Made by a program: the position numbers and the translations under genes. DNA of 64,000 bases. Origin: Rhynchonema sp. JSB1_4. Its lineage: Eukaryota; Nematoda; Chromadorea; Monhysterida; Xyalidae. Position 1 is the first letter of the stretch. The number at the start of each line of letters is the position of its first letter. Below are positions 1 to 64,000 of the stretch, piece after piece. The notes below the pieces were generated by a model. That model made no database searches. It saw only the letters and a program-made list of their open reading frames with translations, and had not been told where the DNA came from. Where the stretch lies: the NCBI GenBank assembly GCA_030248065.1, contig JASAMV010003281.1, forward strand, positions 40,688 to 104,687, given 5' to 3'.

Positions 1-387
1 GAATTTGACCATTTTGTCCCATAAAATGGTCATTTTGGCACTAAAATCAACACTTTTCTTACTTAATGACCGGAGCAAGAAAGCTAGCTAGCCAGTTTGG
101 GGGGTATGGGTTTCGGAGCAAGAAAGCTACCTAGCAGTTGGGGGGGGTAATACCCCCCATACCCCCCAACCACATCACTGGTGTGCAGAATATAATTTTT
201 GTGTGTTGTAGCATGGCGCCTGCTCCGTCTTGGCCGCTAAGCTGTTTCAGAACGTCAGCTACCTAAGCTGCGTTGCGTGCCTACAACGTGCAAATGTATA
301 TATTGCTTATGTTTGCTGCCCGGCGCAGAAATCGCCGTTTGTTTCTGTTCATGACATGCTTATACAGATGAAACAATCTTTTTGCAG
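1..387. other. Left edge: repeats and probable intron of the citron-like gene
   Basis: No exon could be supported here. Bases 7-31 form a short hairpin (GACCATTTT pairs with AAAATGGTC). A 20-base word, cggagcaagaaagcta plus ctag, occurs twice (about 71 and 114), followed by G-rich and C-rich runs. The next exon begins at 388 after a TTTGCAG acceptor and needs a phase-1 donor upstream, which I did not find, so it probably lies outside the window. Confidence 0.5.
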
Positions 388-1308
388 CCTACACCTCGCC
401 CTATCTGTACGTGATGCACTTTGAATCGATCGAGGTGTTCAATGTGCCCCCATATCACGACTTTGACACACCGTGCGTTTGTATGTTTCTTTCTTTGCTC
501 ATACCTAGCATATCATCCACAGCGGCATCAATTGTGACCGGTTCTGTCCTGTCCGATACGTTATTTGCAGCAAAAAAATCACGTGACTAAGCCAAAACAC
601 TAAAACAGGACGGGATCAATTGCGAAGTGCGATATATTGACCTCAATATTCGGCACACGATATTCATTTATCAACATTTGCAGTCTACTAGAACGCATGA
701 ATCTGCTGGACGTGCCGAGTCCGCATGTTTGTGGTCGTGCGCGTCACGCCAACGACGTGTTGATTGCGAGCACACAACTCAACCAGACCGATCTGTTGCT
801 GTACAACGCTGTCAAACCGTGGGTCATGTTTGCTTGTTCAATGACGTGTAGCAAATGGAGAGAAATAGTCCAGCTAGTTATTTTGGGTCTGTCGTATTTC
901 TCGCATCAGAATAAGTCATATCTACTTTTTTCTTCTTCCGATGGAAGCGGAGTTTGTCAAGTTTTCTTTTTGATGATTTCTGACAAGGTTTCGCCCATCG
1001 TAGAAGTCGGTCTTTTACTTGTAAAACAGCTTTTACGGTGGTCAAAATTAGTTGGTCAACTCGGCCATTGAGCATGCTGGTTACCGGATATTTCGCCTGT
1101 GATCTCTCAATATCGCAATCACGTCACGCCTGTGATATTCATCCTAATTAATTCACACTTGATAATTGATACATGGCGATGGCGTATTGTTTTGGACCAC
1201 ATCATCGCAAATCTTCACACTGAATCTAATTGCAGGTCTGGTGCGGCGAGCAACCCAATCCAATACGTGAAGCGCAAGCTCAGCAACAGAGCAACTTCCT
1301 CCAAGTAA
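388..1308 (+). CDS. CIT: Citron-like kinase, 3' end (C-terminal part of the CNH domain), partial
   Basis: Three exons fit: 388-472, 684-827 and 1236-1308 (stop TAA). Phases close (exon one starts with two codon bases and ends in phase 2; exon two ends in phase 2). The translation includes SPYLYVMHFESIEVFNV, then LDVPSPHVCGRARHANDVL followed by IASTQL. This resembles the end of the citron homology domain in citron Rho-interacting kinase, where a 'REPYLFVTHFNSLEV' segment is followed by a 'LDIPNPRYLGPAIS..IYLASS' segment. The tail SGAASNPIQYVKRKLSNR is basic and ends in TSSK. In animals citron kinase acts at the cleavage furrow and midbody in cytokinesis, and the CNH domain is its C-terminal beta-propeller. 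The kinase and coiled-coil parts would lie left of the window. The donor at 828 (GTTTGC) is weak, so the final junction is less certain. Another CNH protein such as MRCK is a possible alternative. Confidence 0.62.
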
Positions 1309-2974
1309 AGGCTTCGCCAGAAATGGTACCTAATTATTACATCTTGCTTGTTTCTGTTTATCTTTGAATTGCTGAATTTGGCTGGCCAATATTTTTCGTC
1401 TGGTATAAATTATTTTTTTGACAAGGTTTTTTGTTACCTGATCTGTATTTGTCCAATTGTTTGTCGGGTGCTGTGCTGATTGTCCACTGAACTCTCGTTA
1501 AGATAAAGTACTCTCTTGTGCACAGGTTGCATTTTATTTCAAACGGTATCCCACATCAGATATCAATGCTTGTGCTGGTTGATTACCTTGTCTCTTTTTG
1601 TAACATTTGGTTTAATCCCGATCTCTTTTTGATATTGTCTGATCTCTATCTTGGCTTTCCTATTCTGGTACTGTTTTGTGTTCATTGACTTTTTGGAGCT
1701 AGTTACATCACTGATGGTCTCGTTACAGCAATATTAGCAAACTCATTATTGTATTGTGCGTTTTCTTTCGTTGTAACTCTACTTTTTTGCCGATTTGTGC
1801 ACCGCACCATGAGGTTCGCTCATCACTATGGTGATTACCCTGTCGTATTTTCTGTCCCGCACGTTTGTATTTGTTTCTTTTGTAATGCGTGTCTCTTTTA
1901 GTGTTTCTTCCACATGTCTTAGAGCACTGATTATATCGTAAGTGAATAAACGGTTCCTTGTTTATTTTTGAACTCAGTTTCGTTTCAGAGTGTCACATAT
2001 CACACAACGCACGTTGCACGCCTTTGTATTTGCTTCTTTTGTAATGCGTGTGTTTCTTCTACATGTCTTGGAGCATTGATTATATCGTAAATGAATAAAC
2101 GGTTCCTTATTTATGTTTATTGAACTCAGTTTCGTATCAGAGTGTCACATATCACAAACGTGCCCTGATTAACACCAGGCATTTTTACCTGCAAAAAGTT
2201 CGGAACATACAACGTACGACCACAAGTAATGTTCTTCTTGCTGAGTATTTCAATAAAGAGAGCCACTGGACGCATACAGAATCAATGCATACATATTTCA
2301 AATTCGTGACATTTTGCAGCATCATCATGAACAAATCATTCTCGCACGATGTCCCCGGATCCAGCGATCAGTTGACTTACACGTCGATTGCGACTTGCTC
2401 TGAACAATCGCTGAAATCGGTTGGTTGAGAGTGATTTTTTTTGACGAATGGTCGTTATTAGCCGGCATTCAAGAGGCTGAGATACTCATTTTGCGGTGCA
2501 AAGTCCGGGCTTATTTTTTAAAATGGCGAAACTCGCCACTTGACCCAAATCGCCAGTAGCGATCTTAAAATTGAAGTGGCGATTACGGAACCGCACGTTG
2601 TGCCCTGTAAAAAGCTAGAGTCGCCAAATGAAAGACCGCAGCACAAATTTTTTTAAGCTTCGAACTAGTAAACGATTAAAATTACGCGATAAGCAGTGTA
2701 TTAATTACATCAGTGTTTACCAAAGTGCTCAACCTTGTCATACCATGCAGCTGGCCAAAATAGCCACCTGGCCCGAAATATGTCGTGTGGCAAATTTCAA
2801 ATGGCGCAATTCCCAAAAAAGTGGTGTACCGTTGTAAAATGTTTCTAAGCCAATGCGTATCGAATCACCAAGTTAGGAACGGCGGTCACTGAGTCGTACC
2901 GCATATGAACGCGCCAGCTCTGCTTTATACGCCGCACGGCGCCAATATATTTCCGTTTCAACATTTCCTCTCAG
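1309..2974. other. 3' region of the citron-like gene and unresolved 5' region of CDK10
   Basis: AT-rich 3' flank followed by about 800 bases in which the first CDK10 exon should lie. I could not identify that exon with confidence. An ATG at 2628 begins an open stretch (MKDRSTNFFKLRTS), but its possible donor has the wrong phase for the exon at 2975. The segment contains the tandem duplication described separately. Confidence 0.5.
1860..2158 (+). repeat. Tandem duplication of a 3' end with two polyadenylation signals
   Basis: Two diverged copies of about 145-150 bases lie at 1860-2009 and 2016-2158. They share 'ttcttttgtaatgcgtgt', 'gattatatcgta', 'gaataaacggttcctt', 'gaactcagtttcgt' and 'agagtgtcacatatcaca'. 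Each copy carries an AATAAA hexamer (1945-1950 and 2094-2099). They lie downstream of the citron-like stop codon and may act as alternative 3' ends. Confidence 0.75.
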
Positions 2975-5420
2975 TCTCATGTGCGTGGCGCGTGTCGCAC
3001 GATTGAGGATTTCGACAAGCTGAATCGAGTCGGGGAGGGCACCTATGGAGTGGTCTATCGTGCACGCGACAACAAATACAACAGAATTGTGGCGTTGAAA
3101 AAGCTCAGGTTCGGTTTTTCTCAGAGTCACAAAGTTCTCTCTCTTAAATTTCACACTCGGTATTGTAATTATGCTCTGAGTTGGTGTGGGCGCAACAAAC
3201 TAAACTAACTAAGCTCTCCCTTATGGTAAAAGCGGACCTGTGTGACAACATGTGGCATCGCCTGAATTTCGCAGTTTCCACCTCGGTGCGGTGCGTGATT
3301 TTGGCATGCGTTGCGTTGCGTCTTGCCATTCAACTTTGCGAATGTGGTCTTTTCTTAGAATTAACAGCAGTTTCTTTGCAGAGTTGACAAGGCGACGGAT
3401 GGCCTGTCGGTCAGCAGCTTTCGTGAGATCAGCTTGTTGCTCGAACTCTCGCACAAAAACATTGTCAAACTGCACGAGGTCAGTCATTTAATTCTTCATG
3501 TCGATGTCTTTCGTCACCTCGTGGTACAACCAGATTCAGCTCTGATGCTGACTATGCAAACGTCAACCATCTAGCTTCACACATTAACTGCCCGGCGCAG
3601 ATATGCACGAGCAGTATGTTTATACATTGCGTACCTGACGCACGGCACTAATATTCTGAATTGCAAATTCAATCCACAACATTTCATACCAACACACAGG
3701 TGGTGGTCGGGAGTGGCCTGGAGCAGAACTACCTTGTGATGGAGTACTGCGAGCAAGACCTGGCCAGTCTGCTGGACAACATGCAAGCGCCGTTCAGTGA
3801 GGCACAAGTCAAGTGCATCATGTTGCAACTGCTCGAGGCTCTCCAGTTTCTGCACGCACATTTTATTGTGCATCGCGATATAAAGGTAATGCGCGCGTCA
3901 CTGATATTTTGGATTGGTTGTAAACAAACTTGCCGATCGGATCGGACAAGACTCTTCTTCTTCACGGGGCTTTTGTGAAGAAAGAAATTTACGCAGGTCT
4001 CAAATCTCCTGCTCACCGATAGTGGCTGCGTCAAATTGGGCGATTTTGGCCTGGCACGTCGTTACGGCGAACCGATGCAGAAAATGACGCCGAAAGTGGT
4101 CACGCTGTGGTCTGTTAATTGTATAACATAAATTGATAGATTTGGTGCTGCGCATATAAGCATCTGTTTGGTGAGCTGACTGTAGGAGGTTCACCAGGGC
4201 ATCGATAGGGTGAATGCAAAAGGTACCCATGTGACCCCAACCCCAAAAATACGTAGGTGGGAGCAGTTTTCCAGACGTGGGCTGTAATCCTCTGTTACTG
4301 CAGGCCTGGGAACAGGCGGTATTTTTTAAGACACCCATTCTGTGCTTGTATGTGTAGCACTTGTGCTGAAATTTTTAGGTACCGTGCCCCCGAGCTGTTG
4401 TTCGGCTCCGAGATGCAAACCACGGCAATCGATATGTGGGCAGCTGGATGTATACTTGGTGAACTGCTCATACATCGACCGCTCATGGCTGGAAAAACGG
4501 AATTGGCACAGGTTTGGCTCGATAGGTATTCAACGATCAACGGAATTCACAACGTTTACTTGTCAGTAAGAACAGCCAATGACAGGGCCTGAAATAGTCA
4601 ACGTCGTGGCCAGTGTCGACCTTTGTAACCGGATCAGATCTGCTTTGATCACGTGGCTCCTTTCAACTAAGGCTTGTTGTGGCTTTACTGGTGCTGATGT
4701 TAGTTTATAGCGCCGACACCCACTCCATAATACATAAATAAGAAGATTAAGTGAAAGAAGCATAATTACAAGGCCGGGTGTGGAGTTTACGGACATGAAA
4801 ATACATACAAAACAGGGTGTGCAAGTTACGGGAATGAAAAATATATACAAAACCAGGACAGGAAAGGGTGAGAAGGTGGACGAAATCACGGTGCTGGTGC
4901 TGATCCCTATCTTTGTGAATGGACCGTTTGGTATTCTGGTCTTGTCATTTGCAGGTCAACCTAATAATCTCCCTCTTGGGCACGCCGAATGAACAGATCT
5001 GGCCGGGTTTCGAGTCACTACCATTGTTGCGCACATTCACATTGAAACATCAGCCGTACAACAATTTGAAGGAGGTTGGTTCTCAACTGTGGGAACAGTA
5101 CAGCAACTCTGGGGACCTGTCGAGAACCGGGTGGCGAATACAGGCGTTTCCTCATTTTCCATCCACCGTTGCAGGTATTCAAAGACGTGTCCGACATCGG
5201 TCTAGCCCTACTACACGCGCTGTTCATGTACGACCCGGTCAAACGTGCCACGGCCAGTGAATGTCTCAAAAGTGAATATTTCAAATTGCCACCCCTGCCC
5301 TGTGATCCAAATATGATGCCCAGTTTTCCGCAACATCGAAATCTCAAACGGAGACCCCTTGAACTGGAAAAAGATGAGATGGTGAAACCGAAAAGATCGG
5401 TGGGCAAAACTAAAAAATGA
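2975..5420 (+). CDS. CDK10: Cyclin-dependent kinase 10, first exon not found
   Basis: Seven exons: 2975-3108, 3382-3478, 3700-3885, 3997-4109, 4379-4511, 4955-5074 and 5175-5420 (stop TGA). They give 342 residues with closed phases; human CDK10 has about 360, so roughly 20-30 N-terminal residues are missing. Visible motifs are the glycine loop GEGTYG, the VAIK-type lysine in IVALKK, the cyclin-contact helix SVSSFRE (PISSLRE in vertebrates), the catalytic loop HRDIKVSN, DFG, the activation segment ending in [14 protein letters not shown], and the CMGC segment [14 protein letters not shown]. The segments [19 protein letters not shown] and a tail FPQHRN mark CDK10 rather than CDK11. CDK10 pairs with cyclin M in vertebrates and is linked to ETS2 turnover and ciliogenesis. 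The tail is lysine-rich ([11 protein letters not shown]). The gene converges on the saposin-like gene on the other strand. Confidence 0.93.
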
Positions 5421-5811
5421 CATCAATTATTATTGTTGGTGGCTTGTTATGAAACTGAACGCATGAAATAAACGTTGCAATATATTTTGTCACTTGTGTT
5501 TCGTCTGGCAGCTAAGAAATATGTATAATAATATAGTAATACCACATGTTGTTTTGAGCAATCTAAATGCATGTGTTGGTTGTTAAAAAACACACTTGCT
5601 GATGTGCAACTGTACAAATCGGTGTCTAAATAGTGGCAGTTTCAAAAAGTTTCACTAATTGGCTATCAAGTCATCATACTGCTTTCATAGTTTCTTTCTT
5701 CCCTTTATTCACGTTTGAGCATTTTATCTTGGGTTGCTGAAAAAGCAGCGTTGTTGACAACCACCTTTATAATGCCGATAATGTCACCATGCAGAGGGTG
5801 GACTGTTTCAG
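5421..5811. other. Convergent intergenic gap
   Basis: About 390 AT-rich bases between the stop of CDK10 (+) and the stop of the saposin-like gene (-). Apart from the CDK10 polyadenylation signal I see nothing coding in it. Confidence 0.5.
5467..5472 (+). terminator. Polyadenylation signal of CDK10
   Basis: AATAAA lies 46 bases after the CDK10 stop codon, a usual distance for cleavage and polyadenylation. It was found by motif only. Confidence 0.6.
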
Positions 5812-7925
5812 TCATAAACGTGACCAACCGACAACGCATCCGAATTGTTGGTCGATGAATTTGAAGATGCCCTCTACCATACTGACGAAGCCGGGCACCG
5901 TGTCGTTCATCAGACGTTCGCACATTTGCTCAAGGAACGGCACCGGGGTGCCTTTGCACGCTGCGATTGCTTTGTTGAGCCATGTTGCCTGAACGAACAA
6001 GTATAACGAGTACCACCTTGGTCGGTATCAAGCTTTCGTGATTGGTTCGGTCCTCTGAATCGGTCGGTGACTTTTTGCACTTTACCTCGTGCTCCTGGCA
6101 CTCGGTAGTCTTGGATTAGATGTAATCGTTGTTCCCAGCGCCCTTAGGGTGAACTTAGGTTAAATCCGGAAACCGGAAATAATTTGCATACAAAACCAAA
6201 ACATTTCCGGACTCCGGAAATATTTCCTGAAAACGCAGAAATTTACATGCAAAAATAATACGTTTTCCGGAAATATTTCCGGTTTCCGGATCCAACCTAA
6301 GTCCGCCCTCATATTGCTCAGTGGCTTTTTCAGCCAGGCCAAATTCAGGCACCAGTGATTCACGAAATATGTGCGGAACTTACAGTAACCGGACCGGTCT
6401 TGCCGCTCATACCTAATCACCACGACAAAATCACGTTGATCTTACCACGATCGCTTCCACCCGTGCCATTGCATCACAGACGGGCGGAAACGGGGCACCG
6501 GCACCCGCGCGCGGACAATTCATAATTTTCTGCAGAAGATGTGCATCATCAAACGTGCGCCACATATTCACAAAACGGCAATAAACAATCATCATTGTTT
6601 GATGACAAGCACGCAGCACACAAACAGGGTGCTCCGTTTCGTTCTGTTTTCACGAACGGACGGTGCTCTGGGACATCGTCAGTCCCAGTGCACCAACTAG
6701 CAATGTTACTCGAAGAGAGTAATGTATTTTTCCTTAATCATCACATGCTGCCGCGTGCGAAGCAATGACATGGAGCTTTTTTCATGTTACTTACGACTCG
6801 GAACATTGCAAAGTTATAACAAATGCCATTTGGGTATGCGTGAATGAAAGTGCGCCCACCTGACAAAGCGCCTCTGAATTGACCGTGACATCGACGATTA
6901 GTTGATCAAGCGAATCGCACTGGAACATTACAAAGCACATGAATGTTCTATACGTTCGAATATTATGATGGCCACGTTCGAATTTTTTTTGCCAAGTACA
7001 GCCATTTATGATGCTCTGGGACGCTTTTTTGACGGACCACATTAATGTTTGCTGTGAAACATCATCATACTTGCACTGGGTTAAATCAAAGCACACTCAT
7101 GACTGTGTGATGTTTCACAAAACATTCAAACCACAAACTGTGTTTGCGGTAATTGTGACTCACGTTTCCGCTGATCAAACAGTACGCCATCGCGGCTTGC
7201 CGCATTCGTTTCACATTATCTTCATTCTTCAGAAGTCCGGCTCCTGCATAAATCAATTTACAGCACAAAACAGCACACGAAATGGAGGGTTTGGCATTTG
7301 CCTACACCTGGAATGACCAGGATTTCAGGAATTTTCAAGCAGCCATTCCCATCCCACACATAACCAAGCGGACGTTGGGAAGTTGTCTATATGGTTGCTT
7401 TGCATGCGCAAATTGTACCACAAAACAAGAATAAAGTAAGTGAAAAAAGCGAAATACAATATTTTTGACACACACCGTGGTGACAGACTGTGCACAAGTC
7501 AGTGAAAATATCAGCATCCGTTTCGCTTATTTGTTCGTCCACCTTTGGAAGCACCGCACCAGTGACCGCACTCAGCAACACAACTGTAAAACCGTTGGTC
7601 AAACATGTATAGTTTATGGTCGACCACAATCTCTGCGGTTAACACTGTAATTGTCTCTGTATAATAAACGACAGTTTGGTCACCACACACCATCACAAGC
7701 CTCCCAGTAATATCCCTAAAATTTTGCCATCTCACCACTGCGAATATTTTTTTGTGGTGAGTGCAAGAATTCAGGTGTCAATCCGAAATGTATATTTGAT
7801 GTGTACAAAGTATTTTTCAAATTACAAAAAAACAAATTCTCGCGTTATAAAATTTGTGATAAAATGGTTCCAGACATTTTAGTTATTGAAAACGGCTTAC
7901 CAGTCAGCAGCATAAACGTCTTCAT
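5812..7925 (-). CDS. Saposin-like secreted protein, paralogue A
   Basis: Six exons read on the minus strand: 7901-7925, 7476-7583, 7164-7243, 6860-6919, 6446-6529 and 5812-5988, giving 177 residues with closed phases. The first exon encodes MKTFMLLT and joins VVLLSAVTGAV to form a signal peptide. Six cysteines at residues 39, 42, 66, 72, 90 and 96 have the saposin B spacing (CxxC, about 23 residues, C, 5, C, 17, C, 5, C). Such domains bind or disrupt lipid membranes; in worm parasites they are often gut or secretory proteins. The C-terminal half (residues about 97-177, with four more cysteines and VPFLEQMCERLMNDTVPGF) is conserved in the neighbour, paralogue B, and looks like a second, incomplete saposin-type half. 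It has two introns that paralogue B lacks. Substrate or target is unknown. Confidence 0.85.
6154..6301. repeat. Inverted-repeat element built on CCGGAAA words (copy 1)
   Basis: Ends are inverted: CTTAGGTTAAATCCGGAAAC at the left and its near complement (CCGGATCCAACCTAAG) at the right. CCGGAAATA and TTTCCGG words recur inside. It lies in the last intron of saposin-like gene A. A related copy is at 41697-41849. No convincing target duplication was found. Confidence 0.7.
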
Positions 7926-8965
7926 TTTGCAAAAAAAATGCTTCCGCTGCTTCAGAAACAGTAACTGTACGTAATAAGTCAACTGCCCTTGTAAAGTTGT
8001 AATAATGAGATGATATTTTTTACGATTATGCTACCGGAGTAGGTGGGGCTGATTTTTGGGTAGTTCTTATCAAAAAATTATTCAAGTTATTTCTCCACAC
8101 AAAAAGCAGAATATGTCGATAAAATACTTTAAGGTAGTGCGTAAAAATTTGACTTGCATATACTTTTCCTGAGTTTTCATCAGTTGTGCGTCGCAAGTGT
8201 TTCTCGGTCTCAAACTGAGTTCGAAGATTGCGCTTCAAAGTGCAATCTGCTTGATATTCAATAGCTTCATGGAACGCAGCACACATTGAACCAAAGCAAA
8301 CAGTTTGCGTAACGAAAGGTTTGTGTCCCCACTAAATATCCTCTGTGGTGTAACCAGATTTTCTATGATGTTCCCAAAGCGGTCTTGCTTTCTTGTTCCC
8401 ATTCCCATCCATATGGCTCCCCGTTATTATCCCCACACAAAGTCTTCTTCCAAATAATTTTTATCACCAACTTTTCTCTTCCTACAAAACAACAATAACG
8501 TACTCGTTCAGTTATCAGTGACATAAATCACTAAAATAATACATGATAGGAAAACAACCGGTTTATATCTTTCGACCAAACCCGTGACCGTGTGAAAATA
8601 ATTCACCGGGAAGTGCTGCATTACCGTATACGGTTGAAAATGTGCAGGATCATTCAGATAAATTTAAGACATTTCATAAAACACATCTATTTTGAAAGAT
8701 CAATTACTTCAGAAAGATCAATCAATTAGCGCAGATCAATAACTTCAAATTTCTTCAGGTCTGCTTCGCCTAACGAGCCTGAAATTCTATTTATTACATC
8801 ATTGTTGCTTTGTGCATAACAGCGAGTCTGAAGTTGCGGAAATGTGACACCTCGTCAAACAGTACGATTACAGTCGATCCTCTGTAGCGACGCCATCCGG
8901 AACTGGTATTTTTTGGTCGCAATGCATGGTTATTCACTGCATTGCATGGGGAACTCAACGGCAAC
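7926..8965. other. Gap between the two saposin-like genes
   Basis: About 1 kb of AT-rich DNA: the upstream region of paralogue A and downstream region of paralogue B. An 86-codon minus-strand open frame at 8026-8286 has no recognisable domain, signal peptide or splice context. I do not support it as a gene. Confidence 0.5.
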
Positions 8966-10393
8966 TCAGGAACATCTTATGGAGTGGAGGATTTCACCAT
9001 CAGGGTCAATGTAAAGAGGGTGCATTTTACCAGACCAACCAGTCTGATTCCGTTCACATCCGAACAGCGTGTCCACGGCGCTAAACAAGGTCTCCACAAA
9101 CTGGGTGAATTGGGGCACCGTTTCGTTCATGACTTGTTCACAGAATTGTTCGATTGTTTGGATCGGGATGTGCTTACAGCCGTCAATGGCCTCAGATGGC
9201 CAACGGGCCTGAAATTAAAGTAGGAAATGGATGAAAGTACTGTTGATCATTCGGTGGGGGAGTGCTTGCGATATGCACTGTGCATTCTTGGTACTGCCCG
9301 TTTCGACTTGCCTTCGCAGACGGACGGTGCACCAGGTCATCATCAGTGCAAATGCATCAGATGGCTATGACCCCAAAAAACACATGTGAGCTGAGCTTCG
9401 TTTTCTGCTCTGGTCGCTCCAAACATGAAAAGCCTGGGCCCGGAAGAGACAGAGCAACAACGATATCATAGCCTGCGCGCTTACCACATAATCTTCCACG
9501 TTTTTCATCGCCGTGCAAACGGCCGGAAACGGGGGTGCTGCCATTTTGGGACAGCCCAGTTTCTGACAGGAACCAGGTAGATGCACTTTGAGCACTTCGG
9601 ACATCAGTGAGTTCACATCCAAACCTGCGCACTGAAGAAATGAATGAAACATTTGCAACTTCGGAGTAGCATTGTTTCTTTTAGACCGATGATGGACTTC
9701 GACTTGATGATCGGATCTGCCTGGCTGATGTTTCTTAGATCTAGCAACAAATTGACTGTTGGCACTCGTTTTGACCAGCGTAAATGTTGTTCCCAGGCCT
9801 AAAATTACGCTGGTCGAGAATAGTGACATCGGTAAATTTGTTATTTTTTGATTCAAGAAACTCACGCGACCCATGTGGGTCGACCTGATTTGATCCGATC
9901 ACCAAACCTTCGATGCCGGTTATAGTGTGCCCCAGGGCATTATTATGATTCGGACAGAATTCACCCTTCAAGTTTATACACACCTGTTTACTGAACATGC
10001 AGTACGCGTTGACTGCTTGTTTCACGCGTTGCACATTGTCGGGTTGCAACATCAGCTGCACACCGTGTTCACATACAATGCACAGGTCGGTGTATAGGTC
10101 GCTCGGTTCTTTGGGCACATCAGCCAATGTGGAGGGACTCGCAGCCAGAACGGTTAGCAATGCTGCAATCAAATATGAACCGAATCCGGTACTCCCGCAA
10201 CTCGAGTACCCGTCATGCCAAGACTAAGGTCGGCATTAAACTTGGTGAGCTACAATCAGATCGAACCCAGTCCGATCACTTTATGGTCGAGAAATGGTCT
10301 GTTCCTATCATCAAAATTTGATTCTCAGTCTTAGGCTTTTAGCCGAACTACTTCACGCAAAGACTTACCAGCAACGCAGACTTGGAAATTCAT
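8966..10393 (-). CDS. Saposin-like secreted protein, paralogue B
   Basis: Four exons on the minus strand: 10369-10393, 9984-10162, 9485-9631 and 8966-9208, giving 197 residues with closed phases. The first exon is 25 bases long, exactly as in paralogue A, and ends in the same phase. A signal peptide runs from MNFQVCVA into ALLTVLAAS. Saposin B cysteines are at residues 36, 39, 63, 69, 90 and 95. The region after them (PPFPAVC, then IEQFCEQVMNETVPQF) matches paralogue A. A C-terminal extension of about 25 residues (GWSGKMHPLYIDPDGE) is absent from A. The two genes lie head to tail on one strand and arose by tandem duplication. Expected role: secreted lipid- or membrane-active protein, target unknown. 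Confidence 0.87.
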
Positions 10394-11708
10394 CTTCGCA
10401 ACTTTTACTTGAAAGAATAATACAGAGTATGTCTGGGACAGCAACAAATTCCAGATACCTACCTAGATAGTAGCAATAATAGCATAGGGGGTTCGTTCTG
10501 GACAGCTATTTTATACCATCACAAAGTTGACTCAACGCATTTATTTCTCTGTTGTTTGCGTCAATGGATGTTCTTATCAGACGTGCAGACGGATGGGAAA
10601 GCCCTTTATTTCATCACTTTACTCCACGAAAGGGGCGTGACCAAATATTGAGTCACGGGAAATACTTTATCAAAAAGCGACTTAAAAGTTCACCTTTGAT
10701 GGTGTGTCAGCAGGTCCGTGAATATACTGTAGTTTCTATTAGCACCCCCCAGGTTCACGAAGCATTGGTTTGGTTTGTGAAAGTTGCCGCCGTATATTGC
10801 CTTTCAAGGGAGCGTTTGGGACTGTTTTCGTATTTTTCAGCGTGTTTATTGGCGAGGTTTGAAGTCCATAGATCGTAATGCATCACAATAGTACTCAGCT
10901 TTTTTTTATATATTCTGAGCTCCGAACAATGATGATCATCATTACACAAGAGGGATCACAAAATCCAAAGACTAACAAAAGAAAGCTGAGCGACTTCTCC
11001 TAAGTGATCATAAGCAAAAGCCGTTAATAGATCCAAAGGACATATCACTATCAGCATTTTTGCAGTCAATCTCAGTAGTTCATGGTCCTATTCAATTGCG
11101 CTCCTTTCGCTCCACATCAGATTGCTCTAACGCTTCAAAGCTTCAGGCGGCCATGTGTGCGCGATTTGCGTTGATCTTGGATCTTCTCTTGAATTTCTTT
11201 ACTCTATCCCGTCTTGGTGCTGTTGTTTCTTTGAGTCCAGATGTTGAAAAAGGCTTGTCTGCGATGAATTTAGTCTCTTCTTAATTGGAGCTTGGTAGAT
11301 TAGTGATGTGGTGGGTAGGATCAGCAGACGAGTTTGGTGGGTTACTGTGGTTAGTTGGAATGGAAAGGGATGTGATGAAACTTTCGATTGAAGATTGATC
11401 GAAAAGGTAAAATTCTTCGTCGGTAAAAAACCAGAAATCCGTATCCAAACTCAGTACTCAGCTTTGAAAATGACTTCGTTCGTTCGATATTTCCCGCTGA
11501 GAAACATTCATGCACTCATTTATTCAAAACTCTAAAATTCGACCATCTACCATAAAATATCATAAAAATGATAATAAAGACAAGGTCAAGCACAAGCAAA
11601 AAACATTAAAATATGGATAAAACTCTGCTTTTTTGGGTTCAACTTGTGCACAATAAATACATAAACAAGCAAAAGAGTGAAGATTCAAGTGAAACGAAGT
11701 GTGGTATA
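10394..11708. other. Gap between saposin-like gene B and the Reeler-DOMON gene
   Basis: About 1.3 kb. A minus-strand open stretch ending with TAA at 11281-11283 encodes a Ser/Pro/Asn-rich sequence (FYLFDQSSIESFITSL). It could be a distal alternative exon of the gene to the right, but its phase does not join the last supported exon, so it is left out. Nothing else is recognised. Confidence 0.4.
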
Positions 11709-14700
11709 TTAGCACGCTATCCGATAATAAGAAAAATAATAGCACACGAAAGCGGTCACAATGAGGGAATGACTAGACAAATCGTAGAATCGTAAATATT
11801 TGTGGGTTTGGCCGGTTTTTGGCAGTGTCAGGGCCAGACTTTGGTGATTGCACAATCTCACTTGACTGTGAATGCCGTATGTGCTCAGGTCGACGCGTTT
11901 GATACGGGCGATCCAGCCATCTGAAACATCACCCAGCCAGGAGGATGAATACATAGCAGCCTCGAAGTATATGACTGACTTGATTTATTGACAGCAATTA
12001 GGTTTGACTTGATTCATTGACAGCAATCAGATTTGTGAGTTACTCATGTACCAGTAGTGTAACCTGCTTATCATGTCGTGACCCTCTATTGAGTGACAAC
12101 TCTATTGCGCACAAACAATTTGTCCAAGCTGCAGTTGACCTCCCACACATATATATGACGTGCTCACTTCACAATAACGAAGCCATAGTCGCATTCGAGT
12201 ACTAATTTACGCACTGCAGCACAGAGCGTAGAATCCAATCACAGCAACACATCTAACCTTGAGTGATAGTGCCATAAGTGAAGTACACTTTTTGGTGCGG
12301 TTGAAAAGCGAGATTCTTTCGCTGGAAACTACATCTGAACCGACCGTCAGTCGTATGTTTGAGTCGGGTCGGTCGTGGGGCGTTGTCGGGGTCGAGATAG
12401 ACCTGGGAGGTTGGATTTAGAATATTAATGCCACGCGCGTGTAAAGTTGAAGATCGGACCGAGAGCGAAGGTCCACCAGCCAGGACCATAGGGATCTAAA
12501 CTGCATTGGCCCCATGATTTTTTATTTCGAGAATGACATTATTGATCTCAAGTCTGGATGTCATCTGTTGTCCTCAAACAACTTTTACGCTGGTCCAAAT
12601 CAGTGTATTCAATAATTTTGGAAAATCTTCAAATCAAACATGGATCGCATACTTGACAGCCATCATGTTCGTCCCACCAAATTTGAAATCATCCCAGAAT
12701 ATCCCGCATTACCAACCTCTGAGTACGAATCCGGCAGAAAATAGTTATTGACGGTCACATAGCGCGTGCCATTCAGATGCAGTTTGTATTGACACAGCAG
12801 ACTGTTGCCATGCTGCAATTGTGATACGGGGAATTGTGAAATGAAGAATGGATAAAGAGTTTTTAAAAAAATCTGTGAGCATGACAAAAATTTGCCGATC
12901 CTGATAATCCGTTTGCTGCATCAACTTTGGTCCTGCCTCGGTCTGGCTTTTTTGTATTTAGGAAAAGGGATTCTCTGATGCCACTGATCTTGGTCACCTT
13001 AACAGTTTTTCTGTCAAAAATGTCTTGGGACAACTGTTTCGCAAGTCGAATTTGTGGTGGCACCGGAAGATCTCACTACCTTCTATGAAAAAGCCTTGCC
13101 AGACCTCCCGTTGACCGTATTTTTTAGGATACATCCGGAGCCTAATGTTCCGAAAGCATAATTTCGTGAAACATCACCAAAGTGCACGCACCCATGAAAG
13201 TCCGACGAAAGCGTCGGTCGGCGTCTCAACGTTGGCGTAGCGCGGGAAAATATGCGATTTGTGTGCGATTATGTCAAAGTACGTCTGCGCGTGCTGGCAT
13301 TTCCAGCGCAAAGTGTAATCACAGGTTCCTGCGAGATGGTTGATGCACATTTTTGTGTAGTTTTGCAAAAAAATGGCAAAAAAATTAAAGTTTCTGTTGA
13401 AACCTGTGTTGGCGCAGCCACCGTCACCGGCGTGGATGCAGCCGAAACCGAGGCCGCACACGTCTGTTGATACTGAAACATCAGCAGGTTTTGGAGAACA
13501 CGCAGGAAACAAAAACTGTTTTGTATATTCAAACCGTGAATTTTCTCAGTTGATGGGTGTAGCACCGGGGACATTATATTCGTCCAGAACACGCGTCTGC
13601 TGGCCACCACGGTCGCGCTGCAAAATTTTCACTACCGGTGTAAAAATTTTCTCTCACTTTTGAAATAATGAATAACCTACACATTTTCTCTTACGGGTGG
13701 AAAGTGTGAACAATTTACGCATTCGGTGTGAAACGCATTGACCACACAGTTTGAAGGTATGAATAATTTACACTTGTCGTGCCAAATTTACTGGCACAAA
13801 CTTTTCAACTGATAAAGACAAATGAAATATATTACGCACTCACACAAACACAATCGGTCCAACATCATGTTCAGGCGGGTACCAATTGAAGCTGGTGTGC
13901 TTTTTGTTACGCGAATCTATGTGCGTGACAGCAGTCGCCTGAAACATCAAGTAGAACTGTTGATACAATACACAGGTCGATCGTGCGTCAAAGTTTTCGT
14001 CTCATTAAATCACATACTGTAGTTACCGTAACCTGCACCACTCCAGCCACCAGCTCATGAGACGCCATCAGCTGAAACTGGCTTCGCCAGATCTAATAAT
14101 ATTTCGGTTCCAGTGTTTCGAAAACAAAAGAAAGAAAAGTGACAGTGTACATTGCATACACAATTTCTCTTTCTTTTGTTTTCGAAGCAGGTAGAACCGG
14201 AACATTATCGAATCTGGCCAAACGAGCTTCAGTTTGCTGCGTCTCATGAGCGGGTGGTTGGACCATACCTGTCTGTGATGCGCATGTTTCCGTCTCCTAT
14301 GCCATTTCTGATCACATTGCAGCAGTTTGGCACCGACGGGCAGCGGGGGCACGAAATGACCGACTCGACGTCCGGACCCGGTCAGTGTGCGTGCCTGCAG
14401 CATGAAACCGACGAAGCGCGGACCGCGGATGGTCACTGAAACATTAGAATAAAGTGCGACCACTTTGGTTCTTGTATGTAGGTACATATCTGGCCGTATC
14501 AACTTTGACGGCAAGCACCATACAACTACGGTTGTATATATGTTCGACTCGACCCCTGGTCACAATTATCATGGCTGCGTTGGACCTTGTGGTAACTTCA
14601 TCGTTTGAGGCTTGGTCTTTATGCTGACGTTCAGAGTCAGTTCTTGCCAAACCACATGTGGGTCCCTCATGCGTTCATTTTGCAGCTTTATAGACAACCA

Positions 14701-15896
14701 TTCAGTCAGCCAGCGCAAGCACATTACACTAAATTAAACGGTGTTTTGGGCAAAACAGACCCCAAATTCAGCATCGGAGCATGGCAACTTGCGCAATCAC
14801 TGAAGGATTATGGGGTTTGGGATTGGTGTTGGCCCCATTCACGTAAGGGCTGAGCGCGCAACACGTAATTTGTCATGTCAAAAGATTCCCTCTTTGTCAG
14901 ACCAAATATTTTGAGCATATTAGTGCCGTATGCATAAGCGACGGTGTAACTGATGCAATGAAAAGGGGTGCAACATGAACACGGATGATTTTTCATGTTC
15001 ATGTTTCGAAGCAAGCCGTACGCGTATGACAGCATGCTTTCCCGGAGACACTAATATTCTGAGCCAACGTCACCACACACGAAGGACCTTGGTTGGTTCA
15101 GATTCCGGTACCACAACGAACTAAACTGGTACTGGTTTCAATGGTGCAGAGAAGAGCCACTCACACGTTATCTATATGACATGATGACAGGCTAATCACT
15201 ATGACCAGTAGCATACTCCTTACAGCTTCACATGTCGTCTTTGACCGAAGGTCATCATCCGTTCAGACACGTTTGGCTCAAGCAAGGTCTCATTTTGCAT
15301 GCCATATACATCTCAAATGTCGCTTGGGTTCACTCCATTCACATCGAATGACGCAAAACCCGACCACAAATGGGTGTAATCATGATTTGCATTTTGATTA
15401 TTTGAGTGTAAAGTCGCGCCATCAGACATGGCCGTTGGTCTTGCGTTACTGGCTGCTGGATGTAGTGAAAATCCGCAACCCGCAGCATTCAGACTATTGA
15501 TGCTGCGGGTGTCAGCATACCAAGCTGCCAACAGCACGAAAACTTCAAAAACTGCTGTGCATGGTGCTAATATTTCAAACAAACGATCAAACTGGGACAT
15601 TAAGAAAGTGATTTCCACCAACCCCTAATCGCGTATCGTTTATCCGGCTGGTATTCGTAGGCAAATCGATAGAATCGGTCAAATGCCCTCAGATCATAAG
15701 GGGGTGCAGTCTGATTAGGCAGCACCCCATGGCCTTGCACTGAGTCGGGACTCGGCAGCATTGAGTCGCACGCTGACAAGGGGGCACCGTTTCGATAGGG
15801 CAGACATGATTGGATGAGGAGGCTGAGACCCAGCCAGACTCGCCTCAAGTCCAGGGGCAGGGAGTTCGAGAGGCTTGGGCCCCAGGCGAAGCGCAT
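11709..15896 (-). CDS. Reeler-DOMON surface protein (FRRS1/SDR2 type) without a cytochrome b561 core
   Basis: Eight exons on the minus strand: 15623-15896, 14269-14435, 13844-13938, 13535-13617, 13192-13472, 12717-12812, 12258-12402 and 11709-11920, giving 450 residues with closed phases. A hydrophobic stretch at about residues 20-32 (VWLGLSLLIQSCL) is the signal. The Reeler domain follows (YRNGAPLSACDSMLP, FVGFMLQART, ATAVTHIDS, SFNWYPP, ATVV, VFWTNI; residues about 33-200). A cysteine-rich linker (DVCGLGFGC) comes next. The DOMON domain covers about residues 245-395 (YTLRWKCQHAQTYFDI, FVGLSW, GRFRCSFQRKNL, DGWIARI). The chain ends in a hydrophobic tail (LIVTAFVCYYFSYY), perhaps a membrane anchor. 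FRRS1 proteins normally continue into a six-helix cytochrome b561 ferric reductase; no such exons were seen. Four acceptors carry the sequence ATGTTTCAG. Confidence 0.8.
14041..14268. repeat. Fold-back element, copy 1, abutting a 5' splice site
   Basis: Arms of about 95 bases pair: the left contains CCAGCCACCAGCTCATGAG, the right the complement of GGTCCAACCACCCGCTCATG. The centre has AAAACAAAAGAAAGAAAA against its complement. On the gene's strand the intron after the exon ending at 14269 begins GTATGGTCC, so the element end provides the splice donor. A second copy lies at 45636-45998. Confidence 0.8.
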
Positions 15897-18800
15897 GTTT
15901 GCGATTGGTTCAGGGCATGTTGTTTAGAGGTTTATTTGATTCAGGTTCTTAATGTTTTTTACATTGTTGACTGCAGCAATGCGACTCTGCCGAAGGCAGT
16001 TAGTATTTGCAACGCCTGAAATGTAGACATGAATTAGTGTACACTTATAGACAGTCGGTGTCATAAAAACCAATTCAAAGATGTATGCTGCGATTGTGCC
16101 AGGCATAAAGTTACACGAAATAATGGGTGAGCTGATTCGTACAAATAAACTTATACAGTACAGAAACTAACAAGTTTGGTAGATCAGGAAACAAGGAATT
16201 TTGAGGAAAGATGGAATAGTACACGTTTCTGGATGCTGTATGTATATAATAGGACAATCCATTCATTCAAAGAAAGCAAGCTCGACTTTGAGCGCTGCAT
16301 CCTTATCTTGAGACTTGCAAGCGGCTAATAATAACGCGTCAAGTAGAAACTCGTCCAAAGTTGACCCTGACCTACGCGCACCGCTGCTCTGTTTTGACAT
16401 GTCCAGCTGTTACTGCAGTGAATGATTGGCTACGATTTTTACGTGCCGAGGATTCCGGAAAGCATGACAGGCTGCAGCAGTGGACGTTTGTGAAATGAAG
16501 TAATGGTGTTGGTGTATAATACATGGGACGCCCAGCGAGTATTATACTCGCCACAAACTCATGAAACACTTTCTGTCAGAAAAATCCGTCGTGCATCAAA
16601 ATTAATCCGCTCATGTTCTTGCAAGATTCTAGGTTCGGGTGCGATGATGGCCAACTTGAGCATGGGCATGGTCACATGTGCTTTGCATTTTAATCTAATT
16701 TGTGCAAGGTCAAAAAAGGGAAGACGGTCAAAAAGTACAACATTGAAATGAATACGAGCATTTCTCAAAAAAAATGTTGGACGCTTTTTTCAGCAGCCAG
16801 TGACATCTTTGTTTGCGGTAACAAGATGGCACTTCCTGTGACGCGCGTCCGCCATCTGAATCAGTCTGACTAGATAAACAACCGAACCACACCTGTATGG
16901 AGGGTCCGTATTACCCACCAACAAAAGGGAGTCACCCGCTGCTCTTTGGGCACCTGAAACGGGATACGATACAACACAGTGCTGTAATTCCCTTCTAAAT
17001 ACGTATTAATGCAACACCAGCCAAGTTTCCAGTGAAACGTTTTCTTGACATATGAAATACAGAATCGGGAGTATATAAAATACTTATACGCGCGGCACTA
17101 TTACTCTGAACTGAATCAATGTGTTTACCAAAACTTCTATAAGAGCGCATCCAAGGAAACAATGGAAATAACCGTAAATGGATGTAAAGTACGAACGGGT
17201 GTGTGCTTTGAATGCAAACAAACAATTGAATTAGCAGCCTCGCCTCCCCATTGTACCGAACCGAATGTTTGGGAGCACTTGAAATGCTAGAATAATGTGT
17301 GGTCTAATATAGAGAGAAGGTACGGTCAGTTACGCACCTGTTTGGATAATTATTTCAATGGAAACACTTCTCAAACTTCAATCAGTTTTGGATTTTAGTG
17401 CCGCGTTTACGTGTGCAAGCCATTTTATACTGACCGAGCTTCCAGCTGTGCCGCTGCAGGCTTTCACAGATAGCCTCGCCTATAAAATAGCGGTGCTAGA
17501 AATAAGCTATCACGCCACTTATGCGAGCGGTGCTAATATTCCTTTGCAGAAACGGTGTGCTTTTCGATGCAAAAGTGTCATAGCTCTTCAAAGTGGCCGC
17601 CCAAAGTGGACATTTGGATTGCATTGCGCAGGACCGTGACCCTTGTGAAAGAGAATTGACCAGTCAGTACACTATAATTGGATTTGAAGCACTGAAATAC
17701 GCTCAGTAATAAAAATGCGAGCCGGCCATAAAGTTATTTTTTCGACAATAATGGGTGGTAATAAAAATATATTGCGGCTGTTAAAACCGTGTAACCGCAA
17801 TACACCAAACTCCTGTAGTTGCAACGTACATACTATAAGAATATCGAAGGACTATTTCCAGTGTCATCAAGTTACACACAACATTACAAATTATAACGTG
17901 TAATGTGCGGTCGTAATTATTCATCACGACACATTTCACTGATTGAAATTGAAAATAATTAACCATAATAAATATGCATGCATAAAACTCGCGAGAAGTC
18001 GGGCTTTATTCTGTTGAGACCAGTCTGCATTTACCAAATAAAGCGTGTGTGGTTTTCACTAATTTCTTTCTGCTAAATGAGTGAGAAAAACTGGAAACTT
18101 GGAGACCATTATGTAATACAAGAAAATTATCCGCGTGCGTAAACATGACTTTTTTGCTTCGGGAATAAAGCCGAGAGCGGTACATCGAATCACAGATACT
18201 ACATAGTTGTGTTAGCATTTACCATGGAACTAACGCATTCTGCTTCGTACGATCATGGCACCGGCTCGCGAATAAGCGAATCTTTTCGTGGAACTTTTTA
18301 CACCTTTCCCATTGTGGCCCTCTCAATATTGGCGTCAAGTGAAATAAAATATTCAGGAGCATGAAGTGAGCCATGCAATACCAGCTTGACTTCTTAATCG
18401 AATCTATTCCATTCCAGGTTATGAACGATTCAGAATATTGATGCCGTGTGCACATATACATGAGCAGCGCGCTTCGCGATTTGAGCAACATAAGCAACCT
18501 TGAATAAGCACTTTTTCATTTTAAGTGCAACAAGCTCTGTGCAAATGGCACTAATATCACCCCTAATTTAGCAGTAAATGGGGGAAGGAAGCATCATCAC
18601 GTTTTTGAATACAAAATGCGGTAGGCAGCAAAGCACGGTTGGTTGGTATTGTACGTACGTTAGGTACAGGTTGTGTACCAGAGAACGGACAACTGTAAAA
18701 GTCAAGCTGTGATGTGAGTGAGAGTCGACACGATACGCGCATAAATTTGGCATCTGGCAATACAAATCTATACAAGTGGCAAGTCCTGCCACAAAATTGC

Positions 18801-21800
18801 CTGCGTTTTCATGACTGGGCTCAGTAGCGAAACCATGTTGCGAAATTTGTCTCACGTTTGCTCAGAAGACTTGACCATAAAATGACAAGGCAGTAGATGT
18901 TTACAGTGAAGAGCCCACTCCTGGTCTTGACTCGTAACAACCAACTAGAGGAAAAGATTTACTCCTCTTTACCGCCGCCATGAGGTCAATTGTGGATGCA
19001 AACGAAGTGCTTGTTATGTGCCTGTGCTGCTACTGGTGTGGCAGCAGATCTGGTAGATTAGGAATATTAGTGCTGCGCGCACAAGAACCCCGCACAACTT
19101 GATTCAAGTTCTGCGCCGAGGTGATCATGATTTGTTTGGTGTGCAACTTTACTTGTCACGGCGCACGAGCTGATAATGTTATAGCAAGACTACTTTGCAA
19201 TGATCATACGCATGGCACTAATATTCTGAAATCTATGGGAAGAAAATCAATCGGCATTCAAGGCATCATAGAGTTCCCGTGTTTCGAGGGATACTCAAAA
19301 CCTCACATACCATTGGACTAAACGCCCGTGATCCTCAAACTCGAGAGCGGTATGAAATTTGAGCTGTCTGCATGCCAAAAAATAAGTGTACTCCAGGCAT
19401 ACTCCAACGCGGTTTTCCAGTTCTCAACGCCCTGAAGCGAGTTTTCAAATGCAAAAGTGCCCTGGGCATATTAGAGTATAATACACATCGCATGTGCATA
19501 TTTCATGAGCATAATTTTCGCTTGAGAAATTTATGTGACACCTATTACGGCGTCTATGTGAATTTTGAGAAAATTTATTGCAATGGATGAACAATAAATC
19601 AGGGTCTGTGTGTGGAAACTACAGCCACAGCTGCGCACTGCTATACCAATCCAGCATAATTTTATGGAAAATCGCATTTCCAGAGAAAAACATGTCAAGC
19701 GGCTAAGTGAGGTTTAACGGACTTCAAAAAAATATGCTCCTCCAATTTGAGAGAGAAATTTAGTGGGGTGTAAGAGGGAATGGAATCGTAACCAGGTAAA
19801 TTAGTCAGAATGTTAATGCGTAGTGCGACGTACAACGTATGTATGTGTATCAAGCTGCACGGCTCATGTGGATTTCATGAAGGCTCCGCACAATGATATT
19901 CGCATGTTGTGCTAATGCGTACGGTACCAATATTCTATAGTTTGTTTCACAGACGGTTTGGTGTGTTGCATGCAAGGTTTTACGGTCGATCAAAACAAAC
20001 ACACAAACACGTAGTGCATACCGTATACGAAAGTTAATATCATGAAGGAATTTCCGACTACTACCGTAAACCTTAGTTTGCTGGTAAACTACAACTGTGC
20101 GGTTGGGCTTAGGTTTCTTTTAACGCGCTCCCAAAGGACTTTAATAGTATCGTAACGTAGCCGGCGGGGTCAAAATTTGATTGCGGATAACATGTGGCTA
20201 ACGTTGGGATGTAAGACAAACTAAAGATAATGCGCCTATATTGGTCAGCTGTGGAAGTGACCATATTCTGTCACGAATGACCGAAACGGACACCCAAACA
20301 TACCGCAATTGTTTCGGCTTCAGACGCGTGAGCAAGATTTCAGCAACAAAGCCAAGACTTCATGAGCGACGTTGTTGGTAATGCACTTTTAGTCTCAGGA
20401 TAATTTGGTCACATTGTACATTAGGTGGTATAAAGATGTCTAAATCAAATGAATTTCTTTGTTTCCACCCAGTTAAACCCATAAACCAACGACTGATGCT
20501 ATCGTGTTCGTACGATGGCACGTTGCCGCTTTTAAGATGAGATCAAAGTTCGCTGTGGCGGTCTTTATGCAGTGTGTTCAAATAACAGTACGAAACGCAA
20601 ACACACGAAAGATTAAATTGGGTATATGTAGCGAACAAGAAAACTTTAATTCAATTCTAAAAATAGAAACACATACAGAAACACGGAAGGACGCAGGAAA
20701 GTAATGAAAGCCAATTACAAACTGTAATCCCTGCGTTCGGTTGACAAAGGAGGTCAAGTCAGGATTTAGATTGCGCACCGACAACAGAGGAATTTAGTTC
20801 GCAAGAAGTAATCCTTCCAATCCTTCCACCTTTCACAAGAAGATGGGTGCTCAATCAAATACCAATGAGAACAACCGTTCTTTCAGGAACAACCGGTGTA
20901 CAAGGACACTGTTGTACAGTCAATCCTCTTTATAGTGACATATAACTGAGAGCCGGCATTCTCGGTTGCCTTGTCGAATAGTCACGATTTTGATTGGTAG
21001 ACAAACCTTGGGGATCAAACTGTCTGTCACTAATCACCACATAGACCCATGCGAAGAGGCTCACTATACGGACGGCACATATGTATACATACGTATAAAT
21101 AAGTTCTAAGCGTATGCATGTCAGAATTTGTTGCAAAACCTGAACATGTACAAACGAGTCAATTAGCCACTCTGTGCACATTGCACCTTTATAGTACGCT
21201 TACTAGGTACAGTATGTACATGAACATCATACCGTATAACAAAGTCACGCTCCGAATACTAATTACAGACGCAAGCAAACTCAGCGCATCGTCTAACTGA
21301 CCATTAACTGCGCGCAAATGAGCTGTGTGACTGTGAAGCCGTTCCGTCAGCCATGAAAGCAAGGGGCCACCTAACATGCTAGAAATCAGAAACGCGTGAA
21401 AACTGAGCAGCTACGTATATGTATTGCAGTATGAACCGACATGTGGGACAGACATGGCTTCACACACACCCCCTCCACCCCCACATCAAAGCCAAGCCTG
21501 CTGTTCTACCCAATCATCTGACGAAGAGCTCCAAACGTACATACTGTATCTCGGTCAAACTTGCTTCGCATCCGAACGCTAAGTTGAACACAGGTTCACA
21601 AATTTATGTGGGGTTCAATGAACGGAGATGGTTGTCGCATGGGCACGCAGCAAAATGAAAGCCACAAAGGGATCGGTACACAACGGGTACGTAGGCAATG
21701 CCGTAATTTAGCGCACGAACCTGTGTTATGTATGCGTATGAGGGCATAATCAGTCGCAGCTGTATGTGTGACCAAGTGTTGTGCATGGGGCTTTTTATTG

Positions 21801-22132
21801 CGCACATGTTACACCCAATTTGCACCACTGTATATGCACCCAACCCTTCGAGGGCGTCTATTTCGACTAAATGGCCGCTCTTGGGGCTGAACTTGACATG
21901 ACAGAATTGAACCAAGACACTAGTACCTCCAAGTAGGCTTTGCAGTGAATTTATCACCGCATTTTGCATGCACATTATGACAAAAAATGAGGGGGCTCAA
22001 ATAAAAAATGGTTGGACCCAAGGCATCGCATTTTGCGCACATTTAATCGAACATACACATTTTCTAACAACAATCAATTTTTTCAACTGAGACAAATATA
22101 CAGTAACCGATCGGATCGCTACCGTAGTCACC
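15897..22132. other. Gene-free 6.2 kb between divergent genes
   Basis: Between the start of the Reeler-DOMON gene (-) and the MATH-BTB gene (+). Open frames are under 125 codons with no domain or splice signals. The stretch is rich in the dispersed motif GGCACTAATATTCTGA and its complement (near 17090, 17525, 18433, 18543, 19061, 19214, 19810, 19923). I see no RNA gene. Confidence 0.5.
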
Positions 22133-25119
22133 ATGTCCGCAGCACTATTCAATCCGGACATTTCCGTGCTCAGTGCTGCCGATTCGAATAGGGAAAGATC
22201 GTTGCAGGTTTTTCATATTCACACGACATGAAATTATTTTGTTAAAATTTTATTAAAGTTAAAAGTCGGTTAGGGTTTCAGAATACTGTTTGACATTTAT
22301 GTTGGGATCAAAGTTGGGGATAGGATAGGACCGATCAGATCTGCTTTGTCACCTTACTTTGGTGTGTTGAGGAGCAACTGTTCTGCTGATGAAAGTTCAT
22401 GGCAGACCGATTTGTTCCAACAGTCCGAGAACTAAGTTTGATAGCAATCTAAATAAATAAAAACTGTATCCGCAGACATACACCAAGAACAAGAAAGCAA
22501 TAGCTGAGGGTACAGTGACACTGCGAATCAAGGACTTCTCCGACATGGCGGACGAATCATGCTACGCGAACAGCCCAGTGCGCACAATCGCAGGTTGGTT
22601 GGCTGATGTTTCATTGTGATGTGCTGCAGACGATGAAAAGCGAAACAATCACAGATATAAAACTATTTATGAGCTTTGTGGCGGCTTGCTCTGGGCATGC
22701 GTGAGAGGTGAGATTTCTGTAGTTCTTTGTACCGCAACGAGGAAAATGTACAAAGTCCGATCTGGATCGAGCCTGTCGATGAGCCATTGTAAATCTTTGA
22801 ATGCACAAAATTGTATGTTTGCTTAGACGCACGACACTAACATTGAACTATACATAACAGGTCTGACGTGGCGTCTCCGTGCCAGGACTGAATGCAGCGC
22901 ACGTACGGGTGACCAACGAGCGCTCAATCTGTTCCTCCACTGCAACGCCGGATCGCAATCGAGTCTGTGGTCGTGCGAAGCGCAAGTCAACTTCAAATTG
23001 TTCGACAAATCAGGTATTTGAACATGTTGAACATGAGCCCATCAGCTGTGAAGCGTGCTGAATAGCCGGGGCGAGACGCTAGAGACAGGATTGAGAATAT
23101 GGCCCGGATCTTCGTTGGGACTGCGACCCGCCGAGCAATAAATTCGCCGGGGCTAGAAAAACATGAACATACGGCATAAATAGGGCTCGCGCTAGCACAC
23201 TCAGTTTGAAAAAAAGGAACTCCACCTCATCCTCCTGTACTTCAGGTCGCGGCGAACACTACTTCACCAATTTCACCTACAATTTCCACGCAACGGCAAA
23301 CAATCGTGGTTACGCAACGTTCAAAACATGGGAGGTAAGGTGACGTGGCGTTACAGTTGAATAAGTTTGATAACGGCAACCGTATGCGTTGGTCGTGAAA
23401 TTTGTCTCCCGTGGAACATATACTGTAGGCCGAGGCCAGCATATCAAAACTGGTTATCGGATCGCTTCTGCATTGGCCAAGTGACGTTTTCATATGGGCT
23501 GGTTATTCGAGATTTCGGGCAGCGTAACGTTTGTTTCTCATGAAGATCCCGAATATAGAACTGGTCAACGGACCAAGTCAGATAGAATACAACACCAAGT
23601 TCGATCTCAAAAAGAGCCATATTCCGCCGCAGAATCTAATGTCTCCGACGTCGGGTTTCGTCGACAAGAATCGCGTCAAAATCGAGGCCAAAGTGCAGGT
23701 GCTCACCATCATCGGTGTGCCGTTCATGCCAACGTTCAATTTCACGCAATCACACCCACAAGCGGACGTCGTGCTGCGGATGGAGGGCACGAAACAATTG
23801 TATTGCAATAAAGGGGTGAGCGATTACGTTACTATACATACAGTCCATACGCTATTCAGAGGTCGGGCCTGATTTTCCGGAATTCAGCTTTTAGGCGCCC
23901 ACACCTATTGCTGACATGGCGCCCAATCGCATAAATCCAATTTGATGTTTCATTACAGTACCTGAGCGTGTGCTCACCAGTGTTGGCAGCCATGTTCGAC
24001 GCCGGCAGCAACAATGCTATTGATGAACAAAAAAAAGAGGAAAAAGAAGAATCAGACAACGAAAACGACAAAAAGCCGGAATATCGTCTGGACAAGGACG
24101 TTGCGATGTGCGATTTCAAAGAATTGCTACACGTCATCTATCCGTCGCGCAAAAAGATCACGGCTCAGACCGTAGACGCCGTGCTCAAGATGGCACATAA
24201 ATACAAGGTATAAAATAATTGTGAGAAGTGCAGCACAGCGCGGCCGCTGAAACTTTTCAAAACAAAGGAGCAATAACATAATTGATCCAATTCGAATATT
24301 TCAGATCGATTTCGTCATCGAACAGTGCGAATTGGTCCTGATCGACAGCTGTGACGAAGATGATGATGGAGATTATTCGATTCTCGTTGATCGATTGATC
24401 AAGGCCGATACGTATCGATTGGCAAGACTGCAGGTATAGTAGATTTCCAATTTCGTTGCCTCATGCATTTTACAGACGCAGGGAAACTCTCGTTCGAAGT
24501 CGAGGCAGGCAACAAGCTCAACACACAGTCAACAAAGCCACGCAGCTGGCACGTGTGCGTTTCGAATGTTTCAGTCACACAAGCTGTGTGCGTGTCAGCT
24601 GCGTGGCCTGTTGAGTGTGTGTTGAGCTTGTTGCCTGCCTCGACTTCGAACGGGAGTTTCCTTGCGTCTGTAAAAGTGCATGAGGCAACGAAATTAGAAA
24701 CTTACTATAGTCGTGATTGAAACAACGGTGAAAAAACCACGACTTTTTTTAGATTTGAGTGACAAAGTGGTGTTTGATCCAAAATCATGGGCCCAAACTC
24801 AAATGCTGTAAAACGAAGTATACCACTGAGTCCAATTCCTGGACCGAGATTCGTTCACAGACTCGGTCATTCAGATCTGCTCAATTCGCGCACATGGCTG
24901 CAGCCTTGACATAAGCTTAAAAATATCAGTTTCAACAATCGAAACCGAATGACCGCAGAGTATTTACCCCCGGTGCTTATTTGATTGAAGGACGCGTGTC
25001 TGCGCCAGCTCGACATGGACATAATCAAGACGTTGAAAGAGTCGAAGCACTGGGCCTATTTCACTGAGAACACACGGATGGTGCTCACCAAACTCATGTT
25101 GAAACAGGAAATGTGTTGA
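22133..25119 (+). CDS. MATH-BTB protein, probable cullin-3 substrate adaptor
   Basis: Eight exons: 22133-22207, 22476-22593, 22861-23013, 23246-23334, 23546-23815, 23959-24207, 24305-24433 and 24991-25119 (stop TGA), giving 403 residues with closed phases. The MATH domain (about residues 30-205) shows GLTWRLRART, LNLFLHCNAG, WSCEAQVNFKLFD and HYFTNFTYNF. The BTB domain begins at about residue 213 (ADVVLRMEGTKQLYCNKG, YLSVCSPVLAAMF). It contains a charged insert (EQKKEEKEESDNENDKK) before DFKELLHVIYPSRK. A BACK-like helical tail follows. Proteins of this layout, such as SPOP and nematode BATH proteins, dimerise by BTB and present MATH-bound substrates to cullin-3 ligases. The acceptor at 23546 is the least certain boundary. 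A fold-back element starts at the donor of exon seven. Confidence 0.87.
24434..24710. repeat. Fold-back element beginning at a 5' splice site of the MATH-BTB gene
   Basis: Long inverted arms of about 110 bases: the left has CAATTTCGTTGCCTCATGCA, TACAGACGCAGGGAAACTC and GGCAGGCAACAAGCTCAACA, and the right has their complements. Both ends read TATAGTA, consistent with a TA target. The exon ends at 24433, so the donor GTATAG is made by the element end. Confidence 0.85.
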
Positions 25120-25321
25120 TTTGATAGATACCGAAATCACGGACTGTCAACCGTTTTGCAATTGGTTTGTATCAGACCTATTGTGAGGTGGTTAACGCAA
25201 ATCGCTTCATTTGATCCTATATTATTCACATTGCGGGTCTCTGCATAGATAATAAATGATGTGCAAACAATTTGCGTCAACCACTTTACAATTCAGCCAA
25301 TCATAATCATGCACGCCTGAG

Positions 25322-25835
25322 CAGGGTTGGGCAAAAAACGTTTTATTTCAAAAAATCGTTTTTTTAAAAAAACGTTTTTGTTAAAAAAACGTTTTTTTTA
25401 AAACGCCCAGATGACCAAAGTACTGTATGCCCCCAAAAAAATTGGAAAACGCTCATGTTGGGAAGAAAACGTGGTTAAATGAAGCAATTCTATGTGTTCT
25501 GAGGCAAAATAAACGGGTTTCAACCCTTTTCTAGCGAGTTGTTAAGATCCCATATCAGACCCGCATCATGGGACCAACTTTGGCCGGGGTCATCATTGAA
25601 AGTCAAACTCCGTATATCGACGTATCTCGACAAAGTAAAAATTGGTCGAAAATTTTTTTAAAAAAAATTGGGACAAAAAAATGATTTTCCTTGATGATCA
25701 GGGTACTTTCCCTGAAAAATCAGGGAAAATCAAGGAAATTCAGGATTTAAAAAAAACGAAAAACGACCCAGGCGTTTTTTTTTAAAAAACGCCTCTTTTT
25801 AAGAAAAAATGCCGTCGTTTTTTTCCCCAACCCTG
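25322..25835. mobile_element. Non-autonomous hAT-type element (MITE), 514 bp
   Basis: Terminal inverted repeats are CAGGGTTGGGCAAAAAACG and the complement of CAGGGTTGGGGAAAAAAACG. A perfect 8-bp target duplication, CGCCTGAG, lies at 25314-25321 and 25836-25843. Both features are typical of the hAT superfamily. The interior next to each end is packed with AAAAAACG/CGTTTTTT words. No transposase frame is present. Confidence 0.93.
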
Positions 25836-26317
25836 CGCCTGAGCATTCAAATTTGTCGTAATTATTTTGGTGAACAGAATTATGATGCAAGGCCGTAAAG
25901 ATGACAATGAAATCGACAATGATTGCAATCGTGAAAAACACCTGTTTGTACGTATTGTGCAAACAAGGAGAGGTATCAAGTATTGGCACAGGCAAGCTGA
26001 TGTTTCACATATTGTGAAGCGGCATATTGCACTTTATTTGATATCGCTCTGCAATCTGGTAAATCTCATGAGCATGTTTTAATTCTATCGATTATTCCTT
26101 GAAATCCTGACTATCACAATGCTCCCTTTTATTCAAAATGCGGTTTTGCTTCTCATTACGACCAATTTCAAGTGGAAATTTGCCTTTATTAGACCGTATT
26201 AAAATGCTGCACTAATCACAGAGCGAGATAAAAGGTAATGGAAAGATTATGTCATGTGAGATGCTCTGGGTGAAAAATATACACTCCTCATAAATAGTGT
26301 GATTGGGAAATCAAATC

Positions 26318-26590
26318 GTCAGGATGCCGGATATACCCAAATCCAAAACCTTCGGATATCGGATACCCAAAATGAAGAACCCCGATACGCAGGGGGCTGT
26401 TCAAAAATGTGAATTTCTTGGAGGAAGATCGGCCAAGATGGTCTTTTTAGGGGCTGTGCCTTTCTCAGCAAGCAATTTTGAGCATTTTGGAGGTGAAATG
26501 GTCAAATGTTGCGGTTGTCGGAACATTTTTGGGGTCGGATGCCCCTGGACAAAAGTCAGGATATCGGATACTCTTTGGTGAAAACAAATG
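26318..26590. repeat. CGGATAT-word repeat
   Basis: The words GCCGGATATACCC, TTCGGATATCGGATACCC and AGGATATCGGATAC recur in 270 bases, as in the other word-filled elements of this window. Terminal repeats were not resolved. Confidence 0.4.
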
Positions 26591-27240
26591 AAGATACCGG
26601 ATCAACCGAGGGGTAAACCCCTGCCCCCAAGGACACCACTGCTCCTAATGAAACAAGCAGTCCAAAGGAGTTGGAAATCTGGGAATTGTTTGCCCGCAGG
26701 TATACAACATGCATATTTACGTGTCAAACAGTAAAGGACAGGAAACATCACACACGACAAAAACGAGATCCCAAGTTATCAAACGCAAACAGTCATGGTT
26801 TGTTTTGTTGTATTATACTTTTTGCTACAAAGGTCTGCCAAGACAAACACACACGTGCGCACAAGGCAGTGAACTGGAAGCAACACTAATGAAGCATGAC
26901 CATAATGCCCACTGATTGCCAGACTATGCGACCCGCAGCTGGAAATTTTGACACGAAAGTTGTGCGTGAATGTAAACACGAAATTCTGGCATCACAAAGA
27001 CTTTGGTATCCAGCATGGACATTCTGTGTGAAACATCAACAATCTTCTGCTGATACGCAACACCAATGTTTCACTGAGATAAACATCCACATAAAGCCTA
27101 GTGTGAAACTCATTAGAGGATTGGCCAAATTTATTGAGGTGTGTGAGAAGTTGGGTCTGATAATAACAAATCATGCGGTTGATGTGAATCAGTGCGATCT
27201 GACTGGAGCCCGTGTGGATTCGGCTTTTATAGTAATGTGG

Positions 27241-27346
27241 TCAAATCATTTCGTCAAAGAAAGTCGTCGAACACATGTACGTATTAGTTTTCGCGCTCAT
27301 TTGGGGCTCATGTGGTCGACGACTTTGTTTGACGAGTTGATTTGAC
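27241..27346. repeat. Hairpin of about 106 bp
   Basis: The left arm at 27241-27277 (TCAAATCATTTCGTCAAAG, then AAAGTCG) pairs with the right arm at 27308-27346 (CGACTTTG, then TTTGACGAGTTGATTTGA), with a few mismatches and a loop of about 30 bases. Confidence 0.7.
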
Positions 27347-29712
27347 GACAAAACCATTAGCCGTGGATTCACAAAACGTATGTATTGTATGTATGTAATA
27401 CCAACATCCACCTCACATTTGCTGACGGCTCATTTGCAAGACCGTGTCTTATTTGTGGTAATGCAAAATTTCGTCGAAACGGACAAAAGATATATGCGGG
27501 TGTCAGATGGCTGGGGAAAGGTTGTACTTGCGCTTCTAAAAACACAAAATGTGCCAGACCCACCCCTGTATCTTCCTAAAGCGAAAATGACAACGAAAAA
27601 AGCTCGACAACAGTAAGTGTGGAGTTGCATATAAATGCATGCCATTTCACGCTCTGCACATTAGAGCGTGTTTTGAGTGTGAGTGCAAGCCAATGGCCCA
27701 TCAGAGCGAGAGAGCGTTGGGAACACAGGACACAGCCGTGAGCATCTATTCAAATCAGGTCACGCAATCCGGGAGGTATTGCACAAAAGCCGAAAAAATT
27801 GCCGCATTTGCACAAGACGCTTTGCTTTTGGTAAACAAACCTGCACACGTGGCGTCTAGGCAAGACCCACAGCTCTATTTGTCATTCATTAGCATAAACA
27901 ACGACATTACGTGTGCTCATACACGGGTAACATAATTAGAAGCTTAGATTCGTTCAGGCAACAGGGCACGTTAATGTACCGAAGCAGTGATTTTGTGCGT
28001 ATACGTGCGTTACCAAATTTCGGCCGTTTGGCAAATATAGCCGCTTTTCAAATAAGAAAACAGCGCTAAACAACCGATGGAAGCAAATTAGAAGCGGTTG
28101 ATTGGGCGTCGGTTACGTGTGGGTACGATACAATTAACCTACAACGATTATGTGACGTTGGTATCACTTTTTTGTGCAAACTGCGCCAAAGTGAATTACA
28201 ATACATTCAATACCTTGGAAACTGCATTGAAATGAAGTCTTTCAAGAGCTTTGATGCAGAGCAAGTGAACATGTGAAATTCAAACACACACACATGCATT
28301 CATCCGTTATTCAATTTCGCGAAAATTATCATAATCACTTTATGCCCGTGTGTGTTTATGCACCTGCATCACGAGGTTCACACGTTTGCGTTTGTGTAAT
28401 ATTGCACCCCGAAAACGGGTTCTATTCATATTTCACAATCCCAAGCGAGCGAGGTGTGAAATGAAAATTTGTGCTGGAAGCAAATATAAATTGCGTTCGC
28501 ACCAGGCTATATGTATAATAACACTCGTTTTCGGCCAAGGACACATAATAAACGCGCGTTCAGAACGATTATCATTATTATCATTGGATAACAGCGCAGG
28601 CACGCCTATCGGTTACACCCTGGCTGTGGGGCTACGGTAACCATAATCACAGCATTCGAGACGCAACTTATGCATTTGCGCAGATCGCTGGTCTCGAACC
28701 ATACCCTGTGGTTCAACAACAAGGGCGGCAAGATAACAATCATAAGAAATTAGCATTTATGCAGTGATCTTCTCAGTTTGTTGCACATCATTGATGAAAT
28801 GAAACCAACGTGCTCACTTTCAATCACAGCGGGCCAACAATGCACGTTGGACCTGAAATATTAGTGCTTTGCGTTTCGAAGAGTGAACGCTTCTATACAG
28901 TCCTTGATTCCGGTTCTACAGCCGGTGTAAACAGACGCTCATGTAGCCCGAATGTCGACTGTGATCACACATCACAGAACCGAAAAAAGTCAGTGCGATT
29001 TTTTATAAAACGCTCCGTGGCACTAATATCGCAATACTTGCCGTTTTTTAAGTGACGTTAGCTAAGTAGGAAAGTAACAAGTGGCACACACTGAAAGCCA
29101 AATTCATGTGTATTTACCCAGCCAAGCCATCATCGTGTTCAATTAGGTGCACTTATCCACCATGATATGTAATGCTCGTCTGCAAGATTGACCGTGACAC
29201 CCACACAACACGTTTACATATAGCAATTTTCTCTCTTTTCATTTTTTTTATCCAAAGTGAATAATCATACTCTGGTAACCTTGGTTGGTACGGTACCATC
29301 TAAAAATCTAAAACCAATATCCATACGGTCCATGATGGGACACACAATTATAACACAGTGAGCAATCTTTGAATACATGTGCAGAGCGAGCATACTGTGT
29401 GTACATAAGCACAAAACTGCATTCATACACGGGTCATTTGGACGGACTGTACAAAATATAGCTAACTTTTACGCCAAGTAGAAAGCGACTTAGGCAAAGT
29501 TGGGAGCATACACGTATGGGGGTTTAAACCTAGTGCAATTCAGAAAAAGCAAGTTTCAGAAAACCAAACGGCAGCTAGGTCTCAACGTACCGAAGCTGAT
29601 AAACTTTGGTGTTTCCTCTCAAGAAAATTGGATATTGAACAGCCAACAACCGATTTTCTGAAACCCGGCAACAAGCACAACAGTAGAAGGGCAGCTCACA
29701 CCTCACAGTTCA

Positions 29713-29985
29713 TCACGACTGTTCTGTGGATAACATCCCCCTTTGCGCCAATTCCGCGTCTAACGACAGTTGACATTTGAGTCTCTCCGTCTCCCGAGCG
29801 CCCTCAATAATTTTCTGTCTTCGGAAGTCGTAATAGTTGATGCCTAACGGACGCCAATGGACTTTGGCCAGTTCCAACGCCACACCAGCAACAAATGCCA
29901 TTGCGTAGATTGTGTAGGGACTGCGACCTTTGAGCAGGGAGATCATTAGCTGTTCGTAGGATTTGTAGACGCCTTTGGCTGTCAT
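29713..29985 (-). CDS. Small mitochondrial-type membrane protein, UQCC5/SMIM4-like
   Basis: Single-exon frame on the minus strand of 90 residues, starting at MTAKG. One membrane segment (PYTIYAMAFVAGVALEL, about residues 23-39) is preceded by LLKGRS. It is followed by KVHWRPLGINYYDFRRQKI and a charged helix. Human UQCC5 (SMIM4), a complex III assembly factor of the inner mitochondrial membrane, has the same order: GK-R-FGIYRF, a membrane helix ending in G-x-x-x-E, then a FYDVYRRK segment. I infer homology from that pattern only; the match is short. An ATG is needed, so the upstream in-frame TTG at 30024 is not used. It lies 57 bases after the stop of the next gene upstream. Confidence 0.55.
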   Translation of the reverse strand: MTAKGVYKSYEQLMISLLKGRSPYTIYAMAFVAGVALELAKVHWRPLGINYYDFRRQKIIEGARETERLKCQLSLDAELAQRGMLSTEQS

Positions 29986-30042
29986 TTTTGTGTCGATAAA
30001 TTTTAAACGGAGACAAATATCCAATAATTATTGATCGACTGA

Positions 30043-30363
30043 TCAGAATCCGGCCTTTTCGGCCTCCTCGAGCTCTTTGACGAGTTCGGCTGTCCTCTTT
30101 TGTTTTTCTGGAGCACTTTTGATCCTCAGACGCACAGCACCGATTAGATTCACCAACATGTACGCCGAAAACGCCCAGATCACGTAGAGGCCGCCTGTGG
30201 TGAAGAAATACGTGGATGTGGGTCATGTCATGCTTGTGCGGTCTGTGGTAGGGTATTTATCTTGACTCGAGCCGAACGTGAAGGGTACCTTGCCTAGGCT
30301 AGTAGTAAAAGCCTGACTTTTGGTCCCAAAAATCGGACACTCCACCCTTGGGTTCGACACCAT
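30043..30363 (-). CDS. 65-residue single-pass membrane microprotein, unrecognised
   Basis: Two exons on the minus strand, 30318-30363 and 30043-30194, joined in phase 1 through donor GTCAGG and acceptor TTCTTCACCACAG. The product begins MVSNPRVECPIFGTK, has one membrane helix (LYVIWAFSAYMLVNLIGAV, residues about 18-36) and ends in a charged helix (EKQKRTAELVKELEEAEK, GF). I do not recognise the family. The second exon has normal coding character and a good acceptor; the first exon is less sure because the donor is weak. The start codon lies in the right-hand edge of a perfect 12-bp hairpin at 30361-30390. The product may be co-transcribed with the UQCC5-like gene, whose ATG follows 57 bases after this stop. 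Confidence 0.5.
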
Positions 30364-30390
30364 CTTATGAAATCACTTTTTCATAAGATG
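30361..30390. repeat. Perfect 12-bp hairpin over a start codon
   Basis: CATCTTATGAAA pairs exactly with TTTCATAAGATG around a six-base loop. The proposed start codon of the microprotein gene is the complement of the first three bases. Confidence 0.8.
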
Positions 30391-30781
30391 GGGAGGGAAC
30401 AGGGATACGCTAGTTTCCCCTCCAAACATGAGTGAGGTACACTAATTTCCTCGGCGAACCAGGAGCAGAGGCCTCAGTCGGCCCAGACCAGAATATAACC
30501 AATACATACCCAAAAAAACGACCGAACGGACCGAAAAACGGATCAACAACAATAATAACAACAACACAGGCACAAACCTTTGTGCAACAAATTCAATCGA
30601 TGAGGGGTGAAAAATTTTCTGCGCTGAATAACTGGCTTTTTCGGCGTGGTTACTGCAAGAAATATGCTGGACAGTCGAGGCATTACTGGCACGTCGATAC
30701 CGTCATCTGCAAAATATCTGCAATGAAGTGCAGTGGTGCCCCCTTAAGCGGCCCCAGTGAAAAAAATAGAGCGCCAAAAAG

Positions 30782-31053
30782 CAGTGGTGTAGCTTCCCAA
30801 GGCGGGGCGAGAACCTACCTATAGTACCGGCCCAGCTCGGGGGGGGGGGAACAAAATTGTTTAGGTCTGAATATTGATGAAAACCTACTCTAAAACGCTA
30901 ATTTCGCGCGTAGCGCGCGAGTTTTCGCCTATTTGGAGTAAAATATACCAATTTCATACCGTTTTGAGCCAAAAATCGCAGCCAACTGTACCAGCCGGGG
31001 GGCGGCGACCTACCTACTGTACCTGGGACCCCAACTCCCCAGCAACACCGGTG
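30782..31053. mobile_element. hAT-like element, word ACCTACTGTACC
   Basis: The end CAGTGGTGTAGCT matches the complement of the right end (AGCAACACCGGTG) at 10 of 13 positions. The 8-bp duplication CCAAAAAG is perfect (30774-30781 and 31054-31061). Inside, ACCTACC-TGTACC words recur beside both ends. A palindrome GCGCGTAGCGCGCG lies at about 30905. It has no coding capacity. Confidence 0.75.
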
Positions 31054-31061
31054 CCAAAAAG

Positions 31062-31457
31062 CACAAGCTTAGGCTTATTTTGGGGGGAGGAGGGGCCCAC
31101 GGGTACGTCTGTTCCCCCTCCATGGTACGCCTGCCGCCCCTGTTCCCCTCCGGGGACGTCTTCTCCCCCAATTTTTGTCTAAAATAGGCAAATTTAGGCC
31201 TAAAATAGGGAATTTTAAGCATAAAAATAGGCATTTTTAAGCATAAAATGAGTGATTTTCAGGTCAATGTTGTTAAAAATTGCCAAAATACCCTTTTTAT
31301 TGAGATTTTTTTCAAAAATGGGCAAAAAGGAGTCACATTTTCGACCTCAAAAATGACTTTTCTCCAAATTTGGGTCCTCCCCCCAGGTGGTACGTCTGTT
31401 CCACCTCCGAAAAAAGGGGGTTCCGCCTGTTCCCCCTCCGGACCAGGAACTACACTG
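31062..31457. mobile_element. hAT-like element, word GGTACGTCTGTTCCCCCTCC, left end unresolved
   Basis: The right end is CCAGGAACTACACTG (31443-31457), the same terminal sequence as the element at 32033-32410. The backbone between 31157 and 31380 aligns with that element base for base with few changes (aggcctaaaatag, gtgattttcaggtc, tttattgaga, cacctcaaaaa). Where the other copy has GGTACACTAACCGCC, this one has GGTACGTCTGTTCCCCCTCC (31102, 31389) and truncated forms. The start coordinate is approximate; no left terminal repeat was found. Confidence 0.6.
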
Positions 31458-32032
31458 GCTACACTCCAATAACGAATAACGCCCCCGCCCCAAATCTCTG
31501 GCTCGGCCCGGCCCGGTCGACGAACGACGAAGTCAAAATCCCAGCCCAGCATAGTAGTGGCAGGGGGGTTGGGGGATTACCCCCTCTCAGGACTTACTTA
31601 CCACAAAACCCCAAGGGGGTTGTGGGGGTTCACAACTCCAAATCATACCTCTCACAAGCAACTTTATACATTTTAAGGCAAAAATCGGTGTTTTTCGACC
31701 CTATTTTCTCAAAAATCGCAGGCCCACCCATAATACCTTGTAAAAACCTAAATGGAAGGGGGCTCTATTAATTCACTGATTCCATTTTGGGGGAGGCTCT
31801 ATTCCGGGGGCCTCTATTAATTCACTGACCCGAACCTGAAAAAATTGTTCCCAGAAATACCCCAAAAACCCATAAAAAGGGGTTTGAAAGGATGTTTTTT
31901 CGCTTGTGATCGCATTTATTCGTGTCCATTCGTCAATAAGAGGCGTATTATGTGCTCTGAACGAACAACAAACGTGTATAAATGTTCCTGTGCACCACTA
32001 TCAAGCCTTAATACACTACTGTTACTGTATAG

Positions 32033-32410
32033 CAGTGTAGTTCCTGGGGGGAGGGGTCTAAGGTACACTAACCGCCGCGACCAAGGTACACTAGTACACT
32101 AACCGCCGCGCCAGGTACACTAACCGCCTCAATTTTTGCCCAAAATAGGCATTTTTAGGCCTAAAATGGGCATTTTTAGGCCCAAAATGGGTGATTTTTA
32201 GGTCGACGTTGTCAAAAGTCGCCAAAATACAAGTTTTATTGAGAACTTTTTCCAAAAAGGGGCAAAAATCGGTCAAATTTTTCACCTCAAAAAGTGACTT
32301 TTTCCTGGATTTGGGTCTTCCCCCCTTCCCCCCCAGGGAGGTACACTAACCGCCACACGGAAAAAAGGGGTAGGTACACTAACCGCCGCGCCGGACCAGG
32401 AACTACACTG
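32033..32410. mobile_element. hAT-like element, word GGTACACTAACCGCC
   Basis: The terminal repeats CAGTGTAGTTCCTGG and CCAGGAACTACACTG are perfect complements. The 8-bp duplication CTGTATAG is perfect (32025-32032 and 32411-32418). The word GGTACACTAACCGCC or a close form occurs at 32062, about 32094, 32114, 32340 and 32373, always close to the ends. Non-coding. Confidence 0.92.
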
Positions 32411-32756
32411 CTGTATAGGGGATGTTACTTAGGGGGGCTGTATTCCGGGGGGGGGGGCTCGATTAATTCACATTCACTGACCCCGTTTTGGGGGGCTGTA
32501 TTACTACGGGGGGCTGCATTTAGGTTTTTACGGTATTCAAGGGGATTTTCGGCGAAAATTTGCAAAAAGTACTCATTTTACCTCACTTTTTGGCCAAAAT
32601 TGTATCACAATCACAAAAACGGTGTTCTTTTGGCCTTTTTGGGTGATTTGGGGGCTCGGACCGGGCCGGGCCGGCCAAACCCGGCCCGTTTGCGTTGCGA
32701 CCTCTGATTATGGGTGGGCACAATACCCAATACCCAATACCAATACCACCCAATAC

Positions 32757-33225
32757 CAGTGTTGGAGGTACTCTGGAGAGGGGGGATACCTTACCTACTG
32801 TACCATACCGCGCTCGGAGAGGGGGGAAACCTACTGTACCAAAGCCGATGGCCTGGGGGGTTATGTACCTAGGGGGGGTTGGGTTAGGTTTTGGGGTGAA
32901 AATTTTTAATGCTTTTATTATGTGTGGAATCGTGTGAAAACGTAGTATTTACGCGCGTAGCGCGCGAATTTTGGGTAATTTGAGGCAAAAACCACTGATT
33001 TTACACTAACTTTGGCCATTTGGTCAAAAATTGGCACTTTTGGGGCAAAATCGGGGGGGGGGGGAATACCTACTGTACCGGGGTGAAAATAGGGGGGATA
33101 CCTATACCTACTCTACTGTACCATGCCAGACATCGGGGGAATACCTACTGTACCAGGCGAGGGGGGATACCTACTGTACTGGGGGGGCGCTACCCCCCCC
33201 CCCAAACCCCCCACCTCCAACACTG
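32757..33225. mobile_element. hAT-like element nested in the CCAATACC element, word ACCTACTGTACC
   Basis: The terminal repeats CAGTGTTGGAGG and CCTCCAACACTG are perfect complements. The 8-bp duplication CCCAATAC (32749-32756 and 33226-33233) comes from the host array. The word ATACCTACTGTACC occurs at least five times. A palindrome CGCGCGTAGCGCGCG lies at about 32951. Confidence 0.92.
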
Positions 33226-33546
33226 CCCAATACCAATACCAATACCAGTGCTTGGTATTGGTATTGGGTCTAATTCTGGTATTGGGTATTGGGTATGTAT
33301 TGGTATTGAAGCTGGCCTGGTATTGGTATTGGGTATTGGTATTGGGTTTGCCCAGGTATTGGGTCAAAACCAATACCCAATACTAATCCAGGAAAACCCA
33401 ATACCAAACCAATACCAAACCCAATACCTGACTCAAAACCCAATACCAAACCAATACCAAACCCAAACCCAATACCAACCCAATACCAGACCAAAAACCC
33501 AATACCAAACCAATACTAAGACCAATACCCAATACCCAATACCAAT

Positions 33547-33843
33547 AAAGGCAGTCTACGGGAGGTTGTCACTCAGCCCCCGAATACCGTAACCCACCGA
33601 AAGCGAGATCGTTGCGAGACCCATGCTGATCGCTGCTTATCGACACGTGTATTAGCGGCAGCAAGCTGGGAATTGTCATCATGCGCGTCAATCACCAAAA
33701 CTTGGAAATGTTGGTTGGTGTTGGCGCTAACACGCGAAACATAGATAAAAACCAAAATGGTCTCGACACGATCCTTGCAGATCAAAATTACGGTGGGTGA
33801 CGGTATTCGGGGGCTGAGTGACAACCTCCCGTAGACTGCCTTT
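33547..33843. repeat. Inverted-repeat element of about 300 bp inside the CCAATACC array
   Basis: The left arm (AAAGGCAGTCTACGGGAGG, then TTGTCACTCAGCCCCCGAAT) is mirrored almost perfectly over about 50 bases at 33791-33843. The roughly 190-base centre is unrelated. It is probably a DNA-transposon derivative; no target duplication was recognised. Confidence 0.85.
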
Positions 33844-33929
33844 ACCAACCCAATACCCAATAGTCAATACCAATACCAACCCAATACCAAACCCAATACC
33901 AGGCACTTCAGTAGTATTGATCTGGTACA

Positions 33930-34733
33930 GGCAATCTAGCCGCTGATGTCACCGCCGCGAAATCTACAGTATATTGGTCGCACAATGACTTTATAAGAAT
34001 TAATCAAATTTTTTTCCTGAATCGTAAAGAGGGCAAGTGACGGGGCAATGACGTTGCTTTGCGTGATCACACACAAAACACGTAGTAAAGAGAATGTTTC
34101 AGACCTGCGGCAGCGTGGTTGATCTGGTAGATTATTTTCAGCTGAAAATGTTTTGTGAGAATCACTAATAGCACAGTGGTTAAGAGTGACTGAACGTGAA
34201 AATCAGGATTGATTTGATGAATTCTTATATAGTCATTGTGCGACCAATACCAGAGGCTGAGCCATTACACCGTTTTTCGACTTATACATGAAGCGATTTT
34301 TATTTAGTTCAATGTTTCATGCTGTTTCATGCCACGCAGCTGAGTACTGTGTAAGCCGAATGGCTCTAAAGAGGTACAATTTTATAACACAGGGAATTTT
34401 TCTTCGGGCCACAGTTTGAAATAGAGTTGCTCCACTAATTTTGACCAGCGTAAAAATTATTCCTCTACAGCTAATGAACATCTTTTACGCTGGTCGAAAT
34501 TAGTGGAGCAACTCCATCTCAAACTGTGGCCCAAAGAAAAATTCCCTGTGTTGTAAAATTGTACCTCTTTGGAGCTGAGTATAGAGCACTCAGCTCAGCC
34601 GCGTGGCTGAAAAGCAGCCTGAAACATTGAACTACGTAAATATCGCTTCATGTCTAAGTCGAGAAGCGGTGGAACATCTCAGCCTCTGGTATACTGTAGA
34701 TTTCGCGGCGGTGACATCAGCGGCTGGATTGCC
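33930..34733. repeat. 800-bp fold-back element
   Basis: The arms (GGCAATCTAGCCGCTGATGT, CACCGCCGCGAAATCTACAG at the left; complements at 34685-34733) continue inwards through GAGGTACAATTTTA and GGGAATTTTTCTT to a centre near 34460. TTTTGACCAGCGTAAAA and TTTTACGCTGGTC face each other there. The left arm is interrupted by the MITE at 33974-34247; the right arm is uninterrupted. Confidence 0.88.
33974..34247. mobile_element. TA-target MITE, copy 1
   Basis: Terminal repeats are TTGGTCGCACAATGACT and AGTCATTGTGCGACCAA, flanked by TA on both sides. The uninterrupted right arm of the host fold-back reads ACAGTATACCAGAGG in complement, which is the empty site and confirms a TA duplication as in Tc1/mariner-type elements. 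A second copy is at 56589-56860. Confidence 0.93.
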
Positions 34734-34787
34734 TATATTCGGTATTGGTATTGGGTCTCACCCGGTATTGGTATTGGGTATCAGAGG

Positions 34788-35230
34788 CAGTGCTGTGGCT
34801 TGGGGGGGGGGGGTGGGGGGGGGTCCCCCCAATGGTACCCTACCCGCCCCCGGCCTGGTACGCTACCCCCCTACCCGCCCCGCTCTGGTACCCTACCCCC
34901 CTACCCGTCCCGCCCTGGTACCCTACCCGCCCCGATTTTTACCCCCAAAATGCCCATTTTTCGGTCAAAAATGCCCAAATTTCGACCGAAAACCCTAAAA
35001 AGTGCAAAAAATCTCGCGCTGCGCGCGATATATGCACTTTTTAGCACATAAAAACAGGCACCCGAAAAAACTTGTGTTGTACCCTACCCGCCCCGAAAAA
35101 TCTTCCCCCCCCTCCCCCCCAAACCGGATTTCCCCCCCCCCCAAAATCCCAGGTACACTACCCCCCTACCCGCCCCGATTTTTTCCACCTATGTACCCTA
35201 CCCCGCCCCGCAAAAGTAGCCACAGCACTG
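34788..35230. mobile_element. hAT-like element, word GGTACCCTACCCGCCCCG
   Basis: The terminal repeats CAGTGCTGTGGCT and AGCCACAGCACTG are complements. The 8-bp duplication ATCAGAGG is perfect (34780-34787 and 35231-35238). The word GGTACCCTACCCGCCCCG and variants occur near both ends. A palindrome-like TCGCGCTGCGCGCGA lies near 35016. It is inserted into the left tip of the CGGGCC element next to it. Confidence 0.92.
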
Positions 35231-35232
35231 AT

Positions 35233-35622
35233 CAGAGGTGGGAACCGGGCCGGGCCGATGTTTCCGGCCCGAACGCTCGGGCCGGGCCGGGCCTTCGGAA
35301 CGTCGGGCCGTGCCGGGCCGGGGTGGCCGGCCCGAAAAGGCATGAGACATCATCGAATTTAAATAAAAAATCGTGATTTTTTAGACTGAATTTGCCAAAA
35401 TTTCTCGCGATTCTGCAAATTAGTACCGACTTCCTTGATTATCAGGTATTTCTAAAAACCAAAAAAACAGTAATTTTGCACCAAAAATTGCTTCAAAATA
35501 TCATCAGAAAAAGTCGGGCCGGGCCGGGCCAGGCCGACTTTTTTCCAAGTCGGGCCGGGCCGACCTCCGGACCTCGTCGGGCCGGGTCGGGCTGAGGTAA
35601 CCCGGCCCGATTCCCACCTCTG
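35233..35622. mobile_element. hAT-like element, word CGGGCC
   Basis: Ends are CAGAGGTGGGAACCGGGCC and CGGCCCGATTCCCACCTCTG. Flanks are TTGGGTAT at the left (before the nested insertion) and TTGGGTTT at the right, an 8-bp duplication with one mismatch, from the GGTATTGG array. CGGGCC arrays line both ends; the middle is AT-rich. Confidence 0.85.
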
Positions 35623-36077
35623 TTGGGTTTGGGTATTGGTATTGGGTCACCAATTTGGTATTGGTATTGGGTATTGGGTATTGGTACACGGCCGGTATTG
35701 GTATTGGGTATTGGGTGTCAAAAGTGGTATTGTGCCCAGGCCTACCTCTGATGGAGATGGAACAAAATTCTCAAAAAAAGGAAAAGAAAAACTTTTTAGC
35801 TCCTGGTCGGAAACTGAAATTTCTTTCTCTTCATTGAATCCTGACTCTTGAAGAGAACTGGTACCACGATGCGTCTTGGTTGGTTTATTGCTCTCAGTGA
35901 CGCATAAACCATGCACGTAAATTAATGATAGAAGCACAGTTACAAGACCGGGTGGACAATTACGGAAATGAAAATAGTTACAACACTGGTTATAACAAAA
36001 CCACTGCAAATAAAAGCTACAAAAAGCGCCACGATGCGTCTTCATGCCATCTGATGTTTCACGACTGTTCAAAAACC

Positions 36078-36390
36078 GTCTGTGAGCAGATAAACGCGGA
36101 ATGCGGAAATTGGTGAGCAGATAAACGCGGAATGGTAAATTTCTGCATTCCGCATTCCGCGTTTATCTGCCCACCTTTGCGGAATGGTGCGTGCTTGGGT
36201 GACTGACGATGACAACTTCCAGCGTGCTGACCTCAAAATGTTGCGTGTTAGTGTTAACGCAAACAGCAACTGAGATGTTTGACCAAAAGCATAAATTTAC
36301 TTACAGAAATTCTAAATTCCGCAAAGGTGAGCAGATAAACGCGGAATGCGGAATGCAGAAATTTGCCATTCCGCTTTTATCTAATCGCAG
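36078..36390. repeat. GCGGAAT-word repeat
   Basis: GGTGAGCAGATAAACGCGGA occurs at about 36111 and 36326, and close to 36080. Its complement (ATTCCGCGTTTATCTGC) at about 36155 makes a 64-base palindrome with the copy at 36111. GCGGAAT words repeat throughout. Confidence 0.7.
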
Positions 36391-39300
36391 CCTAAATAAA
36401 TGAAATTTCCGCCCACTGGTCCGGTGCCGATCCACAAAATTTTCCACTCCAGCCCGAGTCAAATGAAACATCAGAAGCACGTCCAAAAACGGATAACGTT
36501 TAACATTAGACGCGGTCTTTCCCACAAAGTCGGGACCAAACCTTTAAAACAGCTCTCACACGTTGTTATTCCCACTCTGCAGTCCCCCATTGGCACATCG
36601 GTTCCGATCCCAAGAAGGAGCAAAGACCCCATTTCATTGTGATACATTGGCATGTTCAAAAATCAATGTGTTAATGACGAACGCGTGCTGAACGCAGATA
36701 CCGTATTTCCATTTCCTGGTACGACAAGGGGAAGTCCTTGCAGGGAATTTCAACTGAAAAGTTCCCGAAAGTGGAATAGTGGGTCGAAAAGGTGGAACGC
36801 CTGAATGGTCACACTCCTTCACAGGAGCGCATGGTCTGGCGACGGGTTACCCCACAAAGGTCACTGCATCCGCCCCTGGTTTAGATTTTGGCTTGTTCCT
36901 AGCTTAGGCGCTTTAGGCCTTGGTATGCCTAAGCCTGATTTACACTGCAAATTCAAGCCCCGAGTTCCCACAATCGTTTCGTATAAATGTTGACAATTTG
37001 TCGCCTTCGAGTTTGTGTGCCGATATTCGAACGCGCCTGTTCAATTGCGGTTCAAGTTGGGAATATTTTCTCGCGCTCTTATTTTCTCTCACGAACTTCT
37101 ACTCCCGACCCGGCACTTATGGTAAACAATGTCTTTATTCACACGGACGGAGTGTGGCGTGGCACCTGGATGCACACTGGTGACGGGCTTGTTCGAGTCG
37201 GCCGTGGATGACGAGGAGCTCGCATAACATCATTTGAATGCGTTCGCGCGTTCGTCACTAACCGCGCGCGTTTTTAATCGATTCGGATTGTCGCAAATTC
37301 GGATGTGGTCCACGCGCATTTTCATCTACCATGCAAATATGTACTTGATTTAGTTTAACCACAAGTAGACCTTGAAAAGCACCAGATATAAACGCGTTTT
37401 CAAAGGGGAGACAAGCACTGGACAGAAATGGTTTTTTTGGCCCGCTACCGGCTCAGTGATCACCCAATGAGGGATGTACAAACACAATTTCATTTTTTGC
37501 GCAAAATTTCATTTCGTTTCTGGTGTAACACGAACCAGTCTTCAAAACGCTGCACCACCAACTGTGTCCCTAACTTAGCACAACAACAATGACAACATTT
37601 GTGCAATAAAATGCAGCTAAACTTGGGCACAAACTAGCGGTCAAACCGGCCAGAAAACATGCTTGAGTTTAGTATGCTAGCAGAAATGATATTGGGTCCG
37701 CATCTGGTTGTTTGTTTGGGTGCCACTTTCTTTGGGAGACCCAAAGTGGACCACAATACTGCATAGTGCAAGGGCATTTGGTCTAGCGCGTGCATAGGCA
37801 TGTAACGATGTGGTCTGGCGTTTGTATATGTGTAGCTTTTTGCTCCCACCCGCGCCCTACCCTGGCAATGGCAGTGTGGCGTATCAATAATACAGTGCGG
37901 GCCAGGCCATTGGTGTACATGCTACATACATAGTAGGTATTCTCAAACATGTTGTATGAACGGTTAGCGATCGGCGCATAAGACTTCGGACTTAGGGTTG
38001 AAGCTTGTCTGCTGCAAGCGCTTTGTAATATTCACGAACTTCTTTGAAGCACACAACAAATTGGACAATACGGGCGCGTGCGCCCCCAGTAAACGCTCGC
38101 TTGTTTCATGCTCGTGCACTTTGGTTGCCATAGGGGGTTCGCTGCAGCTGGCGGCTCTCTCTTTTATGCACTCTCATGTGGCTATTGGCTAAGTCAACCG
38201 CGCACGCGCGCGCTTTTTGTTATCGGCCGGTCATGGCCCATGTTCGTTGTGAGCGTCAAAATTTTGGTACCGGTCGTCCGTCGCCCATTGTTACCTGCTC
38301 ACTGATGCGGCTCCGTGCTTGAATATTCTTTTGCCAGATTTGGGGTCTCAAGCGGATCATGACGCCATGACCAAACATCGCTCGCTTGGGACATCTGGCA
38401 GCCAAGTATACACTGAACATTGGTTTATCTCGTGAATACGTACTATCCTCACTCAGACGGGAAAAGAAAGTTTAGCTTGTGCTAATGATAGCGACAATAA
38501 TGCGAAACCTGGATAGAGGTTCAGCTAACTGTGTTCTAGCAGCGATATCCACATTTGGGTGCTTAGGTAAAGGTCCTGGTTTATACACCAGGCATAAGGT
38601 CGCTATCATCTGCATCCCAACGTAGGGTAATTGTATACATCTCCCATCTCCGAAAGTCCTGAACACACTCCACTCCAAAATTACAATTTCGATCCGCTCT
38701 CATGTTGAGAACTCTGCCTGCGTGAAGATCTAAAGGACTTGGCCATCAATACCCTGTTCCAAACATGAAATAGTCACTCTGCCAAATCGGCGGCATGCAC
38801 CTTGCTGGCATCGTGTCGTGTCGGGCTTGGGAAATCGCGTGATTTATTGATTTGAAAATATTCAGTTATTGTTTACATATTGGAAAGGACTTTTGTTTGC
38901 TCAATCAACAGCTCATAAAAGATTTCTAGATAAAAATTTCACGCTGCCCGATTCCCACGGACCCTGATACCAGAAAAGGGCATACCGGCCGAGACATGTG
39001 CCTTGGAGCACAAGGTGCGTGCACAAAAGAGGCCCCAGTCGGTTTCTAATATGCATGCGATGCGCGTGTGTACCGGCACGATTGGTGGTATACATGTTCT
39101 GTTCTCATGGTCACTGGGTGGCAAACTTGACAATTGAGGTTCCATCAAGTTCGGATGTGCATCTCGAAAAAAATGGATGGTTTTATTTATAGGTGTAGTT
39201 CAGTATAATGCTGTGTGAAACATCAGAAATGACATTGCGTATGACTGTGTATGCTCAGGACCAGCCCCCTCAACAATATTGGAGAACGCATGTTACTAAC

Positions 39301-41696
39301 AGCACTGCATGTGCGAGCGCAAGAAACCTTGTTGAGATCAACTTGTTTGCTCGCGTGTCTGACCGTAATCTTGTGCTTGCATGCAATAACTCACTATTTA
39401 GCCGGTAGACCTCAGAGCCAACTTTTTTCGGCGCCTCTCATGTTGTCGAATATGGTGAGCTCAGACGAAAATAAATCCCGAAACTTGCGGTGCTGGCTGG
39501 CATCTCAGGGGGTCCTTGGCAACTTTGGCTGTATTTTCTCAATGCATGTTCATTTCATTAGTGACCTTAGTTGGGCACCTTAAATGGTGAAAGATCAATC
39601 TGTGAATTCTTGACAGTCACTGGAAATACTAGTGTCCCTGTGTTAGGTATGTAAAATGTAATGAAATGTATTCGACGCTCTGTACGTGGGTGCGTGAAAT
39701 AGCTATTCTGCAGACATTTGACTGTCTGAGCTACATAAACATAAGTGAACTTTTACAACAGCGCAGGCCTAATGCCAACAACAACACCTATCAGAATACC
39801 AGTCTTTTCCTTGTCATGAGATGCTGCAGCTTGTCCCCAGGGCGCCACTGCTTTATGTCATTATTCGCATTTTGACCGCGGACCCGGCACTTTTTTGCGT
39901 TGTTGTTGCTGTTGTGAGCGGCTTTGGCACGTTGCTGCTCTCAGATCTTATGCTCTTGTTGGTTTCTTTATTCCAAAAATATTGGGTTCAATTTTCACTC
40001 ATTTTGATTTCTCTCGTCTTATGCAACGAAAAGTATACTCAATCTATGATACACATACTGTATGTATAGGTACAAAACATGCTAAAGATCTTCTTTTTGG
40101 TCTTCTAAACGCTGGAACACGCCGGGGCTTCCGCTTGCAGTTTTGCGAAATCCGCGCTTCCAAGAATAAGTATGTACAGGTCCCGCCAGACGGTAGTACT
40201 GGCCTGACGTTAGTAAGGCTTCGAGTTTTTTTACTTACACTGTTTGGCCTACGAGTTCAAACTTTAAAAACGACCGCTCGGGCCGAATTTGACCAATACC
40301 TAGAAGAAAGTCACACTGTGTTCATGTGTGATTCGAAAAAGTACCCTATATTCCTCCAGGCGGACTGTTTTTGTCAGCAGCGCAGCACGTGATATCTTGT
40401 TCTCATTGTGTACTCACATGAGTGCTGCCTTATTGTTGTCGTGTGGTCGTGCATTTGCGAAGAAGCCCATCTTTGCAAAAGCACTGCTCGCGCTTGCGTG
40501 CTCATCAACTGAATCGTGTCAAACTTTGGCGGCTGGTCGGGTCCAGTCTTGCCTGAAAAAATGCGATGCACCCTGTTTACGGTGACTCTCCGAAGCCCTC
40601 CATAATACGGAGCATGTTCGTGAGCAATACTGTGCTCTGTGGTGCCCAATTACTGATCTTTGTAATGACCAAAAACACCGGTTCCAGATCATGGAGTTTC
40701 ATTACAAACTACATTACATGTAAGTATGTGCCAGTTTGTGCTACAGTACTTGTAAGTTTGTGCGCCTGTCCTGACCACGGGATTGGCCCAATCACCAAGT
40801 TCGACACCGGTCTTTTCGCGTGCAATTGAACTTCTGCCATCTGGATGCGAACCATTGGGTTACTAAACGCTTGTGCCGCGACCTTGTATGAAGACACGAA
40901 GCCATCTGTTTTCTCTTTTTTTTGCATATCCTCACAAACCCAACATACTTCTTTTCTTTCTTGCTATGGCTTTTTCTCTCTCTCTCATCTGCGTGGTTTG
41001 CGTGCGCGCTCACATTTTTATGGGCTCGGATGTTATCGCCGATCTCCCGACATACAGTCTATCCTCTTTTTTGTGACACGGTCGGGTCTGTCAAGAATAT
41101 TAACCGTGGAGAGTGGTATTTCGAAGTATTTTACTTCGAATTGGCGGATCAAATATGTTCTGAAAAAATACATTTCGGCACTTACGGCATGGAGGGTTTC
41201 ACGATAAAAAGGGTCACTACAAACGGAGTACACTGTACACGCGAGGGGCAACATTCGGTCCCGTCTATCCAAGGCTTTATCTGCTTCTTCTGCTGCTGAG
41301 TGTTCCCCCGTGAGCCCGGATGCGCGATTTGGTGTGGATGGAGGTTGGGGAAGAACCGGCGAGTGAAGGACAAGGAATTGCAGTTCATGTGAAATGTGAG
41401 AGCGCATGTTTCTGGATGACCCTCTCGTCCTGTTTCCTCAGATGCCTGGTGCATCAGGTCATCGTCAGTACGAATGCACTAAATGTTTTAGCATCTCAAG
41501 TACCATTGACGATACATCTGTCATTGTGAGTAGTTTACCGCGCTAAAACACTCGCTGGTTTTCTCTCACTTTTTCGTTCACCCCATTAGACATATCGCTA
41601 TTCGCCAGCATCATCGACTAGAGTGCACGATCCGAAATGTATGTTGGTCACCCAACCCCGACGCAATTCCAATTCCAAAAGCCGGGCTTACCATAC

Positions 41697-41849
41697 CTAG
41701 GCTAAATCCGCTAACCGGAATCCGGAAAACGCAATACTTTTGAATGTATACATTTTGCGTGTTCCGGAAATATTTCCGGAGTCGGGAAATGTTTTGCATT
41801 TTTGCATGCAAAGAGATTTCCGGGTTCCGGATTCCGGATCGAATCTAAA
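41697..41849. repeat. Inverted-repeat element built on CCGGAAA words (copy 2)
   Basis: TAGGCTAAATCCGCTAACCGG at the left and CCGGATTCCGGATCGAATCTA at the right, with CCGGAAATATTTCCGG inside. It has the same structure as 6154-6301. Confidence 0.65.
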
Positions 41850-44800
41850 TTTGCGTGAACAGCTGACTATACAAAGAGACCTTTGCAAAACACGCGAATT
41901 GCCTTTATAATTTCTTTTCCTGTTACCGTTATGAAAGTGCTCACATGAGTGCACTAATCGAACATGCTGTAAGTATTCAATGCAGTCCTTTTGCGACGCT
42001 TTGTCACTCCCGAATTGAGTCTCGGTAGCAAGATGTTACTCACAGCGTCTCATGTGACCGTTAAATGCACGTGCGCAGACAAGCAGCAAGCACGAATTGC
42101 GGAGTATTGTGAAGTGGTTGACGCACATCAGCACTACTCATGTGTGCACTGCACAACCGTAAAACGAACGCCCTTCTCGTGTTTGCATGCCTTTGAATTC
42201 AAGTGGCGGCCGTCTGGTGAATTCGTGCTGACGAAGACCTGGTGCACCGCCTGTCTGCAGGAGCACAACAGTTTTGTCACGACACTAGTGTGCAAGTGTG
42301 ATATTACTATACGACGTGCGTCAATGGATCGTGAATGATACAGTTCTTATTCGGTACTAGACGGGACCCGTGCCTACGTCCCGGCTACAGCGCCGCCCCC
42401 GTGCCGTGCCACCCCCCCCCCCCCCGAAGACCCGTTAGCATACCCAAAGCTACCCGTGAAAATTGACCCGTCCGCACCTCCGAGGGAGGGGGCCACAGAC
42501 ACACACACACACACATACATACGTCTTCCTGTTTTAGTGGTATAAATACCCCTCACGTCATTTACAGTACCTAGACAAAGTTGCTCTGATCAAAATAGGC
42601 ACTGTGTCGCAAATAAAAGATAATGGCACATTTTGTGCATGACATAATATTACGCTATTCCGCAACAACACCATTATCACGCACTTGTGCCCTGCCGAGT
42701 TGTTTGTCTCTCATTCGAACTCAGTCAGACGTGACTGTCCAGGAAACACGATGATTTACTGATGACCGGAAATTCCGCCATTTTTAACAACGTTTTTGTG
42801 AAAGTCAAACCTTGTTTTGTCTGTGTTTTGTTATTTGCCCCAAAAATCTTTGCGTTCCGGAAGTGACTAGTGCGATTTCAAACACACTTTGCGCACAATA
42901 GCGACAGTTTCGGCAGTTTTGAATGTTGTCTTGTGCTACAATAAATCATGCCAATCTTAGTAATCCCAGAAATCAAAACAGTGACCGAAAAACGAGCAGA
43001 ACGGTCGAAAACATGCGTGTGCAACAATGGGCCTTGCCTGTTCACAGGCGCATGGGTCATGTAGGACTTTTGGATGCATCACATAGAGCACTGTTCCAGG
43101 GGATCACATTGCGTGGGGATATATATATATGGCAGCAATATATTTTAGACGAAATGTACCTCTGTCTCTCTCAATACCAATATATAGCTTGGAGCACAAC
43201 ACTGTACATAGCATTGCGCATTAGCGCTGGATGCAATTTACGATCGTTTTTTATGACCAACCATGCTATCCGGCTCTGTGTGTGTGTGTGTGTGACTTGG
43301 GCGCTTGCCACAGCTTCGTTGAGGCTTGTATTTGCATGACTGTTGCTTGTATTGCGGTTGAGATCAATCTACATATGTATACATCTATAACCAGTCTTCA
43401 CTTGTTTCGTAAAATATTGGTACTGTCCGTACGAGCACTGATCACTGACGTATGCCACACTCTGTTGCGCGTTAGGTTTCTTGTCTTATGAGGTTCGTTG
43501 TGGAATTCGTGGCAACAACTCGCGCGTTGCGCTATCACGCACGGAACCAGTATTCTGAAAGACTTCGTGAAATTCCTTTAATCAGCTATGTAGCAGTGGT
43601 TTGTTACGGCCGGTTTCGTCTGAAATTTACAGCCATTAGACTTCTGTGAACAATTGTCTATCTGCAGTACGTAATTTATGGTTTTTTTTGCGAGAATACA
43701 ACTGTACCCTGGTTGCTCGTGTACCTACATATCTGCCATTCTAACGTAATTCATTCGGTGTTTGCTCGTACATATGTGATCAAGCTCTGGCTCAATGACA
43801 CAAAACATGCGCGTTTATATTTTGAACACACAGCGACGTTATTTGGTAGATTTCATGCTTGCTGGCTGGCTGGCATTAGCAGCAAAAGTTGTTATAAAGC
43901 AACCCAGTGGAAGCGCATCAGTTTTTTGGTCGGTACCGTTATTTGGTGGTTTCAGTAATGACATGGTATGGCACCCAGTACTCAATAACTGGCTTATTGT
44001 TGTTCGGTACGTATTGGCCTGATCTACACAGCTGTTGTCACTGTACGCAAGGCTTGGTGCGTGTGCAAAGTTTTCTGTTTGATTTAATGTTAACTGGTGT
44101 TTCACTAGTTCTCACCTTGGAACCTCATCTCCACGACACGACTTCAAGCTTGCGCATGTTCCATCCACAGCAAATCTGACGGACTGCTTGGTGGATGTGT
44201 CATTCAGCTTCCATGTTTTTCACCACTGGTGTTGTGCGCAACAGCTGTGTGGGAGCGGATATAACATTGCTGTTTTTATGTCGGTTTCGCAACACTGTTT
44301 TATACGTCCGCGCTTTACGCAATTGCACGACCAGTGTGGCAAAATACACGAAGCGCCGCCGTAAATATTCGTTTCCGCGTTGCTTGTTTGCTTGTTGTTC
44401 CTGGTTTTTTCCTATAACACCTGAGAACTGACGCTGACCCGGTGCACCACCAGTCTGTTATAGGCCTCTGATCAACGAGAACTTTATAGCATACATATCC
44501 TAATGGAACGACAAAAAAATATCCCAAAAAATACTTTCCGTCACCCGTATGATGCCTGTGGCATGGGATTTTACATCCTGACATAGGAGGTCCCCGCAGA
44601 TTCAGCGGACGCAGGGTGGGGACTGAAGCAAACCATACTTTTCCTTCAAATCACTCGCACAGCAGTTCGCGAGCTGGCTGTTTGCTGCTGGTTTTTTCGC
44701 GCTGAATACGCGTCAAATTGCGGTTGACAACTCAAACAATGTTCAGCGTTCGTGCCACCGAAAGTGGGTGGCAGGCTATTTCTGGCCGGTAAACTTCCCT

Positions 44801-45635
44801 GTCTTATCAAGGTTAGTGGTAGACATCACTCCCGAAGTTGGACATCTGAAGTTTCGGTGTATTTTGATTTATGAATCTCCCAGTAAACGAAATTTGAATC
44901 ACACGAATAGTTTCTCTCTCCAAAAAGGGCAGTTTCTGCGACGATATAACAAGCCGCTGTCACAACATCAACGCACGTTCTGACGCATTCTTATCTTTTC
45001 TTCTGTCCGATTTTTCTTCATTTCCACAAATTCCACGGAACGCTTTCCCGTAAATGACAAGACACGAGACACTCTACAGAAAATGATTGAAAGTTCGTTT
45101 TATTGGTTACGAAGAGAAAGTTCAAAATGTTAGTGTCGAGCCAGACATGGAGCAAATTTTAAAAAAGCACAACACTGTCTTTTTGTTTTTTTTTAAATCC
45201 GCGCAACGTTTTGCCATCATCATCGACATTGATGTAGTTATAACCTGAGCTGAACTATGGGGCCTTAAAATTGTCGCCGCAGTAAAAACCCCAACGGGCG
45301 CAATAAACAAGCGAGCTGGCTGCAATTTTTTGACTTTTTGTTCGCCTCTGGAATTTGGATTTGCACATAATTTATGCGTCGTGGCGAAGCCAGAACAGTT
45401 GGCCGGTAAAGTAACATTTTGTGCTGCATCATAAAGCAAAGCATAACGCTCCCCGGCCTAAGGTTTTGAAATATTCAACGAATAAATTGTCTAGCTTGAG
45501 AGATCTCAGAAATTATGAATCTGACCACCTTAGGGCACAGCACTGTATCCTCTTATGAATTGGATTTGAGAATTTGGAATCTAAAATTGTTCTGCATACA
45601 TTAATAATGCTGTAGCATGACATAAATTGCATAAG

Positions 45636-45998
45636 TATAGTCCAGCCACGAGCTCATGAGACGACTTTTTTTGAAGTTGGCTTGTGCGGATCCAATAATG
45701 TTCAGGTTCACGTATTTCGGAAATGAAAGAAAGAGAAACGCACGTATTTTTTAAAAACACGCTCTCCACTTCGGTGCGTAAATTCCCTTTTCACTCCCAA
45801 AACATTTGTGTGTTGAACAACGTTGATGTTCGCGTAAGCACGCAACAAATTGAGGTCAGCCAGCAGGAACTTGTCATCATCTCTCTCGGCCTAATCTCTT
45901 TCTTTTGTTTGCGAAAACTAGTGTAACCGGCGCATTTTTGAATCTGGCCAAACAAGCTTTAAAAAATAATCGTCTCATGAGCTCGTGGCTGGACTATA
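45636..45998. repeat. Fold-back element, copy 2
   Basis: Both ends read TATAGTCCAGCCACGAGCTC (right end as complement), flanked by TA. GAAAGAAAGAGAAA and CTTTCTTTTG face each other inside. It is the same family as 14041-14268. Confidence 0.82.
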
Positions 45999-48900
45999 CA
46001 TACTATGTACATTGCATCTGAAGAGATGTTTTATTCAGTGCCCTTCCCACACTGTAGCACGCATGGTTCCTGGGCCATGGAGTCGCCATCACACCTTCAT
46101 AGGAAACAGCGGATCGGAAAGTTTCCGGTTCGGCATCCAAGTCAGTTATGTTCGTTGTTTTACAGTCTGAATCTATGTATTCTTAACAATCTGGACCGAT
46201 GCATGACAAATCGCACCCCAATTTGAAATTCGCCTGATTCGCACAAGGCAGAAAGGGACAGTGCTCGTGCGCTTGTTCATGTGGGAAAATGGCGCAGCAA
46301 AGAAGCCGAATACATGTTCTGCTGGTCACACGTGCTCACAGGATCTTTTGCTGTGATCATTTTTGCAACTGAGCCCATCATAACTTCATTCATTCAATCC
46401 AGCATACACAGACTCATGGGATCCTGTTTGCCTGTTGTCTCAGCAAGAACTTTCAATGCAACGTGACACGCGAGATGGGTGAAAAAGCTTGCTGACATGT
46501 CTTTGCTGACATGAGTACAAATGAATAGAAGAGAAATTAGTACACGTACCTAGATTTGTATATTCTTGTCGCTTCTGCCATTCCGCGGACTTAATTTTAA
46601 GCTTCGACTTAAGATCTCACAACCGAACGCGGACCATTCATAGACTTACAAGCCTAAGCCTAAAATAAGAAGGGGAGGTGCAAAAAGATAGACAAATCGT
46701 GTATTAATTTCGACAAATCTTGTATTAATTTCTGATCTATTCGTTTTTCACTCTTGTCAGCAAACACGTATCAGTAGACCTATCCAGACGTGCCATAGCA
46801 ACACTGCTGACAAAGTTTGCTGACATGCCAATTGTGTTGGTGGTGCACACGTGGGTCAAAGTTTTTAGGCGCATTTGTCTAGATTTTCACATATCTGCTC
46901 AGATAGATAGAATTTGGACAGCTTGAGAAACGTTTTTTCGGCCAGCACTCATTAGTTGTATTGTTTTGGAAAGCAAATTAGGGATAATGTTTTCCATGTC
47001 TTGTCCTTTTTCGCAGGTTTTGTTCTCGCAAGAATGCCAGGAAATCCTTTGTGTCGGTCTCAAAATATGCAGGCATGTACAGGAGATTTTTTGCAATGTT
47101 TATCTGGCTTATAATGGTGCCATACGTAACCCACCAACATCGGCTTGCCCTGTATAGGTGGTATCAATACCTATGTAGATGTTTCGTGTCATTGGCGCAA
47201 ATCTTAGCCAGACACAACAGGTGGGCACAGTACCAGTATGGTAGGTGTACATAATACCATACAGTATGTATGTAGTTCCTTGTTGGCATACACCATCGAG
47301 TCCAAAAATAGCTTTATTTCTCCCCTATTCGCGAACTTGGTTGTCAAACTTGTGTGGCGGTGCCATTTGGCTAGTTTTCTCTGATTAAGGGTCGTGGAAG
47401 GCTCCAAGTCAGATCACCAGAATGTCTCACGTGTTTGTGCGGGAATACATCATATTGGGCATATGATTCTGAACCAGTTTTCTGGCTTCGGTTTTCTGAC
47501 GTAATAAAAAAGCTCACTTTGCGCTCTCTTTCGCGCTTGTCCGATGTCTGACTCGACGCGAATCTGACAAGACCGGGCGGAATTAGAAGCCGGAAAACGA
47601 ACAATCTGGAGCGTGGGCTGTCCTATGAGGCAATATGTATAATATACCACATGTCTCTCAGTCTCTTACGTGGTACAAAATTGCAGAACAACCGTATTTG
47701 GATTTGTCGACCTCAAACTTGGTTAGTTTTCGTGCAATCTCAAGCCAACAGCCTTGTGCCGGTTTCGTGACTCAGATTATCGCGGCACAGAAAATAATGT
47801 CGCTGAAAAGTCCTTGCTTGAAACCCATGTGACCACCTGCATGCTCGCGCTTTCAAGTGTAATTTTGACTCCCCCGGTCATTAGAAAGAAATACAACAAG
47901 CATGACTGCTGTAGGTATGTACGGCGTGTTCATGTGAGTAACTACATAGGTATGTATCATGTACATATACATGTAAAGTAGATACACAGTACGTAAAATA
48001 TGTATATGACTGTGCAGTTGCGTGCGACTATAAAACTTCGAGAATAACCCGGTTTGGTCAGTCCTGCTTTTCACCAACACTTATTTTAGCACGTTGTGCA
48101 AACAGTGTGGAACATCAGTCAGCCGGCCAGACACGTTAGCTGATATTTTCAATTTTCGTAAACTGTGCGAATATAATCTTATATGCAGGAACAGATCGTC
48201 AGCTTGTATATACATAGGTAGTACATTATGCAGGTTTTTTTAGTCAGACCGATCCGACCCGATTACCAAGTTGCAATTTTGACTTGGTTCAAATTACCTT
48301 CGAAATCCAAATGTACTGAGTACTGAGTCCACTGGGGGCTTATTTGGAATTACCACTTCGGATTTGTGATTTAAAAAAATTTTTTTCTCAAGTTCGCCCC
48401 CCTAGGAATATTCGGAATATTGCAGCGGAATGCCATTTGGTCCAACGCTTTTGGAACAGTCAGAGATCTTCATTTGATGTTTTCTAAAGTTTATCAATTG
48501 GATCTTCGTTCAGGCTGCTTAGCACCACTCATGCGCACGTGTTTATTATCACGACAATTTCACTGTTGAAGCTCTTATTGTTGGTTTTGTACGTGCACAA
48601 TACCGTCGTCAATGGACCACACGGAGAAACGTTTCCCAAATCACCCCCCCCCCCAGTGGGGACTAATTTCGGAGGGTGCACTTATTTGGCATTCTCGGGC
48701 ACTTGACCTTGAGTATGACCTACAGGTGTTTGCTAATCCTGCACGCGACTTTATTTTAAAAAAAAGAAAAATTTCCCGCACCCACCCATTTGTATTTGCG
48801 CAGAAAATACCCCGGCCTTCCTGACCGTGTCTTTCCGCGCAGTGTCGTCTTTTTATAATTGGCTTTGTACAGTCCTTCCGTATTTAGTGCACCTCTCCTC

Positions 48901-50012
48901 TGTTCCCTCCCGCCGACCTCATGGCAGCGAAGTTTGCCGGCAGAAATCTACCACATGTCTATGTTGGGCGTTAGGCTAACTGACATATCGCCCCACTCCA
49001 TTTTCAGATTCTCAGGTCGCATTCTTAGCCAAACACAGTCAGTTTTTTAGATAATGTTTCTGACAACCTGCACATTATATGGTGTCTAAATACACGGTCC
49101 TACTCCCCCCGTATTCAGGTCATAGCTCATAGTTTATAGAAGTTGGATTACATTCATTTATGACGCAATTTAGGAGGTTAAGAGCAGATTGAGCCCGAAA
49201 ATAGCGCTCGAAAACAGTACAAAGAAAGGTTTCGTCATAAAGATGTGTAGACTGAAAGTACAAACAAGAAGTTTACTGTCATTAGCACTGCCATAATTAG
49301 TGTTCGTGCAATGCCCTAGATCAATACGGTACTGCAGGCAGTCGGCGGCCTTGATTTGATGTGCCGCCATATAGTTGATATCGCATTACTTGCAACACGG
49401 TCATGCTAAAAAGCGGGAAAGGTCGAATATACACACATGGTAGACCTTGAGACCATGTTATCGGAGGCGCATGCATTCACACATTCAGCGCTGAATTGGA
49501 GCAAATTTTTTCGCAAGCTAATAGGGACCCACTCGTACAAGCTCAGTTTGAATTGCACGTATGTATGTATAGGTACGGTAGGTACACCATACCCATGGGT
49601 GTCCATTTACTTGACTCTCTCACACTCTCTACTCTTCGTGAATAGACCTTGACATGCCCCTGTATGTATGTACCTACAAGTGAACCTGCGCGCATTGCCA
49701 TTCCTATTCAACGCCCATTTCGGGGTCTCTGCCGCCCGCATGAGTGGGTGTTTTCGTTTGTTGAAAAAAGCCTCTTTACGCGCCACACGCATGTCTGTCA
49801 TCGCAAGTCTATGGGCTTGTCGCAGCTGCTGCTCAGACATTTACTTCAATTGGCATGCTCACCGCTGACTTAATTTGTGCCTACACACACGCCAGCGGCT
49901 GAAAACAGAATCACCCAGTTGCAAAATTTGAACCTCAACAATATTGCTTAACGGAACCCCAAAATTTCCAAATATACCGTCCAATTTGCTTACCGTCCCA
50001 AAAATATTCAAA

Positions 50013-53000
50013 ATGCGTTCAGTGGCATCGTATAATGATGTGAACAAGCAACAGCCCGTTTATTACAATCGAGCCAGCAGAATGAATACACCAGTCGGTG
50101 AAACATCACCCAGCGGGAGTGGCGCAGAGGTCGGAGACGTGTTTGTGTCGGGCGATGGACAGCTCACAAATGGACATCTGGCACCACCATCACGCTTTGA
50201 ACGGTTGGTCTCAGCATCGTTGTACTCGTTGAGGTGTGACGTGACCACGGGATCATAATCATGAAATGCTGCTAAAGTCATTGTATGGACGTGTGTCAGC
50301 AGCCCCGTGATCCCGATTTTACATTTTTCATACCCTGTTGGGTGGTGGGGTCGCTTGGGGTCGTTCTCAAAGTTTGGAGTTGGTCAGACCGGCGTTTTTT
50401 GCACAGCTCACCGTTGCGCAGCAGTTTGGTCAAAGACATTTCGCGTCGAAGTTCACCCGCACGAAAGACGGTCAGCTTCAGCAGCATGCCACAGGAGAAG
50501 AAGGTGTCAAACGGTGAGTTAATGTTTTGACAGAAAATAGGTCGGGTCGATCTGTACTTGTTGGCATCAAAACCGGGCTCGAGCATACGGATTCGGGTTT
50601 GTGATTTTTAGGTGAGAATGGTTGACGTTCAAATTCAGAAAACCACACATATTATCGGACTTCAATAACTACACGCTGTCCTGTCCTGATCATCTATAGT
50701 TCGAAAATCAAAAAGCTCACTTTTTTATGTGATTGTCCCTTCTCGCAGAAAGATTACGTGACACAAATGCTGACCAAATCCAGCAACATGCATACGGATG
50801 ACGGCTTCTGACGCTCGTAATTTTGTTGAGTTCGAAGTTCCAATCATTGTACATTATTGCAGTGGCCGACTGTCTGCAGCACATGACCAAGGGCGCCGAT
50901 CTGACCAAAGTTCGTACCCACACACGACAATATCGACGACGGTTCACGCTGGATGCTGACTTCTCGCACGTCAGGTGGACGCCCACGAACAAGAAACCGC
51001 ACAAGGCAAAACGTAATGTTATTTTTTTCGGTGTTAAAACCAGGACAATCTTGGCTTACAAATGATACGTGTATATGTAACAGCAGCAGTGAGTTTTGCC
51101 CGTTTCGTCCTGTTTTCACAGACGTACCACGACATCCTCAGTTAGAAAGCACCAGATACAGTCACATCAACCCAGCCTTGAATTTCCATCCCCGATCCAC
51201 TTAGACCCAGCCATGGTCAGAGTTCTGGGACATTGATTCATCCAATCACACTTTCAGTGGCGATCGACACGATCAAAGAGATCAGAGTTGGTCGAAACAC
51301 GGATGTGCTCCGCAGCATGGAGACCTACTTTGCCGACATTCAGGTATATTGTTCGGGCTGGCGCTAAACTTGACCAGTGTAAAACTTCTGAACCCGGCGC
51401 AGGGGGAAAGTTTCTTACAGTGGTCAAAATTAGCGAAACTTGACCACAAAATATTATTCAATCCAGCTTAGCACTGGCGGGCCTCGTGTATTCCGCCGGG
51501 GTCCGCCTGAAGTTGATATGGCCCAGGGCCACAGTCAAATTTGAACTCACTCGCAGGATGAATGCGCGTTCAGCGTAATCTATGGCGACAATTACGAATG
51601 TATTGATTTGGTGGCCAACGCAGCGGACGAGGCAAACATCTGGGTGACCGGACTGATGGCACTCACCAGCGGACATAAACGTTGGTCGTTGAGAAACAAG
51701 TTCATTACCGCAAAAAACCAAAAGAAGGGGGCCCCCACAACCCCCTCCCCCCTTTGGGCTCCCCCCGGGCGCCCTCCCGCCGGCCCTCCTTCCTCACCCC
51801 CCGACCAAACCCCCACACCCACAAAAAAAAACCCCCCCCCCTGTCTAGTCGTCATAAGAGGAGTACCTGAACGAACAACAACGTGCAATGTGCCTGTGCA
51901 GCACTATCAAGCCTAATACACCACGAAGGGAGGTACAGGGGGCTCGTTCCGGGGGGCGCGCCCCCCCCCCCCCCCCCTTGGGGGCTGGGGGCGCCCTCCG
52001 CCCCCTTCCCGAACAAAACAACACTAACTTTCTTTGCTTGTGATTCTTTGACACTTTTCAGCCGAGTCACTGGAGGCTTGCGGCTCGAGCGATCCGATTG
52101 TTTCAAATGCGACATTGAGAGAACGGTAAGTTTTGTTGGGCCACTGTCGGTTGTATTTGACAGAAAGAGATCAAATGGACCGCATGTTGCAGTTGGTTGA
52201 CACAATCGTTCGAGGAAGTGCTTACTGAAGACAGTGAAACATTAACCGAGAAACAAGTGATACATTTGGTGAGACAAATCAATGAACGGGTGCTTGCCAG
52301 CAGGATCAGACATAAAGTGAAGGTTAGTGCATCTTCATAGTGTCATCTTGCCGGGCTACAGCACGTTTAGTGTGTTGCACTCCTGCACGTTCAATCCTTT
52401 TCAAATACAGGAACTCGACTGCGGCAAATCGGAAAACCAACGGGGTCATATCAGTTGCTCAGAATTTCTCGAATTGTACAAAGACTTGGGTTAGTTCCGT
52501 CCGTTTGATTGCTTTTTAAACTATGTATCTTACTTTGTTCTTAATTTAACAGCCTAAGAAAGATAAATTCAAATGTGATCACTTTAGCCACACGACCGGA
52601 AATTTACTTTTTGATGGTCCGATACGCGAACAAAGACTATCTGACCTGGGAGGATCTGCATTTGTTCCTGGAGACTGAACAAGGAGTTGTGAATGTCACG
52701 CAGCAGGTTGGAGATTTGTCCTAAATATGTACGTGTGGGCACCGGTATTCTGAATTTACAGTCAGCGCTCTTTATGGTGAAACCCACCTCATAGTTTTCA
52801 ACCATTTCGGTCCCAAATACCATTCTGCAGTATTTATTTGCAGTCTAGTGAACTCTTTTTGTGACCCAACATGCCAGGTCCCAATAATGCCATTATCACG
52901 AGGGTAGGCTGTAACCATCGATTTTTTCAGCAAATCGACAAACTGATCCGAACCTACGAAGCGTCTGACGAGGGCCGGGCCAAGGGTCATATGACAGTGG

Positions 53001-56000
53001 ATGGGTTCACCAACTATTTGCTCTCACCCGCTTGTCATCTGTTTGACTCGACCCAATCGAATGTCGTACACGACATGACCAGGCCGCTGTGCGACTACTT
53101 CATTGCCACATCGAATAACACGTATCTCGGTGCGTGCTGAATATTGATTCATCGATTTAGCAATGGATATGTACCTCAATGCATCAAATAAATTGACTTT
53201 TTGATCATTTGGTTGATTCATTGTTTGGTTGATTGACGTAGATTGATTTTTAGATTCACTGGGTGTACCATTTCAGTTGAGGATCAAGTGAAAGGTCCGA
53301 GCAGTATCAATGGTTATATTTGTGCACTCAAACGAGGTTGTCGGCTCATCGAACGTAAGTGTCATCTGAATATAAATGTAATCCGCCGCAACCCATCAGA
53401 CTACTGCATCTAGGCACTATATTTCAGTCGACGTTTGGGAGGACGAAAATTCGCACGAACCAATGGTCTACAACGGACATACTCCGACCGTCAGATTGAC
53501 ACTGTCGAAAGCACTCAACGTCATCAATGAATACGCGTTCGAAACCAGCTGGTGAGGAACATTTACTTGGTGCGCAACTCTAAACCAAGCAGACTGTAAC
53601 GAACGTAGCACAACACTGTTTCATACAGTCATCATCATTATTATTGGTTTCATTGCAGCTATCCCCTGATCATCAAGCTCGAGCAACATCTATCGATTCC
53701 GTTGCAACATGTGCTCGCTGCAAGTCTCAAAACGGTGTTCGGCCACAAACTGTACATTCCACAAGTGGGTTATTATGTCTTGCACCAAAGTGTGACTTTC
53801 TATTGGGACTTTCTTTATAGTAATGTTTCGCAGTCTAAAGAGCATAAAGTTGCCACCATATTCGCAAAGTTCACGTATGTATGTATGTAGGTACATACGT
53901 AGTGTGTGACATAGATGACCGCCCATGCATGTTAAGTAAAGCATTGGGTAAAAAAACCATTGACACCCCAGCGTGCAGAGCGCAGAATGCATTCGACAGC
54001 TCCAAAAGGAACCGACTATGTAACTTGCGAATCTGCTATTCAAAGTTATATTTTTTCAGGAGAATCCCCCAGTGATACCACGCGCGGATGGCGAGGGAAT
54101 CGTGTTCCCCAGTCCGGATGAACTCAGGGACAAAATTCTTATCATGGTTGGGGACGCATAAAGTTACTTTGCACAGCGCCAATTTATCAGAAATGCCTAT
54201 ATGCACCCTACAGATTTTGATATTTCCCATGCCACCCTTCAATTTCCATAACGTTTGTCACACGTCCCTGATTTTTCAGGCTAAGGTTGCCGATGAATTC
54301 GACGGCAATGATGAGGCGGAGGTGACGGACGATGATGAGAGTCATGAAGCACAACGACGGCCGTCACGTAGACAGGTTAGAATATTGGTGCCATGTGGGG
54401 ATCGATGACCACTGTTGAGCACTTGCATGACGAAGCATTCCGGCCATGGTTGTTTCCTGATGAAACATTAGAGGCTATAGGCTTGTTTCGCCTCTCCTCC
54501 ATTCACCAAAGGTAATGAACTATAAGCCTGTGTGTAAGCACCAACGTCACTGGTTTGTACCTGTATGTATATGTGGCACTGATATCCCGCCACCCTTGCC
54601 CATTTTCAGCCGCGACGTCTGATCAATGTCTGTCGTCAACTTGCGGAATTGACTTGTCCCTTCCTTGTGTCCACAACCATTCATGATGCAGCTGCATCGC
54701 TCAATTGTCAGTTGGGGTTCTTTTAAATTCAAGTTTCAAAATTAATCAAATTGAAGGAAAAAACGTTGATTGCAATTTTAAAACCTGGGCGTACAGTTTA
54801 GCCCTTTTCCCGTGACCCCTATTTGGTTTTTTTACAGTGGACAACATTATTTTAAGCCCAATCATGTCGTTTCAGATTCGTATCTGTTTTGCGTATTTCT
54901 AGCACAATTCATCTATTAATGTGTATGGTGATCGGTTTCACCACCCAACTCAGCTAACGAACAAGTCTCTATGTATCCCGCTGTGCAGCGTCATCTGCGG
55001 CAAGCTGACTAATGTCGTACACTGATTCACACACGACCAGAAACGTTTCTGAGCAAACAAAGCAAGTTCGACATGACCCACTCGTGTTGTTTCAGTCTCG
55101 TCCGATCGTATCGGTCATTGTGTGTCGATGAACGAAAGTCTCGGACTCAAATTGGCGCACACCCATGGTGACGATTTTGCTCAACTCACACGCACGTCAC
55201 TCACAAGGGTGTACCCGAATCATGTGAGTTTGTTTGAAATTCATTTTATGTTCTTGTTTTTTTGTCACAATTTTTTTCCAAAGTAGAACTTGTTAATTTG
55301 CTAGATATTTTAAACTGGTCGGAATTTGTATATCATCAGTAAATCTCGAAACATCATTGATCTTCTAAAATCGTACCATTGATTACCAGATCCGATCAAC
55401 ATGGTTACTGGGGTACTTTATTTTCCTGGCTTTGTTGTTGTGATCAAAACGCAACCATAGTGACCGACCATACTATTTGCAGGTGCGAGTTGACTCGTCC
55501 AACATGAATCCACAAGAATTCTGGAACTTCGGCATCCAGTGCGTCGCGCTCAACTATCAAACGCCGGGGCTGATGATGGACCTGCAGGTTCGTGAAACAT
55601 TTGATTTTGTTATCTTTGTTTCTTTGTCTTTTCGATCCGGGCAAGGTCAAAATTGCTGATCATACAGTATCTCAACATTTTTGATTGCTGATGTTTTCTT
55701 GCAATTGCACTACTGACGATGACCTGATGCACTGCCCGTCGTTGAAAACATAGGTCGAAAATGGCATCCAATACACAACGTGTGGCAATTTTCAGGAAGG
55801 CAAATTTCTGGCGAACGGCGGATGCGGTTACGTGCTGAAACCACCGGTAATGCGGGAACCACTCGAAATTCTGGGTCCGGCAGCCACCGCCAGGAGTATG
55901 ACACCCGTGAATGCAACACCACAGGTACATAGCCAATGGGTTAATTTTGGAATATTGGTGTCATGCAAATCAACCTTCTGATGGCTTTATGCTTTTGCAC

Positions 56001-59000
56001 AATCAGCAACAAAACAAAACACAAAACATCGCGTAATCTTTCATTTTCTTTGTTTCAGATTCTGCACATCAAAATCATCTCCGGTCAAAATCTGCCGCGA
56101 CCCCGGGGTTCGACGGCCAAGGGCGATTCAGCCGACCCATTTTGCGTGGTTGAGATATTCGGAGTGCCCTTGGATTGTGCCGAGGAACGGACAAAGACTG
56201 TGCGAAATGATAGTGCGTTATCGTTGGTACTAATCCCGATTGAACGATAAATAACGAATAAAATCCAAATATATTTCAAGAGAAACATGCGGGTGTGAAC
56301 CTATTTGCAGACCGCAACCCATCATTCGACGAATCCTTCCAATTCCAAATCAGCGTGCCCGAACTGGCCCTGGTTAGATTGCTGGTTTTGGACGACGACT
56401 TTATCGGCGACGATTTCATTGGACAATACACCATACCATTCGAGTGCCTACAGTCAGGTACAGTCGCCCCACTAAATAATGAACCCATTTTCGAGCGATG
56501 TTTTGCTATACCCATTCAGCCGTCAACTTCCTGTACGAACTCGATATTGTGAATATTCTCTGTGGTGAGCGCTGGTTCCCATCGTGTATTGGTCGCACAA
56601 TGACTATATAAGAATTGGTCAAATTTTTTTCCTGAATCGTGAAGAGGGAAAGTGACGGGGCAATGACGTTGCGTTGCGTGATCGCACACAAAGTATGTAG
56701 TAAAGAGAATGTTTCAGACCTGCGGCAACGTGGTTGATCTGCTAGATTATTTTTTAGCAGAAAATGTTTTGTCAAAAATACAAGTAGCTTAGTGGTTAAG
56801 GTTGAACCTGAAGATCAGGGTAGATGAATTCTGATTTAGTCATTGTGCGAGTGCGACCAATAACTATTGTACTACATGAGTAGTGGCATACGTGCGAATG
56901 CACACGTTAGCTTATTATCCCGTAACAGCGAGCTTTTCATGAAACGCTTGGCGAATAGCAGTGTTCCGATATTCGCAAAAACAGAAAAACTCGCTGCAAA
57001 ACCGGCACCAAACCGCTCGTAACTGCGTTTATGCACGAGTAGCTTCTACGCCCAACCCAAATTTCTAACCTAACATCAATACAGGTTATCGACATCTGAC
57101 GCTGCTGAACAACGAAGGCGAGCCAATGGAGAACAGCACGCTGTTTATCCACGCCGCGATCACAAATCGACGGGGTGGTGGGGTACGTCATTGTTGTTTC
57201 GTGCGAATAAATTCAGAAAATATGGCCCATCCCCAGCGGGTGACTTTTGTTCTCATTCACCTTCGGACTTGGGCTCAGTATCGTATAATATGTACGTTTA
57301 ACAAAAAGGGGGTCATTATAAATTGGGTGTACTGTGTACCAGCAATGCACATACCACTCTCAGTGTGCAGCCGCACTCTAAATTCAGAACATTATTGATG
57401 TCGTTGCAGCGCAAGTAAGTTATTCGCTTGTTGCTAATGCTGTGCGGCTTCATAACGACGCTCGGTCGGATCATAACGCAAATTTGGCTATTTGTATTGT
57501 AGTTGATGCAGATTGTTCCATAATTCATGCAGAAAGCACGTAAACGCGGCATGTCGGTGAAACGCAAACAACAACGCATACACACGGGCGTGAAAATGAT
57601 CGGACTGAAACCACTAGATGACCTGTTCAAGGGCGCTGTCATCCCGCTGGCTGAATGCATTCAACTCAGGAATCAATTGGAGGGCGCAGTGGTGGGTGCA
57701 TACATTGTGGTGGTCAAACTTGGTGACTTGGATCTGATCACACAGTATCTACATCTCTGAGGCTCATCTATCTCTATTTGTTACCGTATTTTTATTACAT
57801 GAGTGAAGGTTCACATAAAGTCACGTCATAAAAGCAGATACGATCCGATGAAGTTCGAAATTACGCTTACATACAACTGAGTAGGCAATTTTTTTAGAAT
57901 CCTGGGTTCGGCACAGTATTGATGGTTCACAATCATGCGCTGGTTGACTGCCACAGTACCGAAACCAGCTAATGTTTCAGACGGAATGGCAAGACGCGTG
58001 TGGTCTGGGTCCGACAAGCACGATGCGTCAAGGCCTACGTTTGCTGCATTCACGTGTGCTCACCGCAGCCATTGGACACTCACCACCAAGCACGCCAACA
58101 CCAAGAGGTTGGTACGAACTGCTCCACCCAGCCAGCCAGAAATCAGCCAGTTTGTGACCGATATCAATTTGTGTCCATTCTTTAGCCACCGATCAATGCA
58201 GCGATGTGCGAATGCGACCGAGCGCTAGTGGGTCAGAGTTGAGCACTGAATTGAATGCACCATCCATGTACATTTATCTCGATCCGGACAAGGTCAGTCA
58301 ATTGAATTTCTTAAGTGTGCGGAAACTGGCCCGATTCATTGAATTTGTGTCAGTTGTCATGGCCGCATCGTCAGTGACAGAAATTTTCATTGACTATGCA
58401 CCATGGCCTGGTATAGCCAATATGGGGATCGGACTTTTCAGACTCCACATGTCGAGTTCACTGGTCAACTACCCGATCAACTGCAGCGAACGTTTGCCGC
58501 GTTGGAGAACTTGTTGATTCGATGCAACACTGTGATGGAACGAACGGATCAGTTGTTGCAGAAGGTGATAGAATACGGGCGTCGGAATGTTGTGACCAGT
58601 ATCAAACTCGGTGTTCTGCCCTCGTCGTAGTTTGGTAGCAACTTTTACGCTGATTGGAACTGGTGGGGATTTCGAAATAATATTATCTTCATCAAAAAAT
58701 GACGTGGGCAAGAGAAGACCGCGCCGATCACCAAGTTTTATGGCCGATTAGATTTCGGTAAATTCACTCGCGTCCGATACAATCCATGTGTATTTACCCC
58801 AGTTGGTGAAACATCATTCGGGTTTCCTTGCAGCTCGAGGAGGCCACCCGTCGCATTGCCGAGTCATACGAAGAACTGAGTCAGATGTGCATCGAGGCGG
58901 GCTTGCGCGGGCAGAAGGCTCAGCGCGCCACCGAGAACTTTGCCTGGAACTTGCGATTACTCAAAGCTCAATTGGATCTCATGTACCGAACACAGCAGGA

Positions 59001-59321
59001 GGCCAAACACACCATGCAGCAGGTATACATACCATGGATCATGTCTCAGTTTATTGAGGTGTTTTGTGTTTGTGGTTTGCCCGTTTCGTGCTGTTATCAT
59101 AGACGGGCGGTGCACCAGGCTAACGTCAATGCGAATGTATAAGTACCAACTATACGTGGCTTCAATGAGTCAGAATTCGCTCTAAGCTACCCGTGAAAGA
59201 TAGAGTGAGCCTTGTTTACCAATTTCAACAGGTCTCCGACACCGGTTGTGTGCTCGGAATTCTACAAACCAAATGTGTCCAACCATGTGAACATCAAGCG
59301 GCGCCTTTGGCACGCGAATAA
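50013..59321 (+). CDS. PLCL: Phospholipase C-related, catalytically inactive protein (PRIP/PLC-like)
   Basis: 28 exons with closed phases: 50013-50203, 50407-50513, 50863-51012, 51258-51343, 51557-51680, 52062-52125, 52193-52322, 52411-52489, 52588-52706, 52931-53129, 53277-53354, 53428-53551, 53659-53764, 54060-54146, 54280-54375, 54610-54706, 55096-55223, 55483-55587, 55754-55924, 56059-56212, 56311-56457, 57085-57182, 57533-57691, 57981-58149 (or -58107), 58186-58292, 58442-58564, 58834-59022 and 59232-59321. About 1158 residues; vertebrate PLCL1/2 have about 1100. Order: [14 protein letters not shown] (residues 83-96, protein phosphatase 1 docking), PH, EF-hands, X box (from about 403), acidic linker (EVTDDDES), Y box ([15 protein letters not shown]), C2 ([17 protein letters not shown]), helical tail. 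The X box reads SNNTYL, so the first catalytic His is Asn412; Glu442, Asp444, His460 and Glu492 remain. PRIPs bind inositol phosphates and phosphatases and do not cleave PIP2. Confidence 0.95.
51720..52020. repeat. C/G-rich word element in intron 5 of the PLC-like gene
   Basis: Blocks of CCCCC/GGGGG flank a middle segment (CTGAACGAACAACAACGTG, GCACTATCAAGCCTAATACA) that also occurs at 31959-32018 just left of another element. It lies entirely between the donor at 51681 and the acceptor at 52061. Confidence 0.65.
56589..56860. mobile_element. TA-target MITE, copy 2, in intron 21 of the PLC-like gene
   Basis: Same ends (TTGGTCGCACAATGACT and AGTCATTGTGCGA..GCGACCAA) and the same interior as 33974-34247, flanked by TA on both sides. 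The right end has a small GAGTGC duplication. Both copies carry a piece resembling the D-arm of a tRNA (here TAGCTTAGTGGTTAAGG at 56784). Confidence 0.93.
59079..59137 (+). repeat. Dispersed 60-bp repeat (representative copy)
   Basis: GCCCGTTTCGTGCTGTTATC followed by ATAGACGGGCGGTGCACCAG and GTCAATGCGAATG. Related copies: about 6630-6695, 9297-9358, 41430-41482, 51097-51140 and, on the other strand, 55685-55750. Confidence 0.7.
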
Positions 59322-61549
59322 AGTCACGCACAATCAAACTACTATGGATTATCCGATTATTACACGGGTTCGAAACCCTAACGGAACAGATTGTCTCGTG
59401 ATGTTTCATCGACTTGCCATTGTTCATGTACGTTACTAATAACTGTGGCGATAATTTTGCGCTTCCACACACACGCACACACTGTTATTGTCTGTGATTC
59501 TTATTTTTATACATGTCTCTAGTCCCCTAGTCGCTATTTATTTTATTTGTCCGATTAAGACCTGAAAATGGCTGATTATATCAATACAAGCATGCGTTGG
59601 ATCGGTCCGATCTCCAACATGTGAACTATTTACATCGGTTTGCCGTGTAAAATTAGTCAAAGTTTTACAAACTATCCTGCGACAAAATCGGACCCGATCG
59701 ATCACATAGCTTGGCGACAAACCTTAACAATTACAGTACTCATCGCCACAAATTTCCATAATGCCGGTTTTTGCCCCTTGATCAATACGTTTCCCAGCAC
59801 TTCATAAGTGGTGTGTGTGTGTCTTGCCACACTTAAAAAAAGTTTAACAAAGTTCTTTGGCAAAAATGCGACTGCTTTTTGTGTGTGCACACGTGTTCCA
59901 TAATTCCGTGTCCAACTTGTGTGTCAATCAAAACGATGACTCCATAAAATATGAATGTTTCAAACAGAGATTATAAACGCATGGGATATTGGTAAACTTG
60001 TTGATATTCCGAGGAAAGTCAAGTTTTTCATACTGTACCTCAAATTCTAGGAAGGCATATACATATGTACATATTACACTACATTAATTTTATTACGCAA
60101 CGCACGAGACAATAAAATGGTTGAAAAGTCAAAGAAACAGACGACAGGGACAAAATCGATCAACAGGAGTCAGATCAACCCAAGCCTAAGCTTAACCTCA
60201 AGCCGTCTAAGCCTAAGCCTAAAGTTCATTTGGTGTGGTCCCCAGACTGGGCCCTAGTTGATCGGGCTTCAGGTGATCGGGCCCAGTCGATTGGGCCAGA
60301 GTTGGTCGGGACCCAGAGACTTACCTGACTAAAATGCCCACCACCCTGAACCCTGTCGGTGTGTTGGTTGTAGTAAAAAATAAAAGACCGACCTTTTCTT
60401 GGGGATAATTATGTTCAGCAGAATATCATAACCACGGAATAATTAGCGAGATCGAAGGCAAGCATTAGCACAACACATCAACTCCATCAGGATGTAATTG
60501 AAGTAATATGCTCAACGTCAACACTGACAAGAGTTGATGGGCAGTGACGTTTCTTGCGGTGGGGGGGGGGCAGGCCCCCAAAATATTTCTTTTTTCAGTT
60601 TACCAGCTTTCATTGTGCGTTGACGTTTAATTCTAGATTCAGTTTATTGATTCGGTGATCCAGAAACTTTAATTGATTTGATAGCTTGCTTATTTTCAGC
60701 CGTAGAGCCACTGCAGCATAATTGTGCTTTTTCTCTTTCTTTAATTTTGATATGGGATCGCTTGTGGACAAAACGGACACTTTTGGACAGTATGGGTTGT
60801 CTAAGCGACCCACACTGTCCAAATGTCCTCTTGTGTGGACAAATGTCCTCAAACCCTTTTGTCCACATGAGGACAAGTCTAACTCCCAGTGTCAAGCACG
60901 AAAACGTGTGTATGTAATTCACCGCCTCGTGAAACATCAACGAACGGACATGCTGGTTTATGGAATTTTTTGATTTATTAGAAATGCTGCTTATTAGAAA
61001 TTACTGCTGGTAGTGGCTCTGCCCTCGCTGCAGGGCGAAACAGACCAACATTACTGCACTCAGGGTACATTACGAACCTTCATGTCGCTCGCGGCTTCCA
61101 TATCGATCACGGAGTTCAGCTGCGCTGCCGGGGCATACGCGCTTTGCATCCCTGCTGTCTGTCCCTGGAAGTTACTCAATATTACGGTATTTTGAACACA
61201 GCTCAGTAATGTGAATTAGGTACCTTTTTCATGACCAATGTCCTTAGCTCACAGTATGCCTGACTGTGTAGGGAAAATACTCTATTGTTCATTGTCGCTT
61301 GGTTACGAATGATGATCTCCACATTGTGGGGCTATGGGTATGGTGGTTGTGTTTTGGTTGAAGCATTGCGTCTGTTATTGTCATTAATTTAAAGCTATAG
61401 TGCCTGGCCTGTACGTGCTACCGTAAGAGCACTGCTGCTTTTTTGATTACTTGGATTCTCATTAGTCGGACCGCAGTACCGAATGGCTGAACCAACAAGT
61501 AACCACAGCAGCGAACGCTTTATCAGAGATCATTTACATTAAGTATACG
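59322..61549. other. Gap between the PLC-like gene and the lectin gene
   Basis: 2.2 kb without a supported gene. It holds a CCTAAGC array at 60178-60225, a GATCGGGCCCAG-type word cluster (60240-60312), a G-run at 60560 and a copy of GTGAAACATCA at 60929-60939. The region 60750-60890 has TGTGGACAAA/TTTGTCCACA inverted words. Confidence 0.5.
60178..60225 (+). repeat. Short degenerate CCTAAGC array
   Basis: AAGCCTAAGC occurs with variants about five times (CAAGCCTAAGCTTAACC, GTCTAAGCCTAAGCCTAAAG). Related pieces lie at about 46650 and 36905. The unit resembles but is not the common animal telomere repeat. Confidence 0.5.
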
Positions 61550-63766
61550 ATGAAGCACTTCTATTCGATGCTTTGCGCACTTGTGTTTCTCTGTGCATTG
61601 GTTTCCTCAGAGGACGGTTAGCTTTAAATATCCAGTTATTTCCTTAAAAAGATACGTATGTATGTAGAAGGTCTATGTGCGATGTTTTAGTTGCGTTTCA
61701 AGCAGCGTGCACTGGTCATGCTTCGACACGCAAGGCGATGTACCAAGGCAGCTGCTACATACCGACGGACACTGCGGGTTGGGAAAGCACACGTGTGTGC
61801 AACCAACTGCCTGGCTATGAAGGACATTTGGCATACGTCCATTCGAATCGGAAACGCTCTTTCTTTGAGGATGTATTCAACGTATTTGTAAGTTCGGAAT
61901 CATCGCTTTAGGAGTCAGGCACATGATTAAGGACACACATGCATATTTATACGTATATACTACATCATTCACCGTTTTATATGTTTCTAATTGCTTGAAA
62001 CTCTGGCACAAATCACATTTTCTACAAAACAGAAGCACAAGTCTGCTCTTTCAAACATCTAAAAGGACTTCTATTTGGAGAGGGCTTCTAGGCATGCTTT
62101 CCAGGTGCGTTTGAGAAAATTAACGGAATCATCGCTTTAGGAGTCAGGCACATGATTAAGGACACACATGCATATTTATACGTATATACTACATCACTCA
62201 CCGTTTTATATGTTTCTAATTGCTTGAAACTCTGGCACAAATCACATTTTCTACAAAACAGAAGCACAAGTCTGCTCTTTCAAACATCTAAAAGGACTTC
62301 TATTTGGAGAGGGCTTCTAGGCATGCTTTCCAGGTGCGTTTGAGAAAATTAATGAGAAAATACGGCAGCACTCCGGATTTTCAGTGGGGTACATTAACCA
62401 GCGCCTGGGTGAGTCTCAGGCGTCAAAGCGCGTCAACAGTTACGAGTCCAAACCCAGTGGCTTATCAAGGATGGTACTGGCTGCACAATGGAATCTACTA
62501 TCCAGTTCCCGAACCTTCAACAGGTTATGTACGGTACTTATACAGTCACGATACGATATGGTCATATTTATGGGGGACAGACAAAAAAGTATAACTACAA
62601 TGAATATACAGTATGACTATAGCGAATTGCTGAAGTGTAATAAAAATTTTCCGAAACAGGTATTTTCCGTGCGAATATATGACTATAGCGACCATAACTA
62701 TATCGAATAGTGACTGTAGACCCAAATTCTTGAAAGCGCAACCGCCCCCGGTGACGGTTGCGAATGCGATTTTTTACGGACAATCAGCTCCTAAGTCTTA
62801 ATCCCAAAAAGTTCGGGATCGGAATTTGAGTTCTGGACCGGATTTATTTAAAAATTTTCGGGAACGAAATCGAAGAACCAATCGACATCGGATCCATTTG
62901 ACCCTTAATTGTGGGCATTTGGAAAGACTTTCTCTCGATCCCAAGTCAGGGCGCGGTTGTCTGCTAGCACCAAACCAACTGTAGAATTGTCTGGTTTCGA
63001 AGTGCGGATAGAAATCTTCACGAAGAGCATCCACGTTGCAGGGTGGATTTGAACTTGTGCATATTATTCCGTTCGTTCCCTGCATTTGGTGAACAAAATG
63101 GAAACTGGGACAAGAAAGAAATCGTTCCTAATTCCCGCTATGAGCTCTAAGAATTCAGTCCCAGTTACATGTCAACCCTTGACAGGTCACGACCTTTGGC
63201 TCTACTCCAACGAGGTAGGAGTATCGTGTGGGGTGTTGACCTACAATGGAGCAACAGGTGGTATCAACGATCATGTGTGTAACTCAGTCAAGTATGGAAT
63301 CTGTGAATACCGTTGAGTGCATATTTTTCACTTCGATGTGTATGATGTGATGACGCATACAATCTCTGTCACACATCTCTACCTTAAAAACCATCAGGTT
63401 CAAAACTGAATCGCCTTTATCGGATGGTTGAAGCGAACAAGAAGATGGCTGCCGGCGATCTGGTCCTTCAAACCTTGACCACCCCTCATGTACTGGAATG
63501 CGTGCGTTCCTGCGAAGCCAACTGGGTTTGTGGCAGTGTCGCGTAAGTTATGAATCTCAAGTTTGATTGAAAGTATTGTGTTGGTGCATGTCCGAAAATA
63601 ATATTCTTCTATTTGGCATTTGGCACTTCACAGCTTCAACAGCGTGACAAAAGAATGCCAGATTCAGTTGGATGACCACAGCGCCAACTCGACCGTCTAC
63701 CAAAACGCACCCGGCTTTGAAATGTGGCAGATCAACGAGGATTTCACGACAATTATTGGACCATAA
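61550..63766 (+). CDS. Secreted C-type lectin with C-terminal PAN/apple domain
   Basis: Six exons with closed phases: 61550-61616, 61703-61887, 62334-62523, 63186-63311, 63398-63542 and 63634-63766 (stop TAA), giving 281 residues. A signal peptide (MKHFYSMLCALVFLCALVSS) is followed by a C-type lectin domain: ACTGHAST, QGSCYIP, CNQLPGYEGHLAYVHS, WYWLHNGIYYPVPEPS, VSCGVLTYNGA, DHVCNSVKYGICEYR. The usual WND calcium motif reads IND and EPN reads EPS, so calcium-dependent sugar binding is doubtful. A PAN/apple half follows (VLECVRSCEANWVCGSVAFN, KECQIQL). If the donor at 63312 (GTTGAG) is not used, a TGA at 63314-63316 ends the protein right after the lectin domain. Secreted lectins of this type serve in recognition or immunity; the ligand is unknown. 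Confidence 0.87.
61895..62352 (+). repeat. 229-bp tandem duplication inside the lectin gene
   Basis: Units 61895-62123 and 62124-62352 differ at one base (CATCATTCACCG against CATCACTCACCG) and at the last junction base. The unit contains most of intron 2 plus its acceptor and the first 19 bases of exon 3. Confidence 0.93.
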
Positions 63767-64000
63767 ACATGTAAGGTTGCTGGTTTGAACTAATGGTAGG
63801 ATCAGGGTTGATTTTTTTGAAATTTTTTTAGTTAACGAGCTTTTTTTTTAAATTTTTTGAAAAAGTGTTGCAAACGACGTTTCAAGCTAAATGAAATCGA
63901 TACAACATATTTTTCAAAAATTGAAACATTTTCGTCTGAAACCCAACTTGTGTGGTGACGGACACCCGGTAGTATTGTGCAGATTCTACGGTCTCCGACC
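63767..64000. other. Right edge, 3' flank of the lectin gene
   Basis: AT-rich with long T and A runs. No polyadenylation hexamer or further exon is evident before the window ends. Confidence 0.5.

Follow-up and report, generated by a model that had tools for sequence, protein, structure and literature searches.

Concerted replacement of subterminal words on a conserved backbone and TIR in a family of hAT-type MITEs

In the 204 Mb eukaryotic assembly that contains the window (the whole 64,000-nucleotide stretch of DNA analyzed here), we find a family of short elements in which a word repeated near both ends has been replaced in concert between classes, on a backbone and TIR that are conserved. 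Four word classes occupy this common backbone among 84 complete copies and consist of GGTAC followed by GTCTGTT, ACTAACCG, ACTATCT or ACTAATTT; each element carries five or six copies of its word, made up of the constant GGTAC and about 8 variable bases. From comparison of the sequences, we favor the reading that these are hAT-type MITEs, that the words are putative transposase-binding sites and that the classes probably form a record of successive changes in transposase specificity.

The first-pass annotation of this region described short elements with hAT-type ends and 8-bp TSDs, a description that stands in part (Table 1). Five elements have perfect TSDs and that at 35233–35622 has one matching at 7/8; the exception is the class A copy ending at 31457, in which neither the left TIR nor a TSD is recognizable. 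"Short" does not hold for the CCAATACC element, which reaches about 3 kb because other elements are nested within it. Seven ORFs of the window were scanned, one of which gave a weak Reeler match and six no match.

Table 1. Coordinates, in the window, of the elements and element parts discussed
Feature	Position	Strand	Description
AAAAAACG-word element	25322..25835	+	TIR CAGGGTTGGG; perfect TSD CGCCTGAG
hAT-type MITE	30782..31053	+	left TIR CAGTGGTGTAGC, right TIR diverged (poor match, 6/16 differ); ACCTACTGTACC-type words; perfect TSD CCAAAAAG
Class A copy	31102..31457	+	words GGTACGTCTGTTCC at 31102 and 31389; split word at 31124; class B right TIR
Class A backbone	31165..31390	+	used as genome query
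Second-family copy, left part	31550..31760	+	end CATAGTAGTGGC; words of class 2c; right limit estimated by eye
Class B element	32033..32410	+	TIR CAGTGTAGTTCCTGG; four exact GGTACACTAACCGCC words and one split word; AT-rich backbone; perfect TSD CTGTATAG
Class B left words	32062..32128	+	slots at 32062, 32085 (split word GGTACACTAGTACACTAACCGCC) and 32114
Class B backbone	32130..32325	+	homologous to 31165–31390
Class B right words	32340..32387	+	at 32340 and 32373; orientation as left words
CCAATACC/GGTATTGG element with nested insertions	32709..35744	+	TSD CCTCTGAT; ends by eye
hAT-type MITE	32757..33225	+	TIR CAGTGTTGGAGGT; ACCTACTGTACC words; perfect TSD CCCAATAC; inside CCAATACC element
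hAT-type MITE	34788..35230	+	TIR CAGTGCTGTGGCT; GGTACCCTACCCGCCCC / TACCCGCCCC words; perfect TSD ATCAGAGG
CGGGCC-word element	35233..35622	+	TIR CAGAGGTGGGAA; TSD 7/8 after discounting later-inserted 34788–35230

The element at 32033–32410 belongs to a family with at least 2,672 right ends in exact TIR context across the assembly. Complete copies for comparison were selected by the CAGTGTAGTTCCTGG TIR at both ends with no more than three substitutions, and the 84 copies so defined are 279 to 418 bp long, share one 15-bp TIR and one backbone, and have 64 perfect 8-bp TSDs; they lie in 80 distinct flank pairs and represent only 80 independent insertions, since four pairs have common flanks. The TIR is identical across every class consensus. 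Use of the class A backbone as genome query gave 3513 first-look candidates, 40 of which were scored. hAT elements have short TIRs of the CA(G)...(C)TG type and tend to insert at nTnnnnAn targets. Both features are found in this family, in which T at TSD position 2 and A at position 7 are each the commonest base (27/64 in either case). The elements are also short, present in high copy and bounded by TIRs, as MITEs are, their non-coding nature being judged by length alone, and they repeat a short motif near both ends.

Every assignable slot (342/342, with 2 to 5 assigned slots per copy) matches the word of its own element, and this applies to all 84 copies. The claim that a word is uniform within a copy and different between copies is thus borne out, and independent variation of words within single copies is absent from the assigned slots of this family. 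The two copies on which that claim was based, ending at 31457 and 32410, do share a TIR (the right one at 31457) and an alignable backbone and have different words at corresponding places; backbones also align when words are left out. Two genome-wide searches for exact adjacent mixtures of B and D words returned 0 and 0, versus 1,319 B/D-type pairs; a further 1,358 right-end pairs are of A, C or hybrid type, counted together without sorting by type. One diverged D copy (L059) has an unassigned slot with a non-class word, ACCT, and a partial copy (L065) has a similar slot; no right-end pairs like these were found in a search whose spacing limit would miss L059 itself. Intermediate elements are nearly absent, and slots changing one at a time might have left more relics.

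Between classes, divergence is concentrated in the words. Pairs of classes with different words have consensus backbones (188 columns) that are 96.3% (C–D), 95.7% (B–C), 95.2% (B–D) and 88.8% (A1–B) identical, and A1 and A2, with the same word, are only 80.9% identical. C and D have fixed differences at 17/50 word columns and 3/188 backbone columns, and the TIR has none at 30 columns in any of the ten class pairs, among copies pre-selected by TIR. In MK-like tables, where "fixed" means that the consensus differs with each side at 80% or more, fixed/segregating counts for words and backbone, respectively, are 17/6 and 3/59 (C–D), 15/10 and 5/95 (B–D), and 38/29 and 15/110 (A1–B); pooled p-values from these tables are too strong because columns inside words are not independent. 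Single-slot tests gave p-values of 0.00001 to 0.0085 in the four different-word pairs tested (B–D, C–D, B–C and A1–B), in agreement with the earlier argument that drift does not produce this pattern. The change from B to D is CCG to TTT, identical at all five slots, and this same short word change per slot is the main difference between two classes that have spacers, TIR and backbone in common. The spacers between words are short and unequal, and they and the split slot 2 are kept through the swap. By eye, the spacers of C resemble those of A, and those of D resemble those of B. A backbone tree (188 columns) sets A2 apart with support of 0.999 and joins B, C and D, with six C copies grouping with 6/7 D (0.971); the tree does not show single clean origins for B, C and D, since one D copy sits within B, and C copies are intermixed with those of D.

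Within classes, the words are under constraint and are more conserved than the backbone, with deviations from class consensus of 1.6% in word cores versus 3.1% in the backbone (49 copies from the class A backbone search and one further search; 30 of the 40 class B copies came from a full-length query, and word conservation may be biased upward). Words that are uniform within copies, constrained within classes and, between classes, far more diverged than the backbone are best accommodated if transposase specificity and words change together, the former of two proposals in the first-pass annotation. We infer that the words bind transposase, that its specificity has changed and that slots changed singly under selection. 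The words would serve as binding sites for the element's transposase, and so long as one transposase is in use selection would hold them, since copies with damaged words would not be moved. A shift in specificity, probably via an N-terminal zinc finger, would be followed by amplification of elements with the new word at their slots, and each such burst would give rise to a class with one uniform word and an almost unchanged backbone and TIR. The four classes would then be snapshots of successive recognition codes.

For the other proposal, copying inside an element, a test of low power gave no positive support. Here, template switching between word repeats in post-excision gap repair would spread a new word to every slot, as might be suggested by a multi-base change that recurs unaltered at five slots (CCG to TTT from B to D) on a backbone with few changes, and by the near absence of intermediates. 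No private word change is common to two slots of one element, where shuffling predicts just 0.275 and the test therefore has little power, and the spacers and split slot 2 both survive, although conversion over long tracts would usually remove them. We consider active copying unlikely, and are just as doubtful that any process, template switching or another writer, rewrites all words at once to yield a new code in one step; if it did, the family would escape both parasites and silencers. A host arms race, in which the words are the target of a silencer (a small RNA or a zinc-finger repressor) and escape variants with a new word at all slots win, would likewise produce punctuated change with constraint inside classes; silencing alone, with no protein reading the words, leaves one word at all slots unexplained, and we regard this as quite improbable.

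Marginally less doubtful than the arms race is modular exchange, by which recombination or gap repair would place one family's interior between another's ends, giving backbone and ends separate histories with nothing rewritten. The alliance of spacers by eye (C with A, D with B) alongside the grouping of C with D in the tree (0.971) is compatible with it, as are coral CMITEs, piggyBac-related MITE families described in the cited portion of that work as having interiors more conserved than their TIRs (PMC2872659). The likeness lies in a conserved interior combined with another part that differs; in the part of the coral account considered here it is the TIRs that vary (PMC2872659), whereas in our family TIR and interior are kept and the words change. 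The absence of fixed TIR differences in every class pair, among copies pre-selected by TIR, argues against exchange of this kind, and exchange of terminal blocks is rejected for B and D because spacers, TIR and backbone are common to both and the same short change recurs per slot. Ordinary drift or an alignment artefact, for which no support was found, is extremely improbable, drift and chance being rejected by the per-slot p-values in four pairs, the 80 distinct flank pairs and the lack of exact mixed B/D pairs.

Elements of the hAT superfamily are mobilized by a transposase with a BED finger and a hAT dimer domain. Profile searches of the genome for the hAT dimer domain and zf-BED did not find a transposase with the CAGTGTAGTTCC TIR; such a protein may be missing, may be split by introns or may lie beyond the matches that were scored. 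For the hAT dimer domain (PF05699), 330 candidates yielded 150 scored matches. All 22 hand-chosen 3′ ends beside this domain carry a one-word array, of ATCCCG (19) or CCGACA (3), and none has a GGTAC-word array of its own. zf-BED gave 32 matches, 23 of them with equal score, and the one examined belongs to the CCGACA family; one CCGACA 5′ end has a word array followed by an ATG-started BED finger. DUF4371 (PF14291) had no matches in the genome and likewise none in the controls of that search, so that this negative carries no information.

Herves and Hermes create 8-bp TSDs, and Ac also has subterminal transposase-binding repeats. Plasmid iterons place many copies of one protein-binding word on a replicon, and in iterons and stoperators alike the words change matched with their protein. 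In the cited portions of these studies, an 8-bp subterminal motif of Herves, present as four direct repeats, is sufficient for binding (PMC3143072), and BED fingers of Hermes bind subterminal repeats (PMC10368747). Both resemble the MITEs described here in repeating a short motif near both ends; as these sources present them in part, each element has one motif and close variants (PMC3143072, PMC10368747), whereas here four words, uniform per copy, are found on one backbone and TIR. Mycobacteriophage stoperators, many copies of one protein-binding word per replicon in the portion cited (PMC9283540), offer an analogy; stoperators and iterons serve regulation or replication in bacteria and their protein is known, whereas that of the present system was not found. 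At the level of titles and the opening lines of abstracts in the hAT, MITE and subterminal-repeat literature, with subscription papers mostly outside this scope, we came across no description of words replaced in concert.

It is a long-standing question how a multi-site DNA address can change jointly with its reader protein if altering either one by itself does harm. On our reading, several changes of this sort are preserved in many frozen copies of an element that otherwise stays constant, and from these the order, step size and protein changes could be worked out. The process could also account for the way in which hAT elements rid themselves of non-autonomous parasites. When the transposases are identified, the word classes will offer a natural set against which to read the specificity of BED fingers. 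Finally, a like case is found in a second family with TIR CAGTGTAGTGGC, in which the word swap is less clean and single copies of class 2b combine two related words.

In one hAT-type MITE family of Rhynchonema sp. JSB1_4, one backbone and one terminal inverted repeat (TIR) carry four classes of short subterminal repeat ("words"). These consist of GGTAC followed by GTCTGTTCC (class A), ACTAACCGCC (class B), ACTATCTCCC (class C), or ACTAATTTCC (class D), and are found in 31 (27 A1 and four A2), 40, six, and seven of 84 complete elements, respectively. Each element has three word positions (slots) on the left and two on the right, all in one orientation, with slot 2 a split word in all four classes.

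These elements were collected from the assembly (203.9 Mb, 5747 contigs) using as queries the class B element at 32033 to 32410 (3454 first-look candidates, 40 scored), the backbone at 31165 to 31390 (3513 candidates, 40 scored), and an exact terminal pattern of either element end (3768 genome matches; none for the reversed control). The window and 90 fetched loci harbor 165 backbone places, 84 of which are distinct complete elements of 279 to 418 bp when up to three substitutions are tolerated per TIR (one from the window, 34 from the full-length query, 29 from the backbone query, and 20 from the terminal pattern). Their target duplications are perfect in 64 and have two or fewer mismatches in 72; four pairs share class and flanks, leaving 80 insertions. 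At the other backbone places, at least one TIR is missing from the expected range, and 27 of these have fewer than two words of any single class. Two copies (L077 and L078) are chimeric, with a class B right end that is partly inverted and passes into other sequence. Foreign repeats interrupt five more copies (L038, L053, L012, L040, and L023) at a TA that lies within or beside a word, as though these repeats had targeted the GGTAC words.

The first-pass annotation had proposed that a word is replaced at all places in a copy at once, and this holds across the sample: all 342 assigned slots, two to five per element, match the class of their own element in the 84 copies. Each slot was assigned independently (at most one mismatch, with a margin of two), and slots failing this threshold are uncounted, the clearest being ACTAACCT in the diverged class D copy L059. 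Among 286 slots starting with GTACACTA in the window and fetched loci, ACCGCCG (124), ATTTCCC (40), ACCGCCT (25), and TCTCCCC (21) dominate; the remainder comprise rare strings, variants of the split slot, and words belonging to other families. Genome-wide checks agree with these uniform words. A right-end pattern in which the word was left unspecified, and which is blind to class C, gave 2672 matches, and the 100 listed, sorted by eye and including point and small-indel variants, comprise 47 B, 26 A1, 17 A2, and 10 D. Adjacent B- or D-type slots, with intermediates allowed, number 1319 (mostly right ends, some left); the 100 pairs listed join B with B in 77 cases (two with one changed base) and D with D in 23. 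Two direct genome-wide searches for exact B-beside-D pairs each returned none, as did a genome search for an ACCT intermediate.

Backbone divergence does not predict word identity. Over 188 columns, consensus backbones of different-word pairs are 96.3% (C-D), 95.7% (B-C), 95.2% (B-D), and 88.8% (A1-B) identical, and A1 and A2 share a word at 80.9%. In McDonald-Kreitman-like tables, where word columns are not independent because slots change together, fixed/segregating counts for words versus backbone are 17/6 versus 3/59 for C-D (Fisher p = 2.8e-10), 15/10 versus 5/95 for B-D (p = 3.6e-9), 38/29 versus 15/110 for A1-B (p = 1.3e-10), and 1/24 versus 16/73 for the same-word pair A1-A2 (p = 0.11). 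Single-slot tests of the four different-word pairs (B-D, C-D, B-C, and A1-B) gave p = 1.1e-5 to 0.0085, and 0 of 30 TIR columns are fixed in every class pair. Within classes, words are more conserved than backbone: in 49 copies not picked by the full-length query, mismatches to the class consensus number 38 of 2400 in word cores versus 288 of 9157 in backbone (Fisher p = 1.6e-5, indicative as the copies are related). Cis-acting sites required for movement would show this pattern.

For the Herves transposase, four direct repeats of an 8-bp subterminal motif are sufficient for binding (PMC3143072), and in Hermes the subterminal repeats are bound by BED fingers (PMC10368747); by analogy, this known hAT biology would explain the nature of the words. 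The parts of the hAT literature surveyed yielded no report that we noticed of one element body with several complete word sets. We favor selection of words to fit a changed transposase. Homogenization of words by copying within an element is a possible alternative, since the shared-private-change test had little power. Under selection by the transposase, MITE bursts would be snapshots of words matched to the transposase of the time. The C, D, and B words share ACTA after GGTAC, and the A and C words share a C-rich tail, which suggests that words changed stepwise, part by part; we infer the order A, C, D, B.

A finder requiring 8-bp duplications and 14-bp TIRs returned 90 elements with 24 different 11-base TIR starts (several being variants within a single family) in the window and fetched loci, and a repeated 8-mer near the ends was listed for each TIR group. 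A second family, with TIR CAGTGTAGTGGC, displays a similar swap: GGTACCTTGCAACC in class 2a is replaced by GGTATCTATCTCGAG or GGTATCTTGGGT at the corresponding places of class 2b, the backbones of the two averaging 86% identity, and class 2c has ACTTACCT/ATACCTCTCAC on a backbone about 70 to 74% identical. Of 15 pairings, 11 entered the alignment (two 2a, two 2b, and seven 2c), and the duplication is perfect in 10 of them. The remaining four were set aside, two as reverse-oriented duplicates and two for lack of a duplication, one of the latter also being overlong. Class 2b mixes its two related words within copies, and the strict form of the uniform-word claim is thereby weakened. A central backbone palindrome, e.g., GCGCGCGTAGCGCGCG or GCGCGCGGAGCGCGCG, is common to otherwise different MITE families.

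On the transposase side, 22 chosen 3' ends beside a hAT dimer domain carry ATCCCG (19) or CCGACA (three) arrays; the 19 (L091, L094–L100, and L102–L112) represent one hAT family with TIR CAGTGTTCGAACGG. One CCGACA 5' end runs from TIR TAGGGATCGGCGTCGG through a CCGACA array and ~100 AT-rich bases to an ATG-started BED finger (Pfam 1.3e-7). Reverse-complemented, TAGGGATCGGCGTCGG gives the 3' terminal sequence of the CCGACA family, and because the TIRs match, both ends probably belong to one element. This suggests that full-length hATs here have a transposase flanked on each side by a word array, with the TIRs outermost. A transposase of the CAGTGTAGTTCC family was not found among the 22 dimer-domain 3' ends and the one BED 5' end read. 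Of 32 zf-BED matches in the genome, 23 have one identical score (one copy read), which may mean that the CCGACA hAT amplified in a burst not long ago.

The region from 30782 to 35744 is a nest of hAT-type elements. Rechecking of duplications and termini upheld the earlier element list with small corrections: the 8-bp duplications are perfect in five of the named elements, that of the CGGGCC element matches at 7/8 once a later nested insertion is discounted, that of the CCAATACC element is seen by eye, and the left terminus of the class A copy ending at 31457 is not recognizable. The CCAATACC element hosts two nested inverted-repeat elements.

Positions of additional features in the window and in fetched loci (L-numbers)
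Feature	Location	Strand	Description
Inverted-repeat element	window 33546-33844		57-nt arms, 96% complementary; ends unlike hAT ends
Inverted-repeat element	window 33926-34737		48-nt arms, 96% complementary; ends unlike hAT ends
ORF	window 14068-14559	minus	weak Reeler-domain match, E 8.9e-5; would agree with an animal genome
Palindrome-bearing MITE	L030 2948-3359		
Palindrome-bearing MITE	L029 2438-2830		
Palindrome-bearing MITE	L009 2450-2884		
Palindrome-bearing MITE	L090 244-715
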